From Candidatus Hydrogenedentota bacterium (GTDB lineage: Bacteria; Hydrogenedentota; Hydrogenedentia; Hydrogenedentales; JAEUWI01), in assembly GCA_019637335.1 (NCBI GenBank), contig JAHBVV010000008.1, positions 62,001 to 126,000 of the forward strand: DNA of 64,000 nucleotides, in the 5' to 3' direction. The notes under the pieces are model-generated. The model searched no databases, was not told the DNA's origin, and worked only from the letters and a program-made list of their open reading frames with translations. Both the position numbers and the translations under genes were made by a program. Numbering within the stretch: the stretch's first letter is position 1; the number at the start of each line of letters is the position of its first letter. Positions 1 to 64,000 of this stretch are shown here, piece by piece.

Positions 1-676
1 ATTCGATGCTTGATGCCCGGTAGCCTTCCGGGTCGGCGGGGGCGGCTCCGCGGCAGAGGTTCAGGGTTTGATCGCGCATGCAGTTGCCTTCTTCGAGGAG
101 GAGGATTGGGTCGTCCGAAAGATCCGCGACGGTCAGGGACTTTTTCCGGGCGAGCGGGTGATCGAGCGGGAGGCCGGCCACGAGCTCTTCGCGGAAAAAC
201 ACGGCGTGATCGAGATCGGGCGCATCGAGGGGGAGCGAGAGAATGGCGGCGTCGAGCGCGGATTGCTGGAGCTGCTCGACGAGGCGCCGGGTCATGTCCT
301 CGCGCAGGTAGAGCTTGACGTTGGGGTAGATGGCCTTGAGTTCGGGCAGGAGGTGGGGCAGGAGGTAGGGGCCGACGGTGGGGATGACACCGAGGTAGAG
401 TGGGCCGGCGAGTTCCCGTGCGGCTCCGCGCGCGAGTTCGCGGATTTCGTGGACGCCGTCGAGCACGCTCCCGGCGCGCGCGAGGATGTCGCGCCCGGCG
501 GCGGTGAGGCCGATCCGGCGCTTGCCGCGCTCGAAGAGGGGTGTGCCGAGTTCCTGCTCGAGCTTGGCGATCTGCATGCTCAGGGTTGGCTGCGTGACGT
601 GGCAGCGTTCGGCGGCCTGGCCGAAGTGGCGGGTTTCGGCGAGGGCGATGAAGTATTCGAGGTCGCGGAGGGTCAT
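1..676 (-). CDS. oxyR: OxyR-type LysR regulator (C-terminus beyond the window)
   Basis: Read on the reverse strand from the ATG at 676, the open frame runs to the window edge and gives the first 225 residues of a LysR-family regulator. Residues 1-60 form the winged helix-turn-helix (start MTLRDLEYFIALAE; recognition region CHVTQPTLSMQ). The substrate domain contains EEGNCMRDQTLNLC, placing cysteines at residues 199 and 208, the same numbers as the peroxide-sensing disulfide pair of E. coli OxyR. It is therefore very probably a hydrogen-peroxide-responsive activator. It is divergent from katG, the classical OxyR target. About 80 C-terminal residues of the usual 300-310 are missing only because the window ends. 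Confidence 0.9.
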   Translation of the reverse strand, partial: MTLRDLEYFIALAETRHFGQAAERCHVTQPTLSMQIAKLEQELGTPLFERGKRRIGLTAAGRDILARAGSVLDGVHEIRELARGAARELAGPLYLGVIPTVGPYLLPHLLPELKAIYPNVKLYLREDMTRRLVEQLQQSALDAAILSLPLDAPDLDHAVFFREELVAGLPLDHPLARKKSLTVADLSDDPILLLEEGNCMRDQTLNLCRGAAPADPEGYRASSIE

Positions 677-682
677 GGGGGG

Positions 683-722
683 TAGGCTTTAGGCTTTAGG
701 CTGGAGGCTTTAGGCAGGGACG
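683..722. repeat. TTTAGGC heptamer tract ending in a GGCAGGGACG-like unit
   Basis: Three imperfect copies of TTTAGGC, with one variant CTGGAGG, lead into AGGCAGGGACG just upstream of oxyR. The same composite (heptamers followed by a GGCAGGGACG decamer) recurs at 51926-51985 and 61024-61076, so this is a dispersed element rather than a local slip. No function is apparent. Confidence 0.75.
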
Positions 723-727
723 AATAG

Positions 728-797
728 CAGTTGACAGTTGACAGTTGACAGTTGACAGTTGACAGCTGACAGCTGGCGGTTGGCGGTTGGCGGTTGG
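728..797. repeat. Ten-unit 7-bp tandem repeat drifting from CAGTTGA to CGGTTGG
   Basis: Ten contiguous 7-bp units lie between oxyR and katG: five CAGTTGA, one CAGCTGA, one CAGCTGG, then three CGGTTGG. The ordered drift suggests stepwise slippage and amplification. Junctions of the first units create repeated TTGACA strings, which resemble sigma70 -35 boxes, so copy number could affect transcription of either divergent gene. That effect is inference. Confidence 0.85.
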
Positions 798-847
798 GGT
801 GGTGGAATGGGTGGTTGACCGGGGTGTTTGGGTGGCTATGTCGGGCA

Positions 848-3244
<2,397 letters not shown>

Positions 3245-3284
3245 GGGCTCTTTTACTTCATACGACGGTACTGTGATTCCCTTT

Positions 3285-3319
3285 GCTGGCCTGTGCGAAT
3301 ATTCATTCGGCAGGCCAGC
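3285..3319. terminator. Strong hairpin downstream of katG
   Basis: GCTGGCCTG at 3285-3293 pairs perfectly with CAGGCCAGC at 3311-3319, and an inner CGAAT/ATTCG stem extends the hairpin. It lies 41 bp after the katG stop. There is no long T-tract, so it may be a weak terminator or a 3' stabilising structure. The rest of 3245-3524 shows no further gene. Confidence 0.6.
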
Positions 3320-3524
3320 CTTCGTTCCAATTGCTCTTGATTTTCGGCTTGGTGTAGCCGCTTCCGGGTAATTGGGCCTCCGGAAAGTCCTCCCCGTCGA
3401 GTAACGCTCCAGCTCACGCCTTGGCAAAGCACCTCCTATCGGGGCGGTGCGCTCGGAGCGAAATGTGGTGGGAGCGGTTGTCTGTGATATAGAATGCAAT
3501 CAAGGCTCAGCAACGGGAGAATGT

Positions 3525-4427
3525 ATGGCGGGCAGAAACGCGATACTTAGCGCGTACGAACTGTCGGCGTTGACGCGCTTGTTTTCATCGTCCGTAATTC
3601 AGGAGTTAGCCCGAAAAGGCCGTTCGCCATTGTTGCGACGGCTGTCCTCCGCCTCTCGACTCGCGCTGCGCTGTTCTACCTCCGCACGCGTCCGTGATCT
3701 ATTTGAGACTGCATTCACCATACTTAATTCCGCGGGCCGACGCGACGAGTACATTTACCGTTCCGCGCTCACTCACAAGGTGCTTTTGGGTAAGCATTCA
3801 CTTCGAACCGCCGCGATGCTAAGCGAGTTCCGGGTCGGCAATTGCAGGGCCGATGCCGTCATTCTTAACGGCTCTTCCGCTGCCTATGAAATCAAATCCG
3901 AACGGGACTCACTATTTCGTCTTGCACAACAGGTTGAACAGTACCGGCGGGTTTTTGCATCGGTAAATGTAATTGCCAGCGATTCACATATTGGTGCAAT
4001 TTCCACGGTGGCGCCAATGGATGTTGGTATCTTGCGCCTGAACGCTCGTTATCAGATATCGACGGAACGCGAGGCGCATGTCCGGCCTGATGGAATATGT
4101 CCAGTTGCTGTCTTTGATTCGCTGCGCTCCGACGAAGCGATACTGATTCTGAGCGGTCTTGGAATTGAGGCGCCCAACCTCCCCAATACTCAGCTCCGAG
4201 GCGCTATGCGAGCGCTCTTCAGCGATCTTGAGCCTGTCGCCGTGCACCAGCAAATGGTGGAAACGCTAAAGGTTACGCGTGACCTTACTCCGTTGTGCGA
4301 GCTTGTTGAGCGGCTGCCGAAATCTCTGCACGCCGCGATACTTTCCACCCCGATCCGGAAGGCTGACCACAAACGGTTGACGGACGCTGTGCACACACCG
4401 TTGAGCGAGGCGGAGAAATGGGTATAG
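3525..4427 (+). CDS. sce7726-family protein, predicted PD-(D/E)XK nuclease
   Basis: Protein of 300 residues resembling the sce7726 family, found beside sce7725/beta-family proteins. The core carries E101, D110 and E122-I-K124 (RADAVILN then AAYEIKSERD), followed by Gln137 in a helix, which is the layout of a PD-(D/E)XK nuclease fold. I choose ATG 3525 because GGGAGA precedes it at 3514-3519; the frame opens upstream at 3447 without recognisable sequence. It is the first gene of a three-gene set with overlapping ends. Base composition is lower in GC than the flanks (29 of 60 at 3961-4020 against 43 of 60 at 2041-2100), which suggests transfer. Nuclease activity is inferred. Confidence 0.78.
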   Translation: MAGRNAILSAYELSALTRLFSSSVIQELARKGRSPLLRRLSSASRLALRCSTSARVRDLFETAFTILNSAGRRDEYIYRSALTHKVLLGKHSLRTAAMLSEFRVGNCRADAVILNGSSAAYEIKSERDSLFRLAQQVEQYRRVFASVNVIASDSHIGAISTVAPMDVGILRLNARYQISTEREAHVRPDGICPVAVFDSLRSDEAILILSGLGIEAPNLPNTQLRGAMRALFSDLEPVAVHQQMVETLKVTRDLTPLCELVERLPKSLHAAILSTPIRKADHKRLTDAVHTPLSEAEKWV

Positions 4428-4429
4428 CG

Positions 4430-5386
4430 ATGTATCGACCTTACTTTCGCGGCAAACAATTCGAACTGATTGCGATACGTGAGCGGGCCGGGTTATTTGC
4501 CGAATGCGGATTTGTGCCAATTATAGAGCCAGTCAAGGAATCCATCGCCGGACTCACGAAGACTCTGGACGCAATTCGCGACGCGGAAGGGCGAGCGATC
4601 CTCATCGTGAACCCGTACCACGGTGACCATAGCGGCGGCGATGCAATTTCCACAATACTACGTGAGGTTTATAACAAGGACGATTTCGTATCCGCTGGCG
4701 TTCTATTGCGAAGCGAGATGGCGCTGAATGAGGCGCTTGCCGTCTGCAAATCTCATGCAGCACATGATTTGACCATCATACACGCGGGATTCACAGATCC
4801 GAAGGGGTTGGCTGCCCATCTCTCCGCAGAAAACGTGGCGGTATCAGAGCACATTTTCATCGACAAGTTCACGGGCCATCTCTACCGAAGGCATTTTACT
4901 GGCCCGACGCGAATTCTCGTCGGAGATGGATTCGAGCGCCGGCGCAACGCGGACTATCCCGAAACCGAGGAATTTTCCGAACTCCACGTGACATACTCCG
5001 AACTGAAAATGGATGGTTTTGGCGACTTTTTGATCGTTGGTGATGATTACTCGGAGACGGGCGGGCCAGCGTATGCGGTAGCGATTCACTTGACCTTCAT
5101 CGACGATGAGAAAGATGACGTGATGTACGTCTACCATTTCGTCTCGGATACGAACGACACGCCGACCGATCCCGCGGGAAAGTTTGCCCAGGCACTTCGA
5201 AAGCTCGTCTTGAAGCTCGATTCAGGGGCCTCGAAGCTCTATGACACCACAGCAATCGAGGAATTCAGGGCATTGCATGACAAGGGACATTTTCCGGGCC
5301 TTGGCTACGTGAAGAAACTCTCGATGATTCATCATTTAGAGACTTTGGCGACTTTTCTGAGGCTCAAGCCTGAAGGACGGGAATGA
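4430..5386 (+). CDS. sce7725/beta-family protein
   Basis: About 318 residues, beginning MYRPYFRGKQFELIAIRE, which resembles the N-terminus of the beta (sce7725) family that neighbours sce7726 proteins. No signal peptide or membrane segment is visible. The biochemical role of the family is not known to me. ATG 4430 matches the family start; an in-frame ATG at 4418 overlaps the upstream stop and sits only 2 bp from GAGGCGGAG, so either start is possible. The downstream gene begins in an ATGA overlap at 5383. Tight coupling to a nuclease-like and a RES gene suggests a joint complex. Confidence 0.75.
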   Translation: MYRPYFRGKQFELIAIRERAGLFAECGFVPIIEPVKESIAGLTKTLDAIRDAEGRAILIVNPYHGDHSGGDAISTILREVYNKDDFVSAGVLLRSEMALNEALAVCKSHAAHDLTIIHAGFTDPKGLAAHLSAENVAVSEHIFIDKFTGHLYRRHFTGPTRILVGDGFERRRNADYPETEEFSELHVTYSELKMDGFGDFLIVGDDYSETGGPAYAVAIHLTFIDDEKDDVMYVYHFVSDTNDTPTDPAGKFAQALRKLVLKLDSGASKLYDTTAIEEFRALHDKGHFPGLGYVKKLSMIHHLETLATFLRLKPEGRE

Positions 5387-6411
5387 CAATGCTCCCGAAG
5401 TGCTGCTGCCCGGAGTGCTTCGATGATCGGGGGCTTCGCGAAAAAATATTTCCGACTTTGAAACCTGAATTTGGCACATGCAGCTATTGTGGGTCCGTGA
5501 AAGTGCAGTTGGTCGAACCAGGCGCTCTCCGCAATCTATTCGAGATTCTGACGAATGTTTATGAGTCAGATGGAGAAGGCAAGACGCTGGTTGAGTGGAT
5601 GAAGGAAGACTGGCGGCTCTTTCCCGATGACCGCCTGGACGTAGCTCACGCGAAGGAGCTCCTGGCGGAAATATTGGACGATGGCGAGATTGTCCGGCGT
5701 TCGTTCAGTCCTTCATCGGCTTATCGGAGTGTGGGGCTGCTTCAGTGGGACGCGTTTCGCGACGAGCTGATGACCAGGAATCGCTGGTTTCTGGATGAGA
5801 CTCTGGACATTGATCGTCTCCGCGAACTGCTTAGTCACGTATTAATCCGTGGGCTCTCGGACAGGTGGTACCGTGCCCGAGTTTGTAAAGGTGGCGACGA
5901 TTTTCCGTTGAGCAAGATGGGCGCGCCGCCCAATCAGCTGGCCTCGCACGGGCGCGCGAATCCCGCCGGAATACCGTACCTCTACCTTGGCTCGGATGCG
6001 GTCACCGCCGTCGCGGAAGTGCGCCCTCACACGGGGGATAGAGTTTGTGTCGCGGAATTCGAAGTCCCAGGGGTGGTGGCCGTTGATCTTCGTGACCCCC
6101 GGAAATGTGTTTCGCCATTCTTCCTCGCAGGAGCGGACGAGATCGGCCAGCTGCGCGCAGACCTGCCCTTGTTGGAGCGGCTCGGCGCGGAGTTGACCCG
6201 ACCAGTACTGCCGGACAGCGCGGCAATCGATTACATTCCGAGTCAATACCTGTGTGAGTTCATCAAGAAGTGTGGTTTCGACGGTGTTGTTTACGGTAGC
6301 TCGGTAAGTGACGGTATCAATCTTGCCTTGTTTGATCCTGTCAGAGCCACTCCCAAGTCGTCGGAATACTACCACGTGACGAAGGTTGCCATAGAGACTG
6401 TCAGGGCATAG
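5383..6411 (+). CDS. Zn-ribbon / RES-domain protein (predicted NAD+-degrading)
   Basis: 342 residues. The N-terminus has CPEC (9-12) and CSYC (33-36), a four-cysteine zinc ribbon, then a helical segment resembling the HEPN-like N-terminal region of some RES proteins. A RES domain spans roughly 155-335: WYRARV supplies the Arg, YLYLGSDAVTAVAEVRP the Tyr and Glu, and VVYGSSVSDGINLALF the late Ser. RES domains degrade NAD+ in Xre-RES toxin-antitoxin systems, so abortive NAD+ depletion is a plausible role. No Xre antitoxin is adjacent; the two upstream genes may provide control instead. The ATGA overlap shows translational coupling. Confidence 0.8.
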   Translation: MTMLPKCCCPECFDDRGLREKIFPTLKPEFGTCSYCGSVKVQLVEPGALRNLFEILTNVYESDGEGKTLVEWMKEDWRLFPDDRLDVAHAKELLAEILDDGEIVRRSFSPSSAYRSVGLLQWDAFRDELMTRNRWFLDETLDIDRLRELLSHVLIRGLSDRWYRARVCKGGDDFPLSKMGAPPNQLASHGRANPAGIPYLYLGSDAVTAVAEVRPHTGDRVCVAEFEVPGVVAVDLRDPRKCVSPFFLAGADEIGQLRADLPLLERLGAELTRPVLPDSAAIDYIPSQYLCEFIKKCGFDGVVYGSSVSDGINLALFDPVRATPKSSEYYHVTKVAIETVRA

Positions 6412-6524
6412 AACCGGGTCCGGCGGTCTTCTGTTGTCTGGCGCATTGCGGTTGGTTTGCCCGCGGGTTTGCGCTCCGCGTAGACTGTGCGGCGAGGCAG
6501 CAGCCGGCAGAATGGAGTCACCTC

Positions 6525-7220
6525 ATGCAGCATGGGCCTTCTGAAGACGAACAGCGCCGTTTGCGGAAGCTCCGGGAACTTGGAATACTGGATACGTTTC
6601 CCGAAAAGGCGTACGACGATATCACGTTTCTTGCGGCGCAGATCGCGCAGACGCCGATGGCGCTAATTACGTTGCTGGACGCGGATCGGCAGTGGTTCAA
6701 GTCGAAGGTGGGTATCGATATTGACGAGACGCCCCGGGACCACGCGTTCTGCGCCCGGGCGATACTCAAGCCGCACGAGCTGATGGTGGTGCGGGACGCG
6801 TCGCGGGATCCGCGTTTTGCGGGTAATCCGTTTGTGACGGGCCCGCCTTCGATCCGGTTTTACGCGGGGGCGCCGTTGGTCTGCGACGATGGTTCGGCGC
6901 TGGGGACGCTTTGCGTGATCGATGTGAAGCCGCGCACACTGAGCGAGTTGCAGGAGACGGCGCTGCGTGTGCTGGCGCGGCAGGTGATGGCGCAGATCGA
7001 GCTTCGCGAGGCGCTGGCGCAGGTGAAGCGCCTGCGGGGGATGTTGCCGATTTGCACGAACTGCAAGAAGATCCGCGACGATTCCGGGTACTGGGAGCGC
7101 GTTGACACGTATGTGGCGCAGCACTCCGAGGCGGTGTTCAGCCACGGCATTTGCCCCGAGTGTATGGAATCGCTTTATCCGGAGGCATCCGAGGCGATGC
7201 ATCGGGGGGAGCGGCCCTGA
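6525..7220 (+). CDS. GAF-domain sensor protein with C-terminal Cys motif
   Basis: 231-residue soluble protein. Residues about 20-160 form a GAF domain of the type found in stand-alone sensors and at the front of signalling proteins (ILDTFPEKAYDDITFLAAQIA, DHAFCARAIL, APLVCDDGSALGTLCVID). The C-terminus carries LPICTNCKKIRDDSGYWE, a motif common at the ends of bacterial signalling proteins, with a further CPEC 25-30 residues later; the four cysteines may bind metal. There is no output domain, so it probably acts through a partner. Its stop codon is one base from the stop of the convergent histidine kinase gene, so the two transcripts must overlap. Confidence 0.8.
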   Translation: MQHGPSEDEQRRLRKLRELGILDTFPEKAYDDITFLAAQIAQTPMALITLLDADRQWFKSKVGIDIDETPRDHAFCARAILKPHELMVVRDASRDPRFAGNPFVTGPPSIRFYAGAPLVCDDGSALGTLCVIDVKPRTLSELQETALRVLARQVMAQIELREALAQVKRLRGMLPICTNCKKIRDDSGYWERVDTYVAQHSEAVFSHGICPECMESLYPEASEAMHRGERP

Positions 7221-7221
7221 A

Positions 7222-9971
<2,750 letters not shown>

Positions 9972-9972
<1 letters not shown>

Positions 9973-10547
9973 TAGCGGAACACCTTGACGGCGAGCCTCA
10001 GCAGCCGCGCGCTCAGGTTCAGCGAGGCCCGATTGGCGCTCTTGAGATTGACTTCGAACTTTACTTTGGCGTCCTGGCGGACGAAGTTGATCATGCCGCC
10101 GCGCTCGGCGAAGCCTTCCTGTTCTCCGACGGTGAGGGCGCGGGAATCGCGGAGGGCCTCGATGGCGTCGGCGGCGCCGGCGTCCATGGCGAGCGCGGTA
10201 TAGACGACGTGGCAATCGTGAAGATCCGCCGGGTCGTCCGATGAGACGAGTACGGCGGGGCGCCCGTGGAGTTCCAGGCCCCGGAGGAGTTCTCCGAGGA
10301 CATCGCCAAAGGGGTTTTCTCCGAGAATGCCGAATTTGAAGGGCGCTTCGGGATCGGGGAAGGCGTCTTCCGGCCAGTCGATGTATTTCGGGAAGTTGAC
10401 GAGGTACCCGGCCTTGATCTCGTATTCCTGGAAGCCGCCGGTTTCACCGCCGGCCACGGCGGTTGGCGCAAGTGCGCACCAGGCGGCGCAGGCGATAGCG
10501 GCGAAAAGCGCGGCGGCGCGCGCGGGATTTCGGATCAGAAGCGCCAT
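9972..10547 (-). CDS. YfiR-family periplasmic protein (DUF4154)
   Basis: 191 residues with a signal peptide (about 1-32). The mature part matches the YfiR/DUF4154 family: [19 protein letters not shown], then [15 protein letters not shown], a central VLVSS strand, and the end [20 protein letters not shown]. In Pseudomonas YfiR represses the membrane enzyme YfiN from the periplasm. Here the gene overlaps a receptor gene (13 bp) and the CHASE8-like kinase gene, so it probably gates that kinase. I use no gene symbol because the output partner differs from yfiBNR. Confidence 0.9.
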
Positions 10548-12580
10548 GTCACCTTTCCGTAGACACCGCGCTGCGCTTGTGTCGGGGCTGTATTAACAAA
10601 GGAGGAGTCATATTCGAGGCGGCGGGATTCCAGCAGGTCGTGCCCCACAATCTCAATCTCGAAGGAGTCCGACGGGCTCCACGTCAGCCCGGCGTCCAGG
10701 CTTACGTATTCGTCGATGTCGAGCGCGGGCAGGCGGTCCACGTAGCGGAGCGCGAGATTGATCTGGAAGGATTCGCCGAGATTCATCCAACTTTCGACGC
10801 GGGCCTGGTGTCGCGGCTCGCTTTTCTCCATCGGCGCGGAGACGAAATCGATGCTTTCGGGGTTGATGTCGAGGTCCATATGGAGATAGGAATAGGTTGC
10901 GCGCAGGCGCCACCAGGACGTCGCCTGCCAGGCCACGTCGATTTCCGCGCCATAGGCGGTGGCGTCCATGTTGTTGCGGCCGATGGCCGGAATGGCGATG
11001 TGGAGCGGGCGCGGGCCGGCGGCCAGGTAGGGGAATCCGATTTCGGTGGTTCGGAGGTTCTGGTATCGGTTGTGAAAGAGGGCCAGGTCGAGCGTGAGAG
11101 CCTGTGTCAGCGCGGCGCGGTAGCCGGCCTCGATGGCGAGGAGTTCCTCGGAATCGAAGCCCGAGTCGCCCTCAAAGGTGAGGATAAGCCCTGGGATTGC
11201 GAAACCGGCGACGTTTGTGGAGTCATCGGTCACCGAGGGCGTTCGCACGGCGCGGGATATGGCGGCCCAAAGGGTATGCGTATTGTTTGGCGTCCAGGCG
11301 ATGCGCGCGCTGGGCTGAATCTCTAGGCCGGTAAAGTCGTTGTATTCAAACTTGGAACCGAGCGTCAGGATCAGCCGTTCGTCGAAGAATGCGATCCGGT
11401 CCTGTATAAACGCGCTGTAGAGGCTCCGTGACTGCACGGGCGGGTCGTAGAACACAAGTTGCGAGCCGCGGGTGCGGTCCTTGTAGAACCGGGCGCCGCC
11501 GCCCCACAGGATTTCGTGACGCCCTCGCGCGGGCAGGAGGTACTGGATCTGAAGATCGAGCGTTTCGCGGTCTTCGTCCAGCAGAAAGTTGTTGGTGTCC
11601 GCCCGATCATAGTAGGCCTGGAGTTGTAGCTTTCCGCCGCTTTCCGCGGTGCGCGCCCAGCGCCCGAGCAGGCTGCCGCCGGAATAGAGGGAGTCCTCGA
11701 CCCGCGTATCCGAAATGGGGAGTGGAATGAGGGGGACATCGTAGGCCTGGGTCGTTTCGGCTCCGTACAACTCGCCAATGACGGTGAGTTGCGATTCGCC
11801 CCAGTCCCAATCCCATCGGGCGCCGCCGCGCGCGTATTCCGCGTCATCGGCCGCGATGCGCCCCGGGACCGGCGCGCGGTTGTCCTGCCCGAGATAGCGC
11901 AGGTAGAGGCGGTAGTGGCCGTGTTCGCCGGCCTTGCCGCCGTATCGCATGAAACCGAAGCCGGGGTATTCCGTACCGGCGCCGGCGCTGATAAGGCCCC
12001 CCTGGGTGTTGGCGGCGTTGCGCGTGATGATGTTGATGACGCCGTTCACGGCGTTGGCCCCCCAGAGGGAACCGCCGGGGCCGCGAATAACCTCAATGCG
12101 CTCGATATCTTCGAGCGGAATGTCCTGCGCTTCCCATACGACGCCCGAGAAGAGTGGGGTGTAGATGCTGCGCCCATCCACGAGGACGAGGAGCTTTGTG
12201 GCGTAGCGGCCTCCGAAGCCGCGGATGGAGATGGATCGGACGCTGGCGTCCAGGCTGGCGACGTGTACGCCGGGGACGGTGCGCAGCAGCTCGGGAAGCG
12301 TTAGCGCGGGGGAGTTTCGGATATCGTCTCTGGTGATGACGTGGATGGCGGCGGCGGCGGCGGAGCGGCGCTCGGTTTGCTTGGAGACGGTGGATATTTC
12401 GAGGTCGGCGAGGTCTTCCAGGCTCATCTCGGCGAGCCGCGAGATGGGGCGGGAGGAATCGACGGTTGCGGCGCCCGGGGCGAGCGCGAGCCCCAGACAA
12501 CCGAGCAGGAGCAGCGCGCGCGGGCCGCGCCCCGGGCGGGGCGTTCTTGCAAGTATGATGCTGCTCACCGTCAGATGCAT
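10535..12580 (-). CDS. TonB-dependent receptor 1
   Basis: 681 residues: signal peptide to about 39, a TonB-dependent plug (about 60-185; ISIRGFGGRYATKLLVLVDG, IERIEVIRGPGGSLWGANAVNG) and a beta-barrel ending in KVTWRF with the usual terminal Phe. The start of the mature protein, RLAEMSLEDLADLEI, is shared with the neighbouring receptor. It overlaps yfiR by 13 bp, so it is in one transcript with yfiR and the kinase. The substrate is unknown. Its place in a YfiR/kinase operon suggests sensing of an outer-membrane ligand rather than transport alone. Confidence 0.93.
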   Translation of the reverse strand: MHLTVSSIILARTPRPGRGPRALLLLGCLGLALAPGAATVDSSRPISRLAEMSLEDLADLEISTVSKQTERRSAAAAAIHVITRDDIRNSPALTLPELLRTVPGVHVASLDASVRSISIRGFGGRYATKLLVLVDGRSIYTPLFSGVVWEAQDIPLEDIERIEVIRGPGGSLWGANAVNGVINIITRNAANTQGGLISAGAGTEYPGFGFMRYGGKAGEHGHYRLYLRYLGQDNRAPVPGRIAADDAEYARGGARWDWDWGESQLTVIGELYGAETTQAYDVPLIPLPISDTRVEDSLYSGGSLLGRWARTAESGGKLQLQAYYDRADTNNFLLDEDRETLDLQIQYLLPARGRHEILWGGGARFYKDRTRGSQLVFYDPPVQSRSLYSAFIQDRIAFFDERLILTLGSKFEYNDFTGLEIQPSARIAWTPNNTHTLWAAISRAVRTPSVTDDSTNVAGFAIPGLILTFEGDSGFDSEELLAIEAGYRAALTQALTLDLALFHNRYQNLRTTEIGFPYLAAGPRPLHIAIPAIGRNNMDATAYGAEIDVAWQATSWWRLRATYSYLHMDLDINPESIDFVSAPMEKSEPRHQARVESWMNLGESFQINLALRYVDRLPALDIDEYVSLDAGLTWSPSDSFEIEIVGHDLLESRRLEYDSSFVNTAPTQAQRGVYGKVTWRF

Positions 12581-12675
12581 GGCGGAGGACTCACCTCAGG
12601 TGTCGGAGCGGCGCCCAATCCCGCAGCGTCCGAAATAGCCGTATACCCGGAAGGGTACTGCATGGGCGGCCGAAT

Positions 12676-12931
12676 TGCAATGGGGGGAAAGGGCAATCGC
12701 GTTTAAACTTCCAACTCGAGCCGAGCGCCATATGTACCACCTTCAATGTTAAGAAGGGCGCTTGTTGGAGCGCTGGCATTTCGTCTGCGGCGAATCCCTG
12801 ACCTTGGCGGCAGAGATGCCGGCGCTCCAGACCGCTCACTTTCGTTGATTCAAGGCTCCATATCGACTCAATTTTACGCCCATATACCGAGAGCGTATAA
12901 ATGTGATTGCCCTGCAATGGGGGGATAGGGC
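12676..12931. repeat. Pair of 19-bp direct repeats and an inverted repeat between the receptor genes
   Basis: TGCAATGGGGGGAAAGGGC at 12676-12694 recurs at 12913-12931 with one mismatch, in the 363-bp gap between the two receptor genes. Between them GGAGCGCTGGCAT (12767-12779) is inverted at 12816-12828 with one mismatch. The remainder is AT-richer (12840-12905) and may hold the promoter of receptor 1. No gene is visible on either strand. Confidence 0.6.
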
Positions 12932-12943
12932 GGTGCTGCGCGC

Positions 12944-14965
12944 TCAGAATCGCCACGTCAGTTTTCCATATACGCCGCGCTGGACCTGGGTGGGTACGGT
13001 GTTGATGAACGTGGCGTCGAATTCGGTATGTCTTGCGTCGAGCAAGTCGTGCCCCACGATGGCGAGTTCGAAATCCTGGTGTGGCCTCCAGGCGAGCCGG
13101 ATGTCGAGCGTGATGTATTCCTCGACAGCGAGGGCGGGCAAGCCGCTCGCGTAGCGGAGGGCGGCGTCGAGATCGACGTTGTGTCCGAGGTTCATGTAGC
13201 TCGCCAGGTAGGCCTGGTGGCGCGGGTAGCTGCCGGATACCGATCCGGAGACTGGGTCCAGCGTCCGGGCGTTCAGGTCGTGGCTTATCCGGAGGAGGGA
13301 ATAGTGGGCCCGCAGGCGCCACCAGCCGGCGGGCCGCCAGTCGGCGGCGAGCTCGACGCCGTAGGTCTCGGCGTCGTGGTTATTCCGCGCGTGGAATGGG
13401 ATGGCGATGTGAATCGGGAGGGGGTAGACCTCGACAAAGGGCAGCCCGAGTTCGAGGGAGCGGAGGTTTTCGTAGCGGTTGTAGAAGACCGCGAGATCCA
13501 ACTGGAGCTTTTCGGCGGGCCGCACGCGGTAACCGGCTTCGAAGGCCAGGAGATTTTCCGAATCGTAGTCGCGATTGCCATAGAGCGCGGCGGTGACGCC
13601 GGGAAACTCCAGCGCCTGCACGCGGGCGGCTTCCTCGGCGAGCGAGGGGGTGCGCACGGCGCGCGAAACGGCGGCCCAGAGGGTGTGGCGGTCGTTGGGG
13701 GTCCAGGCGAGGCGCGCGCTGGGCTGAATTTCGAGGCCGGTGAAGTCATTGTGCTCGAATTTTGCGCCGAGGGTGAGCGTGAGGGCGTCGCCGGCGAGCG
13801 CGATGCGATCCTGAATGAAGGCGCTGAACAGGCGCTTTCGCTGATCGGCGGGAGAGAAGGAAGTGGTAAGCGATCCGCCCGTGCGATCATCGTAGTAGCG
13901 GAAGCCGCCGCCGAACATGAACTCGTGGCGTCCCAGCGCGGCCATGCGATACTGGATCTCCAGGTCGAGGGTGTCGCGGGTCTCGTCCAGCTCGAATCCT
14001 GTGGAATGCCAGTGATCGTAGTAGGCCTGGACCCGGAGCTCGGCTCCCCCGCTGTAGGCGCGCGTCCAGCGCCCGAGAACGTCCGCGCCGGTCACCCGGG
14101 TGTCGTCGTCGCGGAATTGGGGCAGGGGAACGCGCCGGGAGGTGACTTCGAAGGTCTGGCCCGTGATGGAGCGGTTGAGATTGGCGATGAGGGTGAAGCG
14201 GTCGTCGTCCCATGCCCAGTCCCAGCGCCCGCCGCCGCGCGCGTTCAAGGCGTCGTCGGCAGCGCGATCGCCGCGCTCGAAAACGGCGTCATCGCGATCC
14301 AGGAGGCGGAGATAGAGGCGGTAGTGGCCGTGTTCGCCGGCGGCGGCCCCGTAGCGGAAGGCGCCGAAGCCGCGGTACTCCGTGCCGGCGCCCAGGCTGA
14401 GCAGTCCGCCCTGGGTGTCCGAGGCGGGTTTGGTGACGATATTGATGACGCCGTTGACCGCGTTGGCCCCCCACAGTGCGCTTCCGGGACCGCGGATGAC
14501 CTCAATGCGATCGATATTCTCCAGCATCAGGTCGTAGGATTCCCATTCGGTACCGGAGAACAGGGGGTTGTATATGCTGCGCCCGTCGATCAGAACGAGC
14601 AGCGCGTTGGCGTAGCGCCCGCTGAAGCCGCGGGCAGAGACCGAGCGTTTGTTGGCGTCGAGGCTGGCGACGTGCAAGCCCGGGACTGAGCGCAGGAGGT
14701 CGGGGAGCGTCACGGCGGTGGAGCGCCGGATATCTTCTTGCGTAATGACGAAGATGGCGGCGGCCGCGCCGGTGCGCGGCTCGGCGCGCTTTGAGACGGA
14801 GGAGATCTCTAGATCCGCCAGTTCTTCGAGGCTCATCTCGGCGAGCCTGGAGACGCCGCGGGGGGGCGTTTCGGGCGCGCCGGCGCCGGCGGAGGAAGCG
14901 CAGGCCAGCGCACACGCGATCAGCGCCGGCATCCACCGGCGGAGGCAACGTCTCCACTGCGCCAT
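12944..14965 (-). CDS. TonB-dependent receptor 2
   Basis: 673 residues from the ATG at 14965, preceded on the reverse strand by GGAAAGG. A longer in-frame start at 15082 adds a basic, non-homologous leader and is rejected. There is a signal peptide (about 1-29), a plug domain with VSARGFSGRYANALLVLIDG and IERIEVIRGPGSALWGANAV-like motifs, and a barrel ending in KLTWRF. It is clearly paralogous to receptor 1 over its full length, so the pair arose by tandem duplication. It is upstream of receptor 1, yfiR and the kinase on the same strand. Confidence 0.93.
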   Translation of the reverse strand: MAQWRRCLRRWMPALIACALACASSAGAGAPETPPRGVSRLAEMSLEELADLEISSVSKRAEPRTGAAAAIFVITQEDIRRSTAVTLPDLLRSVPGLHVASLDANKRSVSARGFSGRYANALLVLIDGRSIYNPLFSGTEWESYDLMLENIDRIEVIRGPGSALWGANAVNGVINIVTKPASDTQGGLLSLGAGTEYRGFGAFRYGAAAGEHGHYRLYLRLLDRDDAVFERGDRAADDALNARGGGRWDWAWDDDRFTLIANLNRSITGQTFEVTSRRVPLPQFRDDDTRVTGADVLGRWTRAYSGGAELRVQAYYDHWHSTGFELDETRDTLDLEIQYRMAALGRHEFMFGGGFRYYDDRTGGSLTTSFSPADQRKRLFSAFIQDRIALAGDALTLTLGAKFEHNDFTGLEIQPSARLAWTPNDRHTLWAAVSRAVRTPSLAEEAARVQALEFPGVTAALYGNRDYDSENLLAFEAGYRVRPAEKLQLDLAVFYNRYENLRSLELGLPFVEVYPLPIHIAIPFHARNNHDAETYGVELAADWRPAGWWRLRAHYSLLRISHDLNARTLDPVSGSVSGSYPRHQAYLASYMNLGHNVDLDAALRYASGLPALAVEEYITLDIRLAWRPHQDFELAIVGHDLLDARHTEFDATFINTVPTQVQRGVYGKLTWRF

Positions 14966-15149
14966 GATGACGACCTTTCCGGGAAGCGAAATCGCTCTTG
15001 TTCGCACTCTGCGGGCGCCAGCGTGACGCCTGATGGAGCAGGCGGACCGTGATCGCGCCGGGCGTCTGGAAACACCTGCCATGGGAAGGGTACTTCAATC
15101 GCGCGGCCTATGCAAAACGGGCCGCGATCACGCGGATAGGCGGCGTGAA

Positions 15150-15195
15150 ATAAGAACTTGTTCATATGAATACATTTTCATATATAATTCGGGGC
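15150..15195. promoter_or_regulatory. AT-rich inverted repeat upstream of receptor 2
   Basis: In a GC-rich setting, 15164-15183 reads ATATGAA-N6-TTCATAT, a perfect 7-bp inverted repeat flanked by TATATAATTC. It lies about 200 bp before the start of receptor 2 and could be an operator or the promoter of the receptor/yfiR/kinase operon. No function is demonstrated. Confidence 0.4.
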
Positions 15196-15223
15196 GTGGC
15201 CTGAACCGCGCCAGCTCGCGGAT

Positions 15224-15990
15224 AAACACAGGGCAGCCTTGGGCGAAAACAAAGGGATAATCACCACGAAGTGCACTGGGCAGCCTCTGGCCGCAACCCA
15301 AGGAATTGATCACCACGAAGGCACGAAGAGAAAGAGAGACGAAGCATTGACCGCAGAGAACGCAGAGAGCACATAGGGTGATTTTTTTACGCAGATGGTG
15401 TGGGTGGGTGGTTGAGTGACGGCGCGTTTTTTTAACCACGAATGAACACCAATGCACACGAATACATTGGGAGCAGCCGCGGGCGGCGCTCAAGAATTGT
15501 GCCCACGGATTGCACTGATGACACGGATAGAAAATGAATTCGGTCGTTGAGGCGTGCCGGCGGCTGCGTGCGATTTTCGACGCAGCCTGTTCGGATTGTT
15601 CAGCATCGGAATTGTAGCGGGGTTGATCGGGTGGCGGGCTGCTTCTTCTCGTTTGGTTCGAGTTTCGCTTCAATCCGTGTCATCGGTGTAATCCGTGGTC
15701 AATAGAAGAATACCGGCCACGATATTCATGGGACGGCCCGGAAATTCTCCTTGGAGTTTCCAATTCGTAAACGCATTTACAGCAAATTGTCAAGGAGATA
15801 TTGCGCGCAAGAACTTGGAGAAAGAACAAGAAAATGACGGATAGAGGTACGAAGGAAGAAAGTTGGAGAAGGATTGCTATTCACGCGAAGGCGCGAAGGA
15901 GATGATCGAGGGCGCGATGCGCGGTCACGGCGTGCGGGGGATTGGATTTGGAGCCACAAAGAGCGCAAAGAGCACAGAGAAATGCAATGA
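15224..15990. repeat. Mosaic of short dispersed repeats (locus A)
   Basis: The 1.16-kb gap between receptor 2 and the prepilin-like gene holds no convincing gene. It contains phrases that recur at 43420-43880: ACAGGGCAGCCTTGGGC (15228), TGATCACCACGAAGG (15307), a CACGAATGAACACCAATGCA-like unit (15435), CACGGATTGCACTGATGACA (15503) and GAGCCACAAAGAGC (15951), plus a local CGCAGAGAACGCAGAG unit. Small frames here encode only repeat translations. Confidence 0.8.
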
Positions 15991-16128
15991 TGACGATGGC
16001 GATCAACGAGAATCTTCGTCCCGATGGGCCAGCGCGGTTTTTTTAAGCATTTTGATACGAATATTCAGGGACGCGTTCTTCCCGCGAACCATGGGTAGTA
16101 GACCTGAAAAGCCAGAGGACCGAATGTT

Positions 16129-17160
16129 ATGAGAACAACCTTGAAGGTAAAACGTGGGGCGGCACGGGGGGATCGGGGTTTTACCTTGATCGAGCTGCTG
16201 GTGGTTATAGCGATCATCGGTATCCTTGCGGCGATTCTGCTGCCGGCGCTTGCGCGGGCGCGGGAGGCGGCGCGGCGGGCGAGCTGCGCGAACAACCTGA
16301 AGCAGATGGGCCTGGTGTTCAAGATGTACGCGAGCGAATCGCGCGGGGAGAAGTTCCCGGCGATGGCGGACGGTTTTTCCTACGAGGCGCGGGATCTGAA
16401 CCCGCTCGACCCCGCCGTTCCACCGGACTACAGCAATTACCGCGCGCCGGTGAACGGCGAGTGTTTTTACAACAACCCGTTCGAGCCGACGCCCGGCGCG
16501 GGGGGGCAGGGGGCGGTGGCGTTTACGATGGATTCACCGGCGGTGTACCCGGATTATCTCACGGATCCCGCGACGCTGCTGTGCCCATCGGATTCGAATC
16601 TGACCTCGGCGGCGGACGGGACCAGCGGCCTCTGGTACAACCAGGAGGTACTCGCGGCCACCGGGGAGGCGCAGTGGGATCCGTGCGCGTTTACACCCGA
16701 GTCGTACATCTACATGGCCTGGGTATTTACGGACGATCCTGGGCGGGACTATCTGGCTCCGGGCGCGAATCCCAATGACAGCAGCGTCAACGCGGCCAAT
16801 ATTGTGGGGAATTTTGTGAGTCTGGACTTTATCACGGCGTTCACGACGCAGACCGTGACGGTGGCCCTGGGATTTGGGGACTACGACACGGATATTTCCG
16901 GCGGTTCGGTGCGCGTCCCGCGCGTGCGCGAGGGGGTGGAGCGCTTTTTGATCACGGACATCAACAATGCCGGGGCAAGCGTCCGCGCGCAGAGCCAGGT
17001 CGCGGTGATGTATGACTTCACGAGCACGGTCCCCTCGGACTTCAATCACATTCCGGGCGGATCGAATGTGCTGTATATGGACGGGCACGTGGCCTTCGTG
17101 AAATACCCGGGACCGTTCCCGCTGTCGAGGGTATACACGACCTTCGTGTCACTTTTCTAA
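16129..17160 (+). CDS. Prepilin-like protein with H-x9-DG C-terminal motif
   Basis: 343 residues. A type IV prepilin / type II pseudopilin leader [19 protein letters not shown] (about 17-35) is cut before the conserved Phe by prepilin peptidase; the hydrophobic helix is followed by the family motif [21 protein letters not shown]. Near the C-terminus [20 protein letters not shown] fits the H-x9-DG domain, typical of large pseudopilin-like families in planctomycetes, lentisphaeres and relatives. It is probably an extracellular or envelope-exposed protein. ATG 16129 follows AGAGG at 16114-16118. The stop overlaps the radical SAM start by one base. Confidence 0.88.
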
Positions 17161-18356
17161 TGACATCCGCCGGTTCGCGGCGGACCAACCCCGTGGAGTG
17201 GATGCCGATGTTATCCGGTACGGACACCGAAACAGGCGCGCTGGACGCGCTCGATCTCAAGGTTGCGCTGATCCAGGGGGGGGTACAGTATCCGGAGCGC
17301 GTCTACGAAGCGGTGGCTGGCCGCGCGCGGCTGGCTCCGCCCTCGAACCCGTTTGCGTGCAATTGCCTGATCCTGCCGGGGGAAGTTGCGGTTCATCTGA
17401 ACGCGAACCCCTCGTCCCGGTATGCGCTTGACGTGGATGACTCGGGCGATCCGGCGCTGTACCGGGACGGGGCGCGGGTGTGCGCGATCCGGTTTCCGCG
17501 CGCGTCGGCGTATTACGAACAGGCGACGTCCTCGGGGATCCCTTATGGCGGGCTCGCCGTATTGGAAGGCGAGGGGCTGCTCGCGTTTTTCTATATGTGG
17601 GCGTGCGAGTACGTGAAGACGGGCGAGACGTGCAATTTCTGTTTCCAGGTGCGCGCGGAGCAGATGGGCATCACGTTGCCGTCGGCGACGCCGGACGATG
17701 TTGCGGAGATCATCGGCTGGTCGGTGGAACACGCCGGGGTGAAGGAAGTACAGCTGACGGCGGGGAGCCGCTTTGCAACGGAGAAGGAGTGCGCGCAATA
17801 CGCGGCGGTATTGCGCGCGGTGGACGAAAAAGTGGGGCTGGACCGGATCGCTTCGGAGATCTACTGCTACATGACGGCGCCAAAGGACCCGGAATGGACC
17901 GATCGGGTTTTTGCGGCGGGCGCGGACCGCGTTGCGCATGACCTGCATGTCTGGGATCCGGAGTTGCATGCGCGGATCGCGCCGGGGCACGCGCGGGCGG
18001 TTGGGCGCGAGGCGCAATTGCGGTCGCTGGAGTACATCGCGGGAAAGCACGGCCCGAACAAGGCGTTCAGCGCGTTCGTGGCCGGTCTGGAGCCGCTGGA
18101 AAGCATGCTTGAGGGCGCGGAGTACCTGGCGCGGCGCGGCATCGTGCCGGCCTTCTCCGTGTGGATGCCCCCGGCGGGCACGGCGGGCGCGGACCGCGAG
18201 CCGCCGGGCGCGGACTACTACCGTGCGGCGCGCCGCGAGTTTGCGCGGCTCTACAGGGCGTACGGGCTGGTCCCGCCCGGGATACCGAGCGGATCGCACG
18301 TGTCGATGTGCCGCGATATACACCGGAATATGGAGGCAATCCTGGCGGAGGCGTGA
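17160..18356 (+). CDS. Radical SAM protein with C-x8-C-x2-C cluster motif
   Basis: 398 residues if translation begins at ATG 17160, which overlaps the prepilin stop (TAATG). ATG 17208 is an alternative with GTGGAG at a better distance. Cys149, Cys158 and Cys161 (CEYVKTGETCNFCF) fit a radical SAM iron-sulfur site with a C-x8-C-x2-C spacing instead of C-x3-C-x2-C. QLTAGSRFATEKECAQY and the later strand/helix pattern suit the partial TIM barrel. The substrate is unknown. A further pair CNC (67-69) lies in the N-terminal part. The link to a prepilin-like gene is curious. Confidence 0.72.
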   Translation: MTSAGSRRTNPVEWMPMLSGTDTETGALDALDLKVALIQGGVQYPERVYEAVAGRARLAPPSNPFACNCLILPGEVAVHLNANPSSRYALDVDDSGDPALYRDGARVCAIRFPRASAYYEQATSSGIPYGGLAVLEGEGLLAFFYMWACEYVKTGETCNFCFQVRAEQMGITLPSATPDDVAEIIGWSVEHAGVKEVQLTAGSRFATEKECAQYAAVLRAVDEKVGLDRIASEIYCYMTAPKDPEWTDRVFAAGADRVAHDLHVWDPELHARIAPGHARAVGREAQLRSLEYIAGKHGPNKAFSAFVAGLEPLESMLEGAEYLARRGIVPAFSVWMPPAGTAGADREPPGADYYRAARREFARLYRAYGLVPPGIPSGSHVSMCRDIHRNMEAILAEA

Positions 18357-18432
18357 GGCGGGGCTGTTCCAGAATCGGCGCGCGTTTGTGCTAGCATATA
18401 GCGCGACGAACAGGAGTATCTGGAGCGACGAC

Positions 18433-18735
18433 ATGGCAACGGGCGCGGACAACTGCGCGGCGATTCTAAAGGTGCTTGCGGACGACACGCGGCTTGCGGT
18501 GGTGCGGCGGCTGATGTCGGGGCCGCAGCAGGTGAGCGAGATCAACGCGGTGCTGCACCTGGAGCAGAGCCTGCTTTCACACCATTTGCGCGTGCTGCGG
18601 GATGCGGGCCTGGTGGAGTCCGAGCGGGATGGGAAAGCGGTGCGCTACCGTCTTGCGGAGCAGGTGTTCGCGGATGCGCGGGCGCGGGACTCGATCAACC
18701 TGGGCTGTTGCAGCATTTCATTTGACGCGCGGTAG
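18433..18735 (+). CDS. ArsR-family winged-helix regulator
   Basis: 100-residue ArsR/SmtB-type repressor: ILKVLADDTRLAVVRRLM, then the helix-turn-helix LEQSLLSHHLRVLRDAGLV and the wing ESERDGKAVRYRL. The C-terminus has a vicinal pair in LGCCSISF, which could bind a thiophilic metal or metalloid, but the usual ELCVC motif of ArsR is absent. It begins 77 bp after the radical SAM gene on the same strand and may regulate it. ATG 18433 is the first start giving a full domain. Confidence 0.85.
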   Translation: MATGADNCAAILKVLADDTRLAVVRRLMSGPQQVSEINAVLHLEQSLLSHHLRVLRDAGLVESERDGKAVRYRLAEQVFADARARDSINLGCCSISFDAR

Positions 18736-18850
18736 AGGACACCGATCCGGCTTGCGTGTGCGGCCCCGAATGGCTGGGCGTTCCTTCCCGACGCAAGGGG
18801 CTGTCGGATTACTTGACTCACGCTCCACTATAGAAGGAATGGGCAGATCC

Positions 18851-18936
18851 GCCATCCCCGCGAACGCGGGGATCCAGCGATGCGAACGAACAAACTTCCG
18901 AATTCCACTGGATTCCCGCTTTCGCGGGAATGACGC
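18851..18936. repeat. REP/BIME-like element with two palindromes
   Basis: ATCCCCGCGAACGCGGGGAT (18854-18873) and ATTCCCGCTTTCGCGGGAAT (18912-18931) are near-perfect hairpins in opposite orientation, flanked by CCAG and CTGG. This is the layout of the widespread REP-type element with the core ATTCCCGC-N-GCGGGAAT. It lies between arsR and the convergent kinase gene and may act as a bidirectional transcription barrier. No REP-associated transposase gene is in the window. Confidence 0.8.
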
Positions 18937-19050
18937 CATAGGGCGTCAGTACAGAATTGTAGGAACTGCGCTCACCGCACACGTTAAACCGACAGCCCCC
19001 CAAGCGGTGCGGCAAGCGCCCGCAATAGCGGATCGCCCGCTTTTCCGGCA

Positions 19051-22000
19051 TCAGCCCGGACGGTCCGCGCCATCTCCTCCGTCCCCGTCGAGCGCCCGGC
19101 GGACCTCGCGCAGCAATTCGTCTCGCGAGTAGGGCTTTTTCAGCAGGGCGAGGCCCTTGTCGAGCACGAAGTTTGTGTGGATCGCGTTCTCGCTGTACCC
19201 GCTCGCGAACAGGGCCTTCAGTCCGGGCCGGATCGCCGACATCGCGTTGAAGGCGTCGCGCCCGCCCATGCCGGGCATGACGACGTCGAGCAGCACCAGA
19301 TCGACCCCATCGGGATCCTCGCGGAAGCGATCGACCGCGCTGCGCCCGTCGCCGGCCTCCCGCACGGTGTAGCCGGCGCGCTCCAGGATGATCCGCGTGA
19401 GCGAGCGCACCGAATCGTCGTCCTCCACGACGAGTATGGTCTCGTTCCCCAGCGGCGTGACGCCCTGGATCTTCGTGCCGACATCCTCGGCCTTCCGCTC
19501 GGACTGTGGCAGATAGACCTTGAATGTTGTGCCCTTGCCCACCTCGCTGTATACGTTTACGATGCCATCGTGCTGGCGGACAATGCCGTAGACCATCGAA
19601 AGTCCCAGCCCGGTTCCCTTGTGCGCCGGCTTGGTGGTGTAGAAGGGCTCGAACACGCTTTCCAGCTTGTCCCTCGGGATACCGCAGCCGGTATCGGTGA
19701 CGCTGATGAGCACGTAGCGCCCCGGGCTCGCCCAGAGGTGATCCTCGCAGTACGATTCGGTCAGCATGACATTTTCGGTCTCGATGATGAGCGATCCGCC
19801 TTCCGGCATGGCGTCCCGCGCGTTCACACACAGGTTCACCAGCACCTGCTCGATCATGGCGGGATCGGCGTATACCCGGGCGAGGTGGGGGCTCAGCATC
19901 ATCTCGAAATGAATGTGCTCTCCGATGAGTCGGCGCAGCATGCTGCCGAGGCGGCCGATCACCTCGTTGAGGTCCACGTTCGCCGGTTGCATCACCTGCC
20001 GCCGGCTGAAGGCGAGCAGCTGTGTCGTGAGCGCCGCCGCGCGATCGCCGGCCATGGCGATCTGCTCCAGTTCGCCCTGGTGCGGGCTGTCCTCCGGCAG
20101 GGTCGCGCGGAGGATTTCCGTGAAGCCGTTGATCACCTGGAGCAGGTTGTTGAAGTCGTGCGCCACGCCGCCCGCAAGCTGGCCGATGGCCTCCAGGCGC
20201 TGGGAGTGCGCCAGTTTGCTCTCCAGGCTCTTGATCTGGGTCAGGTCGATGATACTGCCCACAAAACTCGGCGCCTCGGGCGGGCCCATCCGGCCGACGG
20301 CCACGCGGATCGGTATTTCCCGGCCCGACTTGTGCACGCCGGTCTCTTCGCGAGTGATCCCGATTACGCGCGCTTCGCCTGTCTGCAAATAGCGCCGCAA
20401 ATAGCCGTCGTGCCGGCCTCTGTGCGGCTCCTGCATCAGCACCGAGACATTCTGGCCGATCATTTCTTCCGCCGTGTAGCCAAACATCTCCTGCACGGCG
20501 GAGTTGGCCAGCCTGATCCGCCCGTCGCCATCAATGATGATATTGCCGATTGGAATGTTCTCAAACGCCGCCTGGAAGCGCTCTTCGTCCCGCTTTTCAC
20601 GCGTAATATCGATCATTACGCCGACGAGCCGCGCGGGCTGGCCGGCGTCCGAAATGACGTTCACGATATCCCGGAGCCACACGGCGCGCCCGTCGGAGCG
20701 AAGCATCCGGTATTCGAAGGTATGCGCTTCGCCGCGCTCCGTGTGGAGCTGGCACGTCCGCACGACCCAGTCCCGGTCCTCGGGGTGGATGTGGTTTGGC
20801 CAGAAGTCGTGTTCCTCGATCCACTGGGAGGCGGGATAGCCCAGCACCGCCTCCGCCTCGCGGTTGACGAAGGTGAACTGAAACGTAACCGCGTCGGCCT
20901 CCCAGAGGATTGCGGATGTGGACTCGACCAGGGTCCGGTATCTCGTTTCCTGCGCGCGCGCGCGCTCCTCGCTGGCCCGGAGGGCCGCCTGCTGGGCTTT
21001 CCGCTCCGTAATATCGAGGACAATCGCGACAAAGGCCTGTTCCTCGCGGAAGTGGTGCGACTGGAGAAAGGCCTCCACCGGATAGACGCTGCCGTCCTTC
21101 CGCCGGTGTCCACCCTCCGCCCGAACGACGGCGGCCGCCCCACGGCGCAACGGCTGGAACAGGCGCTCCAGTTCCGGAGCGCCGGGCGATTCCAGCAGGT
21201 TGAAGGGCGTCATGCGCAGCAATTCGTCCCGCGTATACCCGAGGTTCTCGCACGCCGCGCGGTTGACTTCCAGAAAGCAGTAGTCGTCGGCGGAGAAGAC
21301 ATAGACTTCATTGCGGGATTCATCGACAATGCGCGCCAGATCCGCCTCGCGCGCCTGCAGCGCCCTCGCCTCGCTGATGTCGACGCGCTGGCCGAGGATC
21401 CGGGCGGGGTTGCCCTCGGCGTCGCGCTCCACCACGCGCCCGGTGCTCCTTACCCAGCGGTACGGGCCGCCGTCCTTGCCGCACATCCGGAATTCCGCTT
21501 CGTAGCGGTCGTTGCCGGGTGTGTTGAGCGCCCGAATTTTTGCGCGCACTTGCGCCTGGTCATCGGGGTGAACCCGGCTGATCATCGCGCGCGTGTCTTG
21601 TGGGGCCTCGGTCGGCTCGTCCTCGAACATCGTAAAATACTGCGCGTTCGCATAGATGGCGTTTCCTTCCCGGCGCCACTCCCAGACGCCCGCGCCGGCC
21701 GAATCCAGCGCAAGCTCGAGGCGCTGGGCCACCTCCTCGCGTTCCACCAGGCCGCGGACCGACTCCCGGAGCAGCGACGAAACCCGCCCGATATCGTCGA
21801 GCAGCGGATCGTCGAAAAGGCCTTGTCTCTCGCCGTCCCGGAAGCGCTCGACGTCATTGGCCAGGTGCTGGAGCCGCCGCGTGATCCGGCGGTAGACGAA
21901 CCACTGGATCGGGATGGCCAGGAGCAGGACGAGTATCGAGGAGACGAGCATGAAGTTGCGCGAGGAGGCCACCACCGGGCGCACGGCGGGTTCCAGGGTG

Positions 22001-22494
22001 AAGCGCTGGTGTAGAATGCCGTAGTGCAGGCCGCGGAGGAAGGGTCCCTCTTCGTTGAAGGATATGCTGGCCGCGATGTCGACCCGGTCCGAATAGGGGG
22101 CGCGTTCGATCCGCGGCGCGAACGACGCGTTGAGCTGGCCGGTCAGACCCGCAAGTTCGGCCTGGCCGGCCTGCTCGATGGACTGGCCTTCGAGGGCGAT
22201 GTCCGAGGAGGCGAGCACGATGCCGCGCGGGTCGACCAGGGTCATGCGCTCGAGCCCCGGGACCGCCGCGCTCGCGGACACGAAATCTCGTATGGCCTCC
22301 ACGGCTCCGAGGAGCACCTGCGATTGGATGAACACGATATCGCGGGTCAGCTGCCCGCGCAGCGAGTCGGCGGCCGCCTCCCGGGCGCTCTCGACCTGGC
22401 GCGGCTGCAACACGAGGCCCTGCACGCTCACGAGCGCCAGGACCACGACCACGGCGGCAAGCCACGGCACATGGACAATCCATCGGCCGCCCAT
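19051..22494 (-). CDS. Multi-PAS hybrid sensor histidine kinase
   Basis: 1147 residues from the ATG at 22494, one base after the stop of the binding-protein gene. TM1 is at about 4-30, an extracytoplasmic sensor region follows to about 178, and TM2 is at about 180-202. Several PAS/PAC modules follow (for example RWVRSTGRVVERDAEGNP and FGYTAEEMIGQNVSVLMQEP). HisKA has its His near 778 (GGVAHDFNNLLQ), HATPase contains GLGLSMVYGIVRQHDG, and a C-terminal receiver has Asp near 1069 (LVLLDVVMPGMGG). The architecture is that of kinases with the HDFNNLL signature. Tight coupling to a binding protein suggests that protein delivers the signal. Confidence 0.92.
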   Translation of the reverse strand: MGGRWIVHVPWLAAVVVVLALVSVQGLVLQPRQVESAREAAADSLRGQLTRDIVFIQSQVLLGAVEAIRDFVSASAAVPGLERMTLVDPRGIVLASSDIALEGQSIEQAGQAELAGLTGQLNASFAPRIERAPYSDRVDIAASISFNEEGPFLRGLHYGILHQRFTLEPAVRPVVASSRNFMLVSSILVLLLAIPIQWFVYRRITRRLQHLANDVERFRDGERQGLFDDPLLDDIGRVSSLLRESVRGLVEREEVAQRLELALDSAGAGVWEWRREGNAIYANAQYFTMFEDEPTEAPQDTRAMISRVHPDDQAQVRAKIRALNTPGNDRYEAEFRMCGKDGGPYRWVRSTGRVVERDAEGNPARILGQRVDISEARALQAREADLARIVDESRNEVYVFSADDYCFLEVNRAACENLGYTRDELLRMTPFNLLESPGAPELERLFQPLRRGAAAVVRAEGGHRRKDGSVYPVEAFLQSHHFREEQAFVAIVLDITERKAQQAALRASEERARAQETRYRTLVESTSAILWEADAVTFQFTFVNREAEAVLGYPASQWIEEHDFWPNHIHPEDRDWVVRTCQLHTERGEAHTFEYRMLRSDGRAVWLRDIVNVISDAGQPARLVGVMIDITREKRDEERFQAAFENIPIGNIIIDGDGRIRLANSAVQEMFGYTAEEMIGQNVSVLMQEPHRGRHDGYLRRYLQTGEARVIGITREETGVHKSGREIPIRVAVGRMGPPEAPSFVGSIIDLTQIKSLESKLAHSQRLEAIGQLAGGVAHDFNNLLQVINGFTEILRATLPEDSPHQGELEQIAMAGDRAAALTTQLLAFSRRQVMQPANVDLNEVIGRLGSMLRRLIGEHIHFEMMLSPHLARVYADPAMIEQVLVNLCVNARDAMPEGGSLIIETENVMLTESYCEDHLWASPGRYVLISVTDTGCGIPRDKLESVFEPFYTTKPAHKGTGLGLSMVYGIVRQHDGIVNVYSEVGKGTTFKVYLPQSERKAEDVGTKIQGVTPLGNETILVVEDDDSVRSLTRIILERAGYTVREAGDGRSAVDRFREDPDGVDLVLLDVVMPGMGGRDAFNAMSAIRPGLKALFASGYSENAIHTNFVLDKGLALLKKPYSRDELLREVRRALDGDGGDGADRPG

Positions 22495-22495
22495 T

Positions 22496-23443
22496 TCACC
22501 CGGTCTCCGGGAGGACGGCGTCGATGGCGGGATCCAGGGGATGCGCGATGAGTCCACGGTCCACCATGAAGCGCCGGACCCGGACCATCGTTTCCAGGCG
22601 GAACGCCTCGGAAGTCAGCAATTGGACGCTGGCGCGCAGATCCAGCAGGTTCAGCCTGCTGTAGGCGCTCCGCGCGCCGTCCAGATCGAGCCCCATGCGG
22701 CGGCCGAGCATCGAGTAGGCGTTTTCCGGCTCGTCGGCTATGTAGGCGAGCGCGGCGTCCCATGCGGCGCCGATATGCCGGAGCGCGTCCCGGCGCCTGT
22801 CCAGCGCATCGTTCCGGATTGCGATGAGATCGACGATTTCACCCGGGATGTCGTTGCTTGTAAACACTTCTTTCCCCCCCAGCGCGAGCAGTTTAGAGCG
22901 GGTCGGATCGAAACAGACGGACGCCGCGATTTCGCCGGATTCGAAACTGCGGACATGCCGAGACACATCCATCCGTACGGCCTCAATTTCCTCCACCGGC
23001 AGGCCCGCCTGCTCCAGCGCGCGGAGCAACACATAGGCGCCCAGGGCGGTATTCTCCACCGCGATCCGCCGCCCGCGCAGGTCCGCCATGCCAGCGAGCT
23101 CCGGTTGCACGATGATGCAATCGGCGCCCGCGGAAATGTCGAGGGCCATGACGAGCGTCAAGGGGACGCCGCGTCCGGTCACGGTGAGCACTTCGTCGAG
23201 GGTCAGGGCGCCGCCATCGATGGCCCCGGTTTCCAGCGCGTGCATCACCTGCGTCGCGGAGCGAAACTCCACCAGTTTCACCCGCGCGGGATCCAGATAG
23301 CCGCGATCGCGGGCCAGGTAAAGCGGCTCGTAGCCCGGCCAGACATTGGTTCCCAGGCGAAGGGGCTCCCGCGCCGGGGCGCCCGCCGGCAAGAGGGCGG
23401 CAAGCAGCAGCCCGCACATCGCGGCGAGTCGATTTGCCTTCAT
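22496..23443 (-). CDS. NMT1/THI5-type substrate-binding protein
   Basis: 315 residues with a signal peptide (about 1-24). The mature part has LRLGTNVWPGYEPLYLARDRG, ALTLDEVLTVTGRG and AVENTALGAYVLLRALE, the pattern of periplasmic NMT1/SsuA-type binding proteins for organic sulfur or nitrogen compounds and related ligands. No ABC permease or ATPase gene is adjacent. Its stop is one base before the ATG of the multi-PAS kinase, so it is likely a periplasmic sensory subunit of that kinase rather than a transport component. The ligand is unknown. Confidence 0.87.
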   Translation of the reverse strand: MKANRLAAMCGLLLAALLPAGAPAREPLRLGTNVWPGYEPLYLARDRGYLDPARVKLVEFRSATQVMHALETGAIDGGALTLDEVLTVTGRGVPLTLVMALDISAGADCIIVQPELAGMADLRGRRIAVENTALGAYVLLRALEQAGLPVEEIEAVRMDVSRHVRSFESGEIAASVCFDPTRSKLLALGGKEVFTSNDIPGEIVDLIAIRNDALDRRRDALRHIGAAWDAALAYIADEPENAYSMLGRRMGLDLDGARSAYSRLNLLDLRASVQLLTSEAFRLETMVRVRRFMVDRGLIAHPLDPAIDAVLPETG

Positions 23444-23659
23444 AGCGGAGTTCTGTGCATTGCGCCAGCCTTTCCCCCCACGCGCACCATCCGCACGGGT
23501 ATCGAGCGGTCGCGCCGGTTGCGGTGACCCCCCTCATTTTGGGGCATTGGCGCACAGGTAGTCAACGGGCGGCCCAAAAGCTTGCCGGACGCGTTGGCTA
23601 TACTTTACACTGGCGGGCAGGTAGCGGTCGCAGTTGCGCGCTTGCAGGAGTCTTTCGTT

Positions 23660-26600
23660 GTGTCTTACCTGAGCAATTCGCCCGTACGCGTGGCCTTGAT
23701 TTTATCGGCGGCGGCCGGAACATGCGCCGTCCCCGCCGGCGCGCCCATCGATTTCAACCGCGATATCCGCCCGCTGATCTCGGACAAGTGCTTCGCGTGC
23801 CACGGCCCCGACGCCAACAGCCGGAAAAGGGACCTCCGCTTCGACACGCGCGAAGGGCTGTTTGGCCAGACGCGCGGCGGCGATCCGGTTATCGTGCCCG
23901 GAGACACAAGCGCGGGCGCCTTTCTGGCGCGGATCACCCACGCCGACCCGGAAAAGCGCATGCCGCCCGCGGACGCGAATCTTGAGCTCTCCCCCGCGGA
24001 CATTGACCTCCTCACCCGCTGGATTGCGGAGGGCGCCCCGTGGGCGGGCCACTGGGCCTTCGAAAAACCCGTCCGCCCGGAGCTCCCCCCGGTCAGCAAC
24101 AGCGCGTGGCCCAAGAACGAGATCGATCGCTTCATCCTCGCACGCCTGGAAGCCGCCGGCCTCGCGCCAAGCCCCGAGGCCGACCGGGAAACCCTCATTC
24201 GCCGCGTCACCCTCGATCTCACCGGACTTCCCCCCACCCCCGCCGAGGTGGACGCCTTCCTGGCCGATACCGGCGACGGCGCCTACGAAAGTCTCGTCGA
24301 CCGCCTGCTCGCGTCGCCGCACTACGGCGAACGCATGGCCTTCCCCTGGCTCGACGCTTCCCGCTACGCCGACACCAACGGATACCAGCGCGACACCAAG
24401 CGCTTCATGTGGGCCTGGCGCGACTGGGTCATTCAGGCCTTCAATGACAACATGCCCTACGACCAGTTCACCATCGAGCAGCTCGCGGGCGACCTCCTGC
24501 CCAACGCCACGCTGGCGCAAAAAGTGGCCACGGGGTTTAACCGAAACCACCGGATCAATGGCGAGGGCGGCATTATTCCCGAAGAATACGCCGTGGAATA
24601 TGTGGTCGACCGCGTGGACACCACCAGCACCGCCTTCATGGGCCTGACCATGGGCTGCGCCCGATGCCACGATCACAAATTCGACCCCTTCTCCCAGAAA
24701 GAGTTCTACGAACTCTACGCCTTCTTCAACCAGGTCCCGGAGGAGGGCAAGGGCCGCGAACGCGGCAATGATCGCCCCTTCATCGCCGTCCCCACGGAAG
24801 AAGAAAAGGCGAAGGTCGCGGCGCTGGACGACAAGATCGCCGCCGCGGAAAAAGCGCTCGCCGGGCCCGACGAGCGGCTCGACGCGCTCCAGCGCCAGTG
24901 GGAGACCGAACTCTCCGATACCTTTAACACCCTCGCCTGGACCGAACCGGGTGAAGCGGCGCTCGCAACCGAAAACGGGACCGTGCTCGAACGTAACGCG
25001 GACGGGCTATTCCTCGCGAGCGGCCCCAATCCCGCGCGCGAGTCCTACGAGATCTCCTTCCAGGCGACCGGCCCGATCCGCGCCTTCCGCCTGGACGCCC
25101 TGCTGGATCCCGCGCTGCCGGAAACGGGACCGGGCCGTTCGCCCAACGGCAACGTGGTGCTCTCGGAATTCGAAGTCGAGCGCGCCCCCGCGGACGCGCC
25201 CGATCAGCGCGAGAAGCTCCCGCTCGCCGACGCCCTGGCCGATTTCCACCAGGACCGCGACGACTACCGCGTCCAGTTCGCCATAGATGGCCAGGAGGAG
25301 ACCGGCTGGGCCACGGGCTCCCACGCGCGCCGCGAAGACCGCACCGCCATCTTCGTCACGGGCGAAGCGCCCGCCATCCAGGCCGGCGACTGGGTCACGG
25401 TCCGCCTGAAACACACGTCGTCCTACGAGCAGCACGCCTTCGGGCGTTTCCGGCTGCGCTTTTCCGCCTCGCCGGAAATCAGCGCCTGGGCGCGTCCCGT
25501 CTACGGCCCCTGGCGCCACATCGGCCCCTTCCCGCTGGAAGCAACCGATGTGAAGGAGTTGATTCACATGCCGCTGCCGCCGGAAGAGGGCTTCGATCCG
25601 GAGGCCGCCTATGGCGATGGCGATCTGCGCTGGACCGAGCAGCCCGAATGGATCGACGGCCAGGTCCACCAGCTCACCCGCAGCAATCAGGGCGCGCAGT
25701 TCTTGCACCGGACCATCGAATCCGCCATCCCGCAGCAGGTCACCCTATCGCTGGGCAGCAACGACGCCCTCAAACTCTGGCTCAATGGGGAAGAGAAGCT
25801 GGTGGTCAATGAAGGCCGCACCACGGCCCCGGATCAGGACCGCATCGAGCTGCTCCTGCCCGCCGGAAAGCACGAGCTACTGCTCAAAATCGCCAACTAC
25901 GGCGGCGCCACGAGCTTTTATTTCAAGTCGATCGATGATTCGGGCAAAGCCCTCCTGGCGACCATGAAGACGCTGGAGACCCCGCCCGAACAGCGGGACG
26001 ACCCCGCGCGCGATCGGCTGGCGCTGGCTTTTCGCGGGCAGGACCCCGCCTGGCGCGCATCCCGCCATGAACTCGATTCCCTGCTCCAGGAGCGCCGGGA
26101 TCTGGAAGGCACCATCGCCACGACCATGATCATGGAGGACATGCCGGAGAAGCGGGACACCTTCCTGCTCAAGCGCGGCGTCTACGACGCGCCCGACACC
26201 ACCGAGAAGCTCTTCCCCGGCGTCCCCGAGCGCCTCGGCGAAATGGACCCCGAACTTCCGAAGAATCGCCTCGGATTCGCGCAATGGCTGGTCGACCCGG
26301 ATCACCCGCTCACCGCGCGCGTCCGCGTCAATCACTACTGGCAGATGTATTTCGGCAAGGGCCTCGTGACCACCCCGGAAGACTTCGGCACCCAGGGCGT
26401 CGCGCCGAGCCACCCCGAATTGCTGGACTGGCTCGCCCTGCGCTTCATCGAAACCGGCTGGGACGTCAAGGCCATGCAGAAGTACATCGTCATGAGCGCC
26501 ACGTACCGCCAGCAGTCGGTGCAGCCCGAGGAGCACCGCCAGAAAGACCCCGAGAACATCCTCCTCGGCCGCGCCCCGCGATTCCGCCTGCCGGGCGAGA

Positions 26601-27223
26601 TGATCCGCGATCAAGCGCTCGCCGCGAGCGGCCTGCTCCATCCCGCCATCGGCGGGCCCTCCGTCTACCCCTACCAGCCCGATGGCATGTGGTCGTCCCT
26701 CTCCTTCCAGAACATGGACGAGTTCGACACCAATTTCTACCGCGAGGACACCGGCCCGAACCTCTACCGCCGCGGCCTCTACACCTACTGGAAACGCACC
26801 ATCGCCCCGCCGCGCATGCAGATCTTCGACAAGCCGGACCGCGAGCAGTGCTCCATGCACAAGCCGGCCACCAACACCCCGATGCAGGCGCTCGCGCTTA
26901 TGAACGACCCCGCGTTCGTGGAGGCGGCGCGCCACCTTGCCCAGCGCATGATCCGCGAGGGGGGCGATCGCGCGGCGGACCGCGTGCGCCACGGGTTCCG
27001 GCTGGCCCTCGCCGCCGATCCGGAAGCCGAAAAGCGGGAAATCCTGATTGGCGGCCTCAGCGACTACCAGACCCACTTCGCCGCGCGGCCGGAGGAGGCC
27101 CAGGCGCTCCTTGGCGTCGGCGCATCCGACTACGACACCAACATTCCGGAAGCCGAACTCGCGGCCTACACCGCCCTGGCCTCCGTCATGCTCAACCTCG
27201 ACCAATTCGTTAACCGGGAATAA
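23660..27223 (+). CDS. PSD1-type cytochrome protein with DUF1549 and DUF1553
   Basis: 1187 residues from GTG 23660, with GGAG at 23647-23650. A longer frame back to 23582 lacks a ribosome site. The signal peptide (about 1-28) is followed by a planctomycete cytochrome c domain with haem motif CFACH (44-48), then DUF1549 (about 145-350, with a second CxxCH in GCARCHDHKFDP). A spacer contains a beta-rich, PA14-like domain (LWLNGEEKLVVNEG), and DUF1553 occupies the C-terminal third (NHYWQMYFGKGLVTTPEDFG). The family is abundant in planctomycetes; the enzyme activity is not established. It is probably co-transcribed and functions with the DUF1501 protein 5 bp downstream. Confidence 0.93.
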   Translation: MSYLSNSPVRVALILSAAAGTCAVPAGAPIDFNRDIRPLISDKCFACHGPDANSRKRDLRFDTREGLFGQTRGGDPVIVPGDTSAGAFLARITHADPEKRMPPADANLELSPADIDLLTRWIAEGAPWAGHWAFEKPVRPELPPVSNSAWPKNEIDRFILARLEAAGLAPSPEADRETLIRRVTLDLTGLPPTPAEVDAFLADTGDGAYESLVDRLLASPHYGERMAFPWLDASRYADTNGYQRDTKRFMWAWRDWVIQAFNDNMPYDQFTIEQLAGDLLPNATLAQKVATGFNRNHRINGEGGIIPEEYAVEYVVDRVDTTSTAFMGLTMGCARCHDHKFDPFSQKEFYELYAFFNQVPEEGKGRERGNDRPFIAVPTEEEKAKVAALDDKIAAAEKALAGPDERLDALQRQWETELSDTFNTLAWTEPGEAALATENGTVLERNADGLFLASGPNPARESYEISFQATGPIRAFRLDALLDPALPETGPGRSPNGNVVLSEFEVERAPADAPDQREKLPLADALADFHQDRDDYRVQFAIDGQEETGWATGSHARREDRTAIFVTGEAPAIQAGDWVTVRLKHTSSYEQHAFGRFRLRFSASPEISAWARPVYGPWRHIGPFPLEATDVKELIHMPLPPEEGFDPEAAYGDGDLRWTEQPEWIDGQVHQLTRSNQGAQFLHRTIESAIPQQVTLSLGSNDALKLWLNGEEKLVVNEGRTTAPDQDRIELLLPAGKHELLLKIANYGGATSFYFKSIDDSGKALLATMKTLETPPEQRDDPARDRLALAFRGQDPAWRASRHELDSLLQERRDLEGTIATTMIMEDMPEKRDTFLLKRGVYDAPDTTEKLFPGVPERLGEMDPELPKNRLGFAQWLVDPDHPLTARVRVNHYWQMYFGKGLVTTPEDFGTQGVAPSHPELLDWLALRFIETGWDVKAMQKYIVMSATYRQQSVQPEEHRQKDPENILLGRAPRFRLPGEMIRDQALAASGLLHPAIGGPSVYPYQPDGMWSSLSFQNMDEFDTNFYREDTGPNLYRRGLYTYWKRTIAPPRMQIFDKPDREQCSMHKPATNTPMQALALMNDPAFVEAARHLAQRMIREGGDRAADRVRHGFRLALAADPEAEKREILIGGLSDYQTHFAARPEEAQALLGVGASDYDTNIPEAELAAYTALASVMLNLDQFVNRE

Positions 27224-27228
27224 GCAGT

Positions 27229-28680
<1,452 letters not shown>

Positions 28681-28873
28681 GCCGGAATGGGTTCGTGGCG
28701 GTAGAGACGGCCTTCAAGCCGAAGCGCCCGCTCAGGCGCGGCCGGAGACGCACGGATAGCCCGTTTTCGCGGAGGCCTGGCGTCCAACGGCATGGAATAG
28801 CCCTGGAACGCCGGTTTAGCCAGATACCGCTTGACTCCGCGATCTGTTCGCACGGCGGGCTGCGGAAGCGGGG

Positions 28874-28902
28874 TTGACGGGCCGCTAACGGGCGTGTACT
28901 AT
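28874..28902 (+). promoter_or_regulatory. Sigma70-like promoter for the redB-like gene and kinase
   Basis: TTGACG (28874-28879) and TACTAT (28897-28902) are separated by exactly 17 bp, about 110 bp upstream of the RedB-like start. It is the best promoter match in 28681-29009, which otherwise contains no gene. Confidence 0.55.
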
Positions 28903-29009
28903 GGCGGATGCTGGGAGGCGTTTCCCCTCCGGCAGTGTTCGACGCAGTGGCCCCGCGGTAGCGCGCCCGCAACTTGGCTGGGCGGCGCCGCCAATGAACT
29001 GACTGGCAA

Positions 29010-29705
29010 ATGGACAGCGCACCCAGGCATGTGACAGGTCGGCCCCGGCGGCCGTTTCCCATCGGCGTCCGTACGCTTCCGGACCCCCGAGCGGTACTGG
29101 GCCCGCTGGGGTGGACTGGTTTTGTATTGTGGTTCGCTGCCGCCGCATTGGGATTTGCCAGCCTGGGCGCCTACGACTTCAGCGGTGGCCCTCCGCCGAT
29201 CGGCGCGGTGAAATGGCGGCTCAATGAGGCCATCCCACTCGGTTCGGACCGTCCCACGCTGGTGTACTTCATTCACCCGCGATGCCCCTGCACCGCCGCG
29301 GGCATCGCACAATTGGATCGCGTTTTGAGCCGGTTTGCGGGCGCGTTCCGGCCCCATGTAGTGATTGTATTGCCGGACGATGTCGGCGAAGGTTGGGAGC
29401 GCGGGCGCAATCTCGACGCCGCAGCGCAGCTCCCCGAGGTGGCCGTTACCATTGATCGTGGCGGCGGCGTGGCGCAGCTGTTCGGGGCGGAACGATCGGG
29501 GACGCTGCTGGCTTTCGCGCCCGATGGCGCGCGGCTCTTCGCGGGCGGTCTCACCGCGTCCCGCGGGCATGGCGGCGACAGCCTCGGTAGCCTGGCGCTG
29601 CACGACCTTGCCGTGGGAGCCGTGCCGCGGCGTGATGCCACGCCGGTCTTTGGATGTCCGCTCTTGGGGGTTGGCGGGCCGGGGGACGGAGCGCGACGGC
29701 GATGA
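29010..29705 (+). CDS. RedB-like membrane-anchored thioredoxin-fold protein
   Basis: 231 residues: a basic N-terminus, one hydrophobic segment (about 31-55), then a thioredoxin-like domain with [20 protein letters not shown], in which CPC takes the place of the CxxC site. [11 protein letters not shown] and the end [10 protein letters not shown] match proteins annotated as RedB in planctomycetes and proteobacteria. It is probably a periplasmic redox or sensing protein. Its stop overlaps the kinase start (ATGA at 29702-29705), so they act together. The precise start is uncertain because the first 25 residues are low-complexity. Confidence 0.68.
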
Positions 29706-32065
29706 GTTCCCCTATAACGCGTACGACCGAGGAGACGATCGAGACCAGGGCCATCGAGCTGAATGCCCGCGCACACATCGAACTCTGCCGGCGCGTGGAC
29801 GGCGCCTTTGTCTTATTGATGCCCCTACAATGGGCAGCGGCGATTGCCGCCGCCGTCTTCTTGACGCCGCTGACTTGGGGCGGCGCCGATAGCCGTGTAC
29901 ACCCGCATGTTTTTGCGGCGGTTTTTCTGGGCGGCCTCGTAACGTTGGTCCCGGTGTGGTATGCGCTTCGGCGGCCCGGCGCCACACTCACGCGTCACAC
30001 TATCGCGACCGGTCAGATGCTGATGGGGGCATTGCTTATCCACCTCAGCGGCGGCCGGATCGAAACCCATTTTCACGTCTTCGGGTCACTTGCGTTCCTG
30101 GCGATGTACCGGGACTGGCGGGTGTTGATTACGGCGTCCGCGATAGTAACGGTAGACCACGCGGCGCGAAACTATTTCTGGCCGCAATCGATTTTCGGCG
30201 TGCTCACGGCGCCGCAATGGCGATGGCTCGAACATGCCGGGTGGGTCGTGTTCGAGGATGTTTTTCTTGTTTGGCAGTGTGTTCGGGGCCGTCTGGATAT
30301 GCGGGCGGATGCCCGGCACCGCGCCCATCTAGAGCAGACCAATGCGATGATCGAATTGGAGGTGCGCGCGCGCACGCGCGAATTGGAAGCTGAGCGCAGA
30401 CTATTGCGTGACGCGCAGGCGGACCTCGAGCGGCAGAACGAGCGCCTTGTCGAGACTACGCGCCGCGCCGAGGAGCTGGCCGAGGAGGCCGGGGCCGCGA
30501 ACCGGGCCAAATCGGATTTTCTCGCGACGATGAGCCACGAAATCCGGACGCCGATGAATGGCATAATCGGCATGACGGAGCTGTTGGGAGAAACGCGGCT
30601 GGATGCGGAACAGCGGGAGTTCGCCGGTATCATCCAGCGCAGCGGCGAACGGCTTCTGGGCATTATCAACGACATACTCGATTTTTCGAAGATAGAATCT
30701 GGAAAGCTGGATTTCGAGATGATCGATTTCGATGTCCGGACGACAGTGGAGGATTGTGCCGATCTCGTGTCCGAGGCCTGTTCGGCGAAGGGGATCGAAC
30801 TGATATGTATGTTCTGCGAGCCACTGGGGCACCGCGTGACGGGCGATCCGGGCCGGCTCCGGCAGGTGATCCTCAACCTGCTCTCAAATGCGTTAAAGTT
30901 TACCGCCCAGGGAGAGATTTTATTGCGGACAAAGATCCTGGAGGAGTCCGGGGGGGAGATCCGGTTGCGCATCTCGGTCGAAGACACCGGAACCGGAATT
31001 CCTCAGGACAAGTCTGCTCTAATCTTCGAGCGCTTTTCGCAGGCGGATGCCTCAACGACCCGGCATTACGGGGGCACGGGGCTCGGGCTGGCGATTTGCA
31101 AGGAACTCGCCGCGCGGATGGATGGTGATATTGGCGTGATTTCCGAGGCGGGCAATGGGTCGGAGTTCTGGTTTACCGCGCGCTTCCCGGTGGCATCGCG
31201 CGCGCACACGAGTGTTGAATTGCCACACTGCGACATCGCGGGGAAGCGCGTGATCGCGGTGGACGACAACGACACCAACCGCCTGCTCATCGATATGCAG
31301 GTGCGCCGGATGGGCATGCTCCCGCATGTCGCCAGCACACCAGACGCGGCGATCGCGGCCGTAAAGGCGGCGCGGCTGCGCGGCGAGCCCTTCGACCTGG
31401 CCATCGTCGATTTCCAAATGCCGGACATGGACGGCCTGCAATTGGGCCCGCTGCTCCTGGAGGCGGCCGGAGACACGCCGCTCCGGATGTTGTTGCTAAC
31501 GTCCGTGAGCGCACGTGGCTACGCAAACCGCGCGGAAGCGGCTGGTTTTTCCGCGTACCTGAACAAGCCGGTAAAGGAGCGGCGCCTGCTCGAGTGCATC
31601 CGCGGCATGCTCATCAATGCCCCGCCCGCGCCGAATACTCCGGCGGCCATTATCACCCAGCATTCCGTTAGCGAGGCTGAGCGCGCGGCGATGCGGCACG
31701 TGCTTCTTGTGGACGACAATATCGTCAATCAGAAAGTGGGCGCGAAAATGCTGGACAAGCTGGGGTTCCGGGTCGATGTGGCATGTGGCGGCGCGACCGC
31801 GGTCGAGGCATGCGCCCGCCATTGTTACGACTTGGTGCTCATGGATTGTGAAATGCCCGAGATGGACGGATTCGAAGCTACGCGCGCCATCCGCGAGCTT
31901 AAGGAGTATGAATCGCGCCCGATTGTTGCGCTCACGGCGCACGCGGTTCACGGGACTCGTGAACGCTGCATCGACGCAGGCATGGACGATTATCTGAGCA
32001 AGCCGCTCCGGCTCGATACGCTTCGTGATCTCATGGACCGGCTGCTACCGGAAGCTGGCGCATGA
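29702..32065 (+). CDS. Hybrid histidine kinase with polytopic membrane sensor and two receivers
   Basis: 787 residues. The N-terminal 200 residues hold four to six membrane segments and the motif [20 protein letters not shown], whose histidines could bind metal or haem. Then come a coiled coil, HisKA with His near 279 ([11 protein letters not shown]), HATPase ([14 protein letters not shown]), a first receiver with Asp near 569 ([12 protein letters not shown]) and a second with Asp near 714 ([11 protein letters not shown]). It lacks an output domain. ATG 29702 overlaps the redB-like stop and is preferred over an in-frame ATG at 29654. The paired redB-like protein may report redox state to it. 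Confidence 0.88.
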
Positions 32066-32090
32066 GCCGATCCGCAAGGCGCTCTCGCAC

Positions 32091-32107
32091 TCGGTAGAGG
32101 CTACCGA
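32091..32107 (+). terminator. Small stem-loop after the kinase gene
   Basis: TCGGTAG at 32091-32097 pairs with CTACCGA at 32101-32107 across a 3-base loop, 25 bp after the kinase stop. There is no T-tract, so termination is only a possibility. Confidence 0.3.
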
Positions 32108-32133
32108 ACGCTTGGTCTCTATCGTGGGGTCTC

Positions 32134-32223
32134 GACCACGAGCGGCGGACCTATAAATACCAGGGCCGCAACTTCCGCCTCACCGATGTCCACGGCGTGG
32201 TGCGCAACGAAATACTCGCGTGA
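32134..32223 (+). pseudogene. Remnant of a DUF1501 gene 3' end
   Basis: An open stretch of 29 codons plus stop encodes the DUF1501 C-terminus ([20 protein letters not shown], then VVRNEILA). At DNA level 32134-32231 aligns with 28591-28688 with six mismatches by my count, including 8 bp beyond the stop codon. Sequence upstream of 32134 does not continue the similarity, so this is a truncated copy. Together the two copies form direct repeats around the redB-like/kinase module. Confidence 0.85.
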
Positions 32224-32370
32224 GCCGGAATCAGGCTGGTATCTGGCGCTCGTAATACGTCCGCCGAACAGGGCGCCCGGAGGTGGGGGGGCTGATCATG
32301 TCGCGATGCGTCACTCTTTGTGGAGGAATATGCGGTTGCCTCGCAACCGGTACACAGCCGGGACGCCTCC

Positions 32371-32540
32371 TGGGGGTACAGCCACCGGCTGGTTCGGGGG
32401 TGGTTGCTGCGGAGGTGGGCTTGCTTGCCAGCCGGAGGCAGTCCCCTGGCTCTTGGGGGTACAGCCACCGGCTGGTTCGGGGGTGGTTGCTCCGGAGTTG
32501 GGCTTGCTTGCCAGCCGGAGGCAGCCCCCTGGGTGGGTTC
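32371..32540. repeat. 83-bp tandem repeat, two copies
   Basis: The unit beginning TGGGGGTACAGCCACCGGCT starts at 32371 and again at 32454, with few differences, and a fragment follows. Each unit holds GGCTTGCTTGCCAGCCGGAG and the core GCAGTCCCCTGG or GCAGCCCCCTGG. It lies between the DUF1501 remnant and the propeller/toroid gene. Apart from the remnant, 32066-32616 shows no gene. Confidence 0.85.
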
Positions 32541-32616
32541 GCGCGGCGTGGCTTCATTCGGCTAAAGTGTCGCCTGGATGGTAAGCAGAACGGCTTTGGG
32601 CCGAAAGGAAGCAGAC

Positions 32617-34857
32617 ATGAAGAGATTTCTGGTGGTCGCGTCAGCTGTGGTGCTTGCGAGCGCGGTTCGCGGGGAGTTGCCGGTTCCGGAGCAACCCCGC
32701 TATGCGATGATCGAAGACACGGTGTACCTGCAAGAGACGTCGCGGCATATCCTGTCGGATGATCCGGTGCTTGCCGTTGCGGTCTATGGGGACGCGGTCT
32801 GGGCGGGCGGGGAGGCGGGGGTGTATCGCGTGGCGGGCGATGGCCTGGTTGCGGATCGGGGTGTGCGGGGGCCGGTGCGGCGGCTCGCGGTGGCCAATGA
32901 TCGGCTGTGGGCGAGTTCGGAGGCCGGCCTTTGGCGCCAGGACGGCGCGGGCTGGACGCGGATCAGCGAGCAGCCGGTGGCGGGGGTGTGCGCGTACAAC
33001 GGGCAGACGATCGCCGCGTCGGGACGCGCGCTGCACGCGGTGGAGGGGGAGAAGCTCGTGGCGATTACCCCGGAGGCGCGCGGGCCGCTGCTGGGCCTGG
33101 CGGCGTATGCGGGCACGGTCTATGTGCACGACGGGCGGCGGATCGGCCTGCTGGAACAGGGGAGGATCACCTTTGATTATTTGACCGACTGGGGATCGTT
33201 GCAGCACGGCAGCACGATCCGCGACATGATGGGGCACGGCAGCCGGCTGGTGCTGGCGACGGACGACGGCCTGGCGGTATTGCGGGGGATGACGTGGTAC
33301 AACGTGCGCGGGCCGGAGGGGCTCTGCTACGAGGACACGACTTCGCTGGCGGAGGGCTTCGACCGGGAGCTCTGGGCCGGGAGCACGCGCGGGGCGATGC
33401 GCGAGGTGGAGGGGGACTTCCAGTACTACGGTTACCAGCGCTGGATTCCGAACGATAGGGTGAACGCGATCGCGTCGGGCGACCAGGTGGTGTATATCGC
33501 GACGGACGGCGGGATCGGGGTTATCAGGTACGAGCCGTACACGCTGGCGAAGAAGGCGGCCTATTACGAGCGCTGGCTGGAGGAGTGGGGGATGAAGCGG
33601 CTGGGCTTTGTGCACTCGCTGAATCTGATTGATGGCGAGTGGCGGCGCGAGGTGAGCGACAATGACGTGGGCTACAGCAGCCACTATCTCGCGGCGAAAT
33701 GTTTCGAGTACGCGGTGACCGGGAGCGAGGCGGCGCGCGCGGAGGCGGTGGACATGATGAAGTCGGTGAAATGGAGCGAAGAGATTACGTCGATTCCGGG
33801 CTTTCCCGCGCGTTCGATCTACAATGTCGGCGAACCGACCCTGAAGGCGATGCACGGATCCGGCGGGCTGCCGGCGGAATGGCATCGCACCGAGGACGGG
33901 GTGTGGGAGTGGAAGGGCGACACGTCCAGTGACGAAACCGACGCGCACCTCTACGAGACGGCGCTCTTTCTGGAACTGGTGGCGAACGAGGAGGAGAAGG
34001 TCTGGGCGACGGAGCACCTGCACCGGGTGTTTGGCCACATCGTGGACAATGGGTTTATGCTGCGGGACGTGGACGGCGAGCCGACGCGTTGGGCGCGGTG
34101 GGATCCGGAATACCTTCAGACGCCGTATGGGGAGTACGCGCGGGGGCTGAACGGGATGGGCGCGTTCAATTACATGACGACCGCGCTGCACTTCACGGGG
34201 GATCCGAAGTTCCGGGCCGGGAAGGACCAGCTTCTGGGCTGGAACTACCTGGGGGCGATCTTGCGGCAGAAGCTGACTTTTCATCCGGGCTACTTCACGC
34301 ATTTCGACGACCGTCTTGCGTTCTACTCGTACTTTTCGCTTATCCGGTATGAGACCGATCCCGAGTTGAAGGCGATCTGGCTGCGGAGCCTGGAGCGGAG
34401 CTGGGAGGTGAAGCGGATCGAGGGCGTGCCGTGGTTTAACTTTATTTACGGGGCGCTCACGGGCAACGAGTGCGAGGCCGACCGGGCGGTTGAGCACCTG
34501 CGCGCGTGGCCGCTGGACCTGCGTAAGTACACGTTCCGGAATTCCCACCGGAAGGATCTGTACCCGCCGGACGGCTACCGGACCTATGCGGAGCGCCCGA
34601 TGCCGATGACGCCGCGGGAAACGAGCCCGGAGCGCTGGGACGGCGACTTCATGCGGCTGGACGGCGGCCACAACGGCGAAGTGGTGGCGGATCCGGGCGG
34701 GTGGCTGGATGCGTACTGGATGGGCCGCTACTTCGGGATGATTTCGCCGCCGCGGACCGACGATCCGGCGCTGACCGGCGTACCGGAACGCGGTTTCCGG
34801 CAGGGGGCGGCCCCCTACAACGGGCCGGCGCGCCCGCCGCTGGAGCACGAGCGCTGA
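32617..34857 (+). CDS. Secreted beta-propeller / alpha-toroid protein
   Basis: 746 residues from ATG 32617, preceded by AAGGAAG. The signal peptide covers about 1-19. Residues about 45-310 are repeats with WAGGEAGVYRVAGDG, LWASSEAGLWR and VYIATDGGIGVIR, the pattern of two-component-regulator-type beta-propellers. The C-terminal 430 residues are aromatic-rich and helical (GYSSHYLAAKCFEYAVTG, EYARGLNGMGAFNYMTTALH), suggesting an alpha/alpha toroid like those of glycan-active enzymes, but I cannot name a family. It is probably extracellular and polysaccharide-directed; that is inference. Confidence 0.65.
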   Translation: MKRFLVVASAVVLASAVRGELPVPEQPRYAMIEDTVYLQETSRHILSDDPVLAVAVYGDAVWAGGEAGVYRVAGDGLVADRGVRGPVRRLAVANDRLWASSEAGLWRQDGAGWTRISEQPVAGVCAYNGQTIAASGRALHAVEGEKLVAITPEARGPLLGLAAYAGTVYVHDGRRIGLLEQGRITFDYLTDWGSLQHGSTIRDMMGHGSRLVLATDDGLAVLRGMTWYNVRGPEGLCYEDTTSLAEGFDRELWAGSTRGAMREVEGDFQYYGYQRWIPNDRVNAIASGDQVVYIATDGGIGVIRYEPYTLAKKAAYYERWLEEWGMKRLGFVHSLNLIDGEWRREVSDNDVGYSSHYLAAKCFEYAVTGSEAARAEAVDMMKSVKWSEEITSIPGFPARSIYNVGEPTLKAMHGSGGLPAEWHRTEDGVWEWKGDTSSDETDAHLYETALFLELVANEEEKVWATEHLHRVFGHIVDNGFMLRDVDGEPTRWARWDPEYLQTPYGEYARGLNGMGAFNYMTTALHFTGDPKFRAGKDQLLGWNYLGAILRQKLTFHPGYFTHFDDRLAFYSYFSLIRYETDPELKAIWLRSLERSWEVKRIEGVPWFNFIYGALTGNECEADRAVEHLRAWPLDLRKYTFRNSHRKDLYPPDGYRTYAERPMPMTPRETSPERWDGDFMRLDGGHNGEVVADPGGWLDAYWMGRYFGMISPPRTDDPALTGVPERGFRQGAAPYNGPARPPLEHER

Positions 34858-34924
34858 GGCGGGAGGGCAATTTGGTGCTTGCCAAACTGGCGGTTCCCGG
34901 CTTACTCTGTAAGCAGCTTGTGGG

Positions 34925-34956
34925 ACGCGCCTCGCGGACAATGCCGCGAGGCGCGT
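34925..34956. other. Perfect 13-bp stem-loop upstream of the kinase gene
   Basis: ACGCGCCTCGCGG at 34925-34937 is perfectly complementary to CCGCGAGGCGCGT at 34944-34956, leaving a 6-base loop ACAATG. It lies between the propeller/toroid gene and the protein-kinase gene. Without a T-tract it could be a factor-dependent terminator or a 5' leader structure. Confidence 0.7.
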
Positions 34957-35019
34957 GACGCGCGTCGCAGGGTGGCCGGACCTGGTCCGGCCGGCGTGCG
35001 CCGCCGCACCGGGGTTTGG

Positions 35020-37500
35020 ATGGACGTTTCTTCGGGTCGGGAAGATAGTGGCGGCGAAGGCCGCATGCTTGGCGCGTACCGCCTGATCGGCGTGCTGGGA
35101 TCGGGCGGCATGGGTGTGGTCCATGCCGCCTGGGACACCCGGCTGGAGCGCCGCGTCGCGCTGAAGACGATCCACCGGCACCTGCTGTCCGACCCGGCGG
35201 TGACGGCGCGCTTCCTCCGGGAGGCGCGCGCCGCCGCGCGCATCGAACACCCGAACGTGGTCCGCATCTACCGCGTGGAGACCATCGGCGACGAACTGGC
35301 CATCGAAATGCAGTACATCGATGGACAGCCGCTGTCGAAACGCATCGGATCGGCCCCGCTTCCGGCGGGCCATGCGGTGGACCTGTTGCAGCAGGTGCTG
35401 TCCGCGCTGGACGCGTGCCACGCGCAGGGGGTGGTTCACTGCGATCTGAAGCCGGCGAATCTGCTGGTCACCGAGCAGAACCACATCTATCTGGCGGATT
35501 TCGGGATCGCGCGGGCGCTGGAGGTGAGCGGATCCGAGGCGGTGACCGAGACAGCGCGATCCGGGCCCTTCTGGGGGACGCCGCGCTTCAGTCCGCCGGA
35601 GGCGTGGGACGGCGCGAAGCCGGCGCCCAGCTGGGATCTCTACGCGCTGGGCGTGCTGGTGTACGAGGCGCTTGCGGCGAAGCCGGCTTTTACGGGGCAT
35701 ACGCCAGCGGGTCTGATGAAGCAGATATTGACGGCGACGCCCGAGCCTATCGAGGCGATCCGGCCCGATCTCTCTCGTGAGCTGGCGTCGCTGATCACGG
35801 ATCTCATGGCGCGCGATCCGGAGTCCCGTCCTGCCAGCGCGCGCGAGGCGCTGGCGCGGCTGCTCGAAGCGCCGGAGACGCGTCTTTCCCTGGCGGAGAC
35901 ACAGCCGCTTCCGGTCGGGCCGGGGCGCCCGTCCTCGCCGCCAGACGTGGCGGCGCGCCAGCTGCGATTCGCCCCAATCAGCCGTGTGGCCCTGGGCATG
36001 CTGGCGCTTCTGGCAGCCGTGCCGGCCTTCCTGATAGTGAAGGAATACCTGCGCGGGAGTTCGCGGTCGTCGCTGGCTTCCGTTGAGGAATCAGCGGGGG
36101 TCTTTTCGGGGCCGGGGGAGGAACTTGAGGAATCAGCCGCATCCGCTCCCGCGCCGCCCCCGCTTCCCGAGCCGTTCTCCCTCACGGCGACGAGGTTCGG
36201 GGTGATCTTTTCCTACGACGATGGCGTCCACGGCGAGGAATTGTGGGCGGCTAGTCTTGACGGGGGCATTCGCCTGGTGCGGGATTTGAATCCGGGGCCG
36301 GCGCCCTCTCGGCCGCGGCGCTTTTACCGGCGCCCGCATTCCATGGAGGCAGTGCTTAGCGCGACGACGCCGGGTGCGGGGGAGGAGTTGTGGGTCTACC
36401 GGGGGATCGGGCTGGACGAATTCAGTCTCAAGATGGTCAAGGACATTATTCCGGGGCGGATGGGCAGCGAGCCGCATGTGCTTGGCAGCCTGGACCAGTT
36501 CTATGTGTTTTATGCGACGACGCTGCACGAGGGCCGAGAACTCTGGTTGACCAACACCCGCGAACAGCAGACAGCGATGATTGCGGACATTTTTCCCGGG
36601 AGCCAGAGCTCCGCGATGCACGATCCGCGGTGCCTTATAGTTCCCGGGGGCATCTACGTCCTCGGGTTGGACGATTCGGGCCGGGGGCAGGTGTTGTTTT
36701 ACTACGACCACGCACTGGGCTATGTGCGGGAGATCGCGGATGTCTGCGAGGAGACGGGGCCCATGGCGATGGCGGGAGGCGCGTTGCTGTTCGCGCACGA
36801 GGATCCGGAGCACGGCCGGGAGTTGTGGATCCACCGGATGGGAGCGGGCGGCATATCGTTGCTGGCCGATCTCTGGCCGGGCTCCGAGGGCTCGTTTCCC
36901 AACCACCTTTTCGCGTGGAAGGGCCGGGTGTATTTTCAGGCGCGGACGGAAGCCGCCGGCTACGAGCTATGGGTGAGCGACGGAACGCCCGAGGGTACGG
37001 CCCTTCTCTGTGACATTGAGCCCGGCCCCGGGGACGGCGATCCGCACGCGTTCGTGGACGGCGGCGACTATCTCTTCTTCCGCGGGGTTACGGCCGAGCA
37101 CGGCAAGGAATTGTGGATGACGGATGGTACGCCCGCGGGAACGCGCCTGGTGTCGGATGTGTGGCCCGGGCCGGCGGATGGCAATCCGTACAGCATCGCC
37201 GCGGCGGGCGATCGGGTGTTTTTCACGGCGGACGACGGGGCGCATGGCGCGGAATTGTACATGTACCGCTACGGTGGTTCGGTGGAGCGGGTAACGGATC
37301 TGTGGCCTGGCGAGGGCGGCGCGGAGCCCTACGAGTTTTGCGTGGTGAGTGACACGGCGGGGATGTTCAAGTTCAAGCGGGAGGATGGGCCGGCATTGGG
37401 CGCGGTGGACTGGTCTGCGGGGGAGGCTGTGGTGACGGTGATTGAGCTGCCTCACGCGAGTAAGGGCTCCGCGAACGCATCCACCCGCGCGGCCCGGTGA
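35020..37500 (+). CDS. Membrane Ser/Thr protein kinase with ELW-repeat ectodomain
   Basis: 826 residues from ATG 35020; the frame is open back to 34879 without recognisable sequence, so the start is uncertain. The kinase domain is at about 20-283: glycine loop GSGGMGVVHA, Lys49 (VALK), catalytic loop H140-C141-D142 (HCDLKPANLL) and D160-F-G. The usual Arg of HRD is Cys, so activation-loop control may be non-classical. A transmembrane helix at about 322-340 is followed by an extracytoplasmic region with repeats such as HGEELWAAS, HGRELWIHR, GYELWVSDGTPEGT and HGKELWMTDGTPAGT, probably a beta-propeller. This is a PknB-like receptor kinase layout. Confidence 0.88.
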   Translation: MDVSSGREDSGGEGRMLGAYRLIGVLGSGGMGVVHAAWDTRLERRVALKTIHRHLLSDPAVTARFLREARAAARIEHPNVVRIYRVETIGDELAIEMQYIDGQPLSKRIGSAPLPAGHAVDLLQQVLSALDACHAQGVVHCDLKPANLLVTEQNHIYLADFGIARALEVSGSEAVTETARSGPFWGTPRFSPPEAWDGAKPAPSWDLYALGVLVYEALAAKPAFTGHTPAGLMKQILTATPEPIEAIRPDLSRELASLITDLMARDPESRPASAREALARLLEAPETRLSLAETQPLPVGPGRPSSPPDVAARQLRFAPISRVALGMLALLAAVPAFLIVKEYLRGSSRSSLASVEESAGVFSGPGEELEESAASAPAPPPLPEPFSLTATRFGVIFSYDDGVHGEELWAASLDGGIRLVRDLNPGPAPSRPRRFYRRPHSMEAVLSATTPGAGEELWVYRGIGLDEFSLKMVKDIIPGRMGSEPHVLGSLDQFYVFYATTLHEGRELWLTNTREQQTAMIADIFPGSQSSAMHDPRCLIVPGGIYVLGLDDSGRGQVLFYYDHALGYVREIADVCEETGPMAMAGGALLFAHEDPEHGRELWIHRMGAGGISLLADLWPGSEGSFPNHLFAWKGRVYFQARTEAAGYELWVSDGTPEGTALLCDIEPGPGDGDPHAFVDGGDYLFFRGVTAEHGKELWMTDGTPAGTRLVSDVWPGPADGNPYSIAAAGDRVFFTADDGAHGAELYMYRYGGSVERVTDLWPGEGGAEPYEFCVVSDTAGMFKFKREDGPALGAVDWSAGEAVVTVIELPHASKGSANASTRAAR

Positions 37501-37513
37501 CAAACGTAATAGT

Positions 37514-37552
37514 GCGGGGGCCCACCCGGCTTACCGCCGAACAGGCCCCCGC
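37514..37552. terminator. Bidirectional hairpin between convergent genes
   Basis: GCGGGGGCC at 37514-37522 pairs with GGCCCCCGC at 37544-37552. It lies between the protein-kinase stop (37500) and the convergent fasciclin stop (37581), where it could terminate both transcripts. No T-tract is present on either side. Confidence 0.5.
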
Positions 37553-37580
37553 GAGCGGAAGGAACCGATTGGACTCGGGT

Positions 37581-38093
37581 TTAGAGCTTCGGAAGGATCA
37601 CGCTGTCGATCACGTGGATGACACCGTTGGAAGCCTCGATATCGGCCTTCACGACGGTCGCGCCGTCGATGTGCACTATGCCGTCCTTTACCTTGACCTT
37701 GATTTCCTGGCCCTGGACGGTCTTGGCCTTTTCAATGCCGGTGACGTCCGCCGCCATCACCTTGCCGGGTACGACGTGGTAGGTGAGGATGGCGACGAGC
37801 TTGTCCTTGTTCTCTGGCTTGAGCAGGTCGGCTATGGCCTCGTCGCCCAGCTTCTTGAAGGCCTCATCGGTCGGCGCAAAGACGGTGAAGGGGCCTTCGC
37901 CCTTCAGGGTCTCTACCAGGTCGGCAGCCTTCACGGCGGCCACCAGGGTCTCGAACTGACCCGCCTTTACCGCGATGTCCACGATGTCCTTCGGCTTCTT
38001 TTCGTCGCCGTATTGATCGGCTTGGGCGGCTATTCCGCCGGTAACAACCATGGCTGCCATTGCGAGGAACCCGATCCACTTGAAATTTTTCAT
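37581..38093 (-). CDS. Fasciclin-domain secreted protein
   Basis: 170 residues: signal peptide (about 1-25), then one FAS1 domain with the two conserved blocks [14 protein letters not shown] and [11 protein letters not shown], ending [20 protein letters not shown]1 domains mediate adhesion or matrix interactions. An AGGAATGGAAC ribosome site precedes the ATG at 38093. Its codon use is closer to a highly expressed gene than the neighbours. It is convergent with the protein-kinase gene. Confidence 0.95.
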
Positions 38094-38162
38094 GTTCCAT
38101 TCCTTTCAGGACGAGACGGTTGGGAATGCCCAATGCACTACCATGTATTATGTCTCGGTTCT

Positions 38163-38181
38163 GTCTAATTAATTCCTAGAC
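38163..38181. promoter_or_regulatory. Inverted repeat upstream of the fasciclin gene
   Basis: GTCTA (38163-38167) and TAGAC (38177-38181) form a 5-bp inverted repeat with a 9-bp AT spacer, about 70 bp before the fasciclin start. 38094-38290 is unusually AT-rich with two T7 runs and likely holds that gene's promoter (CATAAT-like -10 on the reverse strand). No further gene is seen. Confidence 0.3.
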
Positions 38182-38329
38182 AAGGCAGTTGTATGTCAGG
38201 AGGTGAATATTTTTTGTGATTGTGTTATAAGTTCTTTTTTTGAAGGTATTTAGGTGTTTTTTTGAATGTGCTTGCAGATTGGTTCTGTATTGGACATGAT
38301 ATAGACAGGGGCATGGCGCTGGTAGGCCA

Positions 38330-38615
38330 GCGACGGGACAGCCGCGCCGGTTTTCGCTGTAGCGGGTGGGTTGGTGTCGCTTTGGGTCTGGCGCGGTCTC
38401 TTGGGGCCTGGGGTGATGGGGCGCCGCAGTCCCTGGGGTGGGCTGCGACGGGACAGCCGCGCCGGTTGTCGGCGTAGCGGGTGGGTTGGTGTCGCTTTGG
38501 GTCTTGCGCGGCCTTTGGTATCTGGGGTGATGGGGCGCCGCAGTCCCTGGGGTGGGTTGCGTGGGCTGCGACGGGACAGCCGCGCCGGTTTTCGCTGTAG
38601 CGGGTGGGTTCAGTC
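38330..38615. repeat. 115-bp tandem repeat, two and a half copies
   Basis: The unit starting GCGACGGGACAGCCGCGCCG begins at 38330, 38445 and 38568. The first period is 115 bp; the second is 123 bp because of an 8-bp insertion; the third copy is partial. Units share GCCGCAGTCCCTGGGGTGGG. It lies directly upstream of the sulfatase gene. Confidence 0.88.
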
Positions 38616-38704
38616 CCCGAATGTTGCCGGGAGGCTTTCGCGATTGCGCCTTCCCGCCGAATACCGTTATGCTTTTCGGGAAACTTGGCTGGTTGGGAAA
38701 ATGC

Positions 38705-39961
38705 ATGAGGAGTCGTATCGTGTCATTCTTTCGTGTTGTCCTTTTGGCGGGTGTGGTGTTCCTGTCCTGGATAGGTGTGGCGTCGGCGGAGTCGCGCCCG
38801 AATGTCCTGCTGATAATGGCCGATGACCTGGGTGTGGAATGTCTGGGGTCCTACGGCGGGACGTCGTACCCCACGCCGAATCTGGACGCGCTGGCGGCTT
38901 CGGGAACGCGGTTTACGCACGCGTACAGTACGCCGAAGTGCAGCCCGTCGCGGGTGAACCTGCTTACGGGGCGCTACGGGTTCCGCACGGGGGAGGAGTG
39001 GGGCGTGCTGCCGGCGGGGGAAATTACCTTCGGGAACATCGTGCAGGCGGCGGGGGTGAAGACGGCGGTGGCGGGGAAGTGGCAGATGAGCCTGCTGAAG
39101 GAGAATCCGAATCACCCGCACGAGAGCGGCTTCGACGCGTACAGCCTGTGGGCGTGGCACGAGGGGCCGCGGTACTGGCAGCCGATGATCTGGCAGAACG
39201 GGCGGTTGCTGCATGAGGAGATTGCGGATCGGTACGGCCCGGATCTGTACACGGAATTCCTGATTGATTTCATGCGGGAGCACCGGGACGGGCCGTTTCT
39301 GGCGTATTACCCGATGTGCCTGACGCATTTTCCCAAGACGGATGGTCCGTATGTGGAGCCGCCGGGCCCGGACGGTAAGTACCCTACGTATGCCGAGATG
39401 GTGGCGCAGATGGACCGGCTTATCGGGGAGCTTGTGCGCGCGCTGGAAGAGTTGGGACTACGCGAGAACACGCTAATCCTCTTCACGGCGGACAACGGAT
39501 CGCCCAACAAGGTGGTGTCGGTGCGGGACGGGAAGGAAGTGAAAGGCGGGAAGGCAAAGCACACAAACGGGGGGACGCATGTGCCGCTGATCGCGTCGTG
39601 GCCCGGCGTCACGCCGGCGGGCGCGGTGAGCGAGGATTTGATCGATTTCAGCGACTTCCTGCCGACGTTTGCGGAGTTGTTCGGGGCGAAGCTTCCGGCG
39701 GACCGCCCGATCGATGGGCGGAGCTTTGCGTTGCAATTGAAGGGGCAGGCGGGGAACCCGCGGGCGTGGGCGTACACGGAGTTTGAGGGGCTGGGCTGGA
39801 TCCGGAACCAGGGTTGGAAACTGTATACGGATGGACGTTTTTTCGATATGGCGTCCGATCCGGAGGAGACGAGCCCGCTCGATGTGTCCGGGCTGGATGG
39901 CGATGCGGCGGTGATGCATGCGTTTCTGAAGAAGGAGCTGGTGAACCTTCGGGGGGAATGA
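38705..39961 (+). CDS. Formylglycine-type sulfatase
   Basis: 418 residues from ATG 38705; the frame is open from 38552 but runs through the minisatellite. The signal peptide covers about 1-28. RPNVLLIMADDLGVECLGSYGG holds metal-binding Asp40 and Asp41. The active-site motif C79-S-P-S-R83 is the Cys-type sulfatase signature, which needs conversion of Cys79 to formylglycine. TADNGSPNK and the C-terminal IRNQGWKLYTDGRFFDMASDP are family features. It is periplasmic or exported, probably acting on sulfated polysaccharide. No maturase gene is in the window unless the uncharacterised radical SAM protein serves, for which there is no evidence. Confidence 0.93.
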   Translation: MRSRIVSFFRVVLLAGVVFLSWIGVASAESRPNVLLIMADDLGVECLGSYGGTSYPTPNLDALAASGTRFTHAYSTPKCSPSRVNLLTGRYGFRTGEEWGVLPAGEITFGNIVQAAGVKTAVAGKWQMSLLKENPNHPHESGFDAYSLWAWHEGPRYWQPMIWQNGRLLHEEIADRYGPDLYTEFLIDFMREHRDGPFLAYYPMCLTHFPKTDGPYVEPPGPDGKYPTYAEMVAQMDRLIGELVRALEELGLRENTLILFTADNGSPNKVVSVRDGKEVKGGKAKHTNGGTHVPLIASWPGVTPAGAVSEDLIDFSDFLPTFAELFGAKLPADRPIDGRSFALQLKGQAGNPRAWAYTEFEGLGWIRNQGWKLYTDGRFFDMASDPEETSPLDVSGLDGDAAVMHAFLKKELVNLRGE

Positions 39962-40350
39962 GGGGGCGGCGGCCGTTTTGGTAAGTTGGGCTCGCGTTGC
40001 CGCAGTCAGGAATGACCGCGATCCTGTGGCGCCTTTCGGCGCTTTGGACAGCCGGGACGGCTATCCTACTTTCCTCTTGTTCGAGGTTGATTCGGTGGGG
40101 GCGCGTGAGAGAGAGGACGCAGCGATACGGGTTGATGGCTGCACTCACCCCCCAGGTCCTTGGAAATTGCGATGTCCGTAACACTTCAGCGGTCTGGAGT
40201 GCGGAACAGTATGTGTTTTTACTAACGGAGCCGGTGTTCATGGAGCGCCGGCGGCCCGCCGGCCTTGCACCAAAGGTGCAAGAATACGTTGCCGGAGTCC
40301 TCCGACGACACGCGGCTTCTGATGCGACGGTAGCATTTCCAGAACGCTGT

Positions 40351-40503
40351 ATTGCGCCGGCAGCGCAAACTGCCAGCGGGCCGCTGGCGCTCCATAATTG
40401 TATTGCGCCGGCGGCGCAATCTGCCAGCGGGCCGCTGGCGCTCCATAGTTTTATTGCGCCGGCGGCGCAATCTGCCAGCGGGCCGCTGGCGCTCCATAGT
40501 TGC
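40351..40503. repeat. 51-bp tandem repeat, three copies, each with two palindromes
   Basis: Units begin at 40351, 40402 and 40453. Each carries the near-palindrome ATTGCGCCGGCGGCGCAAT followed by GCCAGCGGGCCGCTGGC, so each RNA copy could fold into two hairpins. A related GGAGCGCCGGCGGCCCGCCGGC-type palindrome lies just upstream (40243-40264). The 51-bp period keeps frames open, giving 17-residue repeats in several frames; I regard these as non-coding. The 705-bp gap 39962-40666 has no convincing gene. Confidence 0.9.
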
Positions 40504-40666
40504 ACGTAGCCTTTATTCAGCAAGTCGCTCTGGTTTGGCCATTGTACTTCGTTCGGCTGAAGTGACACCGATGTCCTTTTGATCCGCGGCGGATCGTTGT
40601 ATAGTTGAAGGCGGCTGGATGCCCGTGTGAAATGTTGGCGCAGTGATGTTGTGAGGAGACGGAATC

Positions 40667-41074
40667 ATGGACGTTGAGATGAAATCGGGTTACATGCTGT
40701 TGTTTCGGGGCACGAACTGGGATAAGGACCTGTCGCCGGACGAGATACAGGACGTGATGTCGCGCTGGTCGGACTGGTTTGAGGGTTTGCTGGCGGACGG
40801 GCGGGCGAAGTCCGGGCAGCCGTTGTACAGCGAGGGCAAGATTGTTTCCGGGAAGAACGGCGCGACGGTGGCGGATGGCCCGTTTGCGGAGTCGAAGGAG
40901 GCGATTGCGGGGTACTTCCTGCTGACGGTGGAGACGATGGAGGAGGCGCTTGCGATCGCGCGTTTGTGCCCGGCGCTGGAGCATGGGATGCGGGTGGAGG
41001 TTCGGCCGGTGCGCGAGAGCTGTCCGGTGATGGAGCGTGCGCGCGCGTTTGCGGCGGCGCAGTCGGGCGCGTGA
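40667..41074 (+). CDS. YCII/DGPF-domain protein
   Basis: 135 residues: YMLLFRGTNWDKDLSPDEIQD, then the signature ATVADGPFAESKEAIAGYFLL and VRPV near the end. Small DGPF proteins are characteristic genomic partners of ECF42-type sigma factors, and one such sigma factor lies 1 kb downstream on the same strand. The biochemical role is unknown. ATG 40667 follows GAGGAGACGG; a TATAGT-like -10 lies at 40600-40605. Confidence 0.92.
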   Translation: MDVEMKSGYMLLFRGTNWDKDLSPDEIQDVMSRWSDWFEGLLADGRAKSGQPLYSEGKIVSGKNGATVADGPFAESKEAIAGYFLLTVETMEEALAIARLCPALEHGMRVEVRPVRESCPVMERARAFAAAQSGA

Positions 41075-41202
41075 GCCTGCTCTTTGGGAATGTAATCTCT
41101 TGACAGATTGCGCGGCTTCCCGAATAATGGACGGCACGGCGGTTTCGAGACGTCTCGGGACGGTCGTTGTGTTCATCACCAAGACAGAAGGGAGCGTGCG
41201 GG

Positions 41203-41895
41203 ATGGGACGATCGCAAGGGAAGTGGTTTGGAAGCTGGGCGATGGCCATTGGGCTGCTGGTCGTTCTGGCGGGTCCGGGCGCGACGGCGAGCGCGCGGGA
41301 GTGGAAGACGTATGAGAATACGAAGTATGGCTATTCGCTGAAGATACCGGCCGAATTCAAACTGGAGAGCGAAGACAAGTCGACTTCGTGGATTTTTCAG
41401 CCGGGATCCGCTCCGGGAGCGGACAAGGCCACGAAAAAGAAGAAGGGCATCAACATCGGCGCCCGGATCAAGGGCATTGATATCGGGGCGTCCCAGAGCG
41501 AGGAGACGGCTTCCGGGTCCAGCGGCGGCGGGGGGCTCGAGAGCGCGGTCAGCATTCATGTGAACTGGGCGTGGATGCCGGATGTGTCCTCCGACACGTT
41601 GTATAAGGCGAATATGGACTCCGTGAAGAAGGACATGAGCTCGCCGGATCCGTCGTACCGGGATCCGATTGTCTTCACGAAGAAAGCGGGCTATGCGCAC
41701 GAAGGGAACGCGTTCTGGTACAAGGAAGTGGACAAGTCCGACGGCGGTGAGATCCACCGCTGGCATATTGGCGCGTATGGCAACAAGAGCAACTATGGCG
41801 TGATCCTTGGCGGGACCTTTGAGCAGTTCAAGGAGTGGGGCCCGGTGTTTGAGGAGGTTGTGAAGAGCTTCAAGCTCATTCCGATCAAGGAATAG
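41203..41895 (+). CDS. Small secreted protein of unknown function
   Basis: 230 residues from ATG 41203, with AAGGGAGC at 41187-41194. A signal peptide (about 1-32) is followed by WKTYENTKYGYSLKIPAEF, the opening typical of PsbP-like or DUF-type periplasmic proteins with an N-terminal beta strand. The middle is Lys/Gly/Ser-rich and low-complexity; the C-terminus (KSNYGVILGGTFEQFKEW, VVKSFKLIP) again suits that fold. It lies between the DGPF gene and the ECF sigma gene and ends before a clear terminator. The function is not recognised. Confidence 0.7.
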   Translation: MGRSQGKWFGSWAMAIGLLVVLAGPGATASAREWKTYENTKYGYSLKIPAEFKLESEDKSTSWIFQPGSAPGADKATKKKKGINIGARIKGIDIGASQSEETASGSSGGGGLESAVSIHVNWAWMPDVSSDTLYKANMDSVKKDMSSPDPSYRDPIVFTKKAGYAHEGNAFWYKEVDKSDGGEIHRWHIGAYGNKSNYGVILGGTFEQFKEWGPVFEEVVKSFKLIPIKE

Positions 41896-41918
41896 CCGAG
41901 CCGATCCCTGGAATGCCC

Positions 41919-41955
41919 CGGCGGCAAGTATTGCGCTTGCCGCCGTTTGTATTGT
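41919..41955 (+). terminator. Rho-independent terminator after the small secreted-protein gene
   Basis: CGGCGGCAAG (41919-41928) pairs perfectly with CTTGCCGCCG (41936-41945) over a 7-base loop, followed by TTTGTATTGTT. It separates the secreted-protein gene from the ECF sigma gene. Confidence 0.75.
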
Positions 41956-42042
41956 TGGCATTGGCCAGCCCGCCTCAGCGTATGGCCCGAAACCTCCGCG
42001 GGGCCGCGCAGCAGCGCCCCGCGACACGCAGGAACAGTCTGT

Positions 42043-43419
42043 ATGCAAGAGCCACAGGAACCCAGGCGCGCGCCCATTTCTCCTCCGGGCGCCGGGCGCG
42101 GTGCGGAGGCGGAGACCTCCGGGCAACCGGGGCGCGGGAAGGACGCGGCGCGGGTGGCGGAGCACCTTTTCCGGAACGAGGCGGGCAAGCTGGTTTCGGT
42201 GCTTACGCGTATGTTCGGCATCGAGCGTCTCCAGCTGGCGGAGGACGTGGTGCAGGAGGCGCTGATCCGGGCGATGCAGACGTGGCCGTATTACGGCGTG
42301 CCGGAGAACCCGGCGGCGTGGATCACGCAGACGGCGAAGAACCTGGCGCTGGACGTGCTCCGCCGGGAGCAGAATTTCCGCCGGAAGGAGCCGGGGATTG
42401 TCGCGTTTATGGATCAGTGGCCGGTGGGCGCGCCGGCGGAGCGGGAGGTCGTGTTTGACACGGAGATCGGGGACGATCGGCTGCGGATGATGTTCGCGTG
42501 CTGCCATCCGGTGTTGCCGCCGGACGCGCGGGTTGCGCTGGCGCTGAAGACGCTGTGCGGGTTGGGGACGCGGGAGATTGCGGCGGCGTTTCTGGCGAAC
42601 GAGGCGGCGATCGCGAAGCGGCTGACGCGCGCGCGCAAGGCCATCCGGGATGCGGGGGTGCCGTTTGAGATCCCGCACGGGGAGGAGCTGGAGGGGCGGC
42701 TGGAGAGCGTGGAGCAGACGCTGTACCTGCTGTTCAACGAAGGCTACAAGGCGTCGAGCGGGGATGCGCTCTTGCGGGAGGACCTTTGCCGCGAGGCGAT
42801 CCGGCTTGTGGAATTGCTGGCGGAGCATCCCGTGGGGGATCGTCCCCGGACGCACGCGCTGGCGGCGTTGATGTATCTGAACGCGGCGCGCTTTCCCGAG
42901 CGCCAGGGGGGCGAGGGGCGGCTGTTGCGGCTCCAGGACCAGGATCGGGGGAACTGGGACGGGTCGCTGATCGCGCGGGGCATGCGGCATCTGGCGCGGG
43001 CGGCGGCGGGCGATCGGTTCAGCGCGTACCACATCCAGGCGGGGATTGCGGCGTGCCACGCGGTGGCGCCGAGTTACGAAGCGACCGACTGGGCGCAGAT
43101 CCTGGCGCTTTACGATGCCTGGGCGGCGATGGATGAATCGCCGGTGATTGCGTTGAACCGGGCGGTTGCGGTAGCGAACGTGCATGGGGCGGAAGCGGGT
43201 ATGGCGGCGGTGGAGGCGATTGCGAACGGAAAGCCGCTGGACGGGTATTACCTGCGCCATGCGGTGCTGGGGGAGTTTGAGTGGCGCCTGGGGAATTTCG
43301 CCTCGGCGCGGGCGCAGTTTGAGCGGGCGGCGGCGCTTTCGGCGGTGGAGTCGGAGCGGGCTTTCCTGGCGGGGCGCGCGGCGGCGTGCGGGGACGGGGA
43401 TGTAACCGAAATTGTGTGA
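42043..43419 (+). CDS. ECF42-like sigma factor with C-terminal TPR-like extension
   Basis: 458 residues from ATG 42043 with AGGAA at 42030-42034; the frame is open from 41947. Residues about 40-110 form sigma2 (ERLQLAEDVVQEALIRAMQ, NPAAWITQTAKNLALDVLRRE). Sigma4 is at about 150-205 (KTLCGLGTREIAAAFLANEAAIAKRLTRARK). A 240-residue C-terminal extension (LFNEGYKASSGD, YHIQAGIAACHA, LNRAVAVANVHG) is the DUF6596/TPR-like region of the ECF42 group, thought to replace an anti-sigma factor. The DGPF gene at 40667 is the expected partner. Confidence 0.92.
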   Translation: MQEPQEPRRAPISPPGAGRGAEAETSGQPGRGKDAARVAEHLFRNEAGKLVSVLTRMFGIERLQLAEDVVQEALIRAMQTWPYYGVPENPAAWITQTAKNLALDVLRREQNFRRKEPGIVAFMDQWPVGAPAEREVVFDTEIGDDRLRMMFACCHPVLPPDARVALALKTLCGLGTREIAAAFLANEAAIAKRLTRARKAIRDAGVPFEIPHGEELEGRLESVEQTLYLLFNEGYKASSGDALLREDLCREAIRLVELLAEHPVGDRPRTHALAALMYLNAARFPERQGGEGRLLRLQDQDRGNWDGSLIARGMRHLARAAAGDRFSAYHIQAGIAACHAVAPSYEATDWAQILALYDAWAAMDESPVIALNRAVAVANVHGAEAGMAAVEAIANGKPLDGYYLRHAVLGEFEWRLGNFASARAQFERAAALSAVESERAFLAGRAAACGDGDVTEIV

Positions 43420-43885
43420 ACCGCGAATGAACGCGAATGCACGCGAATGAAGGATGGATTTGGCAGCCACAGAGAGCACAGGGCAGCCTTGGGCCGCAAC
43501 CAAAGAAATGATCACCACGAAGGGCGCGAAGAGAGGAAGTATTTGAAGGGGGGCCCATGCGAAGGTGTATGGAATTGATCCGTGTCTGGATGCGGGGTTG
43601 ATGCGCGGGGAGATTGGATCGGGAGCCACAAAGAGCACAAAGAAACCATCGGGGTGATGGCGACCTGGAGCGCTTGAGGTATGCGGTCAGTTCGCTTTGG
43701 ATCGAATGATCGGCGCGGCATAGCTCGGGGCCAATTGATGTTCTGAGCATGCATTGCCGCGTGCGGCCTTTGGCCGCGAAGTGGACTTGGGACCACGGAT
43801 TACACTGATGACACGGATGGAAACGATTCGGGGAGGGGCGTCAGTGCGTGGGGTGGTGTTCCATCAGGGGAACCGCAAAGAGCGC
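43420..43885. repeat. Mosaic of short dispersed repeats (locus B)
   Basis: No gene is seen. Sub-repeats shared with locus A (15224-15990) are a CGCGAATGAACGCGAATGCA unit (43422), ACAGGGCAGCCTTGGGC (43477), TGATCACCACGAAGG (43509), GAGCCACAAAGAGC (43623) and CACGGATTACACTGATGACA (43794). A last GCAAAGAGCGCAAAA abuts the terminator at 43886. Confidence 0.82.
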
Positions 43886-43916
43886 AAAAAAAAAGGCGCC
43901 CTCGGTTGAGGGCGCC
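43886..43916 (-). terminator. Rho-independent terminator of the first Gfo/Idh/MocA gene
   Basis: On the reverse strand GGCGCCCTC and GAGGGCGCC (43895-43903 and 43908-43916) form a perfect 9-bp stem with a 4-base loop, followed by nine T residues. It lies 16 bp after the stop codon at 43932 and is the clearest terminator in the window. Confidence 0.93.
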
Positions 43917-43931
43917 TGTGAATCGTTGATA

Positions 43932-45350
43932 TCAGCCTCGGTAGTAGGGGGCCTTGAGGCTCCAGCCGTTCTGGTACTTGCGGTAGGCCCAGTTGTTGGC
44001 GGTTTTGACGGCTTTCTTGTCGGCGCCGGTGAATTCCTGCTTTTCCTTGTCCCAGCCGAGCTTGGCGCCGCCGGCGACGTAGGAGCAGGTGCCGAGGTGG
44101 CAGAGGCGGGTGGTGTTGTGGATGACCTCGACGGTGGAGATGGGGTCGGCTCCGGAGCGGACGCATTCGCAGAAGTTTTCCCAGTGCGGCTCGTTCATCT
44201 GGGTGGGGCCGTGCTCCTTCGCTTCGAGGGTGGGTTTGCCGTCGACGGCGTTGTTGTCGGTTGCCCAGATCTTGTAGCCGCCGCGGGAGACCTGCATGCT
44301 GCCGAGGGTGCCGTGGAACATGATGCCGTGGTCGTCGGCGTCGGCGGGGACGTGGCTGTTCCAGACGCGGTTGGTGAAGCTCATGGTGAAGCCGTCGAAC
44401 TCGTAGAGGACATCGAGCGTGTCGGGGGTGGTGCGGTTGTCCTGGAGGACCCACTTTCCGCCGTTGGCGACGACGGATTTGGGCTGGAGGCTGGGCTTGA
44501 CGTCTTCGTTTTCCATGGCCCAGAGGCCGATGTCGAGGAGGTGCGCGCCCCAGTCGGTGATCTTGCCGCCGGAGTAGTCGAGGAACCAGCGGAAGTTATA
44601 GATCCAGCGGTTGGTGTTGAAGGGGACGTGCTCGGTCCAACCCTGGTGGAAGACCCAGTCGACGCCCTCGTAGTTGTTTATGTCGTCGTCGCCCATGCCG
44701 ATGCCTTCGATCGGCTCCTTGTCGTGGATCCAGGTTTCGACGCGGTGTACCTTGCCGATGTAACCTTCGCGGATCATCTGCACGGCGTCGCGGAAATGCT
44801 GGCCGCTGCGCTGCATGTTGCCGGCCTGGAAGACGACGTTATTGCGGCGGACGGCTTCGATCATGGCCTGGCCTTCTTCGATGGTGGTGGCGGCGGGCTT
44901 TTCGCAGTAAATGGCCTTGCCGGCGTCGGCGGCGTAGAGGGTGCAGAGGCAGTGCCAGTGGTCGGGGGTGGCGATGACGACGGCGTCGACGTCCTTGTTG
45001 TCGATGATTTCGCGGAAGTCGTGGTGCTTCGAGGGGTCCACGCCGGGCTTGCGCGAGGCGAGGGCGTGGGCGCGGTCGAGGTTCTTGGGGTAGAGGTCGC
45101 AGAGGGCGACGGGCTGCATGTCGTTTCGCTTCATGACGAAGACGAGGTCGGCGCTGCCCATGCCGCCGACGCCGATGTGTCCGGTGCGGATCTTCTCATT
45201 GGCTCCGAGCACGGTTGCGGGGAGTATGGACTTGTATACGCCGGCGCTGGCCGATTGGGCGGCCGAGATGGCGGCGGCTCCGGCGGCGGCGGTCTTGATG
45301 AAGTTTCGGCGGCTGCCCGCCTGGGATTTCGGGTTGCGAGAATCGGACAT
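43932..45350 (-). CDS. Gfo/Idh/MocA oxidoreductase, Tat-exported (1)
   Basis: 472 residues from the ATG at 45350, with GGAGGA 10 bp upstream; the frame continues upstream to 45524 without a ribosome site. The Tat signal is SRRNFIKTAAAGAAAISAA. The Rossmann fold starts HIGVGGMGSADLV, followed by VVIATPDHWHCLCTLYAADAGKAIYCEKPAA with the catalytic-region EKP, and the C-terminal domain TDWGAHLLDIGLWAM. These exported NAD(P)-dependent oxidoreductases act on sugars or sugar derivatives; the substrate is unknown. It is a single-gene unit with its own terminator, divergent from a small membrane-protein gene. Confidence 0.94.
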   Translation of the reverse strand: MSDSRNPKSQAGSRRNFIKTAAAGAAAISAAQSASAGVYKSILPATVLGANEKIRTGHIGVGGMGSADLVFVMKRNDMQPVALCDLYPKNLDRAHALASRKPGVDPSKHHDFREIIDNKDVDAVVIATPDHWHCLCTLYAADAGKAIYCEKPAATTIEEGQAMIEAVRRNNVVFQAGNMQRSGQHFRDAVQMIREGYIGKVHRVETWIHDKEPIEGIGMGDDDINNYEGVDWVFHQGWTEHVPFNTNRWIYNFRWFLDYSGGKITDWGAHLLDIGLWAMENEDVKPSLQPKSVVANGGKWVLQDNRTTPDTLDVLYEFDGFTMSFTNRVWNSHVPADADDHGIMFHGTLGSMQVSRGGYKIWATDNNAVDGKPTLEAKEHGPTQMNEPHWENFCECVRSGADPISTVEVIHNTTRLCHLGTCSYVAGGAKLGWDKEKQEFTGADKKAVKTANNWAYRKYQNGWSLKAPYYRG

Positions 45351-45522
45351 GATGTTGCATTCCTCCAGCGAAACGGCACGAATTGCCGCGAAGTTACGGA
45401 TAGAGCGATTCATGATAGCGCGGACATGGCGGAATTTGCAAAAGGGGGGTGCGGAGTAAACTGTTGGCAGATCTGTGAAGACCGTGTTACACTGCCCGAC
45501 GGGAGAAAGGAGCCCGAGGCCC

Positions 45523-46029
45523 ATGGAAGACGTTTTGGCCCACCTTCAGGACAACATGGTTGGCTATGGGATAGGCGCGGTCTGTCTCGCGCCGATTATC
45601 TACGTCACGCGCAAGTACTCCGTGCCCTTTTTGCTCTACATCGTGGAATTCTTGATCTATTCGGCGGCCCTGCATCTGGTTAGCTGGGTGCTGGTGGTGG
45701 TGACGAAATGGTTCAAGGAGAGCTCATCCATGCGGGCGTTGCGGGAGGATGGCCGCCCGGAGGATGCGCCGGAGTGGGCGACGCCGCTGCTTGAGTTCTG
45801 GAAGACGGAGGAGTACAACCCGAATTGGATCTGGAAGGCGGAACTTGCGGCGCTGGTGATTGTTCTGGTGCTGATGTGGCGCTACCGTCCGATGAAGATC
45901 CAGCGCAAGCCGAAGCGGGCGACGCAGGAATTTGCGAAAGGCAAGTATACGCCGGGGGGCGGTCGTCCGGGCGCCGGGGGGAAAGCGGGGGGCCGTCCGG
46001 GCTCTTTCCGGGGTCCGCGGGGGCGCTGA
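45523..46029 (+). CDS. Small membrane protein with Gly/Arg-rich tail
   Basis: 168 residues from ATG 45523, with AAAGGAGC at 45506-45513. Membrane segments are predicted at about 12-28, 34-61 and 104-120. The C-terminal 28 residues are Gly/Arg/Pro-rich (GGGRPGAGGKAGGRPG), like an RGG-type tail, and probably cytoplasmic. I do not recognise a family. It is the first of four consecutive genes for membrane, zinc-ribbon or TPR proteins. Confidence 0.72.
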   Translation: MEDVLAHLQDNMVGYGIGAVCLAPIIYVTRKYSVPFLLYIVEFLIYSAALHLVSWVLVVVTKWFKESSSMRALREDGRPEDAPEWATPLLEFWKTEEYNPNWIWKAELAALVIVLVLMWRYRPMKIQRKPKRATQEFAKGKYTPGGGRPGAGGKAGGRPGSFRGPRGR

Positions 46030-46177
46030 CGGGGCCGGTTTGCTGCAGAATTCCAGATTTTCGCTTTTTCTCGGCGATTCTCCATGGTGTTGATGCGCAA
46101 GCGTTTGGCGTCGCCGGGCGCGGTGCGGCTGGCGGAATCAGTTGACAACCCCCCTTTTACATTTCCCTTGCCCCGTG

Positions 46178-46183
46178 TATAAT
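46178..46183 (+). promoter_or_regulatory. TATAAT -10 element
   Basis: A perfect TATAAT sits 50 bp before the proposed GTG start of the small zinc-ribbon gene. TTGACA at 46142 is 30 bp away, too far to be its -35; TTTTAC at 46155 is correctly spaced but weak. Confidence 0.4.
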
Positions 46184-46232
46184 GAAATCAGGCGGCGGCC
46201 GGTGCTGTTGCCTCGATTTGGAATGGATCGGT

Positions 46233-46406
46233 GTGTCGGAACAGGTCTACCTTGTTGTTTTGGTGAGCGTCATACTCGCGGTAACCATTGCGAGTGTGCC
46301 GTGGCTGTTCCGAAAGCGGTGTCCGCGCTGCGGAGCGTGGGCCGGGCTGAATGCGACGACGTGCGGAAAATGCGCCCAGGCGTTTCCCGATGAAGGATCC
46401 AAGTAG
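46233..46406 (+). CDS. Small membrane protein with zinc ribbon
   Basis: 57 residues from GTG 46233: one membrane helix (about 6-25), then CPRC (30-33) and CGKC (44-47), a short treble-clef or zinc-ribbon pair. An in-frame ATG at 46182 is rejected because it lies inside TATAAT (46178-46183), a likely -10 element, giving a transcription start near 46190. The neighbouring TPR protein also starts with zinc ribbons, which supports a shared role. The function is unknown. Confidence 0.6.
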   Translation: MSEQVYLVVLVSVILAVTIASVPWLFRKRCPRCGAWAGLNATTCGKCAQAFPDEGSK

Positions 46407-46471
46407 CCGTGTTGTGCGGCGGATTCCGGGGTTGCGATAGCCGCCTGGGCGGATGAAACTGGAGATTTCCC

Positions 46472-48025
46472 GTGGGTGCCAAGATCAATTGCTCAATTTG
46501 CGGCAAGCCCGTCGATTCGGATATGGAAAACTGCCCTCATTGCGGGTCGCCGGTCAAGGTGGGCCGCCCGATCGTGCCGGTTACGCCGTCGCCTCCGTTG
46601 GTGGCGTCGGGCGCGCAGTGCCCGTCGTGCGGCGCGGCGGTTCAGGATGGCGACATCGTCTGCGTTCGGTGTGGCGTGAACCTGCTCACGGGCCAGCAGG
46701 TGGTAAAGAAGGATGCGGCGGCTTCGGGCCCGGCCGTCCGGAGCAATACGCCGATGTTGCTGCTTGGCCTGGCGGCGGCGGTGTTGCTTGTGGTGGGCGG
46801 GGTGGCGCTGTTCATGTTCCTTCGCGATCCCGTGAACGAGGCGCGCACGATGGCGCGCTCCGGGGATTTGCTGGGGGCGACGGGATTGCTTCAGAAGCAC
46901 ACGGCGAGTTTCCCGGATGACGCGCAGGCTTTTGCGCTGCTGGGCCGCCTGCAACTTCAGACGCAACAGTATCCGGACGCGGCCTCGTCGTTTGACACGG
47001 CGTCGTCTCTGCGTCCGTCGGACAAGGAGCTGGGTTATCTGGCGGTGCTGGCGGCGGGCCGGATCCCGGGAGAAACGGGCATGCAGCGGCAGATCGCCGC
47101 GTTGCAGCGCCTTGTGGAGCACCATCCGGACGATCAGCGGGCGCTGCGCATGCTTGCGCTCGCGCAAGGGGCCACGGGCGCCGAGGAGGCCAGCGGAAGG
47201 ACGCTGGAGCAGCTGTCGTCGGCGGGCGGCGATCCCGGGGAGGTGGCGACGTACCGCGGGGTGACCTCCGCGCTGCGGGGCGACTTTGCGTCGGCGCACG
47301 GGGCGCTGGACGGGGCTCCTCCGGACAGTGCGGACGCCCAGCTCGCGCGCGGCTATCTTGCGGGGCTGGAAGGCGAGACCATGAAGGCGGCGGCGCGGCT
47401 GGACGCGGTGGTGTCGGCGGGCGGCCCGGTGGACAGCGAGGCGCGGACGCGTCTGGGGCTTTTGCAGATGGCGCAAGGCAATTTTGATCAGGCCCTGCCG
47501 CTGTTGCGCCCGGTGGATGCCGGTCGCCCATCCGATGGCGCGCGTTTTTTCTACGGCCTGTGCCTGCAGACGGCGGGCCTGGAGGACGAAGCGCTGCAGG
47601 AGTACGAGCGGCTGGTTTCCGGGGAGAGCCGCTATGCGGAGGATGCGGCGATCCAGATGGCGATTATCTATCTGAAGCGCGATCAGGTTGATCGGGCGGC
47701 GGAATCGACGCGCCAGGGGCGGAAGTTTGGCAGTTCCGCGCGGCTTTTCACGGTTGAGGGCCAGGTGGCGGCGCGGCAGGGGGACGAATCCGCCGCGCAG
47801 GATCTTTTCCGGAAGGCGCTTCAGGCGGACCCGGACTACCCGGCGGCCCATCTTGAGAGCGGCTTGACGTATATCCGGCGGGGCGTGCTTTCGGAGGGGG
47901 TGCGATCGCTGCGCCGCTATCTGGAGCTTGTTGAGGGCGGAGTTCCCGGCGGTCGGATCAACGAGGTTGACTTGCTCGTGAAACAACTGGAACAGGCGGC
48001 TTCCCCGGGCGGCGCGCGGTCCTGA
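46472..48025 (+). CDS. Double zinc-ribbon, membrane-anchored TPR protein
   Basis: 517 residues from GTG 46472, with GGAG at 46460-46463. Two zinc ribbons (Cys7/10/21/24 and Cys50/53/64/67) are followed by a membrane helix (about 94-117) and roughly ten TPR-like repeats to the C-terminus (for example DDAQAFALLGRLQLQTQQYPDAASSFDTA). The zinc ribbons are cytoplasmic and the TPR region probably extracytoplasmic. This suggests an assembly or scaffold protein; no enzyme motif is visible. It precedes a secreted TPR gene by 41 bp. Confidence 0.8.
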   Translation: MGAKINCSICGKPVDSDMENCPHCGSPVKVGRPIVPVTPSPPLVASGAQCPSCGAAVQDGDIVCVRCGVNLLTGQQVVKKDAAASGPAVRSNTPMLLLGLAAAVLLVVGGVALFMFLRDPVNEARTMARSGDLLGATGLLQKHTASFPDDAQAFALLGRLQLQTQQYPDAASSFDTASSLRPSDKELGYLAVLAAGRIPGETGMQRQIAALQRLVEHHPDDQRALRMLALAQGATGAEEASGRTLEQLSSAGGDPGEVATYRGVTSALRGDFASAHGALDGAPPDSADAQLARGYLAGLEGETMKAAARLDAVVSAGGPVDSEARTRLGLLQMAQGNFDQALPLLRPVDAGRPSDGARFFYGLCLQTAGLEDEALQEYERLVSGESRYAEDAAIQMAIIYLKRDQVDRAAESTRQGRKFGSSARLFTVEGQVAARQGDESAAQDLFRKALQADPDYPAAHLESGLTYIRRGVLSEGVRSLRRYLELVEGGVPGGRINEVDLLVKQLEQAASPGGARS

Positions 48026-48066
48026 CGGGCGCGCGGTCTGGCGGCGAATAGAACGGAGACTTTCCG

Positions 48067-49500
48067 ATGATCAAGAAACTGACAGCCCTGGCGCTGGCGC
48101 TGCTGCTGGCGGTTCCGGCGGCCGCTTGGGGCCCGAAGACGCAACTTGCGATCAGCACGACGGCCATGCACCTCTTGTCGAAGGATGGGAACATACCGCT
48201 GGCGCGGATGGGCGATTCGGTCCGGCGCGGCGCGATGGAGTCCCAGGCGACGCTGGTGAACCTGTATCCGGACATGCTCTCCGGTCCGGTTCAGGCGATT
48301 GAATCGGAGATGCTGCTGCTGAAGGGCGTTCGCGGCGAGATGCTGGATCACTATTTCGCGTACCGGATGGGGCTGCTTGGGAAGCTGGTGGCTCAGATTA
48401 CGGCGCCGATGCGGGAGGCGAACGCGACCTACCGCAACCTGTATTACACGGACGTGGAGCGCGCGATCGAGCGGACGCAGCTTGATCCGGGGACGCCGGA
48501 GACGGTGGATCCGGCGCTGTATTTCAGCCGCCGCATGGCGGAGGCGAACGCGAACAACGAGGTGATCGAGCGCGAGTACGAGAGCGGTACCGGCATTTCG
48601 GGCGTCGCGGGGAATCTGCTTGCGTCGGATACCAGCCGTTCGGCGCGGGCCGTTGCGGATGTGTGGCGTACGATACTGACGGACCCGAACACGACCAACA
48701 TATCCGATGAACGGCTTCGGGAGTATTGCCTGAACGGTATGCGCTTTTACGTGGGGCGAAAGAACACGGCGGCGATGAAGGCGGCGGAGGCGCGGTACGA
48801 GAAGCTTGTGGCGCCGACGCCGGCGTATCTGATCGAGTTGGGGGACGCGTATTTCGAGGCGGAGTACAGCGAACTCGCGATTGAGAAGTACAAGTCGGCG
48901 CTCGCGCTCGACCCGAACCGGCGCGATGTGGTGGGCCGCATTTCGGATTACTACGTGGCGAAGGGCGAGGCGGATATGCAGAAGGAGCAGCTGGAGTCGG
49001 CGCGGGACTCGTTCGCGGCGGCGGTGGACGCGAACCCGCTTCACGAGTCGGCGGAGGCGAAGCGGCTTCAGGCGGCAAAGCTAATCCGGGATCGTGACGA
49101 ACGGATGGCGTCGAACCAGGCGCTTCTGGAGCGCGCGGCGCAGTTGGGCGCGATGGCGGATCAGGAATCGATCCAGGGCCGCGGCGCGGAGGCCATCGAC
49201 CTGCTTCGGGAGGCGGAGCAGGTGTACCTGGAGGTAACGGACGAGTTCCCGCAGGCGTATTCGCTCCGGGAGCGCGGGTTGACGCAGCTTCGCGGCCGGG
49301 TGCAGGAATTGAAGCAGCAGATCATGGCGAACGCGTCGAGCTACAGCGGGACGGGATACATCCAGGATGTCGCGATATTGGTGGACCGCCACGATCAGGG
49401 GCTGGATGAAGCGGGTTTGCGGGCCATAATGAAGCGATCGTACGATGCGGAGATGGATGCCTTGAATCGGGAGCTGGCGGAGGCCCAGCGGATTCAATAG
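48067..49500 (+). CDS. Secreted TPR-containing protein
   Basis: 477 residues with a signal peptide (about 1-20), so the mature protein starts WGPKTQLAISTTAMHLL. That start resembles the N-terminus of zinc-dependent phospholipase C / P1 nuclease-like proteins (Trp1 and an early helix), but the needed histidines are not apparent. The C-terminal half has TPR units (YLIELGDAYFEAEYSELAIEKYKSAL) and helical coiled-coil segments. It is the last gene of the 45.5-49.5 kb run and is followed by a strong terminator. The function is unknown. Confidence 0.75.
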   Translation: MIKKLTALALALLLAVPAAAWGPKTQLAISTTAMHLLSKDGNIPLARMGDSVRRGAMESQATLVNLYPDMLSGPVQAIESEMLLLKGVRGEMLDHYFAYRMGLLGKLVAQITAPMREANATYRNLYYTDVERAIERTQLDPGTPETVDPALYFSRRMAEANANNEVIEREYESGTGISGVAGNLLASDTSRSARAVADVWRTILTDPNTTNISDERLREYCLNGMRFYVGRKNTAAMKAAEARYEKLVAPTPAYLIELGDAYFEAEYSELAIEKYKSALALDPNRRDVVGRISDYYVAKGEADMQKEQLESARDSFAAAVDANPLHESAEAKRLQAAKLIRDRDERMASNQALLERAAQLGAMADQESIQGRGAEAIDLLREAEQVYLEVTDEFPQAYSLRERGLTQLRGRVQELKQQIMANASSYSGTGYIQDVAILVDRHDQGLDEAGLRAIMKRSYDAEMDALNRELAEAQRIQ

Positions 49501-49528
49501 GGGTGCTGCGGGCGGTCTGATTTATTCA

Positions 49529-49570
49529 GCCGGCGGGGCCGCGACGCGATGCGCGGACCCGCCGGCTTTT
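49529..49570 (+). terminator. Rho-independent terminator
   Basis: GCCGGCGGG (49529-49537) pairs with CCCGCCGGC (49558-49566), with an inner CGCG/CGCG pairing, followed by TTTT. It closes the TPR gene run; its T-tract touches the fba -35 element. Confidence 0.88.
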
Positions 49571-49598
49571 GCATTGCGGCGGGGGCGTAATGTATGAT
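49569..49598 (+). promoter_or_regulatory. Probable fba promoter
   Basis: TTGCAT (49569-49574) and TATGAT (49593-49598) are separated by 18 bp, and are placed directly after the upstream terminator. They would give an fba leader of about 240 bases (49605-49844), in which I see no gene. Confidence 0.5.
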
Positions 49599-49844
49599 GG
49601 TGGGGACTGCCGATCGGGATCCCGCTGGCAGGACACCGTCCGGCCCGCGCAAGAAACGGGGGATGGGGGCTCCGCCAGCCGGGTATGCGCACCCGCGGCG
49701 ATCCGGGCGGGAGGCCGGGTTTCCTGGCCGAGCGCCGCCGATTCACACGATATCACCTGCCGGGCCCGGCGCGAACTGTGCGCGCCGCCCGCCTCTGGCC
49801 GCTAGCTTTCCCGCAACCCGCTGGAACGAGAAGGAGAACACACC

Positions 49845-50873
49845 ATGCCCGTCGTTGACTATAAGACCTACTGCGCGATGCTGGACAAGGCGCAGAAAGA
49901 GAACTACGCGTATCCGGCCGTGAACATCACGACGACGGATACGGTGAACGCGGCGATCGAGGGCTTTGCGAAGGCGAAGAGCGATGGCATTATCCAGGTT
50001 TCGACGGGCGGCGGCGAGCACGCTTCGGGGAACCTGAAGGACGCGGTGCTGGGCGCGATTTCGCTTGCGGAGCACTGCCACCGTGTGGCCGCTAAGTACG
50101 ACATTAATATTGCGCTCCACACGGACCACTGCCAGCCGGGCAAGGTGGATTCGTTCCTGAAGCCGCTGATCGCGGAGACGGCCCGCCGCCGCGCGGCCGG
50201 GCTGCCGAACCTGTTCCAGAGCCACATGCTGGACGCGAGCGAGCTGCCGCTTAAGGAGAACATGGAGCTTTCGGTCGAGATCCTGAAGCTTTGCCACGAG
50301 AACGAGATCATCCTCGAGGTCGAGGCGGGCGTTGTGGGCGGCGAGGAAGACGGCGTGAACAACGAAGGCGCCCCGGCGGAGAAGCTGTACACGACGCCGG
50401 CGGACATGGTGGCGGTATACGAGGCGCTGAGTTCGGTGAAGGGCGCGAAGTACATGTTCGCGGCGACGTTCGGCAACGTGCACGGCGTGTACAAGCCGGG
50501 CAACGTGAAGCTGAAGCCCATCATTCTCAAAGAGGGCCAGGACGCGGTCGTGGCGAAGCACGGGCAGGAGGCGTACTTCTGGCTGGTGTTCCACGGCGGC
50601 TCCGGTTCGAGCGTCGAGGAAATCCGCGAGACGCTGGGCTACGGCGTGATCAAGATGAACATCGACACGGACACGCAGTACGCGTTCACGCGTCCGGTGG
50701 TGGACCACATGCTGGTGAACTACGAGGGCGTGCTTAAGATCGAGGGCGAGGTCGGCAACAAGAAGCTGTACGACCCGCGGGCGTGGCTGAAGAAGGGCCG
50801 GGCGCACATGGCGGACCGCATCGCGCAGGCGTGCGACGACCTGTGCAGCGCCGGCAAGGCCATGAACGGCTGA
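49845..50873 (+). CDS. fba: Class II fructose-bisphosphate aldolase
   Basis: 342 residues, the length of the longer class IIA enzymes. ALHTDHCQPGK carries the zinc and catalytic residues (Asp and His), EVEAGVVGGEEDG a conserved Glu-rich loop, ATFGNVHGVY the second zinc His, and FHGGSGSS plus KMNIDTDTQYAF the phosphate-binding loops. It cleaves fructose 1,6-bisphosphate to DHAP and glyceraldehyde 3-phosphate. AAGGAGAA precedes ATG 49845. The gene stands alone between two terminators. Confidence 0.97.
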   Translation: MPVVDYKTYCAMLDKAQKENYAYPAVNITTTDTVNAAIEGFAKAKSDGIIQVSTGGGEHASGNLKDAVLGAISLAEHCHRVAAKYDINIALHTDHCQPGKVDSFLKPLIAETARRRAAGLPNLFQSHMLDASELPLKENMELSVEILKLCHENEIILEVEAGVVGGEEDGVNNEGAPAEKLYTTPADMVAVYEALSSVKGAKYMFAATFGNVHGVYKPGNVKLKPIILKEGQDAVVAKHGQEAYFWLVFHGGSGSSVEEIRETLGYGVIKMNIDTDTQYAFTRPVVDHMLVNYEGVLKIEGEVGNKKLYDPRAWLKKGRAHMADRIAQACDDLCSAGKAMNG

Positions 50874-50903
50874 GGCGCTTCGGAACTTAGCGCGTTTTCC
50901 ATG

Positions 50904-50909
50904 TATAAT
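50904..50909 (+). promoter_or_regulatory. TATAAT -10 element upstream of ispH
   Basis: A perfect TATAAT lies 30 bp after the fba stop; transcription would start near 50916. A good -35 is not evident (TTCGGA at 50879 is 19 bp away). The leader would contain the hairpin at 50944-50973. Confidence 0.45.
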
Positions 50910-50943
50910 AGGGGGACGCGCGAACAGCAGTGACACGTATTCG

Positions 50944-50982
50944 CGCGGCCGCCCGGCAAACCGGGCGGCCGCGAATTATTTT
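50944..50982 (+). terminator. Perfect 13-bp terminator hairpin between fba and ispH
   Basis: CGCGGCCGCCCGG (50944-50956) and CCGGGCGGCCGCG (50961-50973) form a perfect stem with loop CAAA, followed by AATTATTTT. It can end the fba transcript. Because a TATAAT lies upstream and the ispH ribosome site (AGGAG, 50986-50990) immediately follows, it could also attenuate ispH. Confidence 0.85.
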
Positions 50983-50999
50983 CCCAGGAGACGGCCCCC

Positions 51000-51920
51000 A
51001 TGGAAATCATCGTTGCGAAACCCCGCGGCTTCTGCGCGGGGGTGGAACGTGCGATCAAGTGCGTCGAGCAGGCGCTGGAACGGCACGGCGCGCCGGTTTA
51101 CGTACTGAATAACATCGTGCACAACGCGCACGTGGTGCGTGAGTTGCAGGAGAAGGGCGCGGTTTTCGTTAAGGATCTGGATGAGGTTCCCGAGGGGGCG
51201 CATTTGCTTTTCAGCGCGCACGGGGTGGGGCCAGACCGCTGGGAACACGCCCGGCGCCGGAGCCATGAGGTGATCGACGCGACGTGCCCGCTGGTGGAGA
51301 AGGTGCACCATGAGGCGCGCCGCTTTGCGAAGCGGGGCTACACGATTATTCTGATCGGCGAGGAGGGCCACGACGAGACGGTGGGCACGATGGGGCAGGC
51401 GCCCGAGCATATCCGGCTGGTGACGACGGTGGAGGATGTGGAGCGGCTTGAAGTTCCGGATCCGGACAACCTGTCGTACATCACGCAGACCACGCTGAGC
51501 GTGGACGACTGCCAGGTGATCATCGACGCGCTGAAGCGGAAGTTCCCGAACATCATGCAGCCGCCGAAGGAAGACATCTGCTATGCCACGACGAACCGCC
51601 AGGCGGCGGTGAACGCGTTGACGCCGGAGGTGGATCTGGTGCTTGTGGTGGGCGATGAGGAGAGCGCGAATTCCGCGCGGCTCGCCGAGATCGCGCGTTC
51701 GAAGGGCAAACCCGCGCATCTGATTCTGGACGCGTCGTGGATCGAGGAGGCGTGGCTGGAGGGTGTTGAGCGGTTGCTGCTGACGTCGGGGGCGTCGGTG
51801 GACGACAAGCATGTGCAGGGGGTTGTTGCGTATTTGCAGGAGCGCGAGGCGTGCACGGTGGAGGAGCGGCAGCTTATCGAGGAGAACGTTTATTTCCGGT
51901 TGCCGGCGGCGATTGCGTGA
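51000..51920 (+). CDS. ispH: 4-hydroxy-3-methylbut-2-enyl diphosphate reductase
   Basis: 306 residues. It catalyses the last step of the non-mevalonate isoprenoid pathway, reducing HMBPP to IPP and DMAPP with an iron-sulfur cluster. The cluster ligands Cys12 (AKPRGFCAGVERA), Cys96 (DATCPLVEKVHHEA) and Cys194 (DICYATTNRQ) are present, with His41 and His74 and the TQTTLSVDD loop. ATG 51000 follows AGGAGA. The enzyme is cytoplasmic and needs reduced flavodoxin or ferredoxin, not encoded here. Confidence 0.97.
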   Translation: MEIIVAKPRGFCAGVERAIKCVEQALERHGAPVYVLNNIVHNAHVVRELQEKGAVFVKDLDEVPEGAHLLFSAHGVGPDRWEHARRRSHEVIDATCPLVEKVHHEARRFAKRGYTIILIGEEGHDETVGTMGQAPEHIRLVTTVEDVERLEVPDPDNLSYITQTTLSVDDCQVIIDALKRKFPNIMQPPKEDICYATTNRQAAVNALTPEVDLVLVVGDEESANSARLAEIARSKGKPAHLILDASWIEEAWLEGVERLLLTSGASVDDKHVQGVVAYLQEREACTVEERQLIEENVYFRLPAAIA

Positions 51921-51925
51921 TGGGG

Positions 51926-51985
51926 AGGCTTTAGGCTTTAGGCTGTAGGCTGTAGGCTGTAGGTGGCAGGGACGGCAGGGACCTA
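51926..51985. repeat. TTTAGGC/TGTAGGC heptamers followed by GGCAGGGACG units
   Basis: Two TTTAGGC and three TGTAGGC-type heptamers run into GGCAGGGACGGCAGGGAC immediately after ispH. The composite matches 683-722 and 61024-61076. Confidence 0.85.
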
Positions 51986-52061
51986 AGGGGCGGCAGGGGA
52001 GCGTTGCCGGGCGTTGTGTGACCTGACCGGATTGGGCTGCTTTTCGCGGGGCTGTCTATTT

Positions 52062-53417
52062 TCAGCTTATGAGGGGTTTGGTGAGGTCCCAGGGGGCGCG
52101 GAGGGGCCGGTTGAGCATGGCGGCGGCTTCGGGGTCGTTGAGGATCTTCTCGTTATCCGGGTCCCAGTGGATTTCGCGTCCGGTGCGTATGGCGATGTCG
52201 CAGAGGTGGCAGATGGTGTCGGAGTGGAGGGCGGCCTCGAAGTGGCTCAGGGGCAGTTCTCCGGACCGCATGCAGGCGACGAGATCGCCGACGTGGTTGT
52301 CGGAGGCCCGGAACCGCATATCGGTATCCTTCAGCGTGATGGCGAGCAGTTTGGGGTCGCTGGCGTGGATGCCGGCGCGGTCGACGCTGATCCAACCTTC
52401 CGATCCGAAGAAGGTCGTCCCGTGGTCTTTCCAGGGGCGGTAGGCGCTCACGACGGGTTCGGCGACGCGGTGTCCCATGAGACGGATTTCGATGCCGTTG
52501 GCGTAGGCGCAACGGGCGTCCCAGGAGTCGATGGTGTCGTAGAGGCCCTGTGCTGGAATGCTGCCCGTGCCCGTATACTTCGCGGGGGCGGTGTGGTCGG
52601 TTCCGAGGCCCCACTGCACGATGTCGAGCGGGTGCGCGCCCCAGCCGGCGATGAATCCGAGCGCGTAATCGTAGATGTGGTAGGCGCCGAAGCAGGTGCA
52701 TCGGTCGAGCGTGTAGGGCTTTTCCGGGGCGGGTCCGAGCCAGAGGTCGTAGTCGAAGCCATCGGGCACGGGGGCCGGCTCGGTGCTGCCGAATTGCGGA
52801 ACATGGAAGGCTTCGTACTGGCTGGACATATCGGGGCACCAGGCCTCGACGCGTTGTATTTCGCCGAGGTATCCGTTTCGGACGAGTTCGCAGGCCTGCC
52901 GGAACTGTGGCGCGGAGCGCTGCTGGGTTCCGTACTGGAAGACGGCGCCGGACTCCTTCAGGGCGCGGCGGAGGTCCCAGGCCCAGTGCATGCTGACGCC
53001 GAGCGGTTTCTCGATGTACATGGCCTTGCCCGCGCGGGCGGCGGCGATGGCGATGGGGACGTGCCAGTGGTCGGGTGTGGCCACGATAACGCCATCGATG
53101 TCGTCGCGGCGCAGCACATCGCGGAAGTCGGTATAGGCCTCGGCGACCTGACCCTGATAGAAGGTGTTGAGCTTGTCGCGGGTGCTGTTGCGCCGGTCCG
53201 CGAAGCAATCGCACACGGCGATCACGCGGGCGTCCGTCAGCGGGGTGGCGTTGTTGAGCAGTCCGTTGCCGCGTCCGCCGGCGCCGATCAGCGCGAGATT
53301 CACGCGCTCGTTCGGCGCGGCCTGGCCGCGGGCGCGGGCGGGGAGAATCCATGGTGCGGCGGCGGCCGCGGCGCCCCACTTCAGGAAGCTCCGGCGGGAT
53401 GGGCGGGACGTGATCAT
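52062..53417 (-). CDS. Gfo/Idh/MocA oxidoreductase, Tat-exported (2)
   Basis: 451 residues from the ATG at 53417, preceded by GGGAGAA. The Tat signal is PSRRSFLKWGAAAAAAPWIL. The nucleotide-binding domain is NLALIGAGGRGNGLL, with VIVATPDHWHVPIAIAAARAGKAMYIEKPL, and the C-terminal domain has GWGAHPLDIVQWGL. It is related to, but clearly distinct from, the oxidoreductase at 43932. It is the last gene of the reverse-strand run that begins with the corrinoid protein, 40 bp after the ThuA-like gene, and probably acts on a sugar-derived substrate outside the cytoplasm. Confidence 0.93.
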   Translation of the reverse strand: MITSRPSRRSFLKWGAAAAAAPWILPARARGQAAPNERVNLALIGAGGRGNGLLNNATPLTDARVIAVCDCFADRRNSTRDKLNTFYQGQVAEAYTDFRDVLRRDDIDGVIVATPDHWHVPIAIAAARAGKAMYIEKPLGVSMHWAWDLRRALKESGAVFQYGTQQRSAPQFRQACELVRNGYLGEIQRVEAWCPDMSSQYEAFHVPQFGSTEPAPVPDGFDYDLWLGPAPEKPYTLDRCTCFGAYHIYDYALGFIAGWGAHPLDIVQWGLGTDHTAPAKYTGTGSIPAQGLYDTIDSWDARCAYANGIEIRLMGHRVAEPVVSAYRPWKDHGTTFFGSEGWISVDRAGIHASDPKLLAITLKDTDMRFRASDNHVGDLVACMRSGELPLSHFEAALHSDTICHLCDIAIRTGREIHWDPDNEKILNDPEAAAMLNRPLRAPWDLTKPLIS

Positions 53418-53457
53418 GTTGGTTCTCCCGGCGGTCCGGTTTGGAGGGCGGCCCGCG

Positions 53458-55233
53458 TCATGGTTGGGTATCGTCACTCTCGCGGCGGTATTCCGCGTCA
53501 GAATTCGATGTGGTGGTCCGCCGTACGGTTCCGGTGGCGGCCCATTCGGCGGCGCGCCGGAGGAGCGTGGCGAAGGCCTCGGGCTGCATGGCCTGAACGT
53601 GGTGGCCGAGCAGGAAATTGACGCAGCGCCCTTCGCCGTAGCCGCGCACCATAAGGATCGGTTCGTCTTTTCCGCTTCCACCGAATTCGGTGGACGAGTA
53701 GGCGGTGGCGAGGACGGCAGCGTCTTCGGGGAGGGGGACGCCGTGCCACAGTTCGTCGAAGGTCTCGAAGGGATCTATTCCCGCGGTAATTGGATGGGCG
53801 GCGCCGGTCGGTTTCACGGTAAAGTTGTGTTGTTTGCCGTGTCCCGTCGTATCGAGGTCCCAGGCGGTAATGACCAGTTGCTGGTATTCGGGCCAGTCGT
53901 AGAAGGAAGAGGAGCCCGCGTGGACGGACACGAATCCCTTGCCGCCGCGAACGAAGTCGAGGAAGGCCTTGCGCGTGGCTTCCTGCCAGTCCTTGACCGG
54001 GGCGTCGCCCCATGCGTTCCAGTTGCTTACGATGACATCCTGTTCGGCCAGCATGTCCGCGGTCATGGTCTCCGGCGCTTCCAGGACCGTGACGGCGAAT
54101 TGTCCGCCGTGCTCGAGGATTTCGCGCAGCCGTGGGGTGGTTTCGCGCCAGTTGTGGTTGTTTTGTCCGCTGAGGATGAGGGCGCTCAGGGGCGCTGCTC
54201 CGGGCGCGGCGGCGAACCGGGAGGTGAGCGGAATCAGGTGGGCCGAAGGGGGGAGGGCGCCCGGGCGAGATCGCTTATGGATGGCTGCGATATGCCAGAG
54301 TTCCACGTTGCGCAGGCTGGAGAGCAGGTTGTATTTGTCCGGGTCCTGCTTGTAGTGGATGGGGCTGTATCCGAAACGGAAAGCGGGCTGGTATTGTTTC
54401 CGGAATGCGGCGCAGCGGTTCCCGATTTCCTCGATGACGGCTTCCCGTGAACCGGGATCGATCCCGTGGAATCGTTCAAGCGAGGCGAGCAGGGAAATCA
54501 TTTCATCGGTTGGATGGTCCAGTATGGGTGCGCAGTCGCCCGGGTAAAGCGTGAGACACCGCCGAAGAGAGCGGAGGGCCAGAAAGACCTCCTCCGTGAC
54601 CTCCCCCGGGGCGCCCCAGGGGAGCACTTCGCCGCCGAGGTAGATGGTGGGGACGAGCCCGTTGGCGACGACGACCTCGGGTATGCCGGAGAGGCGTTGG
54701 GCGCGCCGATCACCGTTGGAGGGGGGGCCGCCGAAGGGGTGGTAGTGCCCGAGGGCCACGAGGGGCCCGCACTCGCGCCAGAGCGCAACCTGGTCGCCCA
54801 GGAACGGGATTTCCTTGTGATCCAGCCAGTGGGCGAGATCGGGGGGAAGATCGCCGGGGAGGAAATCGTTCCACGTGCGAATCGGGGCGTGCACGAGGCG
54901 TCCGTCCGGGGCGCGCGCGATAGCGAAGAGCTTCCCGCCGCGGTCGTCGAGCAGATCCTCCAGCAGTTCGTCCTGGTAGCGATCGAATTGTGCGGCGGAC
55001 ACGAGAAAGGTGGCCAGGTCTTCCGCCGAGTCACCGTGGACGAGCGGCAAGAGCCTCGGCAGGCAGGTCTGGGCGAGGTATCCGTAGACGGCCACGGGAT
55101 GGTTGGGTGCGAGGAGTGCGGGCAGGGCGGCGGCCATGAGGAGCGCGGCCAGCAGCACGCGGTGGCGGCGCAGCCAGGCGCCCGGCCTCCGGCGCTCCCG
55201 TTGTGTTGTGGCGCACCCGTGCCCGTTGTCCAT
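53458..55233 (-). CDS. ThuA-like domain protein with N-terminal membrane anchor
   Basis: 591 residues: a basic N-terminus and one membrane or signal segment (about 26-45), a 300-residue region I do not recognise, then a ThuA-like (glutamine-amidotransferase-fold) domain at about 350-560 with LILSGQNNHNWRETTPRLREIL, VRGGKGFVSVHAGSSSFYDW and HNFTVKPTGAAHPIT. ThuA-like domains occur in sugar-utilisation loci of planctomycetes and relatives. Only 3 bp separate it from the upstream isomerase/epimerase gene. Its unusual length suggests a fusion. Confidence 0.85.
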   Translation of the reverse strand: MDNGHGCATTQRERRRPGAWLRRHRVLLAALLMAAALPALLAPNHPVAVYGYLAQTCLPRLLPLVHGDSAEDLATFLVSAAQFDRYQDELLEDLLDDRGGKLFAIARAPDGRLVHAPIRTWNDFLPGDLPPDLAHWLDHKEIPFLGDQVALWRECGPLVALGHYHPFGGPPSNGDRRAQRLSGIPEVVVANGLVPTIYLGGEVLPWGAPGEVTEEVFLALRSLRRCLTLYPGDCAPILDHPTDEMISLLASLERFHGIDPGSREAVIEEIGNRCAAFRKQYQPAFRFGYSPIHYKQDPDKYNLLSSLRNVELWHIAAIHKRSRPGALPPSAHLIPLTSRFAAAPGAAPLSALILSGQNNHNWRETTPRLREILEHGGQFAVTVLEAPETMTADMLAEQDVIVSNWNAWGDAPVKDWQEATRKAFLDFVRGGKGFVSVHAGSSSFYDWPEYQQLVITAWDLDTTGHGKQHNFTVKPTGAAHPITAGIDPFETFDELWHGVPLPEDAAVLATAYSSTEFGGSGKDEPILMVRGYGEGRCVNFLLGHHVQAMQPEAFATLLRRAAEWAATGTVRRTTTSNSDAEYRRESDDTQP

Positions 55234-55236
55234 GGA

Positions 55237-56061
55237 TCAATCGCCCACGAGCGGCAGGAGGTGATCGATGCTTCGGGCCGCTTGTTCGATGGTGCCGCAT
55301 TCGACCGACAGCACGATATCGCGCGGGGCCTTCCGGCACGACGCGATCACTTCGGCCCAGTCGATGACGCCATCGCCGCAGGCGCAGCCGACGGGGGTGC
55401 CGGTGACCTTGCCGCGCTCGACGTGCGACTGCTCGATGGAGATGTCCTTCGCGTGCAGGTGTACGAGGCGGTTCAAGACGCGTTCCAGCCAGGAGATCGG
55501 GTCCTCGCCGGAGAGGTAGCTGTTGCCGGTGTCGAAATTGATGCCGATGCAGGGTGAATCGACGAGGGCCTGGATACGGTCGAGGCCGTCCGGCGACTTG
55601 CTGTATTGCTGGTGCGGCTCGACGCCGATCAGGATGCCTCGAGGCTCCGCGACGGCGGCGGCTTCCTGGAGCACGTATCGCATGAGTACGTGATCTTCTT
55701 CTTCCGTGGTCCACCGGGGTTTGGGGCCTTCGTCCGTGTTGACGACGGGCGCGCCGCATTCCGCCGCGAAACGGATGGCCTGCTTCAGGTACTCGGTGCT
55801 GATTTCGGGCTTGCACAGGGGGGTGTGCGCGGAGAGTCCCGAGAGCCTTACACCGACGTTTTCGCAGGCTTTCTTCACGCGGTAGGGATCGTCGAGCATG
55901 GAGACGCTGTGGAAGTAGCCCGCTTCGCTCAGGAGTTCGCGTCCCCAGTGCACCATGGGCTCCACGAAGGTATAGCCGAGCGCGGCGGCCTTTTCGACGC
56001 CCCATTCGAAGGACTTGTCCGCGTGGCGGACGAATTCGAGATTGATGCCGATGCCTATCAT
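55237..56061 (-). CDS. Sugar phosphate isomerase/epimerase (xylose-isomerase-like TIM barrel)
   Basis: 274 residues, the usual length. IGINLEFVRHADKSFEWGVEKAAALGY, LSGLSAHTPLC, IGVEPHQQYSKSPDG, IGINFDTGNSYLSGEDP and VHLHAKDISIEQ give the metal-binding Glu, Asp and His pattern of AP-endonuclease-2-like barrels. No signal peptide, so it is cytoplasmic. GGAGG lies 12 bp upstream of the ATG at 56061. It lies between a FucI-like gene (28 bp) and a ThuA-like gene (3 bp), so an isomerase or epimerase in a sugar pathway is likely; the substrate is unknown. Confidence 0.9.
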   Translation of the reverse strand: MIGIGINLEFVRHADKSFEWGVEKAAALGYTFVEPMVHWGRELLSEAGYFHSVSMLDDPYRVKKACENVGVRLSGLSAHTPLCKPEISTEYLKQAIRFAAECGAPVVNTDEGPKPRWTTEEEDHVLMRYVLQEAAAVAEPRGILIGVEPHQQYSKSPDGLDRIQALVDSPCIGINFDTGNSYLSGEDPISWLERVLNRLVHLHAKDISIEQSHVERGKVTGTPVGCACGDGVIDWAEVIASCRKAPRDIVLSVECGTIEQAARSIDHLLPLVGD

Positions 56062-56089
56062 GACTGTTGTACCTCCGTCCGCTTCCGTT

Positions 56090-57619
56090 TTATGCCACCG
56101 AGATGTTTTCCCACGCGACGCCGAATCGCCGCGCGGCGAATCCCGCTTCCTTCAGGTAATCGCCATAGGCCATGACCCAGTGGGAGTCACGGACTTCGTC
56201 GAGGAGCTTCTCCCAGGCCCCATCGACGCGCACGTCTTGCTGGGAGCGGCATATTTCGAGATAGGGATTGTCGATCACTGAGCCTCGGAGCCCGACCCAG
56301 CGCGGGTTTGCGTAGTCGGGGTTAATAAAGGAGAGTTCCTGTCCGAGCGGCATCTCGATCTTGGGGGCCGCGCCGAACTCGGACTCGTAGTGGGTCATCA
56401 GGTCGGTGGGTTCATAGCGTTCGCCGTTCATACGCCGTGGGCCGGTGCAATGCGCGCAGGTGACGACGCCGGCATGCGGGAAGGTGGAATTGTGCTGGAA
56501 TACGGGCTTGCCCGCGATGTAGTAGAGGAGAATGCCGGTCGGAATAATCACGAAGTCCGATTCGCAGAAGGCTCCGAGGCCCTCGTCGTTCAGTAGGCTG
56601 AGCGTGAGGCAGGCCGTGGTGTCGGACATCGGCATGATGGTGCTCATGCATTGTTGGATCGTGAAGAGGGAGGCGCCGTGCTCTTCCATGAGGTCCTTGA
56701 AGACGCCGTAGAGCATGAAGGCATTGACGATGTAGTTCCGGCCGGTCGAGAGCGTGGTGCCCGGCGTGGCCAGGTAGGCGTCCGCCCATTGTTCCGATTG
56801 CCGCATGCAGCGGGCGTCCGCCAAGGCCGCCTGAATGCGCACGGCGAGGTCGTCGTAACTGACATCGAGGATTTCCATGCCGTAGCGATCGCGGGCGACC
56901 TGGGGGGCTTCCGGCGCGTACTTGCCCATGGGGCCGCCCACGGCGACGATGCGGGCGCCGCGGAGGTTGGCCACGGCGTAGAGGGCGCGCAGGCGCCAGG
57001 CGAGGTCCGCCAGGTTGTCCACGACGACGTCGTCCACGGAGAGGAGGCGGTCGCCGGTTGGGGCGGGCTGGGCGGCGGCCTCGGCCGCGGGCCGGAGGTA
57101 GCGGGTGCTGAGCGCCTCGTACCAGTAGTATGCCGGGCCGGAGCGGTGGCGGGTGAAGATGACCGTGTTTTGATCGGGAATACAGGCGCGGAGCATTTCG
57201 CCGGAGCCGGTCGCGGGATAGACGACCGTGGCGTCGCGCGGGGTGGATGCGAGGGCTTGGGCCTCTTCCACGGTCTTGACGCGGGCGACCGGCAGGATTT
57301 CGAGGGGTACGGCGTGTTGGCTCTGGATACGCTGCAATTCCGCGGCGATACGCGCCACTTCCTCGTTGGCGGCGCTGTCGGTCTGGACGCCGCCCCAGGA
57401 TTTCCAGGAGGTCTTTTCGCGCGGGGTGGGCGTGCGGTACATCAGGACGGGAAGGACGCGGAGCGGACGCGCGGGCATGGCGAAGGGGCGTCCGGGGTCC
57501 CACCGGTCATCCGCCCAGGCGGGCGGTGCGGCGGCGGCCGAGAACCCGAGGGTGCTTGCGGCCACGAGGCCGGAACTGGTTCCCAGAAACTGGCGGCGGC
57601 TCAGATGTGCGCAACACAT
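56090..57619 (-). CDS. L-fucose/arabinose isomerase-like protein with a Tat-type signal
   Basis: 509 residues. An N-terminal SRRQFLGTSSGLVAASTLGF is a twin-arginine signal. The remainder resembles the FucI/AraA-like sugar isomerase fold: MPMSDTTACLTLSLLNDEGL, CESDFVIIPTG, VTCAHCTGPRRMNG and the GQELSFINPDY segment. An exported sugar isomerase would be unusual; the protein may have another activity, or the signal may be vestigial. The 256-bp gap before it (57620-57875) contains a TTGACA on the reverse strand at 57782-57777 but no gene. Confidence 0.78.
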   Translation of the reverse strand: MCCAHLSRRQFLGTSSGLVAASTLGFSAAAAPPAWADDRWDPGRPFAMPARPLRVLPVLMYRTPTPREKTSWKSWGGVQTDSAANEEVARIAAELQRIQSQHAVPLEILPVARVKTVEEAQALASTPRDATVVYPATGSGEMLRACIPDQNTVIFTRHRSGPAYYWYEALSTRYLRPAAEAAAQPAPTGDRLLSVDDVVVDNLADLAWRLRALYAVANLRGARIVAVGGPMGKYAPEAPQVARDRYGMEILDVSYDDLAVRIQAALADARCMRQSEQWADAYLATPGTTLSTGRNYIVNAFMLYGVFKDLMEEHGASLFTIQQCMSTIMPMSDTTACLTLSLLNDEGLGAFCESDFVIIPTGILLYYIAGKPVFQHNSTFPHAGVVTCAHCTGPRRMNGERYEPTDLMTHYESEFGAAPKIEMPLGQELSFINPDYANPRWVGLRGSVIDNPYLEICRSQQDVRVDGAWEKLLDEVRDSHWVMAYGDYLKEAGFAARRFGVAWENISVA

Positions 57620-57875
57620 ACCTGTTCAACCTCCGCGCGGGCCTGAACAGCCGGGCCATAGCCTGGCGGCGTTCCACCGGCTTGCTGGTGTACGTAACCT
57701 GCGTTGTACCAGGCAGTTCCACCCGCGCTTGTCGCGTTGGCGATCTGTTTGGAATTCCGTGTGGCGTTGTACTTCTGTCAAGGGTGGTGCATTTAGCGTG
57801 CCAGAACAGGAGCGGGGTGAGGGTGAAGCAGCGCGGTGGTATCGCCGGCGGGGATGAGGGGCCGCGCGTGGCGCT

Positions 57876-59399
57876 TCAGGGGGTGGTTTCCGCGTGGAGC
57901 GCGTAGAGGGTCCGGAGGGTGGTCACGTAGAGCACACCATTTGCGGCGACGGGCGTGCAGGCGACCGGCGCATCCAGCTGGACGGTGGCGAGCAGTTCCT
58001 TCGCCGGCGCCGCTTGGAGGATGACGAAGTCGCCACCGTGGGAACCCACGTACACTTTCCCGTCCGCGACGAGGGGCGAACCCCAGATTTCGCGCTTCAG
58101 TTTGTGGGTCCAGTGTGGGGCTCCGGTCTCCGCATCGAGGCAGTGAAGCAGGCCGGCGCAGTCCGTGATGAAGAGGAGGCCGTCGGCGATAGCCGGTGTG
58201 GAGCAGCAATGGTGCGCCATGGGATAGGACCACCGTTCGCCGGTGGAAGTAATGTCGCCCTTCCCGGCGGCGTCAATGCACTTGAGCCAGGACTGTTGTT
58301 TTCCCCACCAGATGTCACCGCCCCCGGCGACGTAGATTCGGTCCTGATGGAACACCGGCATGCCCTTGATGTTGCTCGGGCTGACCTCGCGGTTATTGAG
58401 GTAGCCGTGTATGTTTTCCTTTGGTGCGTCCGGATCGATGTCGAAGCGCCAGACCAGGTTCAGGGGCTGAATTGTTTCCGGGACGGCGTTCGGATCGAGG
58501 GCCTCAAAGGCGTAGCAGACGCCATCACCGCCGCCGAAGAACACCAGGCGCTTGCCGTCCACGGCGCCTATGGCGGGGGAGGACCAGGTGGCGTGGACCG
58601 TTCGCGGTCCCATCATTTCGACATCGCGCGCCACCACCCGCCCCGTGGTTTTCTCCAGCACGATCAGGCTGGGGGCATCCGGGCTGCGAATCACCTGGTG
58701 GGTATTGTCGACGCCGTTTCCCGTATTGAGATAGAGGTAGGGGCCATCCAGCAGGATCGAAGCGTAGGCGGAGTCGTGGGGGTAGACGCCGAGCTCGGCC
58801 GGCATGTCGAGCAGCCAGAGAATGTCGGCGTCTGTTGGGGTGATCGGCATCGGGGCTTCGCCGGCGGGGACCATATGGGCGCCTTCGTCATACCAGGGTC
58901 CGTCGTTCCCGTTCGCCTGGCCGTTCAGGTCGAGGCAGACCACTTCGAATCGGTTCGTCACGGTATACACGCGGTCGCCTTCGACCGTGGGCGGCGACGA
59001 CATGCTGATCATCGGCCAGTCCTTGTACTTGTCGTCCGCGAGGCGCGGCACGACGAGTTGCCAGCGGAGGCTGCCGTCGGATTCGTCCAGGCAGAGCAGG
59101 ATGCCGCGGTCGCCCTTGTGGCGCGGATCGCGGGGCACGATGTTGTTGGCTCCCAGTAGCACGTTTCCATTTGCGATGACGGCGGGGGCGTAGCTGTGAT
59201 TGCCGAGGTCCACGGTCCATTTGACGTTGTGGCCTGTTTCGGGGTCGAACGAGGCCGGGAGCCCGGTTTCCGCGGAAACCATGTTGCGCGTGTGGCGTTC
59301 GGCCCATTGCGGCTGATCGGCGGCGCGCGCGGTCGAGAATGAAGGCGAGAGCAGAAGCGCGATTGCGATGGCGCACCGACCGTGGCGGCGTGCGTACAT
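57876..59399 (-). CDS. PQQ-binding-like beta-propeller protein, secreted
   Basis: 507 residues from the ATG at 59399 (GGGAG upstream); an in-frame opening to 59909 overlaps the next gene in another frame and is rejected. The signal peptide covers about 1-26. Repeats such as VLLGANNIVPRDP, GILLCLDESDGSLRWQ, LLHCLDAETGAPHWTHK and VYVGSHGGDFVILQ are those of PQQ-like (outer-membrane-assembly / quinoprotein) propellers. There is no signature of a true quinoprotein dehydrogenase, so its catalytic status is open. It is in the same-strand run of carbohydrate genes. Confidence 0.87.
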   Translation of the reverse strand: MYARRHGRCAIAIALLLSPSFSTARAADQPQWAERHTRNMVSAETGLPASFDPETGHNVKWTVDLGNHSYAPAVIANGNVLLGANNIVPRDPRHKGDRGILLCLDESDGSLRWQLVVPRLADDKYKDWPMISMSSPPTVEGDRVYTVTNRFEVVCLDLNGQANGNDGPWYDEGAHMVPAGEAPMPITPTDADILWLLDMPAELGVYPHDSAYASILLDGPYLYLNTGNGVDNTHQVIRSPDAPSLIVLEKTTGRVVARDVEMMGPRTVHATWSSPAIGAVDGKRLVFFGGGDGVCYAFEALDPNAVPETIQPLNLVWRFDIDPDAPKENIHGYLNNREVSPSNIKGMPVFHQDRIYVAGGGDIWWGKQQSWLKCIDAAGKGDITSTGERWSYPMAHHCCSTPAIADGLLFITDCAGLLHCLDAETGAPHWTHKLKREIWGSPLVADGKVYVGSHGGDFVILQAAPAKELLATVQLDAPVACTPVAANGVLYVTTLRTLYALHAETTP

Positions 59400-59440
59400 G
59401 ACGGGAACTCCCGCGGCGGATCGCCGCAATTGCAGCCCGG

Positions 59441-60163
59441 CTACATGCGCCGGGTATTGCGCCGAAAGCAGCTTTCCATGGTGCATATGGCGCAGCCGTA
59501 GGCGCGTTTTTTTGCGCGCTCTCCGATGCCGACCACGCCGCTGACCGATTTCTCGGGCTGCATCAACGCGGATTCGGTGAGCGTGATGCCGCAGAAGTCT
59601 TCGGGCAGTAGCGCAAAGAACTGGTGCTGTTCGGAGACGCTCCAGCCGCAGTAACCGGGGCTGTAGCGGTTGGTGGTGTGCATGTCGTGGGCCTCGGCCC
59701 AGGCGATGATCTTTTCCTCGATCCAGTCGGCGGCCTTTTCGACCAGTTCCGAGCCGAGCGCATCGACGAAGAAGGCGTGAATGTGCGCCTGATCGGCCAT
59801 GAGGTCGCGGGTCCAGCGGGTGATGCCGGGTCCGGCGGTGACGGCGAAGAAGGCGAGGGTGTCGACGCCGCGCAGGGGGCCGGCGATAATGCGCCCGGTA
59901 TCGAACCACGCGCCTTCGACAGAGAAACCGTCCCGTTCAATCGAAACGCTTTCGGGCGGGAACACGCGGAAGCCGCCCTGGACCGCCGCGTGTTGCGGGG
60001 CCCCGGCGGCGAGCCCGTCCAGGTCTTCGCCGAAGGGGGCGGCGCTTGCGCCCTCGGTGTAGCCCATGCCGCGGGCGATCGCGTCTCCGGTCAGCCCGAG
60101 GGGCGCGCAGGGGATCTCGAAGTGATACGTGATGGGTTCGACGAGCAGCGGGTTTCCGTGCAT
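59441..60163 (-). CDS. MetH-activation-domain-like protein with C-terminal Cys cluster
   Basis: 240 residues from the ATG at 60163. The core matches the vitamin-B12-dependent methionine synthase activation domain: MHTTNRYSPGYCGWSVSEQH (compare RYSPGYG), FCGITLTESALMQPEKSVSG, which in MetH binds S-adenosylmethionine. The C-terminus has Cys224, Cys227 and Cys232 (C-x2-C-x4-C, GCAICTMESC), which could bind metal or a cluster. It probably reductively reactivates the neighbouring corrinoid protein. It lies 64 bp downstream of the corrinoid protein gene and 41 bp before the PQQ propeller gene. Confidence 0.86.
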   Translation of the reverse strand: MHGNPLLVEPITYHFEIPCAPLGLTGDAIARGMGYTEGASAAPFGEDLDGLAAGAPQHAAVQGGFRVFPPESVSIERDGFSVEGAWFDTGRIIAGPLRGVDTLAFFAVTAGPGITRWTRDLMADQAHIHAFFVDALGSELVEKAADWIEEKIIAWAEAHDMHTTNRYSPGYCGWSVSEQHQFFALLPEDFCGITLTESALMQPEKSVSGVVGIGERAKKRAYGCAICTMESCFRRNTRRM

Positions 60164-60227
60164 GGGTGCGACACTCCCGGCATGCGTTCGTCCGGCGGGG
60201 CGGCGGGCCTCGCGGGGCGGCAGGCCG

Positions 60228-60896
60228 CTATGAGCTTCGGGCGGCGAGGAATCCAAGCGCCGATTGCGGGTCTCTGGAGTAGTGATCCGCGCCAATTTTT
60301 TCGCAGTAGTCCTGGGTCAACGGCGCCCCGCCCACGAGGACCTTGGTTTCGGGGTGCTTTTCCTTGATCGTGCGGACAATCGACGCCATATTCGCCATGG
60401 TGGTGGTGAGGAGGGCGCTCAGGCCGACCACGCAGCCGGGGTGCGCTTCGATCGTCTCGAGGAACTTCTCCGCGCTGACGTCCACGCCCAAATCGATGAC
60501 TTCCCAGCCGCCGCCCTCGACGATCATGGCGACGAGGTTCTTGCCGATGTCGTGGAGGTCGCCCTGCACGGTGCCGATGACGAAGGTGCCCTTGTGGCGC
60601 GTGATCCCGGCCTCGAAGAAGGGTTTGAGGTGCGCCATGCCGGCGTTCATCGCGCGCGCGGCCATGAGTAGATCCGGGACGAAGGCCTCGCCCTTGCCGA
60701 ATTTCTCGCCGATGCGGCTCATGCCGGTCATCAGGCCTTCCTGGAGCAAATCGTTCGGGTCGATTCCCTCGGCAAGCGCCTGGGCGGTCAATTCATCCGC
60801 GCCGTCCTCGCCTTTGAGATCGGGCGGGTAGGGGGCGTCCCGGTTGACCTTCCCCCGTTCCGTACAGAGCGCAATTCTTTCAAGCAACGAAGCCAT
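60228..60896 (-). CDS. Corrinoid protein (methyltransferase component, MtaC/MtbC-like)
   Basis: 222 residues: an N-terminal four-helix cap (about 1-100), then a B12-binding Rossmann-like domain with GDLHDIGKN (D113-x-H115-x2-G118), the base-off/His-on cobalamin motif, and VVGLSALLTTTM and VLVGGAPL for the nucleotide tail. It carries a methyl group between two methyltransferases. The two UroD-family genes at 61309 and 62765 on the opposite strand are natural partners, with the activation-like protein next door as reactivase. It is divergent from the UroD genes. Confidence 0.95.
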   Translation of the reverse strand: MASLLERIALCTERGKVNRDAPYPPDLKGEDGADELTAQALAEGIDPNDLLQEGLMTGMSRIGEKFGKGEAFVPDLLMAARAMNAGMAHLKPFFEAGITRHKGTFVIGTVQGDLHDIGKNLVAMIVEGGGWEVIDLGVDVSAEKFLETIEAHPGCVVGLSALLTTTMANMASIVRTIKEKHPETKVLVGGAPLTQDYCEKIGADHYSRDPQSALGFLAARSS

Positions 60897-61023
60897 GGTG
60901 CAGTCTCTCCCGTGGCAGGGGCGCCGTGGCGTTGCGCGGCGGCGCGCGCCTGCCGAACCTGGACGCGTTGTTGCGTCTTTACCTGAATGATACTCCGTGG
61001 CGTGGCCGTTGCGCCAGCTTTGA

Positions 61024-61076
61024 TTTAGGCTTTAGGCGGCAGGGACGGCAGGGACGGCAGGGACGGTGGATTGGGG
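61024..61076. repeat. TTTAGGC heptamers followed by GGCAGGGACG decamers
   Basis: Two TTTAGGC units run into three GGCAGGGACG decamers. It is the third locus of this composite (others 683-722 and 51926-51985), located between the divergent corrinoid and UroD genes. Confidence 0.85.
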
Positions 61077-61111
61077 ATGGGTACAGGCACCCGCGATTCG
61101 GGGGGGGCTGT

Positions 61112-61210
61112 GGGCGCTTTCGCGGCTGGGCTGGTTTTGTCGCGGGAGCCAGTCCCCGGGGGGGCGCTTTCGCGGCTGGGCTGGTTTTGTCGCGGGAGCC
61201 AGTCCCCGGC
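61112..61210. repeat. 50-bp tandem repeat, two copies
   Basis: A unit starting GGGCGCTTTCGCGGCTGGGC occurs at 61112 and again at 61162, nearly identical, and each ends GCCAGTCCCCGG. It lies in the divergent intergenic region (60897-61308), which also has the TTTAGGC composite and no gene. Confidence 0.88.
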
Positions 61211-61308
61211 TTGCGTTCCTTGGCATTGTAATGCGGGCGATAGTGTAGTACGATGGACTGGCCGGGTGCGGTTCGGGGGAACCGCCGGGCGATGAGGGGA
61301 ATTGCATC

Positions 61309-62742
61309 ATGGGGAAAGACACCGCGCAGCGGTATACGGAGCGGCTCAACCGTTACGTGACCGCCCTTCGCAATGGCCGGCCCGATTGTGTGCCGATCCG
61401 CCCGTTTGCGGCGGAGTTTACCGCGACCTACGCCGGGATGTCCTGTCAGGACGTCACGCATGATTACGACCTGGCGTTCCGGGCGATGCGGCGCTGCGCC
61501 GCGGATTTCGACTGGGATGCCGTGCCCGCGAGCATGGTGTATGTGTGGACCGGGCTGACGCAGGCGATCGGGCTTCGCTATTACGCCACGCCGGGGCTTG
61601 AAATTCCCGCGAACACGGCGTTTCAGTTCCTGGAGCCGCCCGATGGCGAGGCCTTCATGAAGGCCGACGAGTACGACGCGCTGATCGCCGATCCGACGGG
61701 CTTCCTGTTGTACGTGTGGCTGCCCCGGGTTGCGCGGGATGTGCGCGCGCCGGGCGCGCCCTGCACGGCGGCGAACAACCTGTCGTTCCTGAAGGGCGGC
61801 ATGGCCATGCTGTCGTACTTCAATGCGTTTCCGGGCGCGATAGAACAACTCAAGACGGAATGCGGCACGGTATCGGCCATATCGGGCATATTCAAGGCGC
61901 CGCTGGACATTATCGGGGACAAGCTTCGGGGATACATGGGCCTGACCATGGACCTGCTGGAGCAGCCCGAGAAGGTGCTGGAGGCCTGCCGCGCGCTCAT
62001 GCCGCACCTGCTGCATGTGGCCCTGACCACGGCGGACCCGGACAAGAACGTGCCGGTGGGGTTCTGGCTCCACCGCGCCGGCGTGCCGTTTGTGAAGCGG
62101 GAGCACTTCGACACGATCAACTGGCCCACGTTGAAGCCGATCATCGAGGCGCTCTGGGCGCATGGCCACCAGACCATGTTCTATGCCGAGGGAAACTGGG
62201 ACGCGCACCTCGAGGCCTTTGCGGAATTGCCGGACCGCAGCATTCTTTACCACGTGGATCGCGGCGACATCGTCAAGGCGCACGAGGTTCTGGGCCGGAA
62301 GTTCTGCCTCAGCGGCGGCATTCCGAACGCGCTGCTGGCCTACGGGACGCCCCACGAGGTGGAGGCGCATTGCAAGGCGATTATCGACGCTGTGGCGGGG
62401 GAGGGGGGCTACATCATGGACGCGAGCGCGATTATTCAGAACGACGCGCGCGTGGAAAACATGCGGGCCATGACCGATTTTACGCGGTCGTATGGCGTGT
62501 ACTCGGCCACCGGATCGTATACCGTGCCCGAGAATCCGGCGCTGAACCCGCCGATCAGCATTGCGGAGGCGATGGCGCGGATTCCGGGGGGAACGGTTCC
62601 CGCGGGCGCCTGCGATCCGTGGTCGCGGAAGCGCGAAGAATTCGACCGGATCCAGGGGGACGAGAAGACCTTCGAACGGATCTGGGACAACATCGACGCG
62701 CTGGCGAACATGTACGTCTGGCAGTGTCTGCTTTCATTTTGA
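61309..62742 (+). CDS. UroD-family methyltransferase-like protein, long form
   Basis: 477 residues, longer than usual (about 340-400). PDCVPIRPFAAEFTATYAG and GYMGLTMDLLEQPEKVLEACR match the uroporphyrinogen-decarboxylase superfamily, which includes corrinoid methyltransferases. The His-x-Cys zinc motif is not found; YHVDRGDI occupies that area. It may have another role or another metal arrangement. ATG 61309 follows GAGGGG. It is divergent from the corrinoid gene and 22 bp before a second UroD-family gene. Confidence 0.85.
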   Translation: MGKDTAQRYTERLNRYVTALRNGRPDCVPIRPFAAEFTATYAGMSCQDVTHDYDLAFRAMRRCAADFDWDAVPASMVYVWTGLTQAIGLRYYATPGLEIPANTAFQFLEPPDGEAFMKADEYDALIADPTGFLLYVWLPRVARDVRAPGAPCTAANNLSFLKGGMAMLSYFNAFPGAIEQLKTECGTVSAISGIFKAPLDIIGDKLRGYMGLTMDLLEQPEKVLEACRALMPHLLHVALTTADPDKNVPVGFWLHRAGVPFVKREHFDTINWPTLKPIIEALWAHGHQTMFYAEGNWDAHLEAFAELPDRSILYHVDRGDIVKAHEVLGRKFCLSGGIPNALLAYGTPHEVEAHCKAIIDAVAGEGGYIMDASAIIQNDARVENMRAMTDFTRSYGVYSATGSYTVPENPALNPPISIAEAMARIPGGTVPAGACDPWSRKREEFDRIQGDEKTFERIWDNIDALANMYVWQCLLSF

Positions 62743-62764
62743 GGGGGCCTGGAGCGCCGCGAAG

Positions 62765-63781
62765 ATGACGGGTCGTGAACGGGTGCTAACGCTGCTGGCT
62801 GGCGAACAGCCGGATTCTCTGCCGCTGATGCCGATCACGATGATGTTCGCGGCGGATCACGCGGGGGTGCGCTATCGCGAATACGCCACGGATCACCGGG
62901 TGCTCGTGGAGGCGCAATTGCGCGTGGCGGAGGCCTACGACTTCGACCAGGTCTCATGTATCTCCGATCCGGGACGCGAGGCGGCCGATTGCGGGGCGAC
63001 GGTGGTCTATTTTGACGATCAGCCGCCGGCTATTGACGAGTCGCACGCGCGGCTGGCGAACCGGGCCGACCTGGCCGGGCTCGCGATGCCCGATCCGCTC
63101 GGGGGCGGGCGCATGCATGATCGGGTGCTCGCGGCGGCGCTGTTCCGGGAGCGCGCCGGGGACGACAAGCTGATCGAGGGCTGGGTCGAGGGGCCTTGCG
63201 CGGAAGGCGCGGATCTCCGCGGGATCAACGCGCTGATGGTGGACTTCTACGACGACCCCGTGTTTGTGCACGACCTGTTCGCCTTCAACGTCGAGATGGG
63301 AATCGCGTTCGCGAAGGCCCAGGTGGAGGCGGGCGTTGATATCATCGGCGTGGGAGACGCCGCCGCGTCGCTTGTGGGCCCGCATATCTACGAGGAATTC
63401 GTCTTCCCGTATGAGAAGCGGCTGGTGGACGGGATCCGCGCGCTCGGATCGCGCGTCCGCCTGCACATTTGCGGCAACACGTCGTCGATACTGCATGGGA
63501 TGGGGCGGCTTGGCTGCGAAATTGTGGATCTGGATTATCCCGCGTCGCTGTCCGCCGCGCGCCAGGCGATGGGGCCGCGCCAGGTGCTGCTGGGGAATAT
63601 GAACCCGGTGGCGGTGCTGAAGAACGGCACGGTGGACGAGGTGGCGGCGTGCATCGCCGAGTGCCATCGGGACGCGGGGGATCCGTATATCGCCGGGGCC
63701 GGCTGCGAGATACCGCGCGGGACGCCGCCGGAGAACGTGCACGCGCTGCGGGAGTATGCGCGCGCGCAGCGGTTTGGGTGA
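62765..63781 (+). CDS. UroD-family methyltransferase (MtaA/CmuA-like)
   Basis: 338 residues from ATG 62765, the typical length of MtaA/MtbA. MTGRERVLTLLAGEQPDSLPLMP opens the family. The zinc ligands of the methyltransferase branch are present: His234 and Cys236 (LHICGNTS) and Cys314 (GAGCEIPRGTP). DFYDDPVFVHDLF and VGDAAASLVGPHIYEEF line the barrel. It probably moves a methyl group between the corrinoid protein and a thiol, folate or substrate. It follows the other UroD-family gene by 22 bp. Confidence 0.92.
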   Translation: MTGRERVLTLLAGEQPDSLPLMPITMMFAADHAGVRYREYATDHRVLVEAQLRVAEAYDFDQVSCISDPGREAADCGATVVYFDDQPPAIDESHARLANRADLAGLAMPDPLGGGRMHDRVLAAALFRERAGDDKLIEGWVEGPCAEGADLRGINALMVDFYDDPVFVHDLFAFNVEMGIAFAKAQVEAGVDIIGVGDAAASLVGPHIYEEFVFPYEKRLVDGIRALGSRVRLHICGNTSSILHGMGRLGCEIVDLDYPASLSAARQAMGPRQVLLGNMNPVAVLKNGTVDEVAACIAECHRDAGDPYIAGAGCEIPRGTPPENVHALREYARAQRFG

Positions 63782-63822
63782 AGGGGATGCGATCGGGGGC
63801 GGATCAACGCGGCCCCGGGGTC

Positions 63823-63851
63823 TTGACAAACCTTGAACTTCAAGGTATAGT
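63823..63851 (+). promoter_or_regulatory. padR promoter with operator in the spacer
   Basis: TTGACA (63823-63828), a 17-bp spacer, and TATAGT (63846-63851) form a near-consensus sigma70 promoter. The spacer is almost wholly the inverted repeat CCTTGAA-C-TTCAAGG (63831-63845), perfect apart from the central base. The placement strongly suggests autorepression by the regulator encoded directly downstream. Confidence 0.85.
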
Positions 63852-63877
63852 GCTCTCAGAACAAGGAGCGCCGTACC

Positions 63878-64000
63878 ATGACGTCCAACAAAGAGCTTAT
63901 CGGCGCCAGCACGCGCCTGCTCATCCTCTCCGTGCTCGCGCGCGAGGCCAACTACGGCTACGCCATCATCCGCGCCATCAATAAGGAGGCCGAGGGGCTC
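63878..64000 (+). CDS. PadR-family transcriptional regulator (3' end beyond the window)
   Basis: The 41 visible codons start MTSNKELIGASTRLLILSVL and continue AREANYGYAIIRAINKEAEG, the first helices of a PadR winged-helix domain with the conserved YGY. AAGGAG lies at 63863-63868. The gene is cut by the window edge. It lies 96 bp after the MtaA-like gene and under its own promoter, so it may regulate itself and possibly the methyltransferase genes. Confidence 0.88.
   Translation, partial: MTSNKELIGASTRLLILSVLAREANYGYAIIRAINKEAEGL

Follow-up and report, generated by a model that had tools for sequence, protein, structure and literature searches.

A mobile sce7726-sce7725-RES gene cassette as a candidate abortive-infection system related to gop-beta-cII of phage P4

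RES proteins constitute a known family of toxins and are phosphorolytic enzymes of the ART superfamily. The original prediction made for the locus described here rested in part on RES proteins being able to degrade NAD+, and this activity has been reported for the RES toxin NatT, whose active site is listed as R23, R82, Y93, S184 and N193 (PMC11535050). The physiological role of these toxins has been called unresolved, and as of 2024 no RES toxin-antitoxin system had been implicated in immunity (PMC11535050). A 2022 review includes RES in its list of immune domains on the basis of computational evidence (PMC9503650), and the open-access literature that we searched yielded no test of a RES protein in the role of immune effector.

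The closest described relative of the locus as a whole is gop-beta-cII, a set of genes in satellite phage P4 that protects against phages lambda and P1 (PMC9122126). Gop is toxic without Beta, which is reported to neutralize it, and the two have been described as a toxin-antitoxin pair (PMC9122126). A further point of comparison is provided by the TIR and SIR2 abortive systems, such as Thoeris and the short Argonaute-TIR/SIR2 systems. These would share with the present cassette its proposed outcome, the depletion of NAD+, but the cassette differs in having a RES enzyme of the ART superfamily as its proposed effector and in having unrelated sensor parts.

The cassette is composed of three genes, referred to here as A, B and C, which encode an sce7726-family protein, an sce7725-family protein and a RES protein, respectively. 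The sce7725 and sce7726 families receive incidental mentions only in the open-access literature searched, one of them in connection with an IME of Pseudomonas aeruginosa (PMC9394441). We propose that the cassette is probably a mobile abortive-infection system directed against phages or other mobile elements, and a relative of gop-beta-cII that employs a different killer.

Gene layout and genomic setting in the window

The window is the whole stretch of DNA analyzed, 64,000 nucleotides of a contig from a Candidatus Hydrogenedentota bacterium. An operon of three genes had been described between katG and a GAF gene, and both the genes and their placement were borne out. All on the plus strand, gene A occupies positions 3525..4427 (300 aa), gene B 4430..5386 (322 aa when counted from the listed ORF start at 4418) and gene C 5383..6411 (342 aa). 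Outside the cassette, on the same strand, katG lies upstream (884..3244, with the annotated start inside this ORF) and the GAF-domain gene downstream (6525..7220; PF01590, 3.9e-15). The overlaps of 4-10 bp originally described between the genes are present in the ORFs as listed, but that of 10 bp between A and B is probably a start-codon artifact, since the aligned relatives of gene B all begin at an MYxPxxRGK motif that is equivalent to residue M5 of B (position 4430), from which no overlap is left. The start of gene C may also lie at 5389 instead of 5383.

Within the window, no xre-type gene adjoins the cassette, as had been stated from the outset, and neither does any gop-like gene. A sigma-70 promoter scan found no promoter, and the 64-kb window holds no tRNA gene. 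The cassette (3525-6411) has a GC content of 54.8% compared with 64.4% for the window, which is lower than that of every non-overlapping stretch of equal length in the window, and the GC3 of its genes is 0.58-0.63 against 0.78-0.88 in the neighbors; the claim of a lower GC than the flanks is thus upheld. Family searches of the organism's own 7.16-Mb genome found one copy each of the sce7726, sce7725 and RES families, all of them in the cassette.

The cassette is flanked by housekeeping genes, and no defense gene adjoins it in the stretch examined. It sits between katG and the GAF gene at the place where the related genomes have katG2. One sister genome (G037) has the neighborhood LysR-katG-katG2-GAF with no cassette, and another (G035) carries the cassette at the opposite flank of the GAF gene. 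That two genomes of the genus carry the cassette in a katG-GAF neighborhood might suggest a non-immune stress or housekeeping operon, tied for instance to katG and oxidative stress. Such a katG-linked role was rejected because the insertion point differs between these two genomes while the third has the neighborhood free of the cassette, and we regard a housekeeping operon of any kind as very improbable given the sporadic distribution, the foreign GC content and the unrelated neighbors found elsewhere. The katG-GAF neighborhood itself is conserved in the genus (L133, L134), and the second katG-like gene that two sister genomes have between katG and the GAF gene is absent at this place in the window.

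The three proteins and their probable link to phage P4

Gene A matches the sce7726 model NF033832 with an E value of 3.5e-47, and the same model matches P4 CII at 2.5e-44; by sequence, gene A is a member of the P4 CII family. The PADLOC 'cll' model also matches gene A, at 2.6e-18. The layout of E-D-E-x-K residues that had been read from the protein is indeed there, with E101, D110, E122 and K124 invariant across 72 relatives. In the AlphaFold2 model (pLDDT 96) the order of the core is alpha-beta-beta-beta-alpha-beta, and the ExK strand is found at 118-124. The core order together with the E/D...(D/E)xK residues marks the protein as a predicted PD-(D/E)xK nuclease. The fold search taken by itself is only suggestive of this, as Foldseek returned nothing below 1e-3 from the PDB, and the top folds, which include SfsA, XPF, EndoMS and tRNA-splicing endonucleases, were low-confidence matches with E values of 0.02 or worse. 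Searches of the sequences of solved structures with genes A, B and C and with P4 Beta gave no useful match.

Gene B matches the sce7725 model NF033831 at 1.9e-98. Structure prediction of protein B alone, which had been proposed as a check at the outset, gave a beta/alpha (TIM-like) barrel with a pLDDT of 93.9. Its Foldseek matches are TIM-barrel enzymes, and since these are generic we claim no enzyme function for the protein. The active sites of TIM barrels are usually located at the strand ends, and the invariant residues E37, N65, D203, H240 and S243 of gene B sit at, or just past, the strand ends of the model. This position makes it possible that the barrel binds a ligand. The best viral fold match of gene B was not P4 Beta but a protein of Gordonia phage Powerball. 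No Beta query reached this protein, and it is not counted here as a Beta protein.

P4 Beta belongs to PF14350, whereas gene B is placed in the separate family NF033831 and has no Pfam match at the cut-off, PF14350 included. When gene B was compared with a Beta profile, only the N-terminal 107-147 columns were aligned, with probabilities of 39-91% that varied with the alignments used (E 3e-4 to 1e-6); column-shuffled Beta profiles reached no more than 0.2%. The comparison of a single Beta sequence with gene B was not significant. Gene B therefore resembles Beta in its N-terminal part only, as a distant relative might. This link to P4, through the CII family and the apparent kinship with Beta, is a step beyond the original prediction, in which it was missed.

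In several respects, the cassette mirrors gop-beta-cII: both have three genes, mobility, a placement in defense hotspots and a toxic or presumably toxic third partner, and gene A falls in the NCBIfam family of CII while gene B resembles the N-terminal part of Beta. However, the third gene of the cassette encodes a RES enzyme, whereas that of P4 encodes the 133-aa membrane protein Gop, and the cassette genes all lie on one strand, whereas cII of P4 is convergent. As the third gene is RES and there is no Gop, we file the cassette as a relative of gop-beta-cII and not as a member. Among other Beta loci that were sampled, a gene of the sce7726/CII family is convergent with beta in four of seven. 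The gene upstream of beta varies and may encode Gop, an HTH protein or an ImmA-type peptidase that is accompanied by a membrane protein, with the ImmA-type and HTH labels taken from a reading of the sequences. Prophages Rac-SA53 and Pmp11 provide further loci of this kind. A Beta-family gene followed by a convergent CII-family gene was often observed among L152, L153, L154 and L157, which are PF14350 loci, and L163 and L164. A gammaproteobacterial contig (L158:4596-8163) contains two tandem pairs of an ImmA-type peptidase gene and a Beta-family gene.

The RES domain of gene C is found at residues 162-321 (PF08808, 1e-17), and there is in addition a weak match to HEPN_RES_NTD1. The four-Cys zinc ribbon and RES domain ascribed to the protein at the start were both recovered: cysteines C9, C12, C33 and C36, as well as R164, R166, R191, Y201, E212, S306 and N313, are invariant across 59 relatives. 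The spacing of R191-Y201-E212 is identical to that of the R-Y-E of ParT (6d0h), in a profile comparison of gene C with RES toxins that covers 48 columns with a probability of 60%, and S306 and N313 correspond by motif to the PS...N segment. The catalytic residues, the loss of which upon alignment would have spoken against the prediction, are consequently present and in line with those of the classical toxins.

Gene C is thus like the toxins of the RES-Xre modules ParT-ParS, MbcT-MbcA and NatT-NatR in its active-site residues and R-Y-E spacing. It is unlike them in carrying a zinc ribbon and a helical domain at its N terminus and in being co-inherited with two other proteins, and the cassette, unlike the modules, is devoid of an Xre/COG5642 antitoxin. 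The combination of a zinc ribbon, an NTD and RES was noted in 2013 by Anantharaman et al. and is shared with the HEPN/RES-NTD1-RES proteins (PMC3710099). That work describes the fusion and predicts an RNase, in contrast to the account of gene C given here, and is not known to draw a link to sce7725 or sce7726. Zinc-ribbon RES proteins with the architecture of gene C also occur on plasmids without sce7725 and sce7726 (L010, L011, L012).

Co-inheritance, mobility and defense-island context

One genome per species was scanned across 84,980 species, which gave 402 places that encode a relative of sce7725. The best 80 were retained, these being the ones closest to the query, so that the co-occurrence figures are limited to close relatives. 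In profile searches of these best 80 of 402 loci, gene A was adjacent in 79 and gene C in all 80, and the order and strand of the three genes was common to 79; the order sce7726/sce7725/RES, which was expected to recur elsewhere if the prediction held, does so. The 80 loci come from alpha-, beta- and gammaproteobacteria, actinobacteria, acidobacteria and Nitrospinae, and all three genes are also present in a record from a human-gut phage collection. Pairwise protein distances of A, B and C correlate with each other at 0.84-0.85 over 89 three-gene loci, compared with a permutation maximum of 0.23, and in close pairs dN is far below dS for each gene. By these comparisons the three-gene order is a real unit, and genes A, B and C are each under strong purifying selection. 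Among more distant sce7725 proteins, A-B pairs without RES are found in gammaproteobacterial prophage contigs (L106, L111-L115), and RES is therefore not obligatory for every member. Homologues of sce7725 are also seen on an Enterococcus plasmid and in a Listeria-phage record (L006:5306-6957, L013:5108-6957), where an unrelated upstream ORF of 229-295 aa replaces sce7726 and RES is absent.

The cassette is found on rhizobial, Shinella and Moraxella plasmids, in a Salmonella ICE, where it adjoins an integrase and a caspase-like gene, and in the P. aeruginosa IME, which bears all three genes (PMC9394441). Among the complete genomes of E. coli, 18 out of 5,426 have a chromosomal copy that is 97% identical to the Salmonella cassette, and gene B is found in 3 of 68 genomes of the window's own phylum. 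On the plasmids, in the ICE and at the E. coli loci alike, no Xre antitoxin is annotated beside gene C. This distribution marks the cassette as mobile and accessory.

The island context in E. coli was inspected in 6 of the 18 carrier genomes, and all six cassettes lie on mobilizable integrase/relaxase islands. Near the cassette are a KwaB-like (Kiwa) gene in five of the six islands, one of which was confirmed at 6.6e-121, caspase-TIR-cyclase genes in two, and in one a retron III-A type RT accompanied by a gene that resembles a phosphoribosyltransferase. BREX and AbiE genes are close by in strain UTME-9, as is AbiE in UTME-14. In three Pseudomonas loci (L064, L066, L070) the cassette is adjoined on its downstream side by a retron type I-C RT (RT-Toprim). 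A PADLOC/Pfam scan of 148 neighbors yielded RT, integrase and Fic families, as a plain listing and not an enrichment. The E. coli islands L165, L166, L181 and L182 display a conserved integrase-relaxase backbone with a variable slot for defense cargo, which holds a KwaB-like gene, caspase/TIR/cyclase genes, an RT with a phosphoribosyltransferase, or the sce7726-sce7725-RES cassette. The anticipated presence in defense islands is hence observed, and the cassette has the genomic hallmarks of an anti-phage defense gene in that it is sporadic, mobile and lodged among such systems.

Carriage on plasmids, ICEs, mobilizable islands and the P. aeruginosa IME (PMC9394441) would equally suit an addiction or maintenance module, in which C would act as toxin and B, alone or together with A, as antitoxin, so as to stabilize plasmids and ICEs, phage defense being incidental or absent. 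The existence of toxins among RES proteins and the description of Gop and Beta as a toxin-antitoxin pair (PMC9122126) are in keeping with this. Nonetheless, we find it unlikely, as gene A is kept with invariant residues under purifying selection even though simple addiction has no need of it, as there is neither a small labile antitoxin nor an Xre regulator, and as the cassette is also chromosomal and close to defense systems.

Strains UTME-9 and UTME-14 keep A and B intact but carry a frameshift in the RES gene, as would be expected of a costly effector. The same disruption, along with the RES-free A-B prophage loci and the invariant residues of gene A, could instead be taken to mean that A and B, as a targeted nuclease and its partner, make up the active defense unit and that RES is an added fail-safe, which fires only when A-B is inhibited or insufficient. 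This appears improbable in view of the presence of RES in all of the best 80 of 402 loci, with distances that track those of A and B, and of the finding that zinc-ribbon RES proteins built like gene C also occur without A-B.

Proposed mechanism and its wider meaning

The joint travel of the three genes between distant bacteria, together with their known anti-phage neighbors in E. coli, makes a suicide-type phage defense the most likely function. The initial proposal of a nuclease or sensor, a regulator and an NAD+-depleting effector acting in abortive infection is still the best reading, with support that is genomic rather than functional in kind. We infer a specificity for phage, an inhibition of C by B, a role for A as sensor or nuclease, and a loss of NAD+. 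Gene A would sense or act on invading nucleic acid and, with or without B, trigger C; it may also itself cut DNA. By analogy with the action of Beta on Gop, the TIM-like barrel of B would keep C inactive or set the threshold for its release. Gene C would be the effector, and once released its RES domain would phosphorolyze NAD+ and thereby halt the infected cell.

A broader scheme, which we put forward tentatively and with somewhat less than even confidence, is that a CII-type nuclease and a Beta/sce7725 barrel form a general trigger for swappable killers that are unrelated to one another. These killers would be Gop in P4, the ImmA-type peptidase or HTH partners at other Beta loci, and RES here, with the RES form being an immune system that kills by phosphorolysis of NAD+ and the barrel possibly binding a regulatory ligand through its conserved residues at the strand ends.

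RES toxins are widespread, and with this cassette a role for them in immunity becomes likely. Probable functions are also suggested for sce7725 and sce7726, two uncharacterized families found in many genomes, and the poorly understood gop-beta-cII of P4 would be a branch of a wider group of modular systems. The closely related copies in E. coli bring the cassette within reach of phage challenge in that organism.
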